Positions 1 to 49,646 of a stretch of 49,646 bases of DNA are shown piece by piece (position 1 is the stretch's first letter; each line of letters opens with the position of its first letter). The notes beneath the pieces are model-generated. The model saw only the letters and a program-made list of their open reading frames with translations. It was not told where the DNA came from and did not search any database. Origin of the DNA: Candidatus Mediterraneibacter faecipullorum (GTDB lineage: Bacteria; Bacillota; Clostridia; Lachnospirales; Lachnospiraceae); contig DWWO01000110.1 in assembly GCA_019119675.1 (NCBI GenBank), positions 1 through 49,646 of the forward strand, in the 5' to 3' direction. The translations under genes and the position numbers were made by a program.

Positions 1-11
1 CGGATATTTTA

Positions 12-29
12 CTGAGAAATGTCTCTCAG
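12..29 (-). terminator. weak hairpin after carB
   Basis: A 6-bp stem (CTGAGA/TCTCAG) lies just past the carB stop codon. Downstream on the minus strand comes only a TAAAATAT stretch instead of a clean U-run, so this is at best a weak intrinsic terminator. Confidence 0.35.
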
Positions 30-42
30 ATAAATACGAATT

Positions 43-3000
43 CTATACCGTCGCAATATCTATAAGCGTCAGTTTCTTGATATCTGTATTCTCAAGGCTC
101 GTGATCAGCGCCTCTGCGGTGTCGATCGCTGTCAGCACATTAACTCCTGTCTCAATGGCATTCCTGCGGATGATGAATCCGTCTTTAGAGTGCTCTGCCC
201 CCTGAGCCGGAATATCGATGACAAGATCGATCTTATGTCCCAGGATCAGGTCAAGGAGATTCGGTGACTCCTGCTCGATCTTACGCACCGGCGTTGCCTT
301 TACGCCCGCCTCGTTGAGAGCTCTCGCTGTTCCGCTTGTAGCGAAGATGTGGTATCCGATATTCGCAAATCTGCGTCCGATCTCCACAGCCTCCGGCTGG
401 TCCTCGTCGCGGACAGTCATGATCATGTTCTTGAACTTCGGCAGCCTGATTCCCGCTCCAATAAATGCTTTGTAAAGAGCCTCATCGAAAGTCTTTGCGA
501 TTCCGAGACACTCTCCTGTGGACTTCATCTCAGGTCCGAGGCTGATATCTGCTCCTCTGATCTTCTCAAAGGAGAATACCGGCATCTTGACTGCCACGTA
601 ATCTGCCTCCGGCTGCAGGCCCGGTGTGTAACCCAGATCTTTGATCTTCTTTCCGATGATCACCTGTGTCGCCAGCGGCACGATCGGAATGCCCGTCACC
701 TTACTGATATACGGAACAGTACGGCTGGATCTCGGATTGACCTCGATCACGTACACATCCTCCTCACCGCAGACAATGAACTGAATGTTGATCATACCGA
801 TGACATGAAGGGATTTCGCAAGCCTTCTCGTGTACTCCGCGATCTTTGCTTTTGCTCCGTCTGTCAGGCTCTGTGCCGGATATACGGAAATACTGTCTCC
901 GGAATGGATGCCTGCACGCTCGATATGCTCCATGATACCCGGGATCAGGATATCGGTCCCATCGCATACAGCGTCGACCTCGATCTCCTTGCCCTGCAGG
1001 TATTTATCCACGAGGATCGGGTGATCCTGCGCAATGCGGTTGATGATACCGATGAACTGGTCGATGTCATTGTCATTAATGGCAATCTGCATTCCCTGTC
1101 CGCCAAGCACGTAGGACGGGCGCACAAGTACCGGGTAGCCGAGACGGTTTGCAACTTCTTTCGCTTCATCTGCCGTGAATACGGTACCGCCGGTCGGACG
1201 CGGGATCCCGCACTCTTCCAGGATCTCGTCAAAAAGTTCCCTGTCCTCTGCCTTGTCCACGTTCTCCGCAGAGGTTCCGAGGATCGGCACGCCCATCTTC
1301 ATGAGCGCTTCCGTCAGCTTGATGGCTGTCTGGCCGCCGAACTGCACGACAGCGCCGTCCGGTTTCTCGATGTCCACAATGCTCTCTACATCTTCCGGAG
1401 TAAGAGGCTCGAAATACAGTTTGTCTGCAATATCAAAGTCCGTACTTACTGTCTCCGGGTTGTTGTTGACAATGATCGTCTCATAGCCTTCCTTTGCAAA
1501 TGCCCATGTACAGTGCACGGAACAGAAGTCGAACTCGATTCCCTGTCCGATACGGATCGGTCCTGAGCCAAGCACGAGGACTTTTTTCTTACCCTCTGTC
1601 TTCTCCACTTCGTTCTCACTTCCGTATACAGAGTAGTAATACGGCGTCTCTGCCGCAAACTCCGCCGCACACGTATCAACGATCTTATATGCTGCCACAA
1701 TGCCGTTTGCATGGCGCATATCGTGGATCTCACGCTCCGTCTTCCCTGTCAGACGGGCAATTACATTGTCCGGGAACTCAATACGTTTTGCTTCTCTTAA
1801 GAGAGCAACAGTCAGTTCCTGTGTTTTCAGGGCGTTCTCCATCTCCACGATAATGGCGAATTTATCAATAAACCATTTATCTACTTTTGTGATATTGTAG
1901 ATCGTATCGTAGTCAATGCCTCTGCGGATTGCCTCAGCGATCTTCCACATACGCATATCGTCTACGATAGCAAGCTGCTCTAAGAGGTCCTCCTCAGAAA
2001 GTCCTGTAAAGTCGTAGGACATAAGGCTGTCCACGTGCTGCTCAAGAGAACGGATCGCTTTCATCAGCGCGCCCTCAAAGTTATTGCAGATACTCATGAC
2101 CTCACCGGTTGCCTTCATCTGCGTCGTCAGTGTTCTCTTGGCGCTGATGAATTTATCAAATGGCAGACGCGGGAGTTTGACTACAACATAGTCGAGCATC
2201 GGTTCAAAGCTGGCATATGTCTTCTGGGTGATCGCATTCTTGATCTCATCCAGCGTGTAGCCCAGCGCGATCTTTGCCGAAACCTTTGCGATCGGGTAAC
2301 CTGTGGCCTTGGACGCCAGAGCGGAAGAACGGCTCACTCGGGGATTTACCTCGATAACACAGTATTCAAACGTATCCGGGTTCAGCGCGTACTGCACGTT
2401 ACATCCGCCAGTGATATTCAGTTCGCTGATAATATTCAGTGCGGAAGTACGGAGCATCTGATACTCCTTGTCGCCCAGTGTCTGTGACGGAGCCACAACG
2501 ATACTGTCTCCGGTGTGCACGCCGACAGGATCGATGTTTTCCATGTTACATACAGTGATGCAGTTACCTGCACTGTCACGCATTACCTCATACTCGATCT
2601 CTTTCCAGCCGGCGATACAGCGCTCTACGAGCACTTGTCCCACACGGGAGAGACGCAGACCGTTCTCCAGGATTTCCACGAGCTGGTGGGAATCATGAGC
2701 GATACCACCGCCGCTTCCTCCCAGTGTGTATGCAGGACGGAGCACCACCGGATAACCGATCTTATTGGCAAATGCAAGACCATCATCCACGCTCTCCACA
2801 ACAAGAGAAGCCGCAACCGGTTCACCGATCTTCTCCATTGTCGCCTTGAATTCAAGACGGTCCTCCGCCTTTTTGATCGTCTCTGATGTGGTCCCGATCA
2901 GGCGCACACCGTTCTCTTTTAAGAAACCGGCCTCTTCAAGCTCCATTGCCAGGTTCAGGCCCGCCTGACCTCCCAGCGTCGGGAGCACACTGTCCGGTTT

Positions 3001-3243
3001 TTCTTTCTTGATGAGCTGCTCTACTACTTCTACAGTCAGAGGCTCGATATATACACTGTCCGCAATGTCTTTATCCGTCATGATAGTCGCCGGATTAGAG
3101 TTTAAAAGAACAACCTCGATGCCTTCTTCTTTCAGGGAACGGCATGCCTGAGTTCCCGCATAATCAAACTCCGCTGCCTGTCCGATGACGATCGGACCGG
3201 AACCGATGACCAGTACTTTCTTGATGCTTAAATCTCTTGGCAT
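43..3243 (-). CDS. carB: carbamoyl-phosphate synthase large subunit
   Basis: Makes carbamoyl phosphate from bicarbonate, ATP and ammonia channelled from CarA, feeding pyrimidine and arginine synthesis in the cytoplasm. At 1066 residues it has the full family length. Two homologous ATP-grasp halves are visible: the first opens with VLVIGSGPIVIGQAAEFDYA, the second near residue 553 with VLVLGSGPIRIGQGIEFDF. The last ~125 residues look like the MGS-type allosteric domain (FATSGTARAL, DLVIDIPAQG). The start codon overlaps the carA stop (TAATG), which suggests translational coupling. No truncation or odd residues were noticed. Confidence 0.98.
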   Translation of the reverse strand: MPRDLSIKKVLVIGSGPIVIGQAAEFDYAGTQACRSLKEEGIEVVLLNSNPATIMTDKDIADSVYIEPLTVEVVEQLIKKEKPDSVLPTLGGQAGLNLAMELEEAGFLKENGVRLIGTTSETIKKAEDRLEFKATMEKIGEPVAASLVVESVDDGLAFANKIGYPVVLRPAYTLGGSGGGIAHDSHQLVEILENGLRLSRVGQVLVERCIAGWKEIEYEVMRDSAGNCITVCNMENIDPVGVHTGDSIVVAPSQTLGDKEYQMLRTSALNIISELNITGGCNVQYALNPDTFEYCVIEVNPRVSRSSALASKATGYPIAKVSAKIALGYTLDEIKNAITQKTYASFEPMLDYVVVKLPRLPFDKFISAKRTLTTQMKATGEVMSICNNFEGALMKAIRSLEQHVDSLMSYDFTGLSEEDLLEQLAIVDDMRMWKIAEAIRRGIDYDTIYNITKVDKWFIDKFAIIVEMENALKTQELTVALLREAKRIEFPDNVIARLTGKTEREIHDMRHANGIVAAYKIVDTCAAEFAAETPYYYSVYGSENEVEKTEGKKKVLVLGSGPIRIGQGIEFDFCSVHCTWAFAKEGYETIIVNNNPETVSTDFDIADKLYFEPLTPEDVESIVDIEKPDGAVVQFGGQTAIKLTEALMKMGVPILGTSAENVDKAEDRELFDEILEECGIPRPTGGTVFTADEAKEVANRLGYPVLVRPSYVLGGQGMQIAINDNDIDQFIGIINRIAQDHPILVDKYLQGKEIEVDAVCDGTDILIPGIMEHIERAGIHSGDSISVYPAQSLTDGAKAKIAEYTRRLAKSLHVIGMINIQFIVCGEEDVYVIEVNPRSSRTVPYISKVTGIPIVPLATQVIIGKKIKDLGYTPGLQPEADYVAVKMPVFSFEKIRGADISLGPEMKSTGECLGIAKTFDEALYKAFIGAGIRLPKFKNMIMTVRDEDQPEAVEIGRRFANIGYHIFATSGTARALNEAGVKATPVRKIEQESPNLLDLILGHKIDLVIDIPAQGAEHSKDGFIIRRNAIETGVNVLTAIDTAEALITSLENTDIKKLTLIDIATV

Positions 3244-4313
3244 TATTTCGCTCCTTTCATCATCTCAATAAATCTGTCAAACAGGTAACCCGAATCCTGC
3301 GGTCCCGGACACGCTTCCGGATGGAACTGTACAGTAAAAATATTTTTCCCGATATAGGCAAGTCCTTCATTTGTTCCGTCGTTTACATTCCGGAATGCCG
3401 GAACTGCTACATTCGGATCAACAGACTCTTCATCCACCACGTATCCATGGTTCTGGGAAGATATATATACTCTTCCGGTCTCAAGATCTTTCACCGGATG
3501 GTTGCCGCCGCGGTGTCCGTATTTCAATTTATGGGTGGCAGCGCCTGTTGCAAGAGCCATAAGCTGATGTCCAAGGCAGATGGCAAAGATCGGAATATCT
3601 GTATCGTACAGTTTCCGGATCTCTTCTATAATGGAAGTACAGTCCGCCGGATCTCCAGGTCCGTTGGACAGCATAATGCCGTCCGGCTTTGATGCGATGA
3701 TCTCCTCTGCAGTCGTGTGCGCCGGATATACGGTCACCTCACATCCGCGGTCATTTAAAGACTTCGCGATATTATTCTTGGCGCCCAGATCCAGAAGTGC
3801 GACTTTCAGTCCTTCTCCTTTCAGGACATATTTTTCTGTGCAGGTCACTTTAGATACCACGTCTCCGACTGTATATGCTTTCAGCTTCGGAATGATCTCA
3901 TCCAGATCATAATCCTCATCTGTTGTAATCATGCCGTTCATGGTTCCTTTTTCCCTCAGGATCTTTGTCAGTGCACGTGTGTCAATCCCTGCGATGCCCG
4001 GGATATCCTGCTCTTTTAAGAAATCCTGAATTGTTCCCTCACAGCGGAAATTGCTTGGCATACGGGATAACTCTCTCACGATATATCCGTCCGGCCATGC
4101 TTTCTTTGACTCCATGTCCGGTGTAATGCCGTAATTCCCGATCAGGGGATATGTCATAGTGACTGCCTGTCCTGCATAAGAAGGATCTGTCAGCACCTCA
4201 AGATAACCCGTCATAGAAGTATTAAAAACGATCTCGCTGATACATTCACGAGTGGAACCAATGCTTGTTCCTGTAAATACCGTACCGTCTTCCAATATTA
4301 GAAACGCCTTCAT
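3243..4313 (-). CDS. carA: carbamoyl-phosphate synthase small (glutaminase) subunit
   Basis: Hydrolyses glutamine and passes ammonia to CarB. The class I glutamine amidotransferase domain fills the C-terminal half: nucleophile Cys in AICLGHQLMALA and the His-Pro-Glu of FHPEACPGPQDSG. The N-terminal half is the CarA-specific domain (LEDGTVFTG, TSMTGYQ-like TSMTGYLEVL). I start it at MKAFLILEDG, behind an AAAGGG site, instead of ten codons upstream; this gives 356 residues, the usual length. It forms a two-gene operon with carB, from a promoter about 100 bases upstream. Confidence 0.97.
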   Translation of the reverse strand: MKAFLILEDGTVFTGTSIGSTRECISEIVFNTSMTGYLEVLTDPSYAGQAVTMTYPLIGNYGITPDMESKKAWPDGYIVRELSRMPSNFRCEGTIQDFLKEQDIPGIAGIDTRALTKILREKGTMNGMITTDEDYDLDEIIPKLKAYTVGDVVSKVTCTEKYVLKGEGLKVALLDLGAKNNIAKSLNDRGCEVTVYPAHTTAEEIIASKPDGIMLSNGPGDPADCTSIIEEIRKLYDTDIPIFAICLGHQLMALATGAATHKLKYGHRGGNHPVKDLETGRVYISSQNHGYVVDEESVDPNVAVPAFRNVNDGTNEGLAYIGKNIFTVQFHPEACPGPQDSGYLFDRFIEMMKGAK

Positions 4314-4410
4314 CTGTTCACCCTTTCCCTTTGTATAATCCAATGTTACATAGCAAAGGCACTCTTGGAGTCTTTTGATCCCAGAGCGCCCTCTTTCTCA
4401 AATTGTAAAG

Positions 4411-4439
4411 ATTATACTACAACTGAGCTTATAATTCAA
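4411..4439 (-). promoter_or_regulatory. sigma-A promoter of carAB
   Basis: On the minus strand, TTGAAT, 17 bases, then TATAAT. The predicted transcript has a leader of roughly 90 bases before carA, in which I see no convincing PyrR-type terminator/antiterminator or riboswitch. Confidence 0.8.
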
Positions 4440-4490
4440 CTGATAAATCCTGCAAAAATGTTCAGAAATACTTCTAAATATTCAAAACTA

Positions 4491-5741
4491 TTACTGATAA
4501 TTCCAAAAAACCATGATCTTATTATGAGTCTCATCCTCGATATATGTGTACTTCACCTGCTCCAGACCGTACACCGATCCAAGCGTCTGTGCTGCCTTTG
4601 GAAACAATTCATTTATCACACTGTCGCGGGCCTGCTGATAGACCTCTGAAGATGAAAACCTGCACACAAACATCTCCTGTCTTTCATAAATACTGTCGTT
4701 CATATCCCCCAGAAGTATCTGAGGATCATAGGACTCATAGTACATGCCATTCATTTTGTAGTAATTCAGATCGTCCGAACCGCAGGACGGATATACAACC
4801 TCATCCGCCGGTGTATGGTCAGCCCGGATTTCCTCATCCGTACAGCACAGGTAATCATAATAGATGATATTCCCCGGCAGATTTTCCCCGCTCTCCGAAG
4901 CGAGAAAGACCGGATCTCCGAACGTCACATCCATCTGATAGTAATTTCTGCCGCAGTTCACGATATTCCAGGCATGTGCCTCCTGCCCCTGAGCAGTTCC
5001 CACTACGTAGATACACTCGATCCCCATGTTGTTCAGGAGATACTGTGCCGCTCTGGAATATCCGGCGCACACGGAATTTTTCCCCACAAGCGCACTGTAA
5101 ATATTCTGATTGTCAGGCGCATTCTCATCATAATTTACGGTATTGACGAGATACTCGTATACATACCGTATTCTGTCATATTCTCCTGCTGAGGGATCGA
5201 TTCCGGCTATACAGTCGGATACAGCCGTATCGATCTCAATCTGTCTCTGAGCCCTTTCTTCCGATGTACATGAATATCCGGGATGGAACTCCGTATAATT
5301 TTCGTACACTGTCATCTGTGAACTTCCGGCACTCCAGAAAAACTCCGGACGGTCATACAGGAGATACTCATATACTTTTTCAGGGCGGTCATCTCTTCCG
5401 GCATGTATCGTAATGCTTTCTTCCATATCCTGTACTCCCTGCAGAAGTTCACGATATATGAGTTGTTCTTCACTGCTCAGCTGTTCGTAATAAAAACTGC
5501 CTTCTACTTCCTCAGCCGAAACCGTAAGTTCCTGAAAACCCGCCTGTTCCGCAGCAAGCGTATTCACTGCTTTCTCTACTGTCTCGCTGAAAGTCTCTTT
5601 TACCTGCCCTCCGAACCGATCCATGATCCAGGGTATCCCGTATGCAGCCCCGGCGCCCAGTATCACAAGTATTATAAGGGCAGCCGCACACCCTGTTCTG
5701 CGGTGTCGTCTTTCTCTTTGCTTTCTCCTTCTTCGTGCCAT
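4491..5741 (-). CDS. membrane-anchored transglutaminase-like protein
   Basis: 416 residues. A very basic N-terminus (RRRRKQRERRHRR) precedes one membrane helix at about residues 17-40, so the bulk should lie outside the membrane. The second half carries the transglutaminase-like catalytic triad: Cys in NSVCAGYSRAAQ, His in EAHAWN and Asp in YQMDVTFGDP. Family members act as cysteine peptidases or cross-linkers on wall or surface proteins; the substrate here cannot be told. It starts behind GAGGAG, 32 bases after the SpoIID-like gene, and probably ends the operon. The region after the domain (about 270-416) has no motif that I recognise. Confidence 0.8.
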   Translation of the reverse strand: MARRRRKQRERRHRRTGCAAALIILVILGAGAAYGIPWIMDRFGGQVKETFSETVEKAVNTLAAEQAGFQELTVSAEEVEGSFYYEQLSSEEQLIYRELLQGVQDMEESITIHAGRDDRPEKVYEYLLYDRPEFFWSAGSSQMTVYENYTEFHPGYSCTSEERAQRQIEIDTAVSDCIAGIDPSAGEYDRIRYVYEYLVNTVNYDENAPDNQNIYSALVGKNSVCAGYSRAAQYLLNNMGIECIYVVGTAQGQEAHAWNIVNCGRNYYQMDVTFGDPVFLASESGENLPGNIIYYDYLCCTDEEIRADHTPADEVVYPSCGSDDLNYYKMNGMYYESYDPQILLGDMNDSIYERQEMFVCRFSSSEVYQQARDSVINELFPKAAQTLGSVYGLEQVKYTYIEDETHNKIMVFWNYQ

Positions 5742-5773
5742 AGAACTCCTCTCTGATATTCCTGCACAGCTTC

Positions 5774-7039
5774 TTATGTCAGCTCCGCGATCCTTGATAC
5801 TCCCACATAAATCTCCGATATTTTATACCATGTGGGATAGTCAACTTTTCCTGTCACCGGAAGTCCGAACACGGACTGGAATTCTCTCACTGCATTTTCT
5901 GTTGCCGGTCCGTATATCCCGTCTGCAGTGATCTTCGGCAGCGCCGGATAATCTCCTGCGATCACATTGAGCTGTTCCTGCATCTGGCGCACCTTTGCCC
6001 CGCTGGACCCCTCTTCCAGAGTATACCCCGGCCAGGATGCCGGTATTCCCGAGATTTCTTCAGCGGTATTGATGTATATATCATCCCCATAGAAATACCG
6101 GAGGATCTCTATGGGCGAATAACCCTGGTCGCCCAGTTCCTTCGACCCCCATTGTGTCATCCAGTTTGGACAGGTCACGCGCCTTCCGTCGCAGTACTGG
6201 GTCAGGATCGGCTGTCTCACATTCGGTCTGGACAGATAAGCTGCAAACAGTTCATCCACGATCACGGATATGGTGTCATAATAATTCCGCTCCGGTATCC
6301 ACTTATGGTCAAACGCCGTGGACGATGTGATCGTAAAATCATATCCGCGGTTTCTGTACCACTCGGTATAGACCCGGTTCAGCGTAAACGACATGATCGC
6401 CAGCACATTCGCCCGGATCGTATCTTCCGGCCATGTGGCGTAAATCTCACTGGACGCCACATTTTTGATATAATCTTTATATTTCACATAGTAGTTTGTC
6501 GCCGTCGTATCTCTCGGTGACCCGTCATGGACGACGATGTATTCCGGCACGACCACACGGCTTAAAACGATCTCCCCCGACTCATTCGTAGGTTTGATCT
6601 CATCCTCTGCGATCTTGGGCGGATAATCCCCGTATAAAGTATGGGCGGGGATGACGAACACTTCCTCTTCTTCCCCGCCTGCAACGCTTGGCCGCATCCT
6701 GACATTCTGGATAGCCTTTACATTTGCAAGTATCTCTGTGCCGGCGATGCTCACCGGCTCAAATCCCGGAGCACTGACGTCCAGCGTATACTCGGAATAT
6801 GGCTGTCTCTCGTTATTCGGATCCAGGCTCCATTCTTCCGGCGGGGCATCCAGAATGAGCACTTCACTCTGTCCGGATGAATCCGTCGTCACCTGCTCCA
6901 ATGTCTGTTCCGGCCCCCCTGTATAGGAGATGGATATCCTCGCTTCCGCTATGGGACGGGAATCCAGTGTCGATGTGACATTGATCTGGAGTTCGCCCTT
7001 GCCCGCAGCCTCATCCTGCATTGCTCTTATATCCCGCAT
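5774..7039 (-). CDS. SpoIID-like / peptidoglycan-binding domain protein
   Basis: About 421 residues in three parts. Residues ~10-110 resemble a carboxypeptidase-regulatory beta domain (PIAEARISISYTGG). Residues ~165-320 resemble SpoIID/LytB amidase-enhancer domains: YIKNVASSEIYATWPEDTIR with the conserved Glu, then a pair of Cys six residues apart (YCDGRRVTC) that may match the SpoIID zinc site. The C-terminus is a peptidoglycan-binding type 1 domain (ADGIYGPATENAVREFQ). I use the ATG behind GGGAGA; an upstream TTG would add 19 residues. Neither start gives a signal peptide, odd for a wall-active protein. Role in the spore cortex or wall is inferred. Confidence 0.7.
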   Translation of the reverse strand: MRDIRAMQDEAAGKGELQINVTSTLDSRPIAEARISISYTGGPEQTLEQVTTDSSGQSEVLILDAPPEEWSLDPNNERQPYSEYTLDVSAPGFEPVSIAGTEILANVKAIQNVRMRPSVAGGEEEEVFVIPAHTLYGDYPPKIAEDEIKPTNESGEIVLSRVVVPEYIVVHDGSPRDTTATNYYVKYKDYIKNVASSEIYATWPEDTIRANVLAIMSFTLNRVYTEWYRNRGYDFTITSSTAFDHKWIPERNYYDTISVIVDELFAAYLSRPNVRQPILTQYCDGRRVTCPNWMTQWGSKELGDQGYSPIEILRYFYGDDIYINTAEEISGIPASWPGYTLEEGSSGAKVRQMQEQLNVIAGDYPALPKITADGIYGPATENAVREFQSVFGLPVTGKVDYPTWYKISEIYVGVSRIAELT

Positions 7040-7099
7040 ATAAAATGTCTCCCGCATAAATAAAAATGATCTGTTAATTATATATGCGGAAGACAATCT

Positions 7100-8131
7100 T
7101 TAGAACAATTTCATGATATCATTGAACATGACCACCACCATAAGCAGCATGAGAAGTGCAAATCCGGCAAAATGCACCATTCCCTCCTTCTCAGGCGGAA
7201 TCCTCTTGCGGCGTACAGCTTCCACGGCCAGAAATACAAGCCTGCCGCCGTCCAGCGCCGGTATGGGAAGCAGATTCATCACTCCCAGATTTGCCGACAG
7301 CAGAGTCCCGAAATTCATCAGGCTTAAGACAATTGTCAGAATCCCAGACGGGGCGGCCGACTCATAGACATCATCCACGACTGCAACAATCCCCACAGGT
7401 CCGGACAGATCCTGAAGGCCGACCTGCCCCGTGACCAGCATCCGCAGACTGTCCGCCGTATAATTCATCCAGTACTTCAGCCTGTAGAAGCCATACTGCA
7501 TAGTTCCGAAAAAGCCCGGGCGCTCATGGCTGCCGCCGTTCACTCCCAGCATAGGAGACGCATCTCCTTCCAGCTGTCTAGGCTCGATCTGTGCTGTATA
7601 CTCTTCCCCGCCGCGTTCATACACAACTTCGTAATGTGTATCATCCGGATGAGTCAAAGTATAGAGATGCACTTCTTCCCAGATGTGGACATTACGTCCA
7701 TTGATCTCTTTGATCACGTCTCCCGGCTGCAAGCCCTGTTCCTGTGCGGAATAACCGTCCGTTACGGCAGTGATCTCAGTGGACGTGTAACCTGTCGCCC
7801 CCACAAGGATCACGCAGAAGATCCAGGCAAGTAGAAGATTAAAAAGCGGCCCCGCCGCAATAACAGATATCCTCGCCCATACAGATTTGCTGTTAAAACT
7901 TCCTTCAGACATGTCGTCCGTATCGTCCTCACCCATCATGCAGGCGCCGCCGAACGGGAGCAGCTTGATACAGAAAAATGTCTCTCCGATCTTCCTGCCA
8001 AACAATGTCGGTCCTAACCCAAGAGAAAATTCATCCACCCGGATGCCGTTTGCCTTTGCGAGGAGGAAATGCCCCAGCTCATGGAAGATGATTATAAAAC
8101 TGAATAGTAGGATTGCTATGATTATACCCAT
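7100..8131 (-). CDS. rseP: RIP metalloprotease RseP (site-2 protease)
   Basis: Intramembrane zinc protease that cleaves membrane-bound anti-sigma factors or signal peptides. HELGH lies in the first membrane helix, a PDZ domain with GLQPGDVIKEING occupies the middle, and the third ligand motif is NLLPIPALDGG, with a final membrane helix at the C-terminus. 343 residues is typical. It follows dxr by 3 bases with an AGGTGG site inside the end of dxr, the classic dxr-rseP pair. The anti-sigma target is not in the window. Confidence 0.95.
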   Translation of the reverse strand: MGIIIAILLFSFIIIFHELGHFLLAKANGIRVDEFSLGLGPTLFGRKIGETFFCIKLLPFGGACMMGEDDTDDMSEGSFNSKSVWARISVIAAGPLFNLLLAWIFCVILVGATGYTSTEITAVTDGYSAQEQGLQPGDVIKEINGRNVHIWEEVHLYTLTHPDDTHYEVVYERGGEEYTAQIEPRQLEGDASPMLGVNGGSHERPGFFGTMQYGFYRLKYWMNYTADSLRMLVTGQVGLQDLSGPVGIVAVVDDVYESAAPSGILTIVLSLMNFGTLLSANLGVMNLLPIPALDGGRLVFLAVEAVRRKRIPPEKEGMVHFAGFALLMLLMVVVMFNDIMKLF

Positions 8132-8134
8132 GTA

Positions 8135-9277
8135 TTACCACCTGTTTTTAATAAATTCATATGTTTCCTGCTCTGTCTTTAGTATCTCTTCCACACTCGG
8201 GTCAGCAATATTCTTATGGTTTTCCATACACCCCCGGATGATCTCGGGTATCTGGAGATACCGGATCTTCCGGTCAAGGAACAGTGCCACCGCTTTTTCA
8301 TTGGCAGCATTGAATACTGTCGGAAGAGAGCCCCCCTTTTTCCCCGCCTCGATCGCCAGTTTCAGTCCGTAGAAGGTCTCCATATCCGGCTTTTCAAATG
8401 TGATCCGGGAAAGCTGTCCGAAATCCAGCCGGTCCCCCGGCAGATACCTTCTCTCAGGATAATAAAGCGCATACTGGATCGGAAGCTTCATGTCCGGCGT
8501 CCCGAGCTGTGCAATAACAGCGCCGTCTTCATATTCCACCATCGAATGGATGATGCTCTGAGGCTGGACGACCACCTGGATCTGGTCCACAGTGACTCCA
8601 AAGAGCCATTTTGCCTCGATCACTTCCAGTCCTTTGTTTACCATGGTGGAGGAATCAATGGTAATCTTGCGCCCCATCGCCCAGTTCGGATGCTTCAGGG
8701 CGTCTTCCACCTGTATATTCTCCAGCTCTTCTTTCTTCTTTCCACGGAACGGACCGCCTGATGCGGTCAAGAGTATCTTGTGCAGCGCCTTTCTCTGTCC
8801 CCCCTGCAATGACTGGAAGATCGCACTGTGCTCACTGTCCACGGGAAGGATGGACACATGATACTCCTCGGCCAGCGGCATGATGATATGCCCTGCCGTC
8901 ACGAGTGTTTCCTTATTTGCCAGCGCGATGTTTTTTCCTGCTTTGATTGCTTCAATGGTTGGAAGTATCCCGATCATACCAACAATAGCCGTCACAAGGA
9001 TCTCTGACTCCTGCTCAGAAGCAACTGCCAGCAGTCCGTCCATGCCGGCAAGGATTTCCACCTGCATATCCCGGACGCGGCTCTTTAGTTCGGAGGCCAG
9101 CTCTTCACTCCACACTGCTGCCAGCTTCGGCTCAAACTCACGGATCTGTTTTTCCAGGAGGTCAATATTGCGTCCTGCTGCAAGAGCCGTCACTTTGATA
9201 TCTTTGTTCGTCCTTACAATTTCAAGTGTCTGGGTTCCGATAGAACCCGTGGAACCCAGAATTGCGATTTTTTTCAT
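8135..9277 (-). CDS. dxr: 1-deoxy-D-xylulose 5-phosphate reductoisomerase
   Basis: NADPH-dependent conversion of DXP to MEP, the committed step of the non-mevalonate isoprenoid pathway. It begins MKKIAILGSTGSIGTQTLE (NADPH-binding loop). Metal and substrate motifs are VDSEHSAIFQ, TASGGPFRGK and DSSTMVNKGLEVIEA. At 380 residues it is full length. I chose the ATG behind GAGGTT over one five codons upstream. It sits between cdsA and rseP, so undecaprenyl/isoprenoid and lipid steps are co-transcribed. Confidence 0.97.
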   Translation of the reverse strand: MKKIAILGSTGSIGTQTLEIVRTNKDIKVTALAAGRNIDLLEKQIREFEPKLAAVWSEELASELKSRVRDMQVEILAGMDGLLAVASEQESEILVTAIVGMIGILPTIEAIKAGKNIALANKETLVTAGHIIMPLAEEYHVSILPVDSEHSAIFQSLQGGQRKALHKILLTASGGPFRGKKKEELENIQVEDALKHPNWAMGRKITIDSSTMVNKGLEVIEAKWLFGVTVDQIQVVVQPQSIIHSMVEYEDGAVIAQLGTPDMKLPIQYALYYPERRYLPGDRLDFGQLSRITFEKPDMETFYGLKLAIEAGKKGGSLPTVFNAANEKAVALFLDRKIRYLQIPEIIRGCMENHKNIADPSVEEILKTEQETYEFIKNRW

Positions 9278-9323
9278 CTGTTTTAACCTCATTTTCGTAT
9301 CAGTTCAGTTGTACCATTTTCAT

Positions 9324-10136
9324 TTACAGAAGGATGGCAAGATAGTATATGATCGGCGCCGTAAAAATGACACTGTCAAACCGGTCCAGGATCCCGCCGT
9401 GTCCGGGGATCAGCCTGCCATAATCCTTGATATTGTGGTACCGCTTGATCGCGGACGCCGCCAGATCACCGATCTGGGATATCGCGCCGCCGACAGCCCC
9501 GATGACCGCATAGGTAAATACTTCTGACTCTGCGCCGCCCCAGTGATTGATCGCCAGTGCATAGAGCACGCCGATAAGAGCCGCACCCAGGATCCCGCCG
9601 ATACCGCCTTCTATCGATTTCTTCGGACTTAAGACCGGTACCATCTTATGCTTCCCGATCAGCATACCCACACAGTATGCACAGGTATCACATCCCCAGG
9701 AGCATACAAATACGAGCCATACCGTGAAGATACCACCTTCCAGCAGTCTTGTCTGGTAAATGTAGGACAGCATCACCGTCACGTAAAAAAGTCCGAAAAA
9801 TGCCGCAAATATCTGCTGGGTGTTGTACTTTGGATAGACAAATACCAGAGTTGCCATCTCGCAGATCAAAAATGCCATAAACAGCATCATAAACCAGATC
9901 ATCTTATCTCCCGGAAGCTGCTGCTCAAAATACAGAAGCCCATAGTACGCGACCGCAGCAATATAACCGGCCACCCCCGGCGGTTTCTTTTCGATTCCGA
10001 ATACTTTATAAAGCTCTGTCATACCGATCAGACTGATGACCAGCAGGACAAAGAAAAGAAGATTTCCACCTCTGATCAGAGTCACAAGCGCAATGATCAT
10101 CAAAAGGATCCCGCTTAACAGTCTTGTTCTGAACAT
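9324..10136 (-). CDS. cdsA: phosphatidate cytidylyltransferase
   Basis: Membrane enzyme that makes CDP-diacylglycerol from phosphatidate and CTP. 270 residues with about eight hydrophobic helices. The C-terminal signature of the family is clear (IKRYHNIKDYGRLIPGHGG followed by ILDRFDS), preceded by LSPKKSIEG. The start follows GAGGAGG at the end of uppS, only five bases after its stop, so the two are coupled. Confidence 0.95.
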   Translation of the reverse strand: MFRTRLLSGILLMIIALVTLIRGGNLLFFVLLVISLIGMTELYKVFGIEKKPPGVAGYIAAVAYYGLLYFEQQLPGDKMIWFMMLFMAFLICEMATLVFVYPKYNTQQIFAAFFGLFYVTVMLSYIYQTRLLEGGIFTVWLVFVCSWGCDTCAYCVGMLIGKHKMVPVLSPKKSIEGGIGGILGAALIGVLYALAINHWGGAESEVFTYAVIGAVGGAISQIGDLAASAIKRYHNIKDYGRLIPGHGGILDRFDSVIFTAPIIYYLAILL

Positions 10137-10141
10137 AAACT

Positions 10142-10849
10142 TTACGCCTCCTCTACTCCGCCGAATCTTCTGTGTCTGTGGTTATATTCCTCGATTGCTT
10201 TCACAAGTTCCTCTTTCGTAAAATCCGGCCATGGAACATCAGTAAAATAGAACTCCGAATATGCGAGCTGCCACAGCAGGTAATTGGACAGTCTCTGTTC
10301 TCCGCTGGTGCGGATCATCAGATCCGGATCTGGAATGCCATGAGTATCCAGATAGGACTCAAACACTGATTCGTCGATATCATCTGCCTCCAGTTTCCCG
10401 TCTGCACAGTCCCGGGCCATCTTGCGCGCCGCTCTTATAAGTTCATCCCTGCTGCCATAATTAAGCGCTATGGTAAAATTCAGTCCTCCATTGTTCACTG
10501 TTGCTGATTCCAGCTCGCTGATCCTGTTCTTAATGTCATCGTCCAGCGGCTGGATATCCCCGATGACACGTATCTTCATATCATTTTTAGCCGCTGTCTT
10601 TAAACATGTCTTCATATAATTACGTAACAGAGTCATGAGCGCTGACACTTCACTGTCCGGGCGGTTCCAGTTTTCCGTAGAAAATGCGTAGACTGTCAGG
10701 TACTTGATTCCCATACGCCACGCTTCTTCACAAATACGCTCCACATTCTTACTTCCCTGGGCATGACCATAATTACGCGGCATTCCCTTTGACTTCGCCC
10801 AGCGTCCGTTCCCGTCTAATATGATCGCAATATGCTGCGGTACTTTCAT
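10142..10849 (-). CDS. uppS: undecaprenyl diphosphate synthase (isoprenyl transferase)
   Basis: Condenses isopentenyl units into the C55 lipid carrier for wall synthesis. Cis-prenyltransferase motifs: ILDGNGRWAKSKGMPRNYGH (catalytic Asp and phosphate loop), YAFSTENWNRP, RTSGEQRLSNYLLWQLAYSE and VPWPDF. 235 residues, normal length. Downstream of frr across a 74-base gap with a strong hairpin and a possible -10 box, so its level may be set separately from frr. Confidence 0.96.
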   Translation of the reverse strand: MKVPQHIAIILDGNGRWAKSKGMPRNYGHAQGSKNVERICEEAWRMGIKYLTVYAFSTENWNRPDSEVSALMTLLRNYMKTCLKTAAKNDMKIRVIGDIQPLDDDIKNRISELESATVNNGGLNFTIALNYGSRDELIRAARKMARDCADGKLEADDIDESVFESYLDTHGIPDPDLMIRTSGEQRLSNYLLWQLAYSEFYFTDVPWPDFTKEELVKAIEEYNHRHRRFGGVEEA

Positions 10850-10871
10850 ATCTTTTTCCTCTCACTTTACT

Positions 10872-10914
10872 ATTATATACGCTGTAAAGGGGGCTTAAAC
10901 TTCAAAGCCCCCTT
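10872..10914 (-). promoter_or_regulatory. hairpin and TATAAT box between frr and uppS
   Basis: A perfect 10-bp stem (AAGGGGGCTT/AAGCCCCCTT, 8-base loop, 10887-10914) follows frr but lacks a U-run in the minus direction. It is followed at 10877-10872 by TATAAT without a good -35. Could be a partial terminator, a processing site or part of an internal promoter. Confidence 0.45.
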
Positions 10915-10923
10915 CTTAATACC

Positions 10924-11475
10924 CTATACTGTCATGATTTCTTTTGATTTTGCATCAACCATCTTGTCGATTTTTGTGATGTATTTGTCTGTGATCTTCT
11001 GAAGTTCATCCTCAAGATCCTTGATCCCATCCTCGGAGATCTCTGTTCCTTTGAGCTTCTTAAAAGCCACGTTGCCGTCTCGGCGGATATTGCGGACAGC
11101 CACTTTTGCCGCCTCGCCTTTTTTCTTCACATCTTTAGCAAGTTCTTTTCTCCGCTCCTCTGTGAGCTCCGGAAATACAAGGCGGATGGATGTACCGTCG
11201 TTGGTCGGGTTGATACCGATATCAGAAGTAAGGATTGCTTTCTCGATCGCCTTTAACATACTCTTCTCCCATGGCTGGATCTGGATCATCCTTGCCTCAG
11301 GAACGGACACATTCGCCACCTGCTGGATCGGAGTCGGCGCACCGTAATAGTCGACAGCCAGCTTGTCCAGCACATGCGGATTCGCACGTCCTGCACGGAT
11401 CGTAGCCAGCTCACTGTCAAGATTGTTGATCGTCTTTGTCATCTTTGTGTCATACACAGCCACTTTTTCATTCAT
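10924..11475 (-). CDS. frr: ribosome recycling factor
   Basis: Splits post-termination ribosomes together with EF-G. 183 residues; signature features include RAGRANPHVLDKLAVDYYG near the N-terminus and the long helical C-terminus (KDLEDELQKITDKYITKIDKM). It follows pyrH by 12 bases, the near-universal pyrH-frr pair. Confidence 0.98.
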   Translation of the reverse strand: MNEKVAVYDTKMTKTINNLDSELATIRAGRANPHVLDKLAVDYYGAPTPIQQVANVSVPEARMIQIQPWEKSMLKAIEKAILTSDIGINPTNDGTSIRLVFPELTEERRKELAKDVKKKGEAAKVAVRNIRRDGNVAFKKLKGTEISEDGIKDLEDELQKITDKYITKIDKMVDAKSKEIMTV

Positions 11476-11487
11476 AATGAAATCCTC

Positions 11488-12183
11488 CTACACTGTTACT
11501 TTTGTTCCGGTAAAATTACCGCTCATCGTTTCCACGATGCTGTTTTCTTCATTAAGCCCGAACACGAGCATCGGCATCTTGTTTTCAAGACAGAGGATCG
11601 ACGCCGTAAGATCCACCGCTGCCAGTTTCTTATCGATCACTTCCTGGATAGATACCTCATCGTACTTGACAGCATTCGGATTCACCTTCGGATCACTGTC
11701 ATAGATTCCGTCGATCGCTTTTGCAAGGAGCATTGCGTCGGCCTCGATCTCGATCGCCCTGAGAACAGCTCCTGTATCTGTTGAGAAATACGGATGACCT
11801 GTACCGCCTGCAAAAAATACCACCTTGCCCTCCTCAAGGGCAGCAACTGCCGCGTCTTTTGAAAACAGGGATGTAAAAGCTCCGCATACGAAAGGTGTAA
11901 ACACTTCCGTCTTCATTCCCACATGTCTGAAAATATCAGATACATAGATGCAGTTCATCACCGTTGCCAGCATTCCGATCTGATCCGCTTTTGTACGGTC
12001 GATCGTCTCACTCGTGCGTCCTCTCCAGAAATTGCCGCCGCCTGTCACGATCGCCACCTGTATCCCGTCATCAACAAGCTTCTTTACCTGATCAGCAACA
12101 CCAAGGCAGGTTGCCTCGTCAAATCCAGTTTTTTTATCTCCTGCGAGGGCTTCCCCGCTCAGCTTAAGTAATACTCTTTTCAT
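11488..12183 (-). CDS. pyrH: UMP kinase
   Basis: Phosphorylates UMP to UDP; a hexameric amino-acid-kinase-fold enzyme. Motifs: MKRVLLKLSGEALAG at the start, VTGGGNFWRGR, and FFAGGTGHPYFSTDTGA. 231 residues from the ATG behind AAAGGAG; the 15 codons further upstream are not typical of the family. Upstream lies a ClC channel gene and not the usual rpsB-tsf. Confidence 0.97.
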   Translation of the reverse strand: MKRVLLKLSGEALAGDKKTGFDEATCLGVADQVKKLVDDGIQVAIVTGGGNFWRGRTSETIDRTKADQIGMLATVMNCIYVSDIFRHVGMKTEVFTPFVCGAFTSLFSKDAAVAALEEGKVVFFAGGTGHPYFSTDTGAVLRAIEIEADAMLLAKAIDGIYDSDPKVNPNAVKYDEVSIQEVIDKKLAAVDLTASILCLENKMPMLVFGLNEENSIVETMSGNFTGTKVTV

Positions 12184-12209
12184 TATAGTAAGCTCCTTTG
12201 ATTTGTCTG

Positions 12210-13802
12210 CTAAAATGAAGTATAACATAAGTTTTCCAATTTGTCATGTATATATCCTGCATCCCGCTCATCCGTCATCACCGTCAGCCGGTCGCCCGCC
12301 ATAAGCCTTGTCTTACCGCGGGGGATCATCTCTTTACCGTCCCGCTCGAGAGCCACCAGCAGACAGTTGTTCGGCCAGTGGATTTCCATGACCGTACGGT
12401 CTTCAAGGACCGAGCCGCTCATGATAACAAACTCACTTAAGACTTTCTGTCTTCCCGCTCCGGCTCCTTGTCTCCTGCTGTTTTCACCTGACTCATTTTC
12501 CTTTTTCTGTCCGTCCAGCAGGCGGTTCAGCAGGCTCTCATAGATCGGTTCTGATTTTAACAGGGTAGCCGCAATATAGGCGACGACCGAAACGACCGCA
12601 AGGGAAAGCATCTGGCTCACAGAGCCAGACATTTCAAAGAGCAGGATGATACCCGTGATCGGCGCCCTTACGATGGCAGTAAAGAATCCCGCCATGGCAA
12701 GCAGCACAAAATTATTGATGTAGACCGGATTCAGCCCGAACAGCTCCACTCCGGCCATGGCAAAAGCGCCTCCGATCAGCGCGCCAAGGATAAGAAGAGG
12801 AAAGAAGATTCCGCCCGGAGCACCGGAGCCGAAACTGACAGCAGAAAACAAAAATTTCACCACGAATGTCAGAATAACAAGCTGCAGCATCATCTCTCCG
12901 TCTGTGAGCGATACGATCAGGTCGCCGCCGCTCCCCAGTACGGAAGGCATCAGAAGTCCCAGCACACCTGCTGCCAGAAAGGCGATTACCAGTCTCGTGG
13001 TTTCATTTGAAAATTTCGGTTTTTTATATAGTTCCTGTGCCTTTATCATGACCTTATTATAGAATGCACCCAGGAATCCGAGGATCACGCCAAGGATGAG
13101 CAGCATCCAGTAATAATTCTGAGGCAGCACATGTTCCAGTTCAAACTGAAAGACCGGGTCGATTCCCATGATATGGGAACAGATATAATCCGCCGTTACA
13201 GAAGCTGTCATCACAGAAATAAGCAGGCTGACAGAAAATCCTTTGTGGATTTCCTCAAGTGCAAACATCACACCAGCCAGAGGCGCATGGAACGCCGCTG
13301 CCAGTCCCGCACTTGCCCCGCAGGTCATAAGATATCTCTCCTCTGTCTTCCCGCGGTCAAGAAGTCTGGAGACTCCCTGTCCGCCCATGGCTCCCAGCTG
13401 GATGGACGGGCCTTCTCTTCCGAGGGAGAGACCGCCCAGCAGACAGAGGAATCCGCCGGCAAATTTGGCCGGCAGGACCCGTTTCCAGTTCTGGCTGAGC
13501 TTTCCCAGTACTTCACCTTCCACCTGAGGGATACCGCTGCCCGAGATCATAGGCTCCCATTTCACCAGACGGCCGACCAGCACTGCCATCAGGAGCAGCA
13601 CGGCAAACCATCCAAAGATCCGCAGCGGATGGCCGTTTATGTACTCTAATATCTTATTGAGCCATTGTCCCGCGAAAGTCAGGGCGACCCGGTACAGCAT
13701 CACGATCAGCCCCGAGACAGCACCGGCCAGCAGTCCCTCTCCGATCAGGATGACAGGGAATCGCTGTGCCCGCTTCAACGTATGCGACGTATCTTTTTTC
13801 AT
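12210..13802 (-). CDS. ClC-family chloride channel/antiporter with TrkA-C domain
   Basis: Membrane protein of 530 residues. Selectivity-filter motifs are present: GSGIPQVEG, GREGPSIQLGAMGG (the GREGP loop with its gating Glu) and GAPGGIFFPLL. About ten hydrophobic segments, then a C-terminal soluble RCK/TrkA-C-like domain (residues ~455-530: VMEIHWPNNCLLVALERDGK, LMAGDRLTVMTDE) that may bind a nucleotide or ion ligand. I take the ATG four codons inside the longest frame, since GGAG is well spaced to it. It ends 26 bases before pyrH, so it may share that transcript; transported ion and physiological role are unknown. Confidence 0.88.
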   Translation of the reverse strand: MKKDTSHTLKRAQRFPVILIGEGLLAGAVSGLIVMLYRVALTFAGQWLNKILEYINGHPLRIFGWFAVLLLMAVLVGRLVKWEPMISGSGIPQVEGEVLGKLSQNWKRVLPAKFAGGFLCLLGGLSLGREGPSIQLGAMGGQGVSRLLDRGKTEERYLMTCGASAGLAAAFHAPLAGVMFALEEIHKGFSVSLLISVMTASVTADYICSHIMGIDPVFQFELEHVLPQNYYWMLLILGVILGFLGAFYNKVMIKAQELYKKPKFSNETTRLVIAFLAAGVLGLLMPSVLGSGGDLIVSLTDGEMMLQLVILTFVVKFLFSAVSFGSGAPGGIFFPLLILGALIGGAFAMAGVELFGLNPVYINNFVLLAMAGFFTAIVRAPITGIILLFEMSGSVSQMLSLAVVSVVAYIAATLLKSEPIYESLLNRLLDGQKKENESGENSRRQGAGAGRQKVLSEFVIMSGSVLEDRTVMEIHWPNNCLLVALERDGKEMIPRGKTRLMAGDRLTVMTDERDAGYIHDKLENLCYTSF

Positions 13803-13855
13803 TTTTTCTCCCACTCCTTATAACCAAATCCGCTCAAAGCAATCTGCAATTAATT

Positions 13856-13894
13856 CTGTCATAGCACCAGTAATAACTCCTGTCACAGCACCAG
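13856..13894 (-). repeat. tandem 15-bp repeat at the lrgB stop
   Basis: CTGGTGCTRTGACAG occurs twice with a 24-base period on the minus strand, the first copy containing the lrgB stop codon. Only two units; it could be slippage or a regulator site before the ClC gene. Confidence 0.5.
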
Positions 13895-14563
13895 AATCGA
13901 AAACAATACAGTGATGATCCCGCAGATTCCGATGGCAAGTCCGCTCATCGCTCCTTCTATCTCTCCCAGTTCGATCGCCTTGGAAGTTCCCACTGCATGG
14001 CTTGACGCTCCAATGGCAAGCCCTGCCGCAACCGGATCAGATACACGGAACAGCCGGATGAGCAGCGGGGCGAAAATTCCGCCAAGGATTCCCGTAAATA
14101 TCACTGCCACTACCGTGATAGGGACCATACCGCCCGCCGGCTCCGCAATGCTGACTGCGATCGGCGTTGTCACGGATTTCGGCAAGAGTGACACTGTCAG
14201 GCTCTCATCCAGTCCGAACAGCCGGCACAACAGATATACGCTTCCCATGGATGCCGCAGAGCCTGCCGCGCATCCCACAAGGATCGGGAACCAGTACTGT
14301 TTCAGGATCTGAAGTTTTGTATAAACCGCGACCGCCAGACATGCCGTAGCCGGTGCAAGGAACATATTGATGATCTCGCCGCCTTTATTATAATCCTCAT
14401 ATGGTATCTTGAAAATAAGCAGTACGGCAGACACCAGCATGATCGCAATGATCAGAGGATTACAGAACGGAGTTTTAAACTTCTGATTCAGCTTTACGCC
14501 AATGCCGAAAGCGATCACACTGAGGGCAACTCCAAAATAAGGAGAGGCAAATATCTCACTCAT
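13883..14563 (-). CDS. lrgB: LrgB/CidB-family membrane protein
   Basis: 226 residues, strongly hydrophobic, with the family features PKSVTTPIAVSIAEPAGG and GASSHAVGTSKAIELGEIEG. LrgA/LrgB pairs were described as antiholin-like systems affecting murein hydrolase activity and as exporters of small carboxylates; which applies here is not clear. It overlaps the end of lrgA by 8 bases, which supports co-expression. Confidence 0.92.
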   Translation of the reverse strand: MSEIFASPYFGVALSVIAFGIGVKLNQKFKTPFCNPLIIAIMLVSAVLLIFKIPYEDYNKGGEIINMFLAPATACLAVAVYTKLQILKQYWFPILVGCAAGSAASMGSVYLLCRLFGLDESLTVSLLPKSVTTPIAVSIAEPAGGMVPITVVAVIFTGILGGIFAPLLIRLFRVSDPVAAGLAIGASSHAVGTSKAIELGEIEGAMSGLAIGICGIITVLFSILVL

Positions 14564-14921
14564 CGATCTTCCTCCTTTCCATCCACCGGATTGTCAGCCT
14601 GACACTCCATGCTGTCACCACGAATGTGACCACCGTAGAGATAACACAGATAACAACAAGCTGTATCCATGTACTTTTAAGTACATCAAAATAATTAATG
14701 ATACTCACTCCTGCAGGCACAAAGAAAAACGCCATATTCTCCAGGAGGAAATCCGCCTTCTCCTGGATGTGTTCAATCTTCAGCACACCTGTGAGCAGGC
14801 AGATAAACAAGAGGATCATACCGATGACACTGGCGGGGAATGCAAACGGCAGTATCTTTTCCACCAGAATGCTCAGCCAGCACACAGTAAAAATAATCCC
14901 GATCTGTCTTATGATCTTCAT
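14556..14921 (-). CDS. lrgA: LrgA/CidA-family holin-like membrane protein
   Basis: 121 residues, four membrane helices, opening MKIIRQIGIIFTVCWLSILV, with the family stretch LPFAFPASVIGMILLFICLL and FFFVPAGVSIINYF. It is the partner of LrgB and the first gene of this transcript, divergent from aroF across about 240 bases. A Shine-Dalgarno AAGGGA lies about 11 bases before the ATG. I saw no clear sigma-A promoter for it. Confidence 0.92.
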   Translation of the reverse strand: MKIIRQIGIIFTVCWLSILVEKILPFAFPASVIGMILLFICLLTGVLKIEHIQEKADFLLENMAFFFVPAGVSIINYFDVLKSTWIQLVVICVISTVVTFVVTAWSVRLTIRWMERRKIDE

Positions 14922-14987
14922 ATAAATTTATTCCCTTCTTAGTTTTTTTATGATGTAACAGTTTATCCCATGCCATTTGGAAAACTG

Positions 14988-15016
14988 TTGACATTCCTAT
15001 TTTAATGATTTATGAT
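14988..15016 (+). promoter_or_regulatory. sigma-A promoter of aroF-aroB
   Basis: TTGACA, 17 bases, TATGAT: near consensus. The transcript would have a leader of about 140 bases before aroF. Confidence 0.85.
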
Positions 15017-15051
15017 ACTATTGTTTTCGTACTTTAAACAACTAAAATTTT

Positions 15052-15113
15052 ACAGTGCGAAGTTGCATCACAAATATAACAGTCCAGTCTACGCATTCGC
15101 AAAGCCGCACTGT
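15052..15113 (+). promoter_or_regulatory. inverted repeat in the aroF leader
   Basis: ACAGTGCG at 15052-15059 is complementary to CGCACTGT at 15106-15113, closing a 46-base internal stretch. The leader lies between promoter and ribosome site. No T-box motif and no U-run directly after the stem, so class and effect are unknown. Confidence 0.5.
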
Positions 15114-15162
15114 TTATTAAAAATACTTTTCTATTATATAGGAAATCGGAGGAAAAGCAAGG

Positions 15163-16176
15163 ATGATTATTGTATTAAAGCCACATACGTCAGAAGAAAA
15201 TATTACACGTGTTGAAAATCTGGTAAAAAACCGAGGTCTTGACACCCACGTAGTACGCGGTACCGAAATGACGATCATCGGGTGCATTGGTGATACCACG
15301 CTGATCGACCCCCGCCTCTTTGAGGTAGACAGTTCTGTTGATAAAGTTATGCATGTGCAGGAGCCGTACAAACTGGCAAACCGTGCATTTCACCCTGAGG
15401 ACTCTGTAGTTGATGTCTCGGGAGTTAAATTCGGAGGAGGACACCTCGGCCTGATCGCCGGTCCGTGTTCTGTAGAATCTTTCGAACAAGTCCTGGAGGT
15501 GGCTAAAGCAGTGAAAGCCTCCGGCGCCAATATGCTCCGCGGAGGTGCATTCAAGCCAAGGACCAGCCCGTACTCCTTTCAGGGACTGGGCCTTGAAGGT
15601 CTCGACATCCTCTGTGCCGTCAGGGACGAGGTAGGGCTTCCGATCGTTACCGAGCTGATGTCTCCTCAGTATCTGGACGTCTTCAATGAGAAAGTAGATC
15701 TGATCCAGATCGGAGCACGTAATATGCAGAACTTTGATCTTCTCAAACAACTCGGCCAGCTCGACCGTCCGATCCTCTTAAAGCGCGGACTGAACGCAAC
15801 TTATGAAGAGTGGATCATGTCTGCTGAATATATCATGGCTTCCGGAAACGAGAACGTCATACTCTGCGAGAGAGGCATCCGTACCTTTGAGACATATACA
15901 CGCAACACCCTCGATCTCCAGAGCATTCCGGTGCTCCGCAAGAAGACCCATCTTCCGGTCGTCGTCGATCCAAGCCACGCCGGCGGAAAATGGTGGCTCG
16001 TTGAGCCGATGGCAAAGGCGGCTGTAGCTGCCGGAGCAGACGGTCTCATGATCGAAGTCCACAACAATCCGGAATGTGCACTCTGCGACGGAGCGCAGTC
16101 ATTGAAACCAGAAAAATATAACGGACTGCTGCAACAGGTAAAACAGATTGCAGAAGTTGTCGGAAAAGTTCTTTAA
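15163..16176 (+). CDS. aroF: 3-deoxy-7-phosphoheptulonate (DAHP) synthase
   Basis: Joins phosphoenolpyruvate and erythrose 4-phosphate, the first step to aromatic amino acids. 337 residues: an N-terminal ferredoxin-like domain (~1-70), as in the Thermotoga-type enzymes where it is the feedback site, then the barrel with IAGPCSVES, RGGAFKPRTSPYSFQG, LKRG and VVDPSHAGGKW. It starts behind GGAGG and is followed after about 100 bases by aroB. A long palindrome begins at the base after the stop codon. Confidence 0.96.
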   Translation: MIIVLKPHTSEENITRVENLVKNRGLDTHVVRGTEMTIIGCIGDTTLIDPRLFEVDSSVDKVMHVQEPYKLANRAFHPEDSVVDVSGVKFGGGHLGLIAGPCSVESFEQVLEVAKAVKASGANMLRGGAFKPRTSPYSFQGLGLEGLDILCAVRDEVGLPIVTELMSPQYLDVFNEKVDLIQIGARNMQNFDLLKQLGQLDRPILLKRGLNATYEEWIMSAEYIMASGNENVILCERGIRTFETYTRNTLDLQSIPVLRKKTHLPVVVDPSHAGGKWWLVEPMAKAAVAAGADGLMIEVHNNPECALCDGAQSLKPEKYNGLLQQVKQIAEVVGKVL

Positions 16177-16241
16177 TTGATTCGGGGACGTAGTCAAACT
16201 GATTTTGACTACGTCCCCGAATCAAAACGAACCTGTCCCCC
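16177..16241 (+). repeat. dispersed palindromic element, copy 1
   Basis: A perfect 22-bp stem (16177-16198 with 16204-16225, 5-base loop) containing GGGGACGTAGT/ACTACGTCCCC, then CCTGTCCCC. It shares this core and the downstream CTGTCCC tail with the element after dapA. It starts directly at the aroF stop and may also weaken read-through into aroB. Confidence 0.85.
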
Positions 16242-16275
16242 TTTAAATCAATTGTATCTACAGGAGTAAAAACTC

Positions 16276-17331
16276 ATGAAATTAACAGTTAATTTAGGCG
16301 AAAATTCATATCCCATTTTTATCGAAAACGGTATTATCAAAAAAAGCGGCGAACATATTTCCCAAATCTTCAGCGGTCAGAAGATCATGATCGTCTCGGA
16401 TGACAACGTATTTCCGCTGTATGGCCAGCAGGTGATGGACTCTCTGAAAGATTACGAGTGTCATTCCCTCGTCCTCCCACATGGCGAGCCGACCAAGAAT
16501 TTTCAGTCTTTACCGAAAATTTATACAGCCATGCTGGATGCAAAACTCACGAGGAGCGACCTTGTCATCGCGCTTGGCGGCGGTGTGATCGGTGATCTTG
16601 CAGGATTTGCCGCTGCAAGTTATCTGCGGGGCATTAAGCTGGTACAGATTCCAACTTCCCTGCTTGCCCAGGTGGATTCTTCTGTGGGCGGCAAGGTAGC
16701 GGTGGATCTGCCACAGGGCAAAAATCTTGTCGGGGCATTTTACCAGCCGAAGATGGTGCTCATCGATCCTGATGTTCTTAATACCCTTCCTGAACATTTC
16801 ATAAAGGACGGGATGGGCGAAGTCATCAAATACGGCTGTATCAAAGATGGCTCCCTTTTTGACAGACTCTGTGCGCACAGTTCTTTTGAAGACCTGAAAC
16901 CCGAGCTGCCGGAAATCATTGCCCGCTGTGTCGACATTAAAAGAATTGTAGTAGAAGCAGACCAGTTTGATACCGGCGAGCGCATGCTCTTAAACTTCGG
17001 ACATACGCTGGCGCATACAATCGAACAGTATTATAACTATGAGAGGGAAAGCCACGGAGAAGCCGTGGGAATCGGCATGTATCAGATCACCCTGATGGCG
17101 GAGGAGAAAGGTCTTACCGGCTCCGGGTGCGCGGATCAGATAAAGAAAGCACTTGAAATATACGGACTGCCGTCCTCCTGCGGACTGCCCGTTACTGATC
17201 TGACAAAAGCGATCACTCTTGACAAGAAAAACCTGAACGGGAAACTGAATGTCGTTCTCTTAAAAGAACTCGGCAGCAGCTATGTATATCCGACAGATAT
17301 TTCCTTCTTCAACAAAGATGGGGCGATATGA
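16276..17331 (+). CDS. aroB: 3-dehydroquinate synthase
   Basis: Second shikimate-pathway enzyme, NAD- and metal-dependent. Motifs: LPHGEPTKN, ALGGGVIGDLAGFAAASYLR, PTSLLAQVDSSVGGKVAVD, KNLVGAFYQP, and metal ligands in MGEVIKYG, FGHTLAHTIE and SHGEAVGIG. 351 residues, normal length. It starts behind ACAGGAG. The stop codon lies in the loop of a terminator shared with the convergent xdh operon. Confidence 0.97.
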   Translation: MKLTVNLGENSYPIFIENGIIKKSGEHISQIFSGQKIMIVSDDNVFPLYGQQVMDSLKDYECHSLVLPHGEPTKNFQSLPKIYTAMLDAKLTRSDLVIALGGGVIGDLAGFAAASYLRGIKLVQIPTSLLAQVDSSVGGKVAVDLPQGKNLVGAFYQPKMVLIDPDVLNTLPEHFIKDGMGEVIKYGCIKDGSLFDRLCAHSSFEDLKPELPEIIARCVDIKRIVVEADQFDTGERMLLNFGHTLAHTIEQYYNYERESHGEAVGIGMYQITLMAEEKGLTGSGCADQIKKALEIYGLPSSCGLPVTDLTKAITLDKKNLNGKLNVVLLKELGSSYVYPTDISFFNKDGAI

Positions 17332-17347
17332 TCACCGCCCCATCTTT
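17314..17347. terminator. bidirectional terminator between aroB and xdhA
   Basis: AAA-GATGGGGCG ... CGCCCCATC-TTTT: a GC-rich 9-bp stem extended by A/T pairs, with runs suitable for termination from both convergent genes. Confidence 0.85.
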
Positions 17348-17358
17348 TCTATGACTAT

Positions 17359-19674
17359 TTATCTGTTTTCTGCTTTTTCTCTCATGCCTTTATATACTTT
17401 TTCCGCAGTCATCGGAAGCTCTCTGATGGTCACTCCCACCGCATTCTGAATCGCATTCGCAATAGCCGGCGACGGTGTATTGATAACGATCTCACCGATA
17501 GATTTCGCACCGAACGGACCTGTCGGCTCATAGCTGCTCTCGAATTCAACCCGGATGTTTCCCACGTCCAACCGGCTGGGAATTTTATACTGCATAAAGG
17601 AATTACTGTAATTCTTTCCTTTCGGGCTGTAGACTATGTCCTCAAAGAGCGCCATACCGATCCCCTGGGCAATACCTCCCTCTGTCTGCACACGCGCAAG
17701 GCTCGGGTTCACTACAGTCCCGCAGTCCACTACTGCCGCATAATCAACCATCTCAACCACACCGGTCTCCTTATCAATCTCCACCTCGGCAATACCTGCC
17801 ATAAACGGCGGCGGAGATACCGGAGACGAAAATGCTTCGCTCGCAGAAAGTGCCTCATTGTTAAAACACATCACGCGATTTCCGATTTCTTTTCTTGTGA
17901 TCGATTCTCCGGTCTTTAAATTGACCACTTCTGCCCCGTTGAATTCAACATCCTCAACCGGACATCCGAGATATTCCGCGCCTCTCTCACAGATCTTGCC
18001 GATCAGAGCCTCACATGTCCTTACGACCGCCATACCGGTCACGTAAGTTGTACTCGACGCATAGGAGCCGCAATCATAAGGCGAAATATCCGTGTCAACG
18101 CCATGAACAATAATATCCTTTATATCACAGTCCAGGCACTCTGCTGCCATCTGGGAAAGAATCGTATCGCAGCCTGTTCCCATGTCAGTCGCCCCGATCA
18201 TCAGACTGTAGAAACCGTCGTCATTTACTTTGATCGCGACAGACCCTGTATCCACACTTGAGATTCCTGAACCCTGCATTGCCATGGCTACTCCGACTCC
18301 GCGAACTTTCCCGTTGCCCATATCACGGCACGGATACTTGTCATCCCAGCCGATCATTTCTTTCGCACGGGCAAGGCACCGGTCAAGAGCACAGCTCTGT
18401 GTCTGTTCTCCGTAGTATGCAGGCATGACATCCCCCTCGCGGACCATGTTCATTTCTCTTAATACAGTCGGATCCATGCCGAGTACCTGAGCCAGCTCAT
18501 TGACTGCAGATTCTACCGCAAATATTCCCTGTGTTGCACCATATCCCCGATATGCGCCGGCAGACATGACATTTGTATATACTACATCATAAGTGAAGCG
18601 GAATGCCTCTGCTTTCCCGTAAAGCGGGATCGACTTGTGTCCGGAAAGCCCCACTGTCGTCGGGCCATGCTCACCAAACGCACCTGTATTGGACAATGTA
18701 TAGAGATCGATCCCTCTGATATGACCCTCTTTATCTGCTCCAAGACGGACATGCATCTCCATCTCATGCCGTGGTGAAGAAGCGATCAGTGATTCTTCTC
18801 TCGTATAGATAATTTTGGCCGGTTTTCCTGTCTTCCATGTGACAAGTGCCGGATAGACTTCCGATACTGATGTCTGTTTCGCACCAAAACCTCCGCCGAT
18901 ACGCGGTTTGATAACGCGCACCCTGCTCTTCGGGATATCCAGTGCATTGGCCAGGATACGACGCACATGGAACGGGACCTGCGTAGATGATACTACATTC
19001 AGCCTTCCGTATGTATCCAGATAGGAATACGTACGGAACGTCTCCATCATAGCCTGCTGGTTCGCCTTCGTATGATAGATTCTGTCGATCACATAGTCGC
19101 ATTCTTCAAGAACTGCCTCAATATCTCCGCTCTCGCTCACATCATGCGCGCATAGATTTCTCTTATTATCGGCCCCTACCGGACAGAGGCTCTTCCAGTT
19201 ATCTTCCGGATGGACAAGGATCGGATTGTCCTTTGCCTTCCTGAAATCAAGCACGGGTTCCAGCACCTCATACTTGATCTTGACCAGTTTCATTGCCTTT
19301 TTCACCGCTTCTTCTGATGTTCCTGCAACGATCGCCGCCGCATCTCCGACAAACCGCATCCGCTGGTCGAGGATCAGACGGTCATATGGGCTGGGCTCCG
19401 GATAGGTCTGTCCCGCCATTGTAAAACGTTTGTCCGGACAGTCCTTATATGTAAGGATACATTCAATCCCCGGCACTGCTTCGGCTCTTGCCGTATTGAT
19501 CTCTTTGATCAGGGCATGGGCATGGGGACTTCTTATGATCTTCACGATCAGACAGTCCGCCGGCGCAAGATCATTGGTATAAACTGCCTTTCCGGTCACA
19601 AGCGCTTCTGCGTCTACTTTCGGAACAGCGTGGTTTACCACACGCATATTTTTCCTCTCTTCTGTCACGCTCAT
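17359..19674 (-). CDS. xdhA: xanthine dehydrogenase-type hydroxylase, molybdopterin subunit
   Basis: Large subunit of a molybdenum hydroxylase that oxidises purines or related heterocycles. 771 residues from the ATG that overlaps the Fe-S subunit stop (ATGA), behind AAAGGAGG; the 65 codons upstream overlap that subunit and are not used. Family features: aldehyde-oxidase a/b hammerhead domain (~25-135), PRIGGGFGAKQ, AYRGYGATQG, and the C-terminal AKSIGE whose Glu is the catalytic base. No selenium-type accessory or cofactor genes are nearby, so the substrate (xanthine, hypoxanthine, nicotinate-like) is inferred from the family only. Confidence 0.88.
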   Translation of the reverse strand: MSVTEERKNMRVVNHAVPKVDAEALVTGKAVYTNDLAPADCLIVKIIRSPHAHALIKEINTARAEAVPGIECILTYKDCPDKRFTMAGQTYPEPSPYDRLILDQRMRFVGDAAAIVAGTSEEAVKKAMKLVKIKYEVLEPVLDFRKAKDNPILVHPEDNWKSLCPVGADNKRNLCAHDVSESGDIEAVLEECDYVIDRIYHTKANQQAMMETFRTYSYLDTYGRLNVVSSTQVPFHVRRILANALDIPKSRVRVIKPRIGGGFGAKQTSVSEVYPALVTWKTGKPAKIIYTREESLIASSPRHEMEMHVRLGADKEGHIRGIDLYTLSNTGAFGEHGPTTVGLSGHKSIPLYGKAEAFRFTYDVVYTNVMSAGAYRGYGATQGIFAVESAVNELAQVLGMDPTVLREMNMVREGDVMPAYYGEQTQSCALDRCLARAKEMIGWDDKYPCRDMGNGKVRGVGVAMAMQGSGISSVDTGSVAIKVNDDGFYSLMIGATDMGTGCDTILSQMAAECLDCDIKDIIVHGVDTDISPYDCGSYASSTTYVTGMAVVRTCEALIGKICERGAEYLGCPVEDVEFNGAEVVNLKTGESITRKEIGNRVMCFNNEALSASEAFSSPVSPPPFMAGIAEVEIDKETGVVEMVDYAAVVDCGTVVNPSLARVQTEGGIAQGIGMALFEDIVYSPKGKNYSNSFMQYKIPSRLDVGNIRVEFESSYEPTGPFGAKSIGEIVINTPSPAIANAIQNAVGVTIRELPMTAEKVYKGMREKAENR

Positions 19675-20150
19675 ACCTGCGCCTCCTTTCCGGAATTCTC
19701 CTTCTGTACAGCCATATATTTCCGGATTGCCCGGAGCTGGCTCATATATCCGGTGCAGCGGCAGAGATTTCCCGCAAGATACTCTTTGATCTCCTCCAGA
19801 TCCGGATCTTCGAGCTCTCTTTTCATCGCCAGTACATTCATAATAAATCCGGGGGAGCAGAATCCGCACTGCTCGCCGCCTTCAGCCGCAAGAAACCTTC
19901 CAAACTCAGCAGCTTCTTCCTCCACACCTTCCAGTGTAGTGACTTCGTGACCGTCTATACCCGCTGCAAGTACAGAACAGGACAGTCTTGATCTTCCGTC
20001 GATCCACACTGTGCAAAGGCCGCAGTTTGTCGTCTCACACCCGCATTTCACGCTCTTGCACCCGAGGTCTCTCAACACTCCAAGGAGTACTGTGTCCGCT
20101 CCCACTTCAGCAGTTACCTGTTTCTTATTTAATGTAAACTGTATTTCCAT
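19671..20150 (-). CDS. xdhC: xanthine dehydrogenase-type hydroxylase, 2Fe-2S subunit
   Basis: Small electron-transfer subunit of 159 residues with two [2Fe-2S] sites. Plant-ferredoxin-type N-terminal cluster: GCETTNCGLCTVW plus Cys in SRLSCSV. The C-terminal helical cluster has CGFCSPGF and LCRCTGY. The start follows the FAD-subunit stop by one base, and its stop overlaps the molybdenum-subunit start. Symbol follows the E. coli naming, in which XdhC is the Fe-S subunit. Confidence 0.92.
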   Translation of the reverse strand: MEIQFTLNKKQVTAEVGADTVLLGVLRDLGCKSVKCGCETTNCGLCTVWIDGRSRLSCSVLAAGIDGHEVTTLEGVEEEAAEFGRFLAAEGGEQCGFCSPGFIMNVLAMKRELEDPDLEEIKEYLAGNLCRCTGYMSQLRAIRKYMAVQKENSGKEAQV

Positions 20151-20151
20151 C

Positions 20152-20955
20152 CTATCGTTCCTCCGCCAGAATCGAAGTCATCTCACGCCGGATCAGCACC
20201 TCTGCCAGATGCCGCCTGTATTCGGCGCTGCCACGCATATTTGATCCATATGTAAATTCCGATGCAGCCTGTCCGGCATAATCAGCGATCATCGCTTCAG
20301 AAGCATCCGCCGGGATCTCCCACTGCTTTTCAAGAAGTGCCGCTTTCATCGGTCTGGCCCCCACAGAAAAATACCACGTCTCCTTGCCGTGCACCATTCC
20401 GGTCACAACAGAACAGGCGATCACCGGAAAGTCTGTCTTCGTCTGACGGATGGATGCATAGCGGAACTTTCTCTTACTTTTTCTCACAATGACCGATAAG
20501 AGGATATCCTTGTCCGGTTTCCGGTTCACAAACTCTGACAGGCGGATCGTACCTCCGTCATAGAGCTCTACAAAAGTATCCAGTGCAAGAAATGCTGTCA
20601 GTACATCAGAGAATCCGAATCTGCCGTAAATACTTCCGCCGATAGTCGCCTGATTACGGAACTGTACTCCGACAATGTGACGGACACACTCGGCAATTCC
20701 GTCTCCGCACAGATCTTTCAGTGCCTCACACTGTTCAATCTGTCTTAATGTACACATAGCACCAATCCTGATCACATTTCCTTCATCTTCGATCTGGTCA
20801 AGCCCCAGACCTGACAGGTCAATTACCGTCTTGACCCGGGCATTTCCGAGACGCATCCACATCATGCCTCCCATCACCCGGCTGCTGCGCGCCTGATTCA
20901 GCTCATACGCCTCCTCCAACGACTTGGGTTTCACATAGTTACCGATCGTAATCAC
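20152..20955 (-). CDS. xdhB: xanthine dehydrogenase-type hydroxylase, FAD subunit
   Basis: Flavin subunit, first gene of the operon. FAD-binding motifs RVMGGMMWMRLG and TIGGSIYGRFGFSDVL; the C-terminus has the CO-dehydrogenase flavoprotein-type domain. I start at a GTG (reads MITIGNYVKPKSLEEA) seven bases after AAAGGAG; the longer frame begins inside the leader. 267 residues, which fits the family. Electrons run from Mo through Fe-S to FAD, then probably to NAD. Confidence 0.88.
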   Translation of the reverse strand: MITIGNYVKPKSLEEAYELNQARSSRVMGGMMWMRLGNARVKTVIDLSGLGLDQIEDEGNVIRIGAMCTLRQIEQCEALKDLCGDGIAECVRHIVGVQFRNQATIGGSIYGRFGFSDVLTAFLALDTFVELYDGGTIRLSEFVNRKPDKDILLSVIVRKSKRKFRYASIRQTKTDFPVIACSVVTGMVHGKETWYFSVGARPMKAALLEKQWEIPADASEAMIADYAGQAASEFTYGSNMRGSAEYRRHLAEVLIRREMTSILAEER

Positions 20956-20971
20956 AACGGCTCTCCTTTCT

Positions 20972-21076
20972 TTACTGACATCTGCGAATAAATCCCTCTG
21001 CGTGTAAACGTGAAAAAGTAACAGTTCCATGGCTGAACTGTTGCGTAAAAAAAAGTGCAAATGAAATTTTTGTCAT
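20972..21076 (-). CDS. possible 34-residue leader peptide of the xdh operon
   Basis: ATG behind AGGTG, starting inside the first terminator-like stem and ending 16 bases before the xdhB start. It reads MTKISFALFF ... RRCQ. It overlaps both leader hairpins, so its translation could affect them. No homology is recognised; it may be only an open frame. Confidence 0.3.
   Translation of the reverse strand: MTKISFALFFTQQFSHGTVTFSRLHAEGFIRRCQ
21012..21042 (-). terminator. second leader hairpin of xdh operon
   Basis: AACAGTTC/GAACTGTT, 8 bp with a 7-base loop, followed on the minus strand by ACTTTTTC. It lies between the first hairpin and xdhB. Confidence 0.5.
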
Positions 21077-21082
21077 TTACAC
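21047..21082 (-). terminator. terminator-like hairpin at the 5' end of the xdh transcript
   Basis: GTGTAAATGA/TCATTTGCAC (10 pairs including one G-U, 8-base loop) followed by eight Us, only a few bases after the predicted transcription start. The left arm GTGTAAA can instead pair with TTTACAC at 21008-21002, so an antiterminated form is possible. This looks like an attenuator; the ligand or factor is unknown. Confidence 0.6.
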
Positions 21083-21095
21083 CTGAAGCTTTTGT

Positions 21096-21124
21096 ATTTT
21101 ATCATGAATATATTTAATTGTCAA
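21096..21124 (-). promoter_or_regulatory. sigma-A promoter of xdhBCA
   Basis: TTGACA, 17 bases, TAAAAT on the minus strand, placing the start of transcription near 21089. Confidence 0.8.
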
Positions 21125-21192
21125 AGGATGTCGGCATATTTCTGCCAAACTGCTGTCGACTGATGCTTTTATTATGAATTGACCGCTGGTTG

Positions 21193-21228
21193 ATCGCTTT
21201 TCAGACACCTATACAATCGCTTTTCAGA
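21193..21228 (+). promoter_or_regulatory. 13-bp direct repeat upstream of dapA promoter
   Basis: ATCGCTTTTCAGA at 21193-21205 and 21216-21228, 23 bases apart, ending six bases before the -35 box. The spacing of about two helical turns fits a pair of regulator sites. It could act on dapA or on the divergent xdh operon. Confidence 0.55.
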
Positions 21229-21234
21229 TAACAG

Positions 21235-21263
21235 TTGACACATCGGCATACGGGTGTTATGAT
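21235..21263 (+). promoter_or_regulatory. sigma-A promoter of dapA
   Basis: TTGACA, 17 bases, TATGAT, about 20 bases before the lysine riboswitch. Confidence 0.88.
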
Positions 21264-21280
21264 TTTTTTAAATAATGAAA

Positions 21281-21450
21281 GGCAAGATAGAGGTCGCATT
21301 TTTCATGAGTATGATGGCGGATGTATCAGGAACAGAGGAAATCATCAGAAAGGGGAAGATGCCGAAAGAATAAGGAGCCTGAAGCCTTATTCTTGGGCAT
21401 GCCGCTAAGAACGGTATGACTGTCATCGCAGGATGGAGAGCTATCTGATA
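21281..21450 (+). ncRNA. lysine riboswitch (L box)
   Basis: Conserved L-box blocks occur in order: AGATAGAGGTCGC, CATGAGTA, AAAGGGGAAGATGCCGAA, TTGGGCATGCCGCTAAGAACG, GGTATGACTGTCAT and GGAGAGCTATCTGA. The P1 helix is AGATAG (21285-21290) with CTATCT (21441-21446). The family binds lysine and shuts off lysine synthesis or import genes, here dapA. Confidence 0.95.
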
Positions 21451-21471
21451 TACGAAAATGTATATTTGGAG

Positions 21472-21495
21472 ACGGCGCATCTTGCCGTTTCTTTT
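21472..21495 (+). terminator. riboswitch expression-platform terminator
   Basis: ACGGC-GCATCTT-GCCGT followed by TTCTTTT, between the aptamer and dapA. Expected to form when lysine stabilises P1. Confidence 0.7.
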
Positions 21496-21554
21496 ACTGT
21501 ACAGCACATTTTGTACATACAAACATTCCACATTATTAAAAGGAGGAAAAAAGA

Positions 21555-22439
21555 ATGGCAATTTTCAAAGGTGCAGGTGTAGCGATCGTTACTCCAATGA
21601 AAGAGAATCTGGAGATCAACTATGATAAACTGGATGAGATCATCGAGGAGCAGATTGCCGGCGGTACAGACGCTATTATCATCTGTGGTACTACAGGCGA
21701 GTCCGCAACCATGACAGAAGCTGAGCACAGCGAGGCAATCCGCTTTGCGATCGAGAGAGTAAATCACAGAATCCCGGTTATTGCCGGAACTGGTTCAAAC
21801 TGTACAAGGACAGCGATCGAGCTCTCCAGGGAAGCAGAGAAAGACGGCGCTGACGGACTGCTTCTTGTAACGCCGTATTATAATAAAGCAACACAGAACG
21901 GATTGATCGCACATTATACCCAGATCTGTAATGAAGTCCAGATTCCGGCGATCCTCTACAATGTGCCAAGCCGTACCGGATGTTCCATCCAGCCGCAGAC
22001 TCTGACGACACTTGTAAAGAATGTAGACAACATTGTGGGCGTGAAAGAAGCTTCCGGAAATATCGGAACCGTAGCCGAGATCATGCACCTGTGTGACGGA
22101 AACATCGACCTGTATTCAGGAAACGACGATCAGGTCGTACCGCTCCTCTCTCTTGGAGGAATCGGTGTGATCTCCGTACTCTCAAACGTAGCTCCTTCCT
22201 ATGTGCATGACATGGTTTACAAATTCCTGTCGGGCGATATTGCAGGGAGCGCAAAGATGCAGTTAGACGCTATCCCGCTGATCAATGCACTTTTCTGCGA
22301 GGTCAACCCGATCCCGGTAAAAGCTGCAATGAACATGATGGGCAAAGAAGTCGGCCCGCTGAGAGCACCGCTGACAGAGATGGAAGACGCACACAAAGAA
22401 GTATTAAGAAAAGCAATGGCAGATTTCGGGCTGCTGTAA
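21555..22439 (+). CDS. dapA: 4-hydroxy-tetrahydrodipicolinate synthase
   Basis: Condenses pyruvate with aspartate semialdehyde, the first committed step to diaminopimelate and lysine. 294 residues; CGTTGESATMT near residue 45, YNVPSRTG with the proton-relay Tyr, and GVKEASGN with the Schiff-base Lys. It starts behind AAAAGGAGG and is controlled by the lysine riboswitch. It stands alone: no dapB or lysC nearby. Confidence 0.98.
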   Translation: MAIFKGAGVAIVTPMKENLEINYDKLDEIIEEQIAGGTDAIIICGTTGESATMTEAEHSEAIRFAIERVNHRIPVIAGTGSNCTRTAIELSREAEKDGADGLLLVTPYYNKATQNGLIAHYTQICNEVQIPAILYNVPSRTGCSIQPQTLTTLVKNVDNIVGVKEASGNIGTVAEIMHLCDGNIDLYSGNDDQVVPLLSLGGIGVISVLSNVAPSYVHDMVYKFLSGDIAGSAKMQLDAIPLINALFCEVNPIPVKAAMNMMGKEVGPLRAPLTEMEDAHKEVLRKAMADFGLL

Positions 22440-22459
22440 AACACAAAAGAATTATAAAT

Positions 22460-22537
22460 GGGGACACCCTAAAACTTAATTTGGGACGTAGTAAAATTTG
22501 ATTTTACTACGTCCCAAATCGCGTTCTGCCCTGTCCC
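22460..22537 (+). repeat. dispersed palindromic element, copy 2
   Basis: A 19-bp perfect stem (22479-22497 with 22501-22519) holding GGGACGTAGT/ACTACGTCCC, flanked by GGGGACA on the left and CTGTCCC on the right, which form an outer inverted pair. It shares the core and right flank with the element after aroF. It lies between dapA and the convergent DegV gene, so it may also act as a terminator. Confidence 0.85.
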
Positions 22538-22544
22538 TTTCTGG

Positions 22545-23417
22545 CTATTTTCTTGTCTTTCCGTAATTGATCAGACCCACTACTCCCGGACCTGCATGAG
22601 TTCCGATGCTCGGGCTCACATCATTGATTATTACATTTGTAAATCCGAGTTCTTTTACCATATCAGCCACAGCTTTTGCATCGTCTATACAGTCTCCGTG
22701 AAGAACCGCAACCATCCTGTCCTTTCCGTAGGAATCCAGATCCAGCGACTCTTCCAGCCTGGCCACCAGTGTCTTAAGAGATTTCTTGCGTCCTCTCACC
22801 GTTCCGTCTGACTTCAGCTCGCCGGTGGACGTCACGACCAGGATTGGCTTGATATTCACAAGGCTTCCCACAACTGCCGTGGTTTTGGACACACGTCCGC
22901 CTCTCTGAAGATGGTACAGATCATTTACCGTGAAAGATACATTTACATGATCTCGCTCCTCCATCAGGATATCATAGACTTCCTCCATGCTCTTTCCTTC
23001 TTTCCAGAGCTCTACCGCACGGTAAACGGACACTCCCTCACCCAGGGATGCATTCAACGAATCAAACACCATGATCTTCCGGTCCGGATAATCTTCCAGC
23101 AGCTCATTTGCCGTCATGACAACATTGTTGCAGCTGCCGCTCAATGCACTGGAAAATGCAATATGGAGTATATTTTTTCCTTCTTTTAAGATTTTTTCAA
23201 ACTTGTCCCTGATCACCGCCGGATTATTCGCCTGGGACTTTGGCAGTTCACCTTTTCTCATTGTCTCATAAAATTCATGCGGCGGCATATTCAGCTCATC
23301 TCCGTATACCGCATCTCCGAATGAATAATACTGCGGGATGATCGTAAGATCATTCTCTTTGATAAATTCCGGCAGCACGTCGGAATTGGAATCTGTTGTG
23401 ATTACATAATCAGACAT
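22545..23417 (-). CDS. DegV family fatty-acid-binding protein
   Basis: 290 residues, opening DYVITTDSNSDVLPEF, with the family features SSALSGSCNNVVMTANE, GGRVSKTTAVVG and a C-terminal THAGPGVVGL. DegV/FakB proteins bind a fatty acid and present it to the kinase FakA for phospholipid synthesis. No FakA gene is in the window. The start follows TAAGGAGG. Confidence 0.92.
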   Translation of the reverse strand: MSDYVITTDSNSDVLPEFIKENDLTIIPQYYSFGDAVYGDELNMPPHEFYETMRKGELPKSQANNPAVIRDKFEKILKEGKNILHIAFSSALSGSCNNVVMTANELLEDYPDRKIMVFDSLNASLGEGVSVYRAVELWKEGKSMEEVYDILMEERDHVNVSFTVNDLYHLQRGGRVSKTTAVVGSLVNIKPILVVTSTGELKSDGTVRGRKKSLKTLVARLEESLDLDSYGKDRMVAVLHGDCIDDAKAVADMVKELGFTNVIINDVSPSIGTHAGPGVVGLINYGKTRK

Positions 23418-23520
23418 AATTTTCCTCCTTAAACTCGTCCTGCAGCTATTTTAACACTATTTTCATATATTTTAAAGCAGGTCAGCATATCATTTTGCAA
23501 GGAATGACCTGATTGAAACA

Positions 23521-23549
23521 TTGACCGCGCACCAGCGCCACTGTATAAT
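23521..23549 (+). promoter_or_regulatory. sigma-A promoter of the 75-residue gene
   Basis: TTGACC, 17 bases, TATAAT. About 70 bases of leader follow, with an 8-bp hairpin (GGCAGCGG/CCGCTGCC, 23567-23588). Confidence 0.8.
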
Positions 23550-23622
23550 GAAGAATGCCGGGATATGGCAGCGGATCATCCCGCTGCCGCCCCTTTAAAA
23601 CAATTTAAAAGGAGTTGATCTT

Positions 23623-23850
23623 ATGCGCCGCAATGATGCGCCGTTTAACGGAAAACAATTCATATTAAATAAAAACACAGGGGAAATCCACGATCTGGAC
23701 CGTGAATCACCACTGTGCTGTATTGGCAAAATAGATGCCGATAATATTTTTGCCTGTGACACCTATGCAGAAGCCGTGCTGTTTGCATCCGTGCTGGGAA
23801 TCACAAGGAACGGATGCGCTCACTGTATTCCGGAGCATCATAGAGATTAA
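23623..23850 (+). CDS. small Cys-rich protein, possible Ada-like metal-binding fold
   Basis: 75 residues, with promoter and AAAAGGAG ribosome site, so very likely a real gene. The order FILNKNTGEIHDLD ... PLCC ... TYAEAVLFASVLG ... CAHCIPEHH resembles the small zinc-binding domain at the end of the nuclease at 31.3 kb (INENTDKFHAPDC ... CGICKP): a short beta start, a Cys, an alpha segment and a terminal CxxC. Metal binding is inferred from this layout. Function unknown. Its stop overlaps that of the convergent vanY remnant. Confidence 0.7.
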   Translation: MRRNDAPFNGKQFILNKNTGEIHDLDRESPLCCIGKIDADNIFACDTYAEAVLFASVLGITRNGCAHCIPEHHRD

Positions 23851-24145
23851 TTGATCCCAAGATACTCCTCCAGGCAGAGTTTATTCTCATATATCTCTGC
23901 TGCCGCTTCTTTTCCTACATAACGATAGTGCCACGGTTCATAGATAATACCGGTGATATCGCTTTTATCAGCAGGATAGCGAAGGACAAATCCGTACTTC
24001 CAGCTGTTCTTCATCAGCCATTGCTGGACTGGTGTATTTTCCTGCTCTGTGTCCAGCTGCTGATAGCTGACATCTACAATGTCCGGTAGGACGCACAGAT
24101 CAGAGGATCAAATCCTGCTGCCCGGCAGTCGTCCATCATCTTTAC
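23847..24145 (-). pseudogene. remnant of a VanY-type D,D-carboxypeptidase
   Basis: Two vanY pieces are joined. Near 24090-24145, in a frame shifted from the permease, the strand reads MMDDCRAAGFDPLICASYR. After a junction at about 24083-24090 the frame changes to DIVDVSYQQLD, then RYPADKSDITGIIYEPWHYR and LEEYLGIN, the C-terminal half of M15B peptidases. The stretch with the zinc His of SxHxxGxAxD is gone, so it cannot be active. Intact VanY trims the D-Ala end of wall stem peptides. The deletion also removed its N-terminus, which now abuts the permease gene. Confidence 0.82.
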
Positions 24146-26909
24146 ACATAATCCATGCTGTTGTCACATTGATCATAGTAAGTCCCGCAATCAAAAGGAG
24201 AATCCAGGATATGGGCCATGTAAATTTAAAATACGACAATTTCTGTTCCATATAGTATCGGATCATCAGAAGAATACCCATCCCCACAGTCAGCAAAAGT
24301 CCCACAGTGAAGAGACAATAATAACCTCCTTCTGCCTGTATCATGATCCGCTTTTGCTTTTCTGTCATGCCTACGCTTTCCATGATCTTCAGCTCTTTTT
24401 CCCTTGCGAGAATGCCTGTGACCATCACATTAAAATAGTTTGTAAAGCCTGCCAGTAAAAGGACAGCACTGATACTGCCAAGGATCAGCCTGTTTCTCTG
24501 TATCTCAGAAGCCGCCTCAGTCATCAGATCAGACTTGCTGATGCAGAAGATCCCGGCTTCTCCGGTTCCTTCATCAAATGCCGTTTCCGTTATCCGGCTC
24601 CGGCGCTGGTTTTCTTCGGAAATAATCTTCTGTATCGAGGTTTTCACAGAAGGTTCTTTCGCATGATCCACGTTCAGCTCCATGTATAGAGTTTTTTTCT
24701 CTGTGGGAATCCTTTGGAATCCCTTTTCGCTGATCAGGAAATACAGACCTCCTTCTGAACCGTGCCAGGTCTGCCGGATCTCCGGGAAATCTTCCCTTCG
24801 GTTATCAAGATACCCGCATAGAGTAAAGTCCTCTGACTGTTTCATTTGGAAATCCCCTGCTTCTTCCTGTTCTGTCTGTTCCTGAGCTGTCATGTTATTC
24901 CATCGGATCCTGTCTTCCCGCGATATCATTGTCTTAAAATAAACAGGCTCCCCTATACTTTCTTTCACCAGCTTTTCCTGTGCGGCAGACAATGCATGAT
25001 CATGAAGGATCAGAACTCCGGTGCCATTCTCAAGAGAATCCATGTCAACAGGAAGGCTGTTTGTTTCCACATATTTTTTCAGAGATTCAATCTCATCCTC
25101 CTTCAGGATCTGGACCACATCCTGATCCCATCCTTCGATCATTTCATCTTCAGCGTCCTCTGCGAGAAATACCTGATCCAGCGGACGGATTCCTTTTTTA
25201 GAGATCACAGTGTAAAGATAAGCGCCTTCCATGATATAAGACTTGTCCGTATCAACTCCATCTATCTCCATCAGTTCTTTTCTGACCTCCAAAGATATTG
25301 GAGAGAATTCGTCATAATCATTATCATACAGCAGATCAAAACAGTCTCCTTCTGTCAACATGGGATCCTGGCCTGCATCCCGCGTCTGATATTCCTCTCC
25401 ATATCCCTGCTCACGTCGGGAAGTGCTGAACTGACCCGCGATCAGGAAATCCGGACGCTGTTCAATGACATGTACATAGTCGCTTCCAGCTGTAATCACA
25501 ACAGCTCCAAGAAAAGCTTCCAGACCAAGGAAGAGAGAAAGCACGGTCAGAAGGAACTGTTTCCTGTGACCGGAAATATTTCTCCACGCCAGATAACACA
25601 TTTCCCCGGCAGAGGTCCGTTTTCTTTTCGTGAAAACCGGATTTCTTTCCTTGTGAGATTGTTTTTTGCCCTGCGTTCCTGTGTATCCGGTACTTTCCAC
25701 ACAGGACATCCTTACTGTTCTTACGATCACTCCGGATGACGCTGCCAGAAGGATCCCGTCCGTAAAGAGGACGGATAATAAGAGGATGACCGGATGGAAA
25801 AGACAAAACCCTTCAGCGCCTCCTGTTTCTCTGAAATACTGACTGTTCAGGATTGCCGGGATAACTCCCGCCAGCAAAATGGCAGACAAAGCCGCACCGG
25901 CCGCTGTTCCGAGAACGAGGATCCGCCGGATCTGACTGTAGTAGATTTTGGAAAGCTGTCTTTGCGTCGCGCCGATCGTGTTTAAGAGTCCGAGTTTCCG
26001 GATATCCCCTGCCATTGAGATCTGAAGCACATTATGGCACAGGAAGAAGACGCCGCACAAAGTAATAACAGCTCCGAGAACCGCCATGCCATAGCCGCCC
26101 GTCATGCCCGCCACTGCCTGATATCCCGCCGTATCGGTTACCGTGATTTTCTGATACTGATCCTTCATAGGCAGATCTTCATACAGCAGTTCTTCTGTTT
26201 CCTGCCAGCCAAGCCGGTCTGACTGACGGAAGACCAGATCTGCTTCATCATCAGGATGAATGCCCCAGGCCTCCAGCTTTTTCTCTGAAATATAACCCGG
26301 AGCAGCCTCATTACTGTGATCAGTAAACCAGCCGCTCAGGGAAAATGTTTCTTCCGAACTCTGAAAAATTCCGATGGAAACATTGAGAGGGATCTCCATG
26401 CCCTCCTGAGGCCTGGTAATTCCCAGAGCTTTCAGCGCCTTTTCGGAAAGCATGATCTCAGACTCTTTTTCAGGATAACTTCCCCGAATCTTTGTATAGG
26501 CTGGACGAAGCAGATCCTTCCATGCATCCGGATCTGCCCATCTGATCGTACAGACCGTGGTCTTTTCACTCTCAGCACCGGAATCCTTTTCTGCAGCCGT
26601 CGCCGCTCCCACGGTAAAACATCTGCCCGTCTGTTTTATATAATCCAGGGATTTAAGTGATGCATATTGGGACGCAGTTCCGCTTTCCACAACTCCGGAC
26701 GCAGCCGTTCCATTCTCCCGTATCATACTTAACTCTTCCGAACGGATCTTTCCCCGGGAAATACCGAACACCATTGTCAGGGTGATAATGCTCAAAACCA
26801 CCGTCATAAAAAGGATCCGGTTTCTCCCTTTCGCCGATCCGGCAAATGAAACAGCAAGCATACGGATCACATTTCGGTTATCATTGGGAGTGTAGTTTCT
26901 TCTCTTCAT
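24108..26909 (-). CDS. FtsX-type ABC transporter permease
   Basis: 933 residues. Membrane helices near the N-terminus (~30-52), around 270-400 (three), near 450, and three at the C-terminus (~825-920), with a large outside region (~480-810): the double-FtsX plan of bacitracin/lantibiotic-type exporters and MacB relatives. The last dozen residues (KDDGRLPGSRI) come from vanY sequence read in another frame, so the native C-terminus was replaced by the deletion. Start overlaps the ATPase stop (ATGA). Probably efflux of, or signalling by, wall-active peptides together with the two-component genes upstream. Confidence 0.82.
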   Translation of the reverse strand: MKRRNYTPNDNRNVIRMLAVSFAGSAKGRNRILFMTVVLSIITLTMVFGISRGKIRSEELSMIRENGTAASGVVESGTASQYASLKSLDYIKQTGRCFTVGAATAAEKDSGAESEKTTVCTIRWADPDAWKDLLRPAYTKIRGSYPEKESEIMLSEKALKALGITRPQEGMEIPLNVSIGIFQSSEETFSLSGWFTDHSNEAAPGYISEKKLEAWGIHPDDEADLVFRQSDRLGWQETEELLYEDLPMKDQYQKITVTDTAGYQAVAGMTGGYGMAVLGAVITLCGVFFLCHNVLQISMAGDIRKLGLLNTIGATQRQLSKIYYSQIRRILVLGTAAGAALSAILLAGVIPAILNSQYFRETGGAEGFCLFHPVILLLSVLFTDGILLAASSGVIVRTVRMSCVESTGYTGTQGKKQSHKERNPVFTKRKRTSAGEMCYLAWRNISGHRKQFLLTVLSLFLGLEAFLGAVVITAGSDYVHVIEQRPDFLIAGQFSTSRREQGYGEEYQTRDAGQDPMLTEGDCFDLLYDNDYDEFSPISLEVRKELMEIDGVDTDKSYIMEGAYLYTVISKKGIRPLDQVFLAEDAEDEMIEGWDQDVVQILKEDEIESLKKYVETNSLPVDMDSLENGTGVLILHDHALSAAQEKLVKESIGEPVYFKTMISREDRIRWNNMTAQEQTEQEEAGDFQMKQSEDFTLCGYLDNRREDFPEIRQTWHGSEGGLYFLISEKGFQRIPTEKKTLYMELNVDHAKEPSVKTSIQKIISEENQRRSRITETAFDEGTGEAGIFCISKSDLMTEAASEIQRNRLILGSISAVLLLAGFTNYFNVMVTGILAREKELKIMESVGMTEKQKRIMIQAEGGYYCLFTVGLLLTVGMGILLMIRYYMEQKLSYFKFTWPISWILLLIAGLTMINVTTAWIMCKDDGRLPGSRI

Positions 26910-27604
26910 ACCTGCACCTCCTGCGTGAAACCCGCGGCAGTGTCACAGATCCGTCCGTCTGACATCCGGATGATCCGGTCAGCCATCTGGGCTACTTCCT
27001 CCTGATGGGTGACAACGATTACTGTCTGGTGGAATCGAAAGGCGCAGGATCTCAGAAGACCTGTTACTTCCATTCCGATAACGGAGTCCAGATTCCCTGT
27101 GGGTTCATCTGCCAGCAGGACAGCCGGTTTCGTCAGCATCGCTCTTGCGATCGCGGTTCTCTGCTGCTGACCGCCGGAAAGAGTGCCGGGGAGCCTGTCT
27201 AACTTATCTGCCAGACCGAGAAGCTCCGTGATCTCTTCAAAAAATGGTTCATCTATGCACTGTCCGTCCAACCTGAGCGGAAGAACAATGTTTTCATAGA
27301 CACTGAGAGACGGGATCAGATTATACTGTTGAAATACAAACCCGATATTCCGTCTCCGGAATACTGTACGTTCCTCCCTGTCCAGATCTTTCAGGCTGAT
27401 CCCACGGATCCAGACTCCGCCGAAATCGGGTACATCCAGCCCACCCAGCATATTCAGCAGAGTGGTCTTTCCACTGCCCGAGGTTCCGACTACTGCGAGA
27501 AATTCACCTTCCTCTGCTGTCAGTGACACACCGTCCAAAGCGCGGACTTCATAGGTGTCAGTGACATAATATTTCTTCAGATTTACTGCATTTACCATAT
27601 CCAT
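26906..27604 (-). CDS. ABC transporter ATP-binding protein (MacB/BceA-type)
   Basis: 232 residues. Walker A GTSGSGKTT, Q-loop FQQYNLIPSLSVYENI, signature LSGGQQQRTAIARAM, Walker B LLADEPTGNLD and switch His in VVTHQEE: all intact. Powers the FtsX-type permease encoded next. The start follows AGGAG. A 79-base gap separates it from the kinase gene upstream and holds TTTACTGTTTACAC, which might be a regulator site. Confidence 0.93.
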   Translation of the reverse strand: MDMVNAVNLKKYYVTDTYEVRALDGVSLTAEEGEFLAVVGTSGSGKTTLLNMLGGLDVPDFGGVWIRGISLKDLDREERTVFRRRNIGFVFQQYNLIPSLSVYENIVLPLRLDGQCIDEPFFEEITELLGLADKLDRLPGTLSGGQQQRTAIARAMLTKPAVLLADEPTGNLDSVIGMEVTGLLRSCAFRFHQTVIVVTHQEEVAQMADRIIRMSDGRICDTAAGFTQEVQV

Positions 27605-27683
27605 ATCTAAATCTCCTATAGCTGTTTTTCTTTAGTGTAAACAGTAAATCTTACAAATTCCTGACAGCCTTCGCAAAGCAGCC

Positions 27684-28637
27684 TCATACAGGAAGATTCA
27701 TTTCGAGCAGAAGTCCGGGATTCATTCTCTTTGAGATCATAAAACCGCCGTGGAGATTTATGATCTCTCTTGCAAGGTAAAGCCCGATCCCGAACCCTTC
27801 CTGCCCTGTCACACGCCTGCCTCTGTAAAATCTGCGGAAGATCTGGTTTTCTTCCCCCGCATCTATACCGATCCCGTAATCCCGCACCTGAAGTTTCAGA
27901 TACATTTCATTCTGCTTCAGAGAAACTTCTACCGTGCCGCCTGATTCACTGTATTTCATTGCGTTGTCAAGGACATTGAAGACCGCCTCCCCCAGCCAGT
28001 TGGAATCGTGAATACAGACGGCCTGTTCCGGCATGGTAATATGGAACCGGATTTGTTTTTTCTCCGCTCTGTTCTGGATTTGCCCAAATGTGTTCTGGAT
28101 CGTCTTCAGCAGATCCCTCTCATTTTTACGGATCTGGATGATATGTTGTTCCAGACGAGCCATCTTTACGAAGCTGTCTACCAGAAAATGTAGTTTTCTC
28201 TCACTTTCCTCCAGAGCCGTTACATACTGCAAACTGATCTCTGCATTACTTTCCTGTTCTCCTTCTCTTGTCTTCGGCTCAGTTATTTCTGCCATATCCT
28301 TTAGGAAACCGGTGTAACTTTCAATATTGGTCAGAGGTGTCCGCATCTGGTGTGCGATTTCCGAGATCAGTTTCTGGATTTCATCCCTGCTCTTCTCCGC
28401 CTCTTTTCTTCTGCCATCCAGCATCTCCTGTATACGCACAAGCTGATTTTCTATCCTCGCAAGCAATAACTCATCGCCCGGAGCAGTAGTACGGAGCTTT
28501 CGGCCTGCCAGAATATCCTCCGTCATCGCCGCCGCTTTCTCCAGCTCTTCCATACGAAGTTTTCTCTGACGGATATATATGATACTTCCGCCTGCTGCAA
28601 TTCCGATCATGAAAGCAATCCATGCTGCAATATCCAT
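27684..28637 (-). CDS. sensor histidine kinase
   Basis: 317 residues from the ATG behind ATGGGGGAA, four bases after the regulator stop. One N-terminal membrane helix (~4-22) and no extracellular sensing domain, as in kinases that sense through their ABC exporter. H-box SEIAHQMRTPLTNIESY, N-box NVLDNAMKYSE, then GIGIDAGEE and GFGIGLYLAREI. Partner of the regulator just upstream; the likely output is the exporter downstream. Confidence 0.92.
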   Translation of the reverse strand: MDIAAWIAFMIGIAAGGSIIYIRQRKLRMEELEKAAAMTEDILAGRKLRTTAPGDELLLARIENQLVRIQEMLDGRRKEAEKSRDEIQKLISEIAHQMRTPLTNIESYTGFLKDMAEITEPKTREGEQESNAEISLQYVTALEESERKLHFLVDSFVKMARLEQHIIQIRKNERDLLKTIQNTFGQIQNRAEKKQIRFHITMPEQAVCIHDSNWLGEAVFNVLDNAMKYSESGGTVEVSLKQNEMYLKLQVRDYGIGIDAGEENQIFRRFYRGRRVTGQEGFGIGLYLAREIINLHGGFMISKRMNPGLLLEMNLPV

Positions 28638-28641
28638 CGTT

Positions 28642-29295
28642 TTATTCCCCCATTCGGTAGCCCAGGCCGAAAACATTTCTGATATGTGACTGCTCACGTC
28701 CCAGCTTTTTCTTCAGCCGGCTGATCGTAACGCTTAATGTATTTTCCTCCACAAACTCTCCGTCAATACCCCAGATCCGGTCCAGAATGTTCTCCTTTGT
28801 CAACACCTGATCCTGATTAGCCATAAAAAGCTCGAGCAATTGATATTCCTTCGCTGTCAAAGAGATTTCTTCATCGTCAGAAAATACCTGCTTTTTCTCC
28901 GGATATAGGGTGATGTCTCCGCAGGTAAGGACAGAGCCCTCTCTATTTCTCTTAAGCACCACTTCGATTCGTTTCAAAAGCACCTTCATTGAAAAGGGCT
29001 TTACCACATAATCATCCGCCCCGGTGTCAAAAGCCGCCAGCATATCTTGTTCCTCATCTCTGGCGGTCAGAAAAATCGCCGGTACATCTTTTTCGGCTTT
29101 TAGTTCCCGATATAATTTCAATCCATTTCCGTCCGGAAGTCCGATGTCGATCAGGAACAAATCGATGCGGTCAACAGACAGAGCCAGTGCCTCCTCCCGG
29201 GAATGCGCGCAGGTTGTGTCATATCCCTTGTCTGTCAGCATTTTGTTCAGCGCCTGATTTAAAAGGCGGTCATCTTCTATAATTCCTATCATCAT
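28642..29295 (-). CDS. OmpR-family response regulator
   Basis: 217 residues. Receiver domain with acidic pocket IEDDRL, phospho-acceptor Asp in LFLIDIGLPDG, Thr in FLTARDE and Lys in VKPFSMKVL. The C-terminal winged helix has LTAKEYQLLELFMANQ and ENTLSVTISRLKKKLG. First gene of the regulator-kinase-ATPase-permease transcript; a TATAAT lies near 29333-29338 without a clear -35. Confidence 0.93.
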   Translation of the reverse strand: MMIGIIEDDRLLNQALNKMLTDKGYDTTCAHSREEALALSVDRIDLFLIDIGLPDGNGLKLYRELKAEKDVPAIFLTARDEEQDMLAAFDTGADDYVVKPFSMKVLLKRIEVVLKRNREGSVLTCGDITLYPEKKQVFSDDEEISLTAKEYQLLELFMANQDQVLTKENILDRIWGIDGEFVEENTLSVTISRLKKKLGREQSHIRNVFGLGYRMGE

Positions 29296-29386
29296 AATTT
29301 CAAATTCCTCACTCCGGTCACTTATAAATCTGATTATACTTCTATTAATAAAATAACCACTTTTTTACTCTTCGTTTTGATAAAAC

Positions 29387-29430
29387 AAAAGCCTTGAAAA
29401 CAGCAATTTTACGCTGCTTCCAAGGCTTTT
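29387..29430 (-). terminator. terminator after tRNA-Trp
   Basis: AAAAGCCTTG/CAAGGCTTTT, 10 bp, with an inner GCAGC/GCTG pair, followed by TGTTTTATC on the minus strand. Confidence 0.85.
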
Positions 29431-29436
29431 CAATAG

Positions 29437-29507
29437 CAGGGGATGAGAGAATCGAACTCCCACCAAAGGTTTTGGAGACCCCTATCATACCATTTGACCA
29501 ATCCCCT
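29437..29507 (-). tRNA. tRNA-Trp (CCA anticodon)
   Basis: 71 bases. Acceptor AGGGGAT/ATCCCCT, D-arm GTCA/TGAT, anticodon loop CTCCAAA (anticodon CCA at 29475-29473), T-arm GGGAG-TTCGATT-CTCTC, discriminator G. The 3' CCA is not encoded. It has its own promoter and terminator. Confidence 0.95.
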
Positions 29508-29541
29508 GTATCGTGGCCCGCTCTCCGCAAGCCACTTGTAT

Positions 29542-29570
29542 AGTATACTGTGAGAAATATCATTTGTCAA
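29542..29570 (-). promoter_or_regulatory. promoter of tRNA-Trp
   Basis: TTGACA, 17 bases, TATACT on the minus strand, about 35 bases before the tRNA. Confidence 0.85.
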
Positions 29571-29622
29571 GAATTTTTCTTTCTTTTTGAGTATAAAAAT
29601 AATCCCTTTTCTGGAATTATAT

Positions 29623-29955
29623 TTATTCGATATTTTTTAGTATCCTTCGAATAGTCTCTTCATCTTCTTCCAGCTCATCAGCGATTTCTTCAATTGCTTT
29701 GCCTTTGGCAAGCTTCTTCTTTACCTGCTGACTAAGATGTTTTTCTATTCCTTTTTCAATCCCGAGTTCTTCCACATAATCGCTCAGATTGCACATTTGG
29801 TTCAACTCCTCTCCCATATCATTTTCCATCGGTATGTCAAATTCATGTTCCAACTGATATATCTTCACCCCGGTTTCAAGTCTCGGAGATAAAAGTATGC
29901 CGAACATATAGCGATGAGCCTGCGGATGAATCGCATTCACCTGCAGGCTGCCCAA
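29623..29955 (-). pseudogene. C-terminal remnant of a PD-(D/E)XK (Rpn-type) transposase/nuclease
   Basis: About 110 codons matching only the end of these proteins: FGILLSPRLETGVKIYQLEH, MGEELNQMCNLSDY, the GIEKGIEKH run and a charged C-terminus. The nuclease core is missing and the frame begins at a poor TTG without a ribosome site, so I call it a decayed copy. It lies between tRNA-Trp and deoB, a usual place for insertion debris. Confidence 0.75.
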
Positions 29956-30018
29956 ACTTTATCAAAACTCTGTAATTTATAAATCCGATTTTTTCAAAAT
30001 TGCTTTCTTCCACACGGA

Positions 30019-31209
30019 CTACCTCAGTTTCTCCATCAGCGATTCCCCGATCGTTCCCTCCGGCATCTTCACGCCGAAGTTATCCGCTACTGTCGCGCCG
30101 ATCACAGCGAATGTATCCGTCTCCGGGAGTTCACCGTTTCCGCTCATAGACGGGGAATATGCGAGGAACGGCACTTTTTCTCTTGTGTGGTCAGTGCCTG
30201 TATAGGTCGGATCATTCCCGTGGTCTGCCGTGATGATCAGCAGGTCATCGTCTTTCAGAAGCGGCAGGAGATTCCCGAGATTTACATCGAACTTCTCGAT
30301 TTCTTCCGCATAGCCCTGGGGATTTCTTCTGTGTCCCCACAGCGCATCGAAGTCTACCAGATTGACAAAGCACAGACCGTGGAAATCTTTCTGTGCCAGC
30401 TCAATCGTCTGCTCCATCCCGTGGACAGAACTTTTGGACTTATACGCCCCGGTGATGCCCTCGCCGTCGAAGATATCCCGGATCTTTCCTACTGAGATCA
30501 CGTCCAGCCCGGCGTCCTGCAGAGCGTTGAGAGTGGTCTTTCCAAAGGGCTTCAGGGCGTAGTCGTGACGGTTGCTTGTACGCTTAAACCCGCCTTTTTT
30601 CTTTCCCACATAAGGGCGGGCGATGACGCGTCCCACACGCCATTCATCTTTCATAGTGATCTCTCTTGCAATCTCACAGCAGCGGTACAGTTCATCCAGA
30701 CCGAACGTCTCTTCATTTCCGCAGATCTGCAGGACAGAATCTGCCGACGTATAGACGATCATATGCCCTGTAGCGATCTCCTCCTCGCCGAGTTCATCTA
30801 AGATTTCTGTTCCGCTGGCACTCTTGTTTCCGATCACTTTATGTCCTGTCCTCTTCTCCAGCTCCGCGATCAGCTCCGGCGGGAACCCGTGCTCTGTAAA
30901 TGTCTTAAACGGCTTTGTGACTTCAAGCCCCATCATTTCCCAGTGTCCTGTCATTGTATCCTTGCCCCGGCTCTTCTCGTTCAGCTTTGCGTAATACCCA
31001 AGGCTCTTCTCCACCGGCTCTACCTGTTTTAAAGGCGTCAGGTTCGCCATGCCCATTTTCTGAAGATTAGGCATGTAGAAACTGTCCACCGACTGTGAGA
31101 TATGCGCCAGTGTATTAACGCCCACATCCCCGAATTCCGGGGAATCCGACATAGCTCCCACGCCGAGGGAATCCATGACAATGACAAATATTCTCTTATA
31201 TTTCTCCAT
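30019..31209 (-). CDS. deoB: phosphopentomutase
   Basis: Interconverts ribose/deoxyribose 1- and 5-phosphates in nucleoside salvage. 396 residues of the alkaline-phosphatase-like superfamily: [20 protein letters not shown] at the N-terminus (metal Asp), [14 protein letters not shown] with the phosphorylated Thr, and C-terminal metal ligands in [22 protein letters not shown] and [10 protein letters not shown]. Start behind AAGGAAGG. No phosphorylase gene next to it. Confidence 0.97.
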
Positions 31210-31297
31210 ACTCAGCCCTTCCTTTTCGAGATTTCTTTCCCTCTATACTTATTATTCTATCACTCTTCCCAGAATATAGAAATGTCTCCTCACATAA

Positions 31298-32269
31298 TCA
31301 GGGCTTACAAATCCCGCACGGTTCATATCCTTCCTCAATCAGTTCATCCCGTGTGCCCGTGATCTCTCTTTTATTTTTCTCTTTGATATCGTCCACGCTG
31401 GAACAGTCCGGCGCATGAAATTTGTCTGTATTCTCATTTATTATATAGGTGTGTTCCTCTGACTGCGATTTGTTTTCCTGAGATGGAGAATCACTGCCCT
31501 GCACCGATTGTCCGTTTTCGGATTCTGAGCTCTCCCAGTTCTCTCCTGTGGCGTAATTGATCGTAATCTGCGGCTGTACATTATATACATATACATTGAA
31601 ACAGATTCCGGCCCCGTCGTCCTCTACCGACTCAGCCTCCATCTGTACGCCCGAAGCGACCAGATCCTCTCCCTCGAAAATGGGCGTCACCCGGTATAAC
31701 ACATGATTGTCCGTCTCATGGATATAATCGGCAATCATATTTTCAAAAGGCAGCATTCCTTCCGTGTTCATATAGCGGGTTCCTGTAATGAGATTTTCCT
31801 CATTGGCATTCTCTCCGGTGAGCTGGAATCCGATCAGGTGGCAGCGGTTGTACACATATCCGCCGTCTACATTGTCGTACTTTTCATTCTCCCAGCCGGT
31901 GGGCTCTACGCTGCTGATGCTCTCCCGTTCTTCCGTGGGCATGGTCTCTTCTCCCACGCATGCCTCCGCTTCGCCGCATCTTCCCATCTCATCCAGTTCA
32001 CTGTACTCTTCAAATGGCACTGTCGTAAGTTCGTAGTCCTCGAACTCCGGCTGGTTGTCATTGATCTCCACATACGGCTCCCCGCTGTACTCCGGCACTT
32101 CTTCCACTGTGTCAGCAGTCTGCACTGAGGAACTGCTGTCTGAACTATTGTCGGCGGTATTACCACTGTACGCGGTGTCCACGTCCGGGCTGCCGCAGGC
32201 TGCAAGCAAAAAGGCAAGCAGCAGAGAGCACCATATCGCTCTTATCTTTTTCCCTGTTTTCATCTTCAC
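31298..32269 (-). CDS. secreted lipoprotein DNA/RNA non-specific endonuclease
   Basis: 323 residues from a GTG seven bases after AAGGAG. Signal peptide with lipobox LLAAC (mature Cys near residue 23), then a Ser/Asp-rich linker. The nuclease domain (~90-240) is EndA-like: YNRCHLIGFQLTGENANEEN, in which the usual RGH is RCH and His is the general base, then LITGTRYMNTEGM and VLYRVTPIF. The C-terminus (~270-323) is an Ada-like zinc domain: NENTDKFHAPDCSSV ... CGICKP. Likely degrades extracellular nucleic acid for nutrition or defence. The upstream 5' region holds only the small-gene terminator. Confidence 0.85.
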   Translation of the reverse strand: MKMKTGKKIRAIWCSLLLAFLLAACGSPDVDTAYSGNTADNSSDSSSSVQTADTVEEVPEYSGEPYVEINDNQPEFEDYELTTVPFEEYSELDEMGRCGEAEACVGEETMPTEERESISSVEPTGWENEKYDNVDGGYVYNRCHLIGFQLTGENANEENLITGTRYMNTEGMLPFENMIADYIHETDNHVLYRVTPIFEGEDLVASGVQMEAESVEDDGAGICFNVYVYNVQPQITINYATGENWESSESENGQSVQGSDSPSQENKSQSEEHTYIINENTDKFHAPDCSSVDDIKEKNKREITGTRDELIEEGYEPCGICKP

Positions 32270-32533
32270 ATTCCAACTCCTTATTTCGCTTTTAACGCTT
32301 TTCCACACACACCAAACAGTATAATCGTTATCCTTCTTAATTCTGCCATCTTTCCGTATGCTGACATAAGAATATATTTGCCATACAGATACACCACGCT
32401 CACTGTAAATTTCCTTTTCATCATGCATGCGCTGATAAAAATCAAAAGACATTGTAATTTTTGTCTGTTTTTCATTATTTCAACAAAATCATACATCTGT
32501 TTCAACTGCATTTCAACAGAAAAACAGATCATA

Positions 32534-32575
32534 GAAAAAACAATGCCGCACCGGTATTTTCTCACCCGATGCGGC
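32534..32575 (-). terminator. terminator of the 54-codon gene
   Basis: GCCGCATCGG/CCGGTGCGGC (10 bp, one G-U, 11-base loop) followed by ATTGTTTTTTC on the minus strand. Together with the nuclease leader it accounts for the 335-base gap at 32270-32604. Confidence 0.85.
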
Positions 32576-32604
32576 TCTGGTTTCCATTATTTATTCTTGT
32601 TCGT

Positions 32605-32769
32605 TTATCTTCCATTCCGGAAATCCCTGCTTTTTCTCTCCGGCTGCCTCACCGGTACTCTTACCGGCACCGGCTCCGGGATCAGTCCGGGAATCAGCCC
32701 GTTTAAGACTTCTTTCACTTTCTTACCGATACCACTGTTAACCAATCTATAATAATATTCCAAAGACAT
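32605..32769 (-). CDS. small protein of unknown function, 54 residues
   Basis: It has promoter (32831-32859), a perfect AGGAGG eight bases before the ATG, and a strong terminator, so it is probably expressed. It begins MSLEYYYRLVNSGIGKKVKE, then a short Ile/Pro/Val repeat (LIPGLIPEPVPVRVPV) and a basic tail ending RDFRNGR. No signal peptide or membrane helix. No family is recognised. It lies between an HTH-Uma2 gene and a secreted nuclease on the same strand. Confidence 0.7.
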   Translation of the reverse strand: MSLEYYYRLVNSGIGKKVKEVLNGLIPGLIPEPVPVRVPVRQPERKSRDFRNGR

Positions 32770-32830
32770 AAACCATACCTCCTGCGAATGAATCACCAAA
32801 ATGAAAATGTCTGTTTTATGTTACGTTTGC

Positions 32831-32859
32831 ATTTTAACAGAAGAATCTGGTTTTGTCAG
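32831..32859 (-). promoter_or_regulatory. promoter of the 54-codon gene
   Basis: CTGACA, 17 bases, TAAAAT on the minus strand, giving a leader of about 55 bases. Confidence 0.7.
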
Positions 32860-32911
32860 TGACTTTATCACTTATTTTAGAATTGTTTATACTTCTTTCA
32901 TTTTATTATCC

Positions 32912-33697
32912 CTATTCTTTCGCCCTCTCATAGAGAAATTTCACATGATCGTATACTTCCGAGAAGTCGATCTCCAGCTCCCCGTTCCAGATTCCGACCG
33001 GAACCTTTGCATCAAAGCCGTAGATCACCGGATATTCATCATGCTCAAAATCATATACGATAACCTTCTTTTTCGTGGGATCGATCATCCAGTATTCCCG
33101 CACGCCCGCGTTCAGATATTTATTCAGCTTGATCACGGAATCTTTCTTCTTCGTCGATTTTGACAGTATCTCAATGATAAAATCCGGGGCACCGTACACA
33201 CACCGGTTGATAATCTTGTCCCTGTCGCACACGATGAGCACATCCGGCTCTACCATCGTTTTTTCATCACAGTCAAGCTGCACATCCATTGGCGCGATCA
33301 TCGGCATACATTTCCCGCCATTATTCAGCACGTGCTGAAGCAGCCTGCTGTATATGTAGCCACCGATGAGCTGATGGGCGGACGTCGGGGAGGACATGTA
33401 GTAGATCACGCCGTCAATCAGCTCCAGACGCACATCGTCCGGGAACTGATAGTAATCCTCCAGTGTGTATTCTCCCTGCTTCTTTACATTATACGGTCTG
33501 GCTGACTCTCTCACTGCCACAGGCTGCTCCTCACCCAGCACACTCTCCAGAGCCATGATCGTATCATATCTGGGCGTCAGCGTGATCCCGCCGAGTACTT
33601 TCTGAACCGTTCCCACCGGCAGGCCTGACCGCTCCGCTATCTGTGCATAAGTAAGGCCGAGCTCCTTCTTTCTCTCCTGCATCTCCCTGATCGTCAT
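32912..33697 (-). CDS. HTH domain fused to Uma2-family (DUF820) nuclease
   Basis: 261 residues. Residues ~1-55 are a Cro/C1-type helix-turn-helix (LTYAQIAERSGLPVGTVQKV). Residues ~75-250 are the Uma2 PD-(D/E)XK domain: LEDYYQFPDDVRLELIDGVI, MVEPDVLIVCD, PDFIIEILSKST with the catalytic Glu, and the Lys/Tyr of KLNKYLNAGVREYWMID. Start behind AAAGGAG. Uma2 proteins are abundant and of unclear role; the fused HTH suggests sequence-directed DNA binding, which is inference. Confidence 0.82.
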   Translation of the reverse strand: MTIREMQERKKELGLTYAQIAERSGLPVGTVQKVLGGITLTPRYDTIMALESVLGEEQPVAVRESARPYNVKKQGEYTLEDYYQFPDDVRLELIDGVIYYMSSPTSAHQLIGGYIYSRLLQHVLNNGGKCMPMIAPMDVQLDCDEKTMVEPDVLIVCDRDKIINRCVYGAPDFIIEILSKSTKKKDSVIKLNKYLNAGVREYWMIDPTKKKVIVYDFEHDEYPVIYGFDAKVPVGIWNGELEIDFSEVYDHVKFLYERAKE

Positions 33698-33891
33698 AAG
33701 CACACTTCTCCTTTCTGCTTCTGTAGAAAGCTTCCCGAGGCCCGATCCTCACCACAGGATCTTTTCGTGTCCTTATTATACAGCATAGAGATCTATATGC
33801 CAACTTCTTTTATCCACATTTTATCCAAAATATATCCTCTATTCATCCATTTATACACATTTATCTCTTTTTGGATAATTTTGCTTCCTTC

Positions 33892-33920
33892 TTGAATTTT
33901 CCCCTCTTTCTGTCTAAAAT
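33892..33920 (+). promoter_or_regulatory. promoter of the second two-component/ABC cluster
   Basis: TTGAAT, 17 bases, TAAAAT, about 35 bases before the regulator start. The remaining gap back to 33698 is AT-rich and shows nothing else. Confidence 0.75.
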
Positions 33921-33960
33921 AGACCGTGACTATACATATACGGATACGGAGGTAACCATC

Positions 33961-34629
33961 TTGAAAACAATACTGATCGTAGATGATGATGTATATATCG
34001 GCGATATGCTGGAAGAACTTCTCACAAAGGAAAACTATGCTGTGGGGCGCGCCTACTCCGGTACGGAAGCGCTCCTGTATCTTTCTTCCCGCCGTCCGGA
34101 TCTCATCCTGCTGGATCTGATGCTGCCGGGTTTAAGCGGCGAGGAGCTTCTTCCGCTCATCAAAGATATCCCTGTGATCATTGTAAGCGCAAAAGCTGAA
34201 GTCTCCGATAAAGTGGATCTCCTTCTGGGCGGGGCGGCAGATTATGTTACTAAGCCCTTTGACACTTCCGAACTTCTGGCACGCATCACTGTACAGCTCA
34301 GGAAAAACACCGGCCAAAAATCATCCGGAATCCTCTCTTTCGATGCGATCCGTATGAATACAGATACCCGTGCCGTAACAGTCGCGGACGCACCGGTCAG
34401 ACTGACACAGACCGAATATGCCATACTAAAATTACTCATGGCAAATCCGTCACAGGTCATCACGAAATCTGTAATACTGGACCGGATCAGTGAAGATACG
34501 CCCGACTGTACTGAAAGCTCCCTGAAAGTCCATATCAGCAATCTCAGAAAAAAGCTGAAAGCTGTCGATGGGAAAGACTATATCGAAGCTGTCTGGGGAA
34601 TTGGCTTTAAGCTGAACGAAGAACTGTAA
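33961..34629 (+). CDS. OmpR-family response regulator
   Basis: 222 residues from a TTG eight bases after GGAGG (reads MKTILIVDDDVYIGDML); the longer frame upstream crosses the promoter. Phospho-acceptor Asp in LILLDLMLPGLSG, Lys in VTKPFDTSEL, winged helix with LTQTEYAILKLLMANPSQV and SSLKVHISNLRKKLK. It heads a regulator-ATPase-permease-kinase cluster; the repeats just after it are the probable target. Confidence 0.93.
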   Translation: MKTILIVDDDVYIGDMLEELLTKENYAVGRAYSGTEALLYLSSRRPDLILLDLMLPGLSGEELLPLIKDIPVIIVSAKAEVSDKVDLLLGGAADYVTKPFDTSELLARITVQLRKNTGQKSSGILSFDAIRMNTDTRAVTVADAPVRLTQTEYAILKLLMANPSQVITKSVILDRISEDTPDCTESSLKVHISNLRKKLKAVDGKDYIEAVWGIGFKLNEEL

Positions 34630-34630
34630 T

Positions 34631-34687
34631 CTTAACTATTTCTTTACTGTTTCCTTAACCGCTTTCTTAACCACCGCACGATAGAAT
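34631..34687 (+). promoter_or_regulatory. four CTTAAC-type iterons before an activator-dependent promoter
   Basis: CTTAAC at 34631, CTTTAC at 34642, CTTAAC at 34654 and 34666, spaced 11, 12 and 12 bases, followed by TAGAAT at 34682-34687 with no proper -35. This is the typical plan for OmpR/PhoB-class activation, so phosphorylated regulator from the gene upstream probably drives the transporter. Confidence 0.72.
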
Positions 34688-34731
34688 GCACAGTGTCAGA
34701 TAAAGATAGTAACATTAAGGAGGCTGAAATT

Positions 34732-35649
34732 ATGGATTATATTCTGACAGCCCGGTCACTGGGTAAACGCTATAAGAACTTTAAAGCGCTGAATGACTTC
34801 TTCATCCATGTTCCCAAGGGAGCCATCTACGGATTTGTGGGAAAGAACGGCGCAGGAAAGACTACATTTATCCGCCTTGTCTGCGGACTTCAGGAGCCTT
34901 CTGCCGGGAGCTATGCCATCTACGGAACTGAAAACAACGATCCCGGCATCGCCAGATGCCGCCGTAGAATGGGCGCGGTAGTAGAGACTCCGTCTATCTA
35001 TCAGGACATGACAGCCGAGGATAACCTAAAAGAGCAGTACCGCATCATCGGTCTGCCGTCCTTTGACAGCATCCCGGAACTGCTCCGGCTTGTCGGGCTT
35101 GAAAACACAGGCAAGAAGAAGGCAAAGCACTTCTCTCTCGGCATGAAGCAGCGGCTCGGCATAGCGATCGCACTGGCAGGGAATCCTGACTTTCTCATCC
35201 TCGACGAACCTGTCAACGGACTGGACCCCCAGGGCATCATTGAGGTGAGGGAACTGATCCTGAAGCTGAACCGGGAGAAAGGGATCACCTTTCTCATATC
35301 CAGCCACATTCTGGATGAGCTCTCCCGCCTCGCCACCCACTACGGTTTCATCGACAGCGGGCACATGATAAAAGAAATGAGCGCTGCCGAACTGGACGCT
35401 GCCTGCCGCAAATGTATCCGCGTACAGGTATCCGACGTCCGTGCCCTCTCACGGGTACTCGATGAAATGAATCTGGAATACAGTATCCTCTCCGATACAA
35501 TGGCGGACATCTTCGCCAAAATCAACATATCACAGCTTGCGCTCGCCCTTGCAGATCAAGGATGTGACATCATCTCTCTTGATGAGCGCGAGGAAAGCCT
35601 TGAGAGCTATTATGTCAATCTGATCGGAGGAGGAAATCGAAATGAGTAG
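34732..35649 (+). CDS. ABC transporter ATP-binding protein (BcrA/lantibiotic-immunity type)
   Basis: 305 residues, started at MDYILTARSLGKRYK behind AAGGAGG. Walker A GKNGAGKTTF, signature FSLGMKQRLGIAIAL (SLGMK replaces LSGGQ, usual in this subgroup), Walker B FLILDEPVNGLDPQG, switch His in SSHILDEL. The C-terminal 90 residues are the accessory domain of BcrA-like proteins. Its last bases overlap the permease start. Probably exports or expels a peptide antibiotic. Confidence 0.92.
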   Translation: MDYILTARSLGKRYKNFKALNDFFIHVPKGAIYGFVGKNGAGKTTFIRLVCGLQEPSAGSYAIYGTENNDPGIARCRRRMGAVVETPSIYQDMTAEDNLKEQYRIIGLPSFDSIPELLRLVGLENTGKKKAKHFSLGMKQRLGIAIALAGNPDFLILDEPVNGLDPQGIIEVRELILKLNREKGITFLISSHILDELSRLATHYGFIDSGHMIKEMSAAELDAACRKCIRVQVSDVRALSRVLDEMNLEYSILSDTMADIFAKINISQLALALADQGCDIISLDEREESLESYYVNLIGGGNRNE

Positions 35650-36484
35650 ACTGTTATCCGCGGACTTCGCGAAATTAAAGAAGAATAAATTTTTCTGGAT
35701 CTGTATGATCGGGATGTTTTTATTTGGGGTATTTATGGCCGTAATGGATTACATTTCCACACGCCAGTATGGAGATTATGAAGCACAGATCACAAATATT
35801 CTCTTTATCTATGCACTCACAGTTGCTATCCTCATCCCCGCATTTGTCAGTCTTTTTGTGGGAACAGAATACAGTGACGGCACCATACGCAACAAAATGA
35901 TCATCGGGCACACGAGGACCTGTATCTATCTGTCTAACATTATTGTCTGCTCTGCCGCCGGGCTCGGGTTCTGCATCAGCTACATCATAGGTGTATTGGT
36001 TATTGCACTGCCTTTCTACACGATTGATCCGGTTATTCTGCAAGGCACTGTGATACTGGTTTTATGCAGTTTTGTTATGTCTATCGCATTTACTGCATTG
36101 TGCGTCATGACCGCATTGCTATGCCAGAATAAAGCTCTGACGTCTGTTATCAATATCCTGGCCGCCTGCTTCCTGCTCGTTATTTCACTCTATATCATGA
36201 GCAGGCTGCGCGAGCCTGAAGTTTATTCGGGTTATACATTAAGCCCGGAAACCGGCGAGATTGAGATGTCTGAGGATGAACCAAATCCTGACTATCTGCG
36301 CGGAACCGAAAGGGAACTATACCAGTTTTTCAATGATTTCCTGCCCACCGGACAGGCGGTAAACATCTCAGGTCAAGGCGAACTCTCACAGTCCCCCGGA
36401 CTGCTTGCCGCTTACTCCGCAAGTATCATTATCGTATCTACCGGAGTCGGGATGTTTGTATTCAAGAAGAAAGATATAAAATAG
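35642..36484 (+). CDS. ABC-2 type transporter permease
   Basis: 280 residues with six hydrophobic segments (about 18-38, 55-75, 100-130, 145-170, 178-195, 258-275). The N-terminal LLSADFAKLKKNKFFW is typical of BcrB/MutE-like immunity permeases. Translation overlaps the ATPase gene by 8 bases. Substrate unknown; the cluster context suggests a wall-active peptide. Confidence 0.87.
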   Translation: MSRLLSADFAKLKKNKFFWICMIGMFLFGVFMAVMDYISTRQYGDYEAQITNILFIYALTVAILIPAFVSLFVGTEYSDGTIRNKMIIGHTRTCIYLSNIIVCSAAGLGFCISYIIGVLVIALPFYTIDPVILQGTVILVLCSFVMSIAFTALCVMTALLCQNKALTSVINILAACFLLVISLYIMSRLREPEVYSGYTLSPETGEIEMSEDEPNPDYLRGTERELYQFFNDFLPTGQAVNISGQGELSQSPGLLAAYSASIIIVSTGVGMFVFKKKDIK

Positions 36485-36538
36485 ACAGTTTACACGTAAC
36501 AGTAAAGACTGCAGACTGACTGTAACGGAGGAATTAAC

Positions 36539-37435
36539 ATGGTATTCTGGCTTTGCTGCCTGATCGGCATATTGATACTCATCATTTTCATACTGATCAT
36601 TAAGATCTGTCTGCTGAAAAAGTCAGCAGATGAAATCGCTGACGCCTTTGCCGACCGGGTATCATCAGATACCAATGCCCTGATCGACATTTCCAGCCGC
36701 GACCGGCACATGAGAAAACTGGCTGACAGCATCAACAGGGAACTCCTGCTGCTTCAGGACGACCGCCGCCGCTGTCAGCAGGGCGACCAGGATCTAAAAA
36801 ATGCCGTCACTAATATTTCCCATGATCTGCGCACACCCCTGACTGCCATCTGCGGTTATCTGGATCTTCTCGACCGGGAGGAAACGTCCAATGCAGTCAG
36901 CCGCTATCTGAAGATCATCAGGGGACGCACGGAAAATATGCGCCAGCTCACAGAAGAACTGTTCCGCTATTCGGTATTTACTACGGTTTCCGGCGGGACT
37001 CCCGATGAACCGGTAATCCTCAACCGTTGTCTGGAGGACAGCATCTCAGCCCTTTATGCCTCTCTGAAACAGAAGCATATCACGCCTGAAATAACCATGC
37101 CGGAACAGAAAATAAGCCGGATGCTTAACCGCAATGCCCTCTCCCGTATCTTCGGAAATATTATTAATAATGCGGTCAAATACAGTGACGGAGATCTTAT
37201 CATCACCTTAAGTGAAGATGGCGAGATCACTTTCACCAATCATGCATCTCAGCTTGACGAAATCAAGGTAGGACGTCTCTTTGACCGTTTCTACACTGTG
37301 GAGACTGCTTCAGCAGAGTCGACCGGGCTCGGACTCTCTATCGCAAAAGTGCTGACCGAGCAGATGGGCGGGAAAATTTCGGCGGACTATGAGGACGGAA
37401 TGATACGGGTGAAGGTACACTTCCCGAAAAGTTAA
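36539..37435 (+). CDS. sensor histidine kinase
   Basis: 298 residues, start behind GGAGGAATTAAC. A single N-terminal membrane helix (~2-27), a short linker, H-box NISHDLRTPLTAICGYLDLL, N-box NIINNAVKYSDG and GLGLSIAKVL. The region of the DxGxG box reads EDGEITFTNHASQLD, i.e. the simplified form common in peptide-antibiotic kinases. No extracellular sensor domain, so the ABC permease may provide sensing. Confidence 0.9.
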   Translation: MVFWLCCLIGILILIIFILIIKICLLKKSADEIADAFADRVSSDTNALIDISSRDRHMRKLADSINRELLLLQDDRRRCQQGDQDLKNAVTNISHDLRTPLTAICGYLDLLDREETSNAVSRYLKIIRGRTENMRQLTEELFRYSVFTTVSGGTPDEPVILNRCLEDSISALYASLKQKHITPEITMPEQKISRMLNRNALSRIFGNIINNAVKYSDGDLIITLSEDGEITFTNHASQLDEIKVGRLFDRFYTVETASAESTGLGLSIAKVLTEQMGGKISADYEDGMIRVKVHFPKS

Positions 37436-37522
37436 CGTTTTTATGTAATCAGCCTCCGTAAACAGGTTTCCCGGTCTGACTACAGAACCGCTTTCCGCCG
37501 GACAATAATGCTCCGGATAATA

Positions 37523-38674
37523 TTAAAATCTCAGCTCCACCGGACATCTCACAAGCGCCGCTGTCATTCCTTCCCGTATACATTTGCCCTGTATCAGATT
37601 CCCTGCACTGCAGCTCAGCCGCGCCGCCCGTTCGCATACGTTGTCTACCCCGGTCACTTTCTCCACAAAGTCCGAACCAGTCGAAACATCCTGTACCTGC
37701 CCGAGTTCCCCGGCAGTGTATGTCACAAAAGGAATATGGTACTTTTCACAAAGCTGAAGGATAGCAGACTCATCTTTCTTCAAATCTATGCTTGCCACAC
37801 TCTTCACCTGACTGATATCAAGTCCGTTTGCTCTGAGAATGTCCAGAAATCCTTTTTCCAGAACAGAATCATCTATTTGTTTTCTGCATCCGATCCCCGC
37901 GGCAATATTTCCGAGCAGAAGGATCAGCGTACACCTGGCTGCATTCATTTTGCATCTTTCATTTTGTCTTTCCTGTCCCGGAGTGTCTGTTACAATTATC
38001 CGGGAGGTATACTGCTCTGTTTCTTTCAGGGACTTGCATAGAACAAGCTCCTGCGGCAGAGTCCCCATGACCCTTACAGGCAAAGGTTCCTCGTCTGAAT
38101 TTCCTGCAGCCGTGTCTTCTATATAAAATGCAATCTTTTCTCCGTTCAGCACTGCCGCCGATATATTCTTTGCAGCCTCCCGGTCCGTGATCACCAGACC
38201 GTTCTTTTTGGCAAATACATCTACCGCAAACTTCCCCTGCACATCCGTAGCAGTCGTGTGGATCGACACTGCCCCGAGCAGCTCCGCGATCTCATCCGCC
38301 AGAGAAACCGCCCCTCCGACATGACCGGAGAGCAGCGGGATCACATACTCCCCCTTTTCATCGATCACCAGTACGGGAGAATCCGTGTATTTATCCTTCA
38401 CCCACGGAGCAATATAGCGCACGGCAATTCCCGCCGCTCCGATAAAGATATACGCTGCCTGTCCCCAGCTGCCGCCGATCAGTGTCCTTTTGTCGGCCGG
38501 AAGAGGAGAGATCCCTCTCCCCGCATATTTTTCCGGCGCATATCCGCCGCACCTCCCGGGAGCCTCCTCAGGTCCGAAAGCTCCCCGTATTTTTTCACAC
38601 AACCGCCTGTTTAATTCCGTCCCCGCAGCCGTAAAGCTGAGGATGATCACATCCATGCCTTTCAAAATGTTCAT
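37523..38674 (-). CDS. cbiG: cobalt-precorrin 5A hydrolase
   Basis: Opens the delta-lactone ring of cobalt-precorrin 5A and releases acetaldehyde in anaerobic B12 synthesis. 383 residues: N-terminal half with IGAAGIAVRYIAPWVKDKYTD, PLLSGHVGGAVSLADEIAEL and TTATDVQGKFAVDVFA; C-terminal CbiG domain with GNIAAGIGCRKQ and VASIDLKKDE. Start behind GAGGA. It stands alone: no other cbi gene or cobalamin riboswitch nearby. Confidence 0.93.
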   Translation of the reverse strand: MNILKGMDVIILSFTAAGTELNRRLCEKIRGAFGPEEAPGRCGGYAPEKYAGRGISPLPADKRTLIGGSWGQAAYIFIGAAGIAVRYIAPWVKDKYTDSPVLVIDEKGEYVIPLLSGHVGGAVSLADEIAELLGAVSIHTTATDVQGKFAVDVFAKKNGLVITDREAAKNISAAVLNGEKIAFYIEDTAAGNSDEEPLPVRVMGTLPQELVLCKSLKETEQYTSRIIVTDTPGQERQNERCKMNAARCTLILLLGNIAAGIGCRKQIDDSVLEKGFLDILRANGLDISQVKSVASIDLKKDESAILQLCEKYHIPFVTYTAGELGQVQDVSTGSDFVEKVTGVDNVCERAARLSCSAGNLIQGKCIREGMTAALVRCPVELRF

Positions 38675-38735
38675 CACATCCGTCCTCTATTCTGAATCTT
38701 CCGCTGTGCTGTACCGTCTTGATACTCCCCCCGGC

Positions 38736-39194
38736 TTACAGCCGCAGTCCTTTGATGTCTTTGATTCTGGACAATATCGTATTGCAGGTACACGCGACCA
38801 CACCCGGCAGATTGTCCATTGTATTAAAGATCAATTCTTCCATCTCCTCATTGGAGGATGCCACTGCATGGACATGGAGCCTGCTTTTTCCTGTCACACG
38901 GTAAATCTGTGTGATCGTATCGTTCTTTTTCAAAATCTCCGCAACTTCCGCCAGCATATCCGGCTTTGTCTCGATCTCAAAATAGCAGGAAACCGCGCCG
39001 CTGATCTTCTGCGGATTAATGATCGTCGTGTATTCTTCAATGATGCCTTTCTGCTCAAGCGCCTGCACGCGCATTTTCACAGCCACCCGTGAAATCCCGA
39101 CCTGCTGCCCGATCTCCGAGTATGACATTCTCGCGTTCCGGATCAGCAGGCTGACGATCTTCTGATCCAGCTCGTCCAGTCCGGCCATAAACAT
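38736..39194 (-). CDS. Lrp/AsnC family transcriptional regulator
   Basis: 152 residues, started behind AAGGAGG. N-terminal helix-turn-helix (LDQKIVSLLIRNARMSYSEI, QVGISRVAVKMRVQALEQKG) and C-terminal RAM ligand-binding domain (YFEIETKPD, VTGKSRLHVHAVAS). Divergent from a MATE exporter across a shared promoter palindrome, so it probably controls itself and that exporter; the effector is likely an amino acid or similar small molecule. Confidence 0.92.
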   Translation of the reverse strand: MFMAGLDELDQKIVSLLIRNARMSYSEIGQQVGISRVAVKMRVQALEQKGIIEEYTTIINPQKISGAVSCYFEIETKPDMLAEVAEILKKNDTITQIYRVTGKSRLHVHAVASSNEEMEELIFNTMDNLPGVVACTCNTILSRIKDIKGLRL

Positions 39195-39219
39195 ACGCAG
39201 CACCTCCTTTGCAGTTCAT

Positions 39220-39248
39220 ATTATAAATATACAAAAAATAATAGTCAA
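39220..39248 (-). promoter_or_regulatory. promoter of the Lrp-type gene
   Basis: TTGACT, 17 bases, TATAAT on the minus strand. Its -35 sits in the left half of the palindrome GTCAACGTTGAC (39244-39255). Confidence 0.82.
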
Positions 39249-39250
39249 CG

Positions 39251-39279
39251 TTGACATTCTATCTTCCGGGAATTATTAT
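39251..39279 (+). promoter_or_regulatory. promoter of the MATE gene
   Basis: TTGACA, 17 bases, TATTAT. Its -35 overlaps the right half of the same 12-bp palindrome, so one bound regulator would cover both -35 boxes. Confidence 0.8.
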
Positions 39280-39317
39280 ATATTACGAATGTTAATTATA
39301 AACTTACGAAAAGAAAG

Positions 39318-40664
39318 ATGTGGATTGAAATGGAAAATGAACTGACACATGGTCCTGTCATGAAAACGATGCTGAAGTTCGCCGTCCCGATGATACTCGG
39401 AGATCTGCTGCAGCAGTGTTACAATATTGCAGATACGCTGATCGTGGGACGTTTTCTCGGAGCGGACGCCCTCGCCGCGGTCGGTTCGGCGTTTTCTCTG
39501 ATGACGTTTTTAACTTCGATACTTCTCGGACTTGCCATGGGAAGCGGAACCGTATTCTCCATCCGCTTCGGCCAGAAAGACGAGACAGCGCTGAAGGAGG
39601 GGGTGCTGGCGTCTTTCGTTCTCCTCGGAGTCGTGACAGTCATCCTGAATATTCTCGTCTTCGCCGGTGTCGACTGGATCATCTGGTTTCTGCGCACACC
39701 GGATGAACTGACCGTGTTAATGAAAGATTACCTGATCGTGATATTTGCGGGGCTGGCCGGAATCTTCCTGTATAACTTCTTTGCTTCTCTTCTACGCTCC
39801 CTGGGGAACTCCGTCGTTCCTCTTGCCTTTCTGGCAATATCCGCAGGATTGAACATCATACTTGATCTGCTGTTCGTCGCTGTACTGAACCGCGGCGTGG
39901 CAGGCGCTGCAGAGGCGACCGTCATCGCCCAGTATGTATCAGGAATCGGAATCGCGGTTTATACAAAGATCAGATTCCCTCATCTGCTCTGCCTGGACGG
40001 AAGAATATGCCTGCGCAGATCGCGCATAAAAGAGATTACCAATTTCTCCGCCCTCACCTGTTTGCAGCAGTCGATCATGAACCTCGGGATCCTTGCCGTA
40101 CAGGGGCTTGTCAACAGCTTTGGCACGACGATCATGGCCTCGTTTGCCGCAGCGGTAAAGATCGATGCTTTTGCCTATCTCCCGGTACAGGATTTCGGAA
40201 ATGCATTTTCAATCTTCATCGCGCAGAATTACGGCGCAGGACAGACCGGGCGTATCAAAAAAGGAATCCGGGCGGCAGTTGCGACATCTGTCGGTTTCAG
40301 TCTGGTCATTTCACTGCTTGTCTGTATATTTGCCGGGCCTCTGATGTCACTGTTTATTGACTCAGGTGAAACCGCTGTTATATCCGAGGGCGTCCGCTAT
40401 CTGCGCATCGAAGGCGCTTTCTACGCACTGATCGGTATCCTCTTCCTGCTCTACGGACTGTACCGTGCATTGGGAAAACCGGGGATGTCTGTGGTCCTGA
40501 CAGTCATGTCTCTCGGAACCCGTGTAGCCCTTGCCTACGCACTGTCCGCTCTCCCTGTTTTCGGGGTCGCGGGAATCTGGTGGTCTGTTCCCGTCGGCTG
40601 GTTCCTCGCGGATGCTCTGGGAATCGGATATTATCTTATAAGACACAAAAAGCTGGTCCCGTAG
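39318..40664 (+). CDS. MATE family efflux transporter
   Basis: 448 residues with twelve hydrophobic segments in two homologous halves: PMILGDLLQQCYNIADTLIV and DALAAVGSAFSL in the first, QSIMNLGILAVQGLVNSFG and FGNAFSIFIAQNYGAGQTGR in the second. Sodium- or proton-driven export of cationic drugs or metabolites. The ribosome site is weak (GAAAG), and an ATG four codons inside is an alternative start. Its stop is in the loop of a strong terminator. Confidence 0.93.
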   Translation: MWIEMENELTHGPVMKTMLKFAVPMILGDLLQQCYNIADTLIVGRFLGADALAAVGSAFSLMTFLTSILLGLAMGSGTVFSIRFGQKDETALKEGVLASFVLLGVVTVILNILVFAGVDWIIWFLRTPDELTVLMKDYLIVIFAGLAGIFLYNFFASLLRSLGNSVVPLAFLAISAGLNIILDLLFVAVLNRGVAGAAEATVIAQYVSGIGIAVYTKIRFPHLLCLDGRICLRRSRIKEITNFSALTCLQQSIMNLGILAVQGLVNSFGTTIMASFAAAVKIDAFAYLPVQDFGNAFSIFIAQNYGAGQTGRIKKGIRAAVATSVGFSLVISLLVCIFAGPLMSLFIDSGETAVISEGVRYLRIEGAFYALIGILFLLYGLYRALGKPGMSVVLTVMSLGTRVALAYALSALPVFGVAGIWWSVPVGWFLADALGIGYYLIRHKKLVP

Positions 40665-40675
40665 ACCGGCTTTTT
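40647..40675. terminator. bidirectional terminator after MATE gene
   Basis: AAAAAGCTGGTC-CCGTA-GACCGGCTTTTT, 12 pairs with one G-U, suitable for the MATE gene and the convergent hydrolase gene. Confidence 0.9.
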
Positions 40676-40720
40676 GCATATAAAACGCCGGACCGGACCA
40701 GTATAAGTCTTTCAGCCGGC

Positions 40721-41836
40721 TCATCCCACCAACAGCCAGTTGGCCCGGAACGGACGCATCAGGTTCCAGTACCTTGCTCCGGACAGCCCGAACTCTCTGA
40801 TCAGCTCCCACTTCGCAGTAATACTCCGTACGTCCTCAAACCATACAATGTGTTCCATCCCGTTCTTCCGGTATGTGAACCACGGGCTCTGCGATATCCG
40901 CGCATATTCAATGGAGGCTCCGTTTTCTGATGCTGTCTCCACAGCCTCTGCATTCCCGATCGATCTTGCCCTGGTAATCCCTCTCTCATAAGGCAGTGTC
41001 CAGTCATATCCGTAATTCGGGATGCCCAGTATAAGCTGCCCCGGCTGTATCTGTGTGACAGCATACTCCACCACTTCGCGTACTTTATCGAGCGGGGCTA
41101 CTGCCATAGGCGGTCCGTAAGTATAGCCCCACTCATAAGTCATGAGAAATACGGCATCTGCATTCTGCCCCAGCAGGGCATAGTCCACTCCCTCTACAAG
41201 GATCCCTCTCTGCCTGTTGGAACTCTTGGGCGCAACAGCTACCGTTACCCGGCAGCCGTACTCGTTCATCTTCTCACGCACCCGACCGGCAAACAGGGCG
41301 TACTGTTCACGGTTTTCGGGGAGGATATACTCAAAGTCTATATCCACACCTTCGTATCCCTTTTCCTGTACAGTATCCACCATCTGCCCGATCAGCTTAT
41401 CCTGGAGCTCCCGGTTCTCCACAAGGACTTTGATCAACTGATTGTTAAACGCCCCTTCTGAAGAAAAGGGCGTCAGAACCATCCACGGCGCTGCTCCCGC
41501 GCTGATCGTCCGGTCAAGCATCCACTGCTCATCCTGAGGCGGCGGGACAAGATCTCCTTCGAATGTGAAGCCGTAGGAGAATACAAACATCTCGCTCAGC
41601 GCCGTCAGCGCCTCTTCCAGCACAGGAGGATCGACAAACGGATAGGCATATCCTCCTATGATCAGTCCGTCGCCAAGCCCTCCAGTCTCTCCTTCTCCCA
41701 AGAGGAGCAGCGCCTGGCCGGGCACGAGTCTGTCACTGTATATCAACTGATTGTCAGATATGATCTTCGCAACAGGGATCTGTGTCTCATTTGAGATTTT
41801 TTCCAGCGTGTCACCGTTTTTCACTACATAAATCAT
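40721..41836 (-). CDS. LysM-GH18 spore peptidoglycan hydrolase (SleL/YaaH-like)
   Basis: 371 residues, started at MIYVVKNGDTLEKISNET behind GGGGGTGA. One LysM repeat (~1-48), then a glycoside hydrolase 18 barrel with catalytic YEGVDIDFEYILPE (DxDxE), LGIPNYGYDW and a C-terminal YWNLMRPF. No signal peptide, as in the cortex-fragment N-acetylglucosaminidases of spores. Its ribosome site is in the stem of a hairpin. Confidence 0.87.
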   Translation of the reverse strand: MIYVVKNGDTLEKISNETQIPVAKIISDNQLIYSDRLVPGQALLLLGEGETGGLGDGLIIGGYAYPFVDPPVLEEALTALSEMFVFSYGFTFEGDLVPPPQDEQWMLDRTISAGAAPWMVLTPFSSEGAFNNQLIKVLVENRELQDKLIGQMVDTVQEKGYEGVDIDFEYILPENREQYALFAGRVREKMNEYGCRVTVAVAPKSSNRQRGILVEGVDYALLGQNADAVFLMTYEWGYTYGPPMAVAPLDKVREVVEYAVTQIQPGQLILGIPNYGYDWTLPYERGITRARSIGNAEAVETASENGASIEYARISQSPWFTYRKNGMEHIVWFEDVRSITAKWELIREFGLSGARYWNLMRPFRANWLLVG

Positions 41837-41840
41837 TAAA

Positions 41841-41878
41841 TCACCCCCGCAAGGAAAGCATATGCTCACCTGCGGGGG
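41841..41878 (-). promoter_or_regulatory. hairpin covering the GH18 ribosome site
   Basis: CCCCCGCAGG and CCTTGCGGGGG pair around an inner AGCATATGCT palindrome (41844-41878). The GGGGGTGA ribosome site is within and beside the 3' strand. No U-run follows, so it may limit translation or end the upstream ABC transcript. Confidence 0.6.
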
Positions 41879-41890
41879 ATTATGACTTTT

Positions 41891-43747
41891 TCATGCATAC
41901 TGACTATTATACAGTTCTGCATAAGCGCCTCCTGCTCTCAGCAGTCCTTTATGATCCCCTTTCTCGATAATATCTCCGTTCTGCATAACGAGGATCAGAT
42001 CCGCATCGACGATCGTAGAGAGCCGGTGCGCGATAACAAAGCTTGTCCTTCCTTTCATGAGTTCATTCATCGCTTTTCCTATCTCCATCTCTGTCCGGGT
42101 ATCCACACTGGATGTGGCCTCGTCAAGGATCAGGACGGCCGGATCGCAGAGCATCACCCGGGCGATCGTCAGAAGCTGGCGCTGTCCGGCTGATATATTC
42201 TCTGCATCGCTGTTCAGCCTTGTATCATACCCCTGAGGCAGTGTACGGATAAAGAAATCCGCCCTTGCCGCTTTCGCCGCCTCAATAATCTCGCTGCGGG
42301 ATGCCCCGGGCTTTCCGTATGCGATATTCTCCGCTATTGTACCGTCAAAAAGCCATGTATCCTGGAGCACCATGCCGAAATTCCTCCGCAGCTCCCCGTA
42401 AGACATATCCGCAGTATTTCTGCCGTCCAGCAGAATCCGTCCGCTGTTTATCTCATAGAATCTCATCAGAAGATTGATAAGCGTGGTCTTCCCTGCGCCC
42501 GTAGCTCCGACAATAGCGATCTTCTGTCCTGGATGGGCGGTAAAACAGATATCTTTCATCAGCGGCTTATCCGCCGAATACCCGAAGCGCACATGACTAA
42601 ACTCGACTCTTCCTTCCGCGGCATCACCTTTGTATCTAACCTTTGCGATCGGGATCTCTCCGTGAGTCTCTGCCGTTTCCCGGGGATCGGGACGTATTTC
42701 TTCTTCATCGAGCAGTTGAAAGATCCTCTCCACAGACGCAATGGATGACTGCAGGGAATTGATCATATAAGCCGCCTCTGTCAGGGGCTCCGACGCCTGG
42801 TACACATACTGGAAAAATGCCTGGAACACACCCACGCTCAGCACTCCGTCGATCAGGAGCTTCCCGGCAAATACAGCAATCGCCGCCTGCCCGAGCCGGT
42901 TCACCAGACGAATAAACGGATTGACCGCGTTCATCATAAAATCTGCCTTTCTCGATGTCTCCGCAAGTTCTTCCACCGCCTCTCTCATATCCCTGGCACT
43001 TCTGTCTTCCCTGTTAAACGCCCGGATAACGGTACGTCCGCTGTATGATTCTTCCACCTGTCCGGTCACCCTGCTGACCGCCTGCTGCCTTCCGGCCGCA
43101 TAGCGGAGCGTCCTGCCGGCAAAAAATCTGGTAGATACCATGGACAGCACGGTAAATACAAGAAAAACCAGCGTAAGTCCGATATGAAAACGGAACATCA
43201 TGATCACAGAACCGACTACCATCCCTACCGCCGTAAACAATTTCAAAAGCCCTGTCTGCATAACTTCGGACATTTTATCCAGATCGTTTGTCGCACGGCT
43301 CAGCACCTCACCGGGCTTATGGCTGTCAAAAAACGACAGCGGAAGCCGGTCAAGTTTGCGGCTTATCTTTGTCCGCAGCTCAAGGCTCAGCTTCTCGGCA
43401 AAACTTGCCATAAGAAAGCTCTGGAATGTATAAAGGATACCTGTCACTGTGTAGATCAAAAGCAGGAGCATGATCTCCCGCCCCACAGGATCCCATGTCA
43501 CCCGGAAGACGCTTTCGCCTGATACGGCCGCCCTTATCTCCTGAAAGAGCATATCTACGATCTTTGCACTGTACACAGGAGCCGCCACAGAAAGTATGGT
43601 ATAAAAAACAACGGAAACCGATACTACAATAAGCCGGATGCGCTGTCTGCCCATGGACTTCCAGAGACGTTTCACCGTCGAACCTGCATCAGATGGTACT
43701 TCGATCTCCATGTCGTCCGAATATGGCATTGTTTCGTTTTCTGCCAT
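41891..43747 (-). CDS. ABC exporter half-transporter with canonical ATPase site
   Basis: 618 residues: six-helix membrane domain (~35-335) and ATPase domain (~370-610). Walker A VGATGAGKTTLINLL, signature ISAGQRQLLTIARVML, Walker B LILDEATSSVD with catalytic Glu, switch His in IAHRLSTI. It is the canonical partner of a heterodimeric multidrug-type exporter; the other half is encoded one base upstream. Controlled with the MarR gene. Confidence 0.93.
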   Translation of the reverse strand: MAENETMPYSDDMEIEVPSDAGSTVKRLWKSMGRQRIRLIVVSVSVVFYTILSVAAPVYSAKIVDMLFQEIRAAVSGESVFRVTWDPVGREIMLLLLIYTVTGILYTFQSFLMASFAEKLSLELRTKISRKLDRLPLSFFDSHKPGEVLSRATNDLDKMSEVMQTGLLKLFTAVGMVVGSVIMMFRFHIGLTLVFLVFTVLSMVSTRFFAGRTLRYAAGRQQAVSRVTGQVEESYSGRTVIRAFNREDRSARDMREAVEELAETSRKADFMMNAVNPFIRLVNRLGQAAIAVFAGKLLIDGVLSVGVFQAFFQYVYQASEPLTEAAYMINSLQSSIASVERIFQLLDEEEIRPDPRETAETHGEIPIAKVRYKGDAAEGRVEFSHVRFGYSADKPLMKDICFTAHPGQKIAIVGATGAGKTTLINLLMRFYEINSGRILLDGRNTADMSYGELRRNFGMVLQDTWLFDGTIAENIAYGKPGASRSEIIEAAKAARADFFIRTLPQGYDTRLNSDAENISAGQRQLLTIARVMLCDPAVLILDEATSSVDTRTEMEIGKAMNELMKGRTSFVIAHRLSTIVDADLILVMQNGDIIEKGDHKGLLRAGGAYAELYNSQYA

Positions 43748-43748
43748 T

Positions 43749-45482
43749 TTATACGCCTCCTTTCATCTGTGACTTCGCAATATCCCGGTAGATACTGCAT
43801 TTCTCCATCAGTTCTTCATGCTTTCCGATTCCTGCAATCCTGCCCTCGTCCAGGACAATGATCTGATCCGCGTTCAGGATCGTATTGATCCTCTGGGCAA
43901 TAATGAGCACGGCCGCATCAGATATTTCCTGTTTCAGCGCTTTTCTGAGCGCTGCATCTGTCTTAAAGTCCAGTGCGGAAAAGCTGTCGTCAAAAATATA
44001 CAGATCTGCCTTTTTCATCAGCGCACGGGCAATTGAGAGCCTCTGTTTCTGTCCGCCGGAATAGTTTGTTCCGCCCTGGGCGACATGAGCGTCAAGTCCG
44101 TTGGCAAGCCCGCTGACAAAATCCGCCTGGGCGACAGAAAGTATGCGGCGCATCTCTTCTTCCTGCGCCTCTTCATTTCCATAACGCAGATTGTCTGCAA
44201 TAGTTCCCGAAAACAGCCATGCTTTCTGCGGCACATAGGAAATCTGACTTCGCAGCTCATTCTGCGTCATATCCCGGACATCCATACCCTTGACCTCCAC
44301 CGAACCTTCCGTCACGTCATAAAAGCGCAGGATCAGCCTGGCAAGGGTCGACTTCCCGCATCCGGTCCCCCCGATCACTGCTGTAGTCTCCCCCCGCCTG
44401 CATATAAAATCAAGATCAGACAGCGCATATTCATCCGCATCCGGGAATCGGAATGAAACATGATCAAACTTCACCACGATATCTTCCGCATATGCAGACG
44501 GACTTATTTCACCTGCGCTCTTCATTCTGTCACATATCTCCGGCTCTGTCTCAAGGACTTCCTGAATACGACGGATGCAGACCCGCGCTCTCGGCAGGAG
44601 TATGATCACCATCTGGGCCATAATGATGTAAAACAGGATCAGGATCGAATATTCCGTAAGCGCCGTAATATCACCAATTTCCATATATCCCGCTCCGATC
44701 CTGTCGCCGCCCAGCCACAGTATGGCGACAATACAGATATTGATCACGAAAAATGCCGTGCTTTCCAGTCCGGCGAACAGAAGATTCGCACTGATGGAAG
44801 TCTCTGCATAATCCTCAAAGGATTTCCTCATCCGCTTCTCTTCATCCTTTTCCTTGCGGAAGGCACGGATCACCCGCACACCTGTCAGGTTCTCCCGGAG
44901 CACAACGTTCATCCTGTCAAGAAGCTGCTGAAGCCTCCCGAAAATCTGAGATGCCCTGCGTGTTACAATAAGCGCGAGGACAATGATCAGCACGGTCACG
45001 CCGATCAGCAGGAACCCCATCATCGTATCGACGGCAAACGCCATGGCAACGCCCATCACACACACTGCCGGAACCGGGAGCACCATCTGGATACACCATA
45101 CAACGGACTGCTGGATGATATTGATGTCATTAAGGGTGCGTGTGATCATAGAGCCGGTTCCGAACCGGCTGAAGTCATGTTCCGAAAATGTCAGCGATTT
45201 CTCATAAACAGCATTGCGCATATCACGCCCCAGTTTTGCGGACAGATCGGCGCACAGCCAGCTTCCGAGCAGGGCGCCCGTTCCGGCGAGGATCGTGACC
45301 GCCAGCATGGCAATTCCCTTTTCGATAATATATTCCATGTTGCCCGTCTTCACGCCGATATTGATCATATCTGCTGTCAGCTTTGGTACGAACAGACCGC
45401 CCGCAACATCCAGCAGCATGGCAAAGATCGTAAAAACACATAACCTCCTGTATGGTTTTAAAAATTGAAGTACTGTCTTCAT
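43749..45482 (-). CDS. ABC exporter half-transporter with degenerate ATPase site
   Basis: 577 residues with the same layout: membrane domain (~15-310), Walker A IGGTGCGKSTLARLI, signature YSGGQKQRLSIARALM. Walker B reads YIFDDSFSALD, so Asp replaces the catalytic Glu, and the switch-His region reads IAQRINTI, with Gln in place of His. Such a site hardly hydrolyses ATP; it is expected in heterodimers of the TM287/288 or BmrCD kind. The start overlaps the MarR stop (ATGA). Confidence 0.93.
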   Translation of the reverse strand: MKTVLQFLKPYRRLCVFTIFAMLLDVAGGLFVPKLTADMINIGVKTGNMEYIIEKGIAMLAVTILAGTGALLGSWLCADLSAKLGRDMRNAVYEKSLTFSEHDFSRFGTGSMITRTLNDINIIQQSVVWCIQMVLPVPAVCVMGVAMAFAVDTMMGFLLIGVTVLIIVLALIVTRRASQIFGRLQQLLDRMNVVLRENLTGVRVIRAFRKEKDEEKRMRKSFEDYAETSISANLLFAGLESTAFFVINICIVAILWLGGDRIGAGYMEIGDITALTEYSILILFYIIMAQMVIILLPRARVCIRRIQEVLETEPEICDRMKSAGEISPSAYAEDIVVKFDHVSFRFPDADEYALSDLDFICRRGETTAVIGGTGCGKSTLARLILRFYDVTEGSVEVKGMDVRDMTQNELRSQISYVPQKAWLFSGTIADNLRYGNEEAQEEEMRRILSVAQADFVSGLANGLDAHVAQGGTNYSGGQKQRLSIARALMKKADLYIFDDSFSALDFKTDAALRKALKQEISDAAVLIIAQRINTILNADQIIVLDEGRIAGIGKHEELMEKCSIYRDIAKSQMKGGV

Positions 45483-45934
45483 TCTTCCTGCTCCCCGACC
45501 ATTTTTTTCACTCCTCTGCGGAAATTCCCCACATACTTCTCGTACAGGCGGATAAACATCTCTCTCTCATCCGGTTCCATGCCGAGCAAAGAATCATTCT
45601 CCAGTTCTATGACCGGCCGTATCTTCTCCTTAACGAACTGTCTGCCCTTCTCCGTCAAAAAAATCTTCTTGTCCCTGCCTGTTCCTTTTACCAGATACAG
45701 GATGCCCTTTCTCTCAAGATTGCGCACAGAAGAATTGATCGTCTGCTTGCTCGTGAACGCTTCCCGGCAGATATCTCTCTGAAGACATCCGTCCCCCAGC
45801 ACACAGATTGCGTACAGGATAGAACATGCGCTGTCTGACATTCCCGCATACAGTGCGATATCATGATAGAGGTCATCCTGTTCCTTATATAACCTGTTAA
45901 ATTTCTGAATTTCTGTTTCCTGGTGTAACTGCAT
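45479..45934 (-). CDS. MarR family transcriptional regulator
   Basis: 151 residues. Winged helix at ~40-105: QRDICREAFTSKQTINSSVR, NLERKGILYLVKGTGRDKKI, FLTEKGRQF. First gene of the operon with the two half-transporters. Two inverted repeats lie in its promoter, so autorepression relieved by a drug or metabolite is likely. Confidence 0.92.
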   Translation of the reverse strand: MQLHQETEIQKFNRLYKEQDDLYHDIALYAGMSDSACSILYAICVLGDGCLQRDICREAFTSKQTINSSVRNLERKGILYLVKGTGRDKKIFLTEKGRQFVKEKIRPVIELENDSLLGMEPDEREMFIRLYEKYVGNFRRGVKKMVGEQEE

Positions 45935-45946
45935 CTTTTCTTCCCC

Positions 45947-45997
45947 TTAGTCCGATTTCGTACTAAGGATTATAGTCCGAAATCAGACTATTGTCAA
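45947..45997 (-). promoter_or_regulatory. MarR-operon promoter with two operators
   Basis: Promoter: TTGACA (45997-45992), 17 bases, TATAAT (45974-45969). Operator 1, TAGTC-N8-GACTA (45973-45990), fills the spacer; operator 2, TTAGT-N10-ACTAA (45947-45966), covers the start of transcription. Both hold a GATTTCGG/CCGAAATC-type core. Confidence 0.85.
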
Positions 45998-46007
45998 GCA
46001 TAAAGAT

Positions 46008-46043
46008 AAGAGCGTCATGATCTGTACTGTACATGACGCTCTT
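46008..46043 (-). terminator. terminator after the surface-protein locus
   Basis: AAGAGCGTCATG/CATGACGCTCTT, 12 bp. The U-tract is modest on both strands (ATCTTTATG minus, TTCATTT plus). Confidence 0.75.
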
Positions 46044-46048
46044 TTCAT

Positions 46049-46579
46049 TTACAGCTTTTTCAGCACCGGTACCCCGTCCGCCGAAAGGCTGTCAAAACTC
46101 CACACATCCTCGCTCCAGCCGAGAGTCTCCGTATAGAACGTTTTTTCTTTCGCCTGCTCCTCTGTAACCGCAAATATCCGGTCCGCATTTGTATCGTTCA
46201 TACTGCTGTGGCTGTCCGACGTTTCCAGTTCATATGCGCTGCTCGACATACCGAGCACATCCCAGCCGGAAATCCTGTTTGCATTTGCGCCGGTGCTCAG
46301 GCTGACTGCGCTCTCTACCACCGCGCTTCCGCTCTGCGGTCCGCCGATGATACCTCCGTTTCCAACCGAAGCCGGAGCTGTAATATTCACTTTTGTGACC
46401 ACTCTTCGGATCGTTCCGCCGCCCTGCCATCCGGTGATCTCGCCGGCACGGACGCCCATCGGATGCACGCTTGTTCCTTCGATCGAGCCGCTCACAACGC
46501 AGTCCTCCATAATCTTTCCGTCGAACTGCCCTGCTATGCCTCCCATAGTATTATTGGATCGTATGGAAATGTTCTCCAC
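46049..46579 (-). pseudogene. C-terminal part of the surface protein, out of frame
   Basis: About 175 codons that continue the upstream protein after a frameshift: VENISIRSNNTMGGIAGQFD, SGSIEGTS, GEITGWQGGGTIRRVVTKVN, GNGGIIGGPQSGSAV. These Gly-rich units are GLUG-like beta-helix repeats, completing the repeats that start in the upstream frame (SNLTIEGTTLT). Reading the two as one gene needs a single-base skip around 46570-46580. No ribosome site of its own. Either a real inactivation, phase variation, or a sequencing error. Confidence 0.72.
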
Positions 46580-48287
46580 GGATATCCGTTACCACAGAAT
46601 GTCTGATATCATTGGAAAGAGCTCCTTTCTGGGTATTCTGCGTAAGAGTCGTCCCTTCGATCGTCAGATTCGAGACAGACGCCCCGTCTGTTTTCTCAAA
46701 GAGTACCGCATCCAGCCCGGATATGGTATGGCCGTTTCCGTCCAGCTCTCCTGTGAATGTGCCTGCGATCGCAGGAGCATCCGCAGGAATCCCCGAAGCA
46801 TCCAGATCCTCCGTAAGCTCAAATGTCCCCTTCGGCTCGTCAGCCATCTTGTCAAACAGCTCCTGCGCGCTCTTGATCAGCGGATGCTCTCCGCCCTTAT
46901 CTCTGTAAGCAACCGGGAAAGCATATCCTTCTATACGGTTTCCGTCGGCATCATACCGGATAATATCCTCCTGATCGATCACCGCCGAAACTGCTCCGCT
47001 TTTCTCCTGTCTGAACTCCGAGATCCCCGTATAGAGGTCCGGCAGGCTTTCCATCCCAATCACTGCATAATAATTCTCCGGATCTTCCGGAAGACCGCCT
47101 GTAATATCAAGAATCTCTATTTCCTCTGTCTTCCCGTCTGTACTGTAATACAGTGTCGTCTCCGTAATGTCCTTCAGTTCGATGACTTCCTGTATTTCCT
47201 CATCAGGTTCTTCTGGTTCTGATGGTTCTTCCGGTTCTGACGGATTCTCAGATTCCGGCGGGTTTTCTATCCCCCGGACAAGAAGTGCCAGATCAGTCAC
47301 TGTAAGCTTCCCGTCATTATTTAGATCTGCAGTTTCCTGCATATCCTCTCCGAGAAGTTCAATACCTGTCAAATGCCGCTGGATCAGTTCCACATCTGTA
47401 TAATCTGCATTCCCGTCTCCGTCTATATCGCCCTTTTCGCCTTCTGCCTCTGTCCGGATGCCCGCTGACAGTGCGAGCATACTGCAGAGGATCAGCCCGG
47501 CAAGTATCTCAGGACCGTTCTTGTTCTGCTTTCTCTTCCTTGCGGCCAGGATCCCTCCCGATATAGACAGCGAGATCAGAAGCAGGATTGCAAAAATGAA
47601 AATTTCCCCGCCGGCGTCACCTGTCCGTACCATTTCCTGTTCTTTGCTTATTTCTTCTTCATCTTCGGAAATCTCGCCCGCAATTCCCGGTGTTTCTTCC
47701 GGATCTTCCGGCAGAGTTTCTGTTTCATTCTCAGAATCTCCCGGCGTTTCATCGGGCTCTCCGGGTACGCCTTCCCCGCCGCCATTCTCCGGTTGTTCAT
47801 CTGAATCCACTGTTATCTGAAATTCAGTATCCTTCAGAAAAATATCTTCTTTTCCTTCAGATACAGAGATATCCTTTAATGTAATCGTTGTCTCTTTTAC
47901 TTCAGCCTGCTCCTTGGCAGTCAGTGTCAGCTGGAACGCATCTTCATCCTCCACACTCCCACTCTTATTGATCACTGCAAACTGCCCATTTTCAGCATTG
48001 TACCGAAGCTGTTCCCACCCGGACAAAGTCTCAAAATCCGGCTCTTCCACAGCCTCAAAGATATCTGTATCATATTCAAGTGCCGCTTGCAACGCATAGA
48101 TTCCCTCCTGAATATTATCATAACCGGCAAGCGAAAATGTAAGTATGATTTCGTCTCCGGGCGCCGCTTCTGACGTCCCGGACGACACCTGCATTTCCGG
48201 ATTATCTGCCCCTAATACATCTGCTCCAATCCATAAGAGTCCGCATATCAGTACCGCCGCTGCCAGCAGGGCTCTTACTTTCCTCAT
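46551..48287 (-). CDS. cohesin / sorting-signal / dockerin surface protein, N-terminal part
   Basis: 578 residues before the frameshift. Signal peptide (1-26); cohesin-type domain (~32-162); acidic Pro/Glu linker; VRTGD followed by a membrane helix (~228-249) and RKRK, which looks like a complete sortase-type sorting signal; a second hydrophobic segment (~261-277); two dockerin-type repeats (GDIDGDGNADYTDVELIQRH and ADLNNDGKLTVTDLALLVRG, ~286-340); acidic repeats (SEPEEPSEPEEP); a domain of unknown type; then GLUG-like repeats. Start behind AAAGGA; a TTG four codons earlier is possible. It looks like two secreted proteins fused. Confidence 0.75.
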   Translation of the reverse strand: MRKVRALLAAAVLICGLLWIGADVLGADNPEMQVSSGTSEAAPGDEIILTFSLAGYDNIQEGIYALQAALEYDTDIFEAVEEPDFETLSGWEQLRYNAENGQFAVINKSGSVEDEDAFQLTLTAKEQAEVKETTITLKDISVSEGKEDIFLKDTEFQITVDSDEQPENGGGEGVPGEPDETPGDSENETETLPEDPEETPGIAGEISEDEEEISKEQEMVRTGDAGGEIFIFAILLLISLSISGGILAARKRKQNKNGPEILAGLILCSMLALSAGIRTEAEGEKGDIDGDGNADYTDVELIQRHLTGIELLGEDMQETADLNNDGKLTVTDLALLVRGIENPPESENPSEPEEPSEPEEPDEEIQEVIELKDITETTLYYSTDGKTEEIEILDITGGLPEDPENYYAVIGMESLPDLYTGISEFRQEKSGAVSAVIDQEDIIRYDADGNRIEGYAFPVAYRDKGGEHPLIKSAQELFDKMADEPKGTFELTEDLDASGIPADAPAIAGTFTGELDGNGHTISGLDAVLFEKTDGASVSNLTIEGTTLTQNTQKGALSNDIRHSVVTDIRGEHFHTIQ

Positions 48288-48328
48288 CTTCTGACTCAAT
48301 CCTTTCCGCTTATTTTATTACGGACTGA

Positions 48329-48357
48329 TTGTATCTGTTTTCATTTTTGTATATAAT
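48329..48357 (+). promoter_or_regulatory. promoter of the NimA-like gene
   Basis: TTGTAT, 17 bases, TATAAT, about 50 bases before the ribosome site. Confidence 0.72.
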
Positions 48358-48414
48358 AGGTTATTATTGGAAATAAATCCGCAATCAACCAGTTCAACTT
48401 AATGGAGGAATACT

Positions 48415-48894
48415 ATGTTTCGCGAAATGCGCAGAAAAAAACAGAAATTATCAAAAGAAGAATGTGACCGCATCTTATACAATGGAACATCGGGAGTTCT
48501 GGCACTCCACGGAGATGACGGTTACCCCTATGCAGTGCCTGTAAGCTATGTCTACAATGGGGAAAAACTTCTGTTCCACAGTGCCAAAAACGGGCATAAG
48601 ATAGACGCCATATTAAAAAATGCAGCGGCTTCCTTCTGCGTCATCGATCAGGATCAGATCGTGCCGGAAGAATATACCACCTACTTCCGCAGCATCATTG
48701 CCTTCGGCAGAATCCGTATTCTGGAAGACGACACTGAAAAACGCTCCGCTATCGAAAAACTTGCAGTAAAATATGCGCCTGATGACACTGCCGAAAACCG
48801 GGATAAAGCCATCGAACGGGAGTGGAAACCGCTGTGTATGATGGAGATGGAGATAGAACATCTGACGGGGAAACAGGCGATAGAGATGATTTAA
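48415..48894 (+). CDS. pyridoxamine 5'-phosphate oxidase family flavoprotein (NimA-like)
   Basis: 159 residues with the split-barrel FMN-binding fold: FREMRRKKQKLSKEECDRIL, NGTSGVLALHGDDGYPYAVP, VSYVYNGEKLLFHSAKNGHK and the late IEHLTGKQAIE, all typical of NimA/nitroimidazole-reductase-like proteins of gut anaerobes. Members reduce nitro compounds or act on flavins of unknown use; resistance cannot be inferred. Starts behind GGAGG with its own promoter. Confidence 0.88.
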   Translation: MFREMRRKKQKLSKEECDRILYNGTSGVLALHGDDGYPYAVPVSYVYNGEKLLFHSAKNGHKIDAILKNAAASFCVIDQDQIVPEEYTTYFRSIIAFGRIRILEDDTEKRSAIEKLAVKYAPDDTAENRDKAIEREWKPLCMMEMEIEHLTGKQAIEMI

Positions 48895-48902
48895 GAAAAT
48901 TC

Positions 48903-49257
48903 CGGATTTATCTGACTGGCTGATAGTACAGAAAACGTCCGAAATACAGCAATATACAGCGACCTGACTTGCGTGTACGCAGGCGGAGAAAAAGGTTGAT
49001 CCCGGCTCCGGTTACAGGAAATAACTCAAAGTAACAAAGCAGGAAAATGGTTAAAAGCAAGTGAAAAAATGACGAACTCGCAAGCTCAGACAGCATCATT
49101 TTTTTACTTAACACCATTTCCCAGCTTTTAACTTTTCGTAATTTCCTTCCACAGTCGCCGTTCTCAATCTTTTTCTTCCTCTGCGTAAGATGCATCAGAG
49201 CAGCTGTAACCGTCCATTTTGACGTTTTACCGACTAACAGACCAGCCCGAAAATCCT
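48903..49257. repeat. 355-nt imperfect inverted repeat
   Basis: Left arm 48903-49072 is complementary to right arm 49096-49257 around a 23-base centre. In the ungapped core (48976-49022 against 49141-49187) I count 34 Watson-Crick pairs out of 47 plus 3 G-U pairs in the plus-strand RNA. Outer blocks still align with small gaps: GGATTT/AAATCC, AAAACGT/ACGTTTT, ACAGC/GCTGT, GGAAAATGG/CCATTTCCC. The innermost AAAAAATGA/TCATTTTTT looks like a terminator. A 118-codon minus-strand frame across it is probably a by-product. Confidence 0.8.
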
Positions 49258-49341
49258 CATACAAACAGGAGGAAGTCGGCGCTTTTTCGTAAATGGTTGA
49301 TAATTCTACAATTATTTCCTTAATCTTTTTATGTCAGATAG

Positions 49342-49359
49342 ATAACCGACTCCGGTTAT
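49342..49359. repeat. small hairpin
   Basis: ATAACCG-ACTC-CGGTTAT, perfect 7-bp stem. The motif CCGACTCCGGTTAT resembles CCGGCTCCGGTTAC in the left arm of the large inverted repeat (48992-49020 region). Confidence 0.6.
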
Positions 49360-49362
49360 GGA

Positions 49363-49498
49363 GATTTCTGGTTCCGCTTGTCTATTTTATATCTGCAGAA
49401 ATAATTCCATGTCAAGCCCTTGCCCGTAAACGGGTGCTTTGCAGGCTTGACATGGAATTATTCCTGCAGATAAGTATTAATCAAGCGGACCAGAAATC
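49363..49498. repeat. 136-nt long hairpin
   Basis: Outer stem 49363-49380 with 49482-49498 (17 pairs, one bulged T), an internal loop of about 9 bases per side, then a 29-bp stem 49390-49418 with 49444-49472 carrying a single A-C mismatch, and a 25-base apical loop with a CCCGT/ACGGG mini-stem. Too long and regular for a terminator; no U-run. Confidence 0.85.
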
Positions 49499-49524
49499 AA
49501 AGCGGCTCGAATTCGCCCCCACAG

Positions 49525-49570
49525 CTTAACTAATACTATATCAGCCAGGATTTATGAAATCTTAGTTAAG
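49525..49570. repeat. 9-bp inverted repeat after the long hairpin
   Basis: CTTAACTAA (49525-49533) with TTAGTTAAG (49562-49570), 28-base loop. It follows the 136-nt hairpin by about 26 bases. To the window end I see no gene. Confidence 0.6.
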
Positions 49571-49646
49571 AAAGATCCGGCTTTGTTCCTTCCGTCAGAA
49601 ATTCGATTTTCGGGATGGGAAAGAAAGCAGCCGGGAGGTATGTATT

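What the first reader, a model, noticed from the sequence alone, without database searches (positions are those of the whole stretch)
48903..49257. Giant imperfect foldback (about 170-nt arms) in a gene-free tract
Hand alignment shows the two arms stay in one register for long stretches (coordinate sums constant at 98163 from about 48956 to 49032), with scattered substitutions. Of the 13 core differences, 3 keep G-U pairs in plus-strand RNA. This is either an old foldback/MITE decaying or a structured RNA under selection. Nothing in the standard annotation explains it.
Basis: partly seen in the sequence, partly recalled or inferred. Interest (0 to 1): 0.72.

Follow-up and report, generated by a model that had tools for sequence, protein, structure and literature searches.

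The report
Mobile giant hairpins at gene ends
The foldback is one copy of a previously unnamed, repeated family of very large hairpin-forming sequences in gut bacteria that sits right after the stop codons of facing genes, keeps its RNA-like fold by matching changes in both arms, and has been copied to new genome sites by an unknown mechanism.

Summary
The foldback is real (48904-49256; RNA fold z about -9 on both strands) and not unique. It is a subtype (A') of a dispersed family of 350-430 nt hairpins in Mediterraneibacter (64 stretches in 11 assemblies in one pattern scan); no Rfam family matches. Its core covaries strongly (38 sequences: 95.7% of cells paired, shuffled 79.8%; 47 of 67 pairs with double changes). 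A model of the core finds relatives in 26 of 299 Lachnospiraceae genomes (one per genus, own included; lower bound); in the ten other genera examined the leading hits carry the same apical loop. In Mediterraneibacter the hairpins form composites (here A'-B-C, cut by the contig end) with inverted ends. In 55 of 68 type-A copies an ORF's stop codon lies 0-10 nt from the element. In 16 of 16 filtered paired composites both halves carry more G-U than A-C on the strand read outward, antisense to the abutting gene: evidence for selection on a folded single strand, most likely RNA. The same composite, 98.8% identical over 749 bp, sits beside different genes in M. catenae, so it is mobile. Mobiliser and function are unproven; I favour a non-autonomous element acting as a two-way RNA barrier between convergent genes.

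The parts
48415..48894 (+). Abutting host gene, pyridoxamine 5'-phosphate oxidase-like (Pyridox_ox_2), stop TAA at 48892-48894
   Evidence: Pfam PF12900, E 5.2e-26; DNA matches in 23 of 57 other genus genomes
48895..49646 (.). Composite element A'-B-C, truncated by the contig end
   Evidence: 98.8% identical over 749 nt to an M. catenae copy (G020:C1) between other genes; the orthologous site in G049 holds a complete 591-nt A'-C composite between this gene and a convergent gene
48896..48918 (.). Left terminal inverted repeat (AAAATTCCGGATTTATCTGACTG)
   Evidence: 23 of 23 nt identical, inverted, to the far end of the M. catenae composite
48904..49256 (-). Giant hairpin A' (the reported foldback); favoured RNA strand is minus, antisense to the abutting gene
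   Evidence: self-alignment, folds, G-U/A-C counts
48989..49174 (-). Conserved core of the family, with the apical loop
   Evidence: covariance model R1 match, 176 bits; covariation in alignment A4
49003..49015 (-). 3' side of a conserved internal-loop module (GTAACCGGAGCCG on the minus strand)
   Evidence: invariant in 7 of 7 copies chosen by BLAST; invariant in A3 only by construction, because A3 was chosen with it
49150..49160 (-). 5' side of the module (CGGYGACTGTG on the minus strand); predicted tandem G-A/A-G mismatch with the other side
   Evidence: same as above
49364..49499 (.). Hairpin B (second foldback of the composite), no strand preference
   Evidence: self-alignment 76%; in the M. 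catenae composite and, joined to C, in G002 and G004; G-U/A-C counts
49598..49646 (.). Start of hairpin C, cut by the contig end (start good to 1-2 nt)
   Evidence: maps to L087 2097-2291 in M. catenae; 84-nt match to L015

Best explanation
It is a copy of a non-autonomous, modular mobile element built on a Lachnospiraceae family of giant hairpins. A composite of two or three such hairpins, with similar inverted ends (AATTC[G/C]..), fills the gap between two gene 3' ends, most often convergent ones, each hairpin starting at its neighbour's stop codon. SHOWN here: dispersal, the same composite at non-orthologous sites, different and inverted module sets at one orthologous site, stop-codon abutment, covariation, a shared apical loop across genera, strand-specific G-U tolerance. 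INFERRED: the hairpins act as RNA when polymerase comes outward from the middle of the composite or through from the opposite gene; a giant hairpin then forms just before transcription would enter the neighbour antisense, so the pair works as a two-way barrier or 3'-end shield (termination, block to decay, or processing). That would make insertion at convergent ends harmless or useful and explain persistence. The mobilising enzyme is unknown.
For: Dispersal: 15 BLAST places in its own genome, self included; 18 matches at 16 places with another copy as query; 64 stretches in 11 assemblies. Mobility: 98.8% over 749 nt at a non-orthologous site; at the aspS-like 3' end some species are empty and others carry D'-A, inverted A..D', or D-C. 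Stop abutment: 55 of 68 type-A copies at 0-10 nt, with TAA, TGA and TAG. Convergence: 30 of 42 classifiable copies against 46 of 148 background 3' ends. Structure: 95.7% of cells paired, 47 of 67 pairs with double changes, 0 of 500 shuffles as high, slid controls 40-45%; own arms 0.957, swapped arms 0.793. Strand: 758 G-U against 224 A-C over 63 copies on the consensus of that strand, 304 against 174 on pairs called on both strands; 32 of 32 halves of 16 paired composites, orientation fixed by geometry. Orientation in other genera, G042 and G068: of 33 loci with a measured palindrome, a convergent ORF of 150 aa or more ends within 60 nt of the RNA's 3' side in 18; a same-strand ORF of that size ends within 60 nt upstream in 5.
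Against: No promoter-like or terminator-like site clearly above chance (L064 and the window only) and no T run after the hairpins, so ordinary intrinsic termination is not the mechanism. Hairpins B and C show no strand preference, and in the window copy it is slight. 12 of 42 classifiable copies face a codirectional gene; 17 of 68 had no abutting gene and 9 no visible distal gene under that crude calling; 9 of 68 had no ORF stop nearby. No expression data, no target-site duplication, no autonomous parent. Copies are related, so shuffle counts are not probabilities. The window region as a whole is about 97% identical to its M. catenae counterpart, so 98.8% does not by itself date the jump as recent.
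Confidence: 0.45

Rival explanations
1. Purely selfish foldback/MITE: the hairpins serve only transposition (recognised as folded single-stranded DNA by an unknown transposase) and have no host role; the stop-codon position reflects target choice plus purging.
For: Inverted ends, copy number, near-identical copies at different sites; G-T also pairs in DNA, so the strand signal could be an ssDNA one; Y1 transposases are tied to hairpin repeats elsewhere (passages of PMC2817692).
Against: In paired composites the favoured strands of the two halves are opposite, so no single transferred strand carries both good folds. No mobiliser matched: Y1 proteins were not detected in G060 and G063, which have strong type-A matches.
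Confidence: 0.28
2. Two divergent antisense non-coding RNAs start in the middle of the composite and run outward, each ending at the 3' end of the abutting gene.
For: The outward strand is the one whose folding is kept in 32 of 32 halves; antisense orientation to the abutting gene, also seen in other genera.
Against: No promoter-like sites in L064 and chance-level ones in the window; no terminator at the outer end; middle segments differ between types.
Confidence: 0.13
3. RNA-mobilised (SINE-like) element copied by a reverse transcriptase that binds the conserved loop.
For: Strand-specific covariation with a conserved apical loop plus dispersal.
Against: Reverse transcriptase (PF00078) not detected in G002, G046, G062, G060, G013, G019 (some are incomplete MAGs); composites with inverted ends and opposite-strand halves look like DNA units.
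Confidence: 0.05
4. Covariation produced by DNA-level arm-to-arm correction (template switching in a quasipalindrome), not by selection on folding.
For: Would also give own-arm pairing above cross-arm pairing.
Against: It predicts equal loss of mismatches on both strands; instead G-U exceeds A-C 1.7- to 3.4-fold depending on the pair set and 324 to 142 by strand-neutral self-alignment, with opposite orientation in the two halves.
Confidence: 0.06
5. Old foldback decaying neutrally, or chance sequence.
For: Arms only about 64-76% identical within copies.
Confidence: 0.03

Closest known systems
REP / BIME elements with RAYT (Y1) transposases
   Same: Palindromic extragenic repeats, some within 15 nt of an upstream stop codon (446 of 4,072 E. 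coli REPs; passages of PMC12306157), arranged in alternating orientation in mosaics, mobile.
   Different: REPs are 20-40 bp and GTAG- or CGTC-tagged (title and start of abstract of PMC3733652, listing); these hairpins are 350-430 nt in Mediterraneibacter, composites about 0.6-0.9 kb, no constant tag, no consistent RAYT link.
ERIC (127 bp) and YPAL (168 bp) of enterobacteria
   Same: Non-autonomous intergenic palindromes; co-transcription and effects on upstream mRNA reported or proposed, recent mobility of YPAL (sections 10 and 11 of PMC2229807).
   Different: Two- to three-fold smaller; no paired composite abutting two stop codons in those sections; sequence relation not tested.
Stem-loop repeat families of low-GC Firmicutes (e.g. 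Efa-1, 163 bp model; Sta-2, 460 bp model)
   Same: Stem-loop repeat families (passages of PMC2267715); stem-loops prefer convergent 3' ends in bacteria surveyed (passages of PMC1590033).
   Different: No Lachnospiraceae in the passages I saw; strand-specific covariation and one hairpin per facing gene end are not described there.
Bidirectional intrinsic terminators
   Same: Occupy the same place: at the aspS-like and aroA 3' ends some species without the element have a 40-45 nt hairpin or a short gap there.
   Different: No T run after the giant hairpin, several times longer, a dispersed repeat.

Membership tests
REP/BIME (RAYT-mobilised) | 20-40 bp palindrome with GTAG/CGTC head | tested here: not met
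   Hairpins 350-430 nt; starts are AATTCG/AATTCCGG; the GTAG-bearing 10-mer GGGACGTAGT occurs in 5 of 75 element loci
REP/BIME (RAYT-mobilised) | Association with a RAYT gene | tested here: not met
   Long Y1 form present in G000, G002, G004, G020 but no Y1 detected in G060, G063; in 13 of 20 fetched long-Y1 loci the gene lies by a different, ordinary REP palindrome
MITE / foldback transposon | Terminal inverted repeats, no gene inside, many dispersed copies | tested here: met
   the only ORF of 80 aa or more in the window hairpin is a 118-aa TTG ORF
MITE / foldback transposon | Target-site duplication | tested here: inconclusive
   None visible; empty sites come from diverged species and the spacer is replaced
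MITE / foldback transposon | Shared ends with an autonomous transposon | tested here: inconclusive
   None seen in fetched loci; not searched exhaustively
Known Rfam RNA families | Match above gathering score | tested here: not met
   Window: only lysine riboswitch and tRNA elsewhere; seven loci with copies: besides an S10 leader only hits below the gathering score, mostly microRNA models
Intrinsic terminator | GC hairpin followed by T run | tested here: not met
Structured RNA under selection | Compensatory changes beyond column make-up and slid controls | tested here: met
   not corrected for phylogeny
Structured RNA under selection | Is transcribed | not testable with these tools
   No RNA-seq available

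The most novel reading that the evidence does not exclude
A family-wide class of giant hairpin RNAs, capped by a conserved loop (UGUYUGAGCG-N-AGCGAGUU) that a dedicated protein may bind, marks the boundary between convergent genes; in Mediterraneibacter it has become the cargo of a mobile element that installs paired hairpins exactly between stop codons and insulates the genes from each other's antisense read-through, swapping hairpin modules while keeping the layout.
Probability: 0.28. Interest if true: 0.87.

Novelty: new variant of a known kind. Interest (0 to 1): 0.7.

Why it matters
Small palindromic repeats at gene ends are known in many bacteria, but why they sit next to stop codons and what they do remain open. 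Here the repeats are about ten times the size of REPs, carry a strong covariation signal with a strand, recur in several genera of a bacterial family, and occur in a cultured species (M. catenae SW178), so termination, antisense insulation, mRNA stability and mobility can be tested directly. They would be a new entry for RNA databases, and they help explain why contigs of these genomes break at gene ends.

Tried and rejected
1) Homology of covariance-model hits in other genera: I first took them for generic hairpins, because the type-A module was missing, and wrote so in my notes. On rechecking, the apical-loop pattern is present in 38 of 43 model hits and in the leading hit of each of the ten other genera fetched, and G119/G187 carry a variant module (UGACUUU/AAACCGGA, 6 loci). 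I therefore now read them as relatives. Census numbers remain lower bounds (8 candidates scored per genome, 45), and weaker hits were not all checked. 2) 'Module invariant in 63 of 63': circular, since A3 was chosen with a pattern holding the module. Without that choice, 7 of 7 BLAST-chosen copies have it; of 94 distinct nhmmer hits, both strands mixed, 49 have at most 1 mismatch on the 5' side and 48 on the 3' side. 3) RAYT as mobiliser: a shared 11-mer (GGGGACGTAGT) looked promising, but it belongs to a separate REP and Y1 is missing from some carriers. 4) Reverse transcriptase: not detected in several carriers. 5) Replication-strand mutation bias: excluded because the halves of a composite favour opposite strands. 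6) Vehicle: the composite has no match in plasmids or phages and the type-A pattern none in viral contigs; but the loop pattern alone occurs in 87 viral stretches, 4 of the 80 loaded loci match R1 weakly (E 7.7e-6 to 0.004), and 30 of 80 loops sit on stems of 15 pairs or more. Three blastn tests to place two of these hairpins found no match. 7) Promoter or terminator. 8) Literature: ten searches ran and I saw no description of this family (listings, plus the passages and sections cited); most subscription papers are not held. EFAR of Enterococcus and the 'skipping-rope' RNA are recalled leads, not found there. 9) Rows left out: 68 of 73 copies were uncut; 63 of 68 went into A3 (L117, L150, L164, L167, L174 copies left out without a stated reason), 38 of these into A4. 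The 16 paired composites are those passing a length and gap filter. One search's larger cluster mixes types and is not used.

Full report
Observation. The window is the whole contig G000:C152, 49,646 bases. The palindrome lies at 48904-49256 and folds far better than shuffles on both strands. The element starts 3 nt after the TAA (48892-48894) of a pyridoxamine-oxidase-like gene. Two more foldbacks follow: 49364-49499 and a third that the contig end cuts.

It is a family. BLAST with 48880-49280 finds 15 places in the same genome, itself included; several lie at contig ends, as expected if short-read assemblies break inside long hairpins. Full-length copies are themselves palindromes, mostly 350-415 nt by self-alignment. 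With another copy as query, 16 of 41 genomes gave matches, but several of these are only the flanking aroA gene; matches clearly covering the hairpin are in G000, G002, G004, G013, G019 and G020. None of the 16 genomes from other families of the order matched. An exact two-block pattern over the 84,980-species collection gave 64 stretches in 11 assemblies, titled Mediterraneibacter, Lachnoclostridium, Ruminococcus or Eubacteriales (the tool may leave out the window's own genome), and none in viral contigs. Blastn of the M. catenae composite found nothing in plasmids or phages.

Anatomy. Reading from the abutting gene, an element typically begins with AATTCG(T)G or AATTCCGG at the stop codon and runs through the giant hairpin. 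A short tail follows, and then usually a second hairpin of the same or another type facing the other gene. I call the types A, A' (the window's), B, C, D and D'. The window's composite is A'-B-C. A copy 98.8% identical over 749 nt lies in M. catenae between an ABC transporter gene and a sodium:alanine symporter gene; its far end shows that the composite has inverted ends (23 of 23 nt). At the window's own site, G049 has a complete 591-nt A'-C composite, ending 4 nt from the stop of a convergent 344-aa ORF, and a G020 contig starts inside the same element. The window region as a whole is about 97% identical to G020, and 11.5 kb elsewhere 93.3%, so the figure of 98.8% shows copying to another site more than its date. 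One chimaeric copy, L067, has D' outer arms and an A core (by eye).

Stop codons. In 55 of 68 type-A copies the stop of an ORF of at least 100 aa lies 101-113 nt before the core motif, that is about 0-10 nt before the element; four more have a stop at other distances and nine have none nearby. Among the 59, TAA, TGA and TAG occur 42, 11 and 6 times, so the element does not supply one fixed stop. ORFs were called crudely and some copies are orthologous, so the 68 are not independent. With a second crude gene calling, 30 of 42 classifiable copies face a convergent gene, against 46 of 148 3' ends in the background of the same loci.

Empty and filled sites. Downstream of an aspS-like gene, G019, G044 and G047 have a short gap with a terminator-like hairpin; G002, G004 and G013 carry D'-A; G062 carries A and D' in the opposite order with an internal deletion; G060 carries D-C; G000 and G020 break at an A'/C-type end. 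Thirty of 58 genomes gave loci for this; in several the script could not place the right gene or misread minus-strand loci. Downstream of aroA, G000, G002 and G004 carry type A, while G020 and G024 show type C. So sites are reused and modules exchanged; whether by repeated insertion or by recombination between elements is open.

Structure under selection. RNAalifold on 63 of 68 copies gives 78 pairs, 58 with kept double changes. On the 38-row core alignment 95.7% of cells pair, against 79.8% (sd 0.5) after shuffling and 40-45% with slid partners; the covariation score is 0.518 against 0.210. An arm pairs with its own partner at 0.957 and with other copies' partners at 0.793; in 25 of 38 rows the own partner is at least as good as any other. 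A module CGGYGACUGU / GUAACCGGAGCCGG, with a predicted tandem G-A/A-G mismatch, is constant in the 7 copies first chosen by BLAST; its constancy in A3 and A4 is partly by construction (see Tried and rejected).

Which strand. On the consensus of the outward strand (125 pairs, 63 copies) there are 758 G-U and 224 A-C, and 60 of 63 rows have more G-U; using only the 102 pairs called on both strands the counts are 304 and 174. In 16 paired composites, with orientation fixed by geometry and not by energy, 32 of 32 halves have more G-U on the strand read outward (324 against 142). Because the halves point opposite ways, replication-strand bias cannot explain it, and C-to-T bias on the mRNA strand would act the other way (inference). 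In the window copy alone the excess is small (9 against 6). Types B and C show none. The signal fits RNA best, but G-T pairing in single-stranded DNA is not excluded.

A wider family. The core model R1 matches 48 of 58 genus genomes (14 of 58 have a listed match of 150 bits or more) and 26 of 299 family genomes, one per genus, own included (only 8 candidates scored per genome). A model of a long hairpin could respond to any long hairpin, and most of these hits lack the type-A module. But 38 of 43 hits in the 34 fetched loci carry the loop pattern TG[TA][CTA][TC]GA..GAGTT, which I estimate at about 0.003 per sequence by chance (my arithmetic, not a call), and so does the leading hit of each of the ten other genera fetched. 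By eye the consensus is UGUYUGAGCG-N-AGCGAGUU, with shared flanking pieces such as GCGUUA and UUUUAGC in some. In the same hits 94.6% of cells pair against 54.1% after shuffling, though these were chosen and aligned by the structure. G068 has 149 matches of 150 candidates scored, G042 67. The four G042 loci show pairs of hairpins next to convergent stops, with similar starts (AAATCTGTATTTGTGGGGGAGCC). In 33 of 34 loci a palindrome was measured: a convergent ORF of 150 aa or more ends within 60 nt of the RNA's 3' side in 18, a same-strand ORF of that size ends within 60 nt upstream in 5, one locus counting in both.

Mechanism. I take the composite to be a non-autonomous mobile element whose hairpins are kept for their fold. 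The outward strand arises when polymerase comes through from the opposite gene or starts in the middle; a hairpin of up to about -200 kcal/mol then forms just before antisense transcription of the neighbour would begin. The likeliest effect is a two-way barrier or 3'-end shield. This step is inference: no promoter or terminator stood out and there are no expression data. The mobiliser was not found; Y1 and RT genes do not track the element.

Known relatives. REPs, ERIC and YPAL are alike in part (passages or named sections only). Membership in the REP/BIME family fails on size, tag and RAYT link. The MITE label fits by inverted ends, copy number and lack of genes, but target duplication and an autonomous parent are not shown. 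No Rfam family fits. Hence: a new variant of a known kind, and a candidate new RNA family.

Noticed in passing
G000:C106:2271-2600 (L283) and other long-Y1 loci (L284-L302): Mediterraneibacter has Y1 transposase genes of about 255-309 aa; 13 of 20 fetched loci carry the 11-mer GGGGACGTAGT, mostly as palindromes GGGGACGTAGT..ACTACGTCCCC beside the gene, and that 11-mer occurs 0-59 times per genus genome, both strands summed: a REP/RAYT-like system in a Firmicute.
   Followed up: partly
G068 (same genus): 149 model matches of 150 candidates scored in one 4.0 Mb genome; of 8 hairpins in four fetched loci, 3 abut an ORF stop within 10 nt.
   Followed up: partly
L333-L412 (viral contigs), e.g. L342 5488-5506, L345 1191-1209, L372: The same apical-loop letters cap hairpins in viral contigs (87 stretches; 30 of 80 loaded on stems of 15 pairs or more), some with GGCGTTAA/TTTAGCC flanks like the family core; hosts not identified.
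   Followed up: partly
L058 1950-2490 and L081 1800-2520: A VanZ-like reading frame (named by eye, not searched) lies between two half-elements beside aroA, its stop followed within a few nt by a tail segment without a hairpin.
   Followed up: no
window 21280-21451 +: Lysine riboswitch (Rfam RF00168, 109.7 bits).
   Followed up: no
window 29437-29507 -: tRNA gene (Rfam RF00005).
   Followed up: no
window 49646; contig ends of C26, C142, C74, C78, C102, C119 in G000: Several contigs of this genome end inside these hairpins, so gene-end neighbourhoods are under-assembled.
   Followed up: partly
L100 1419-1557, L108 1367-1488: At the aroA 3' end two other species carry 122-139 nt palindromes in the same place, next to a stop codon; relation to the family not tested.
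   Followed up: no
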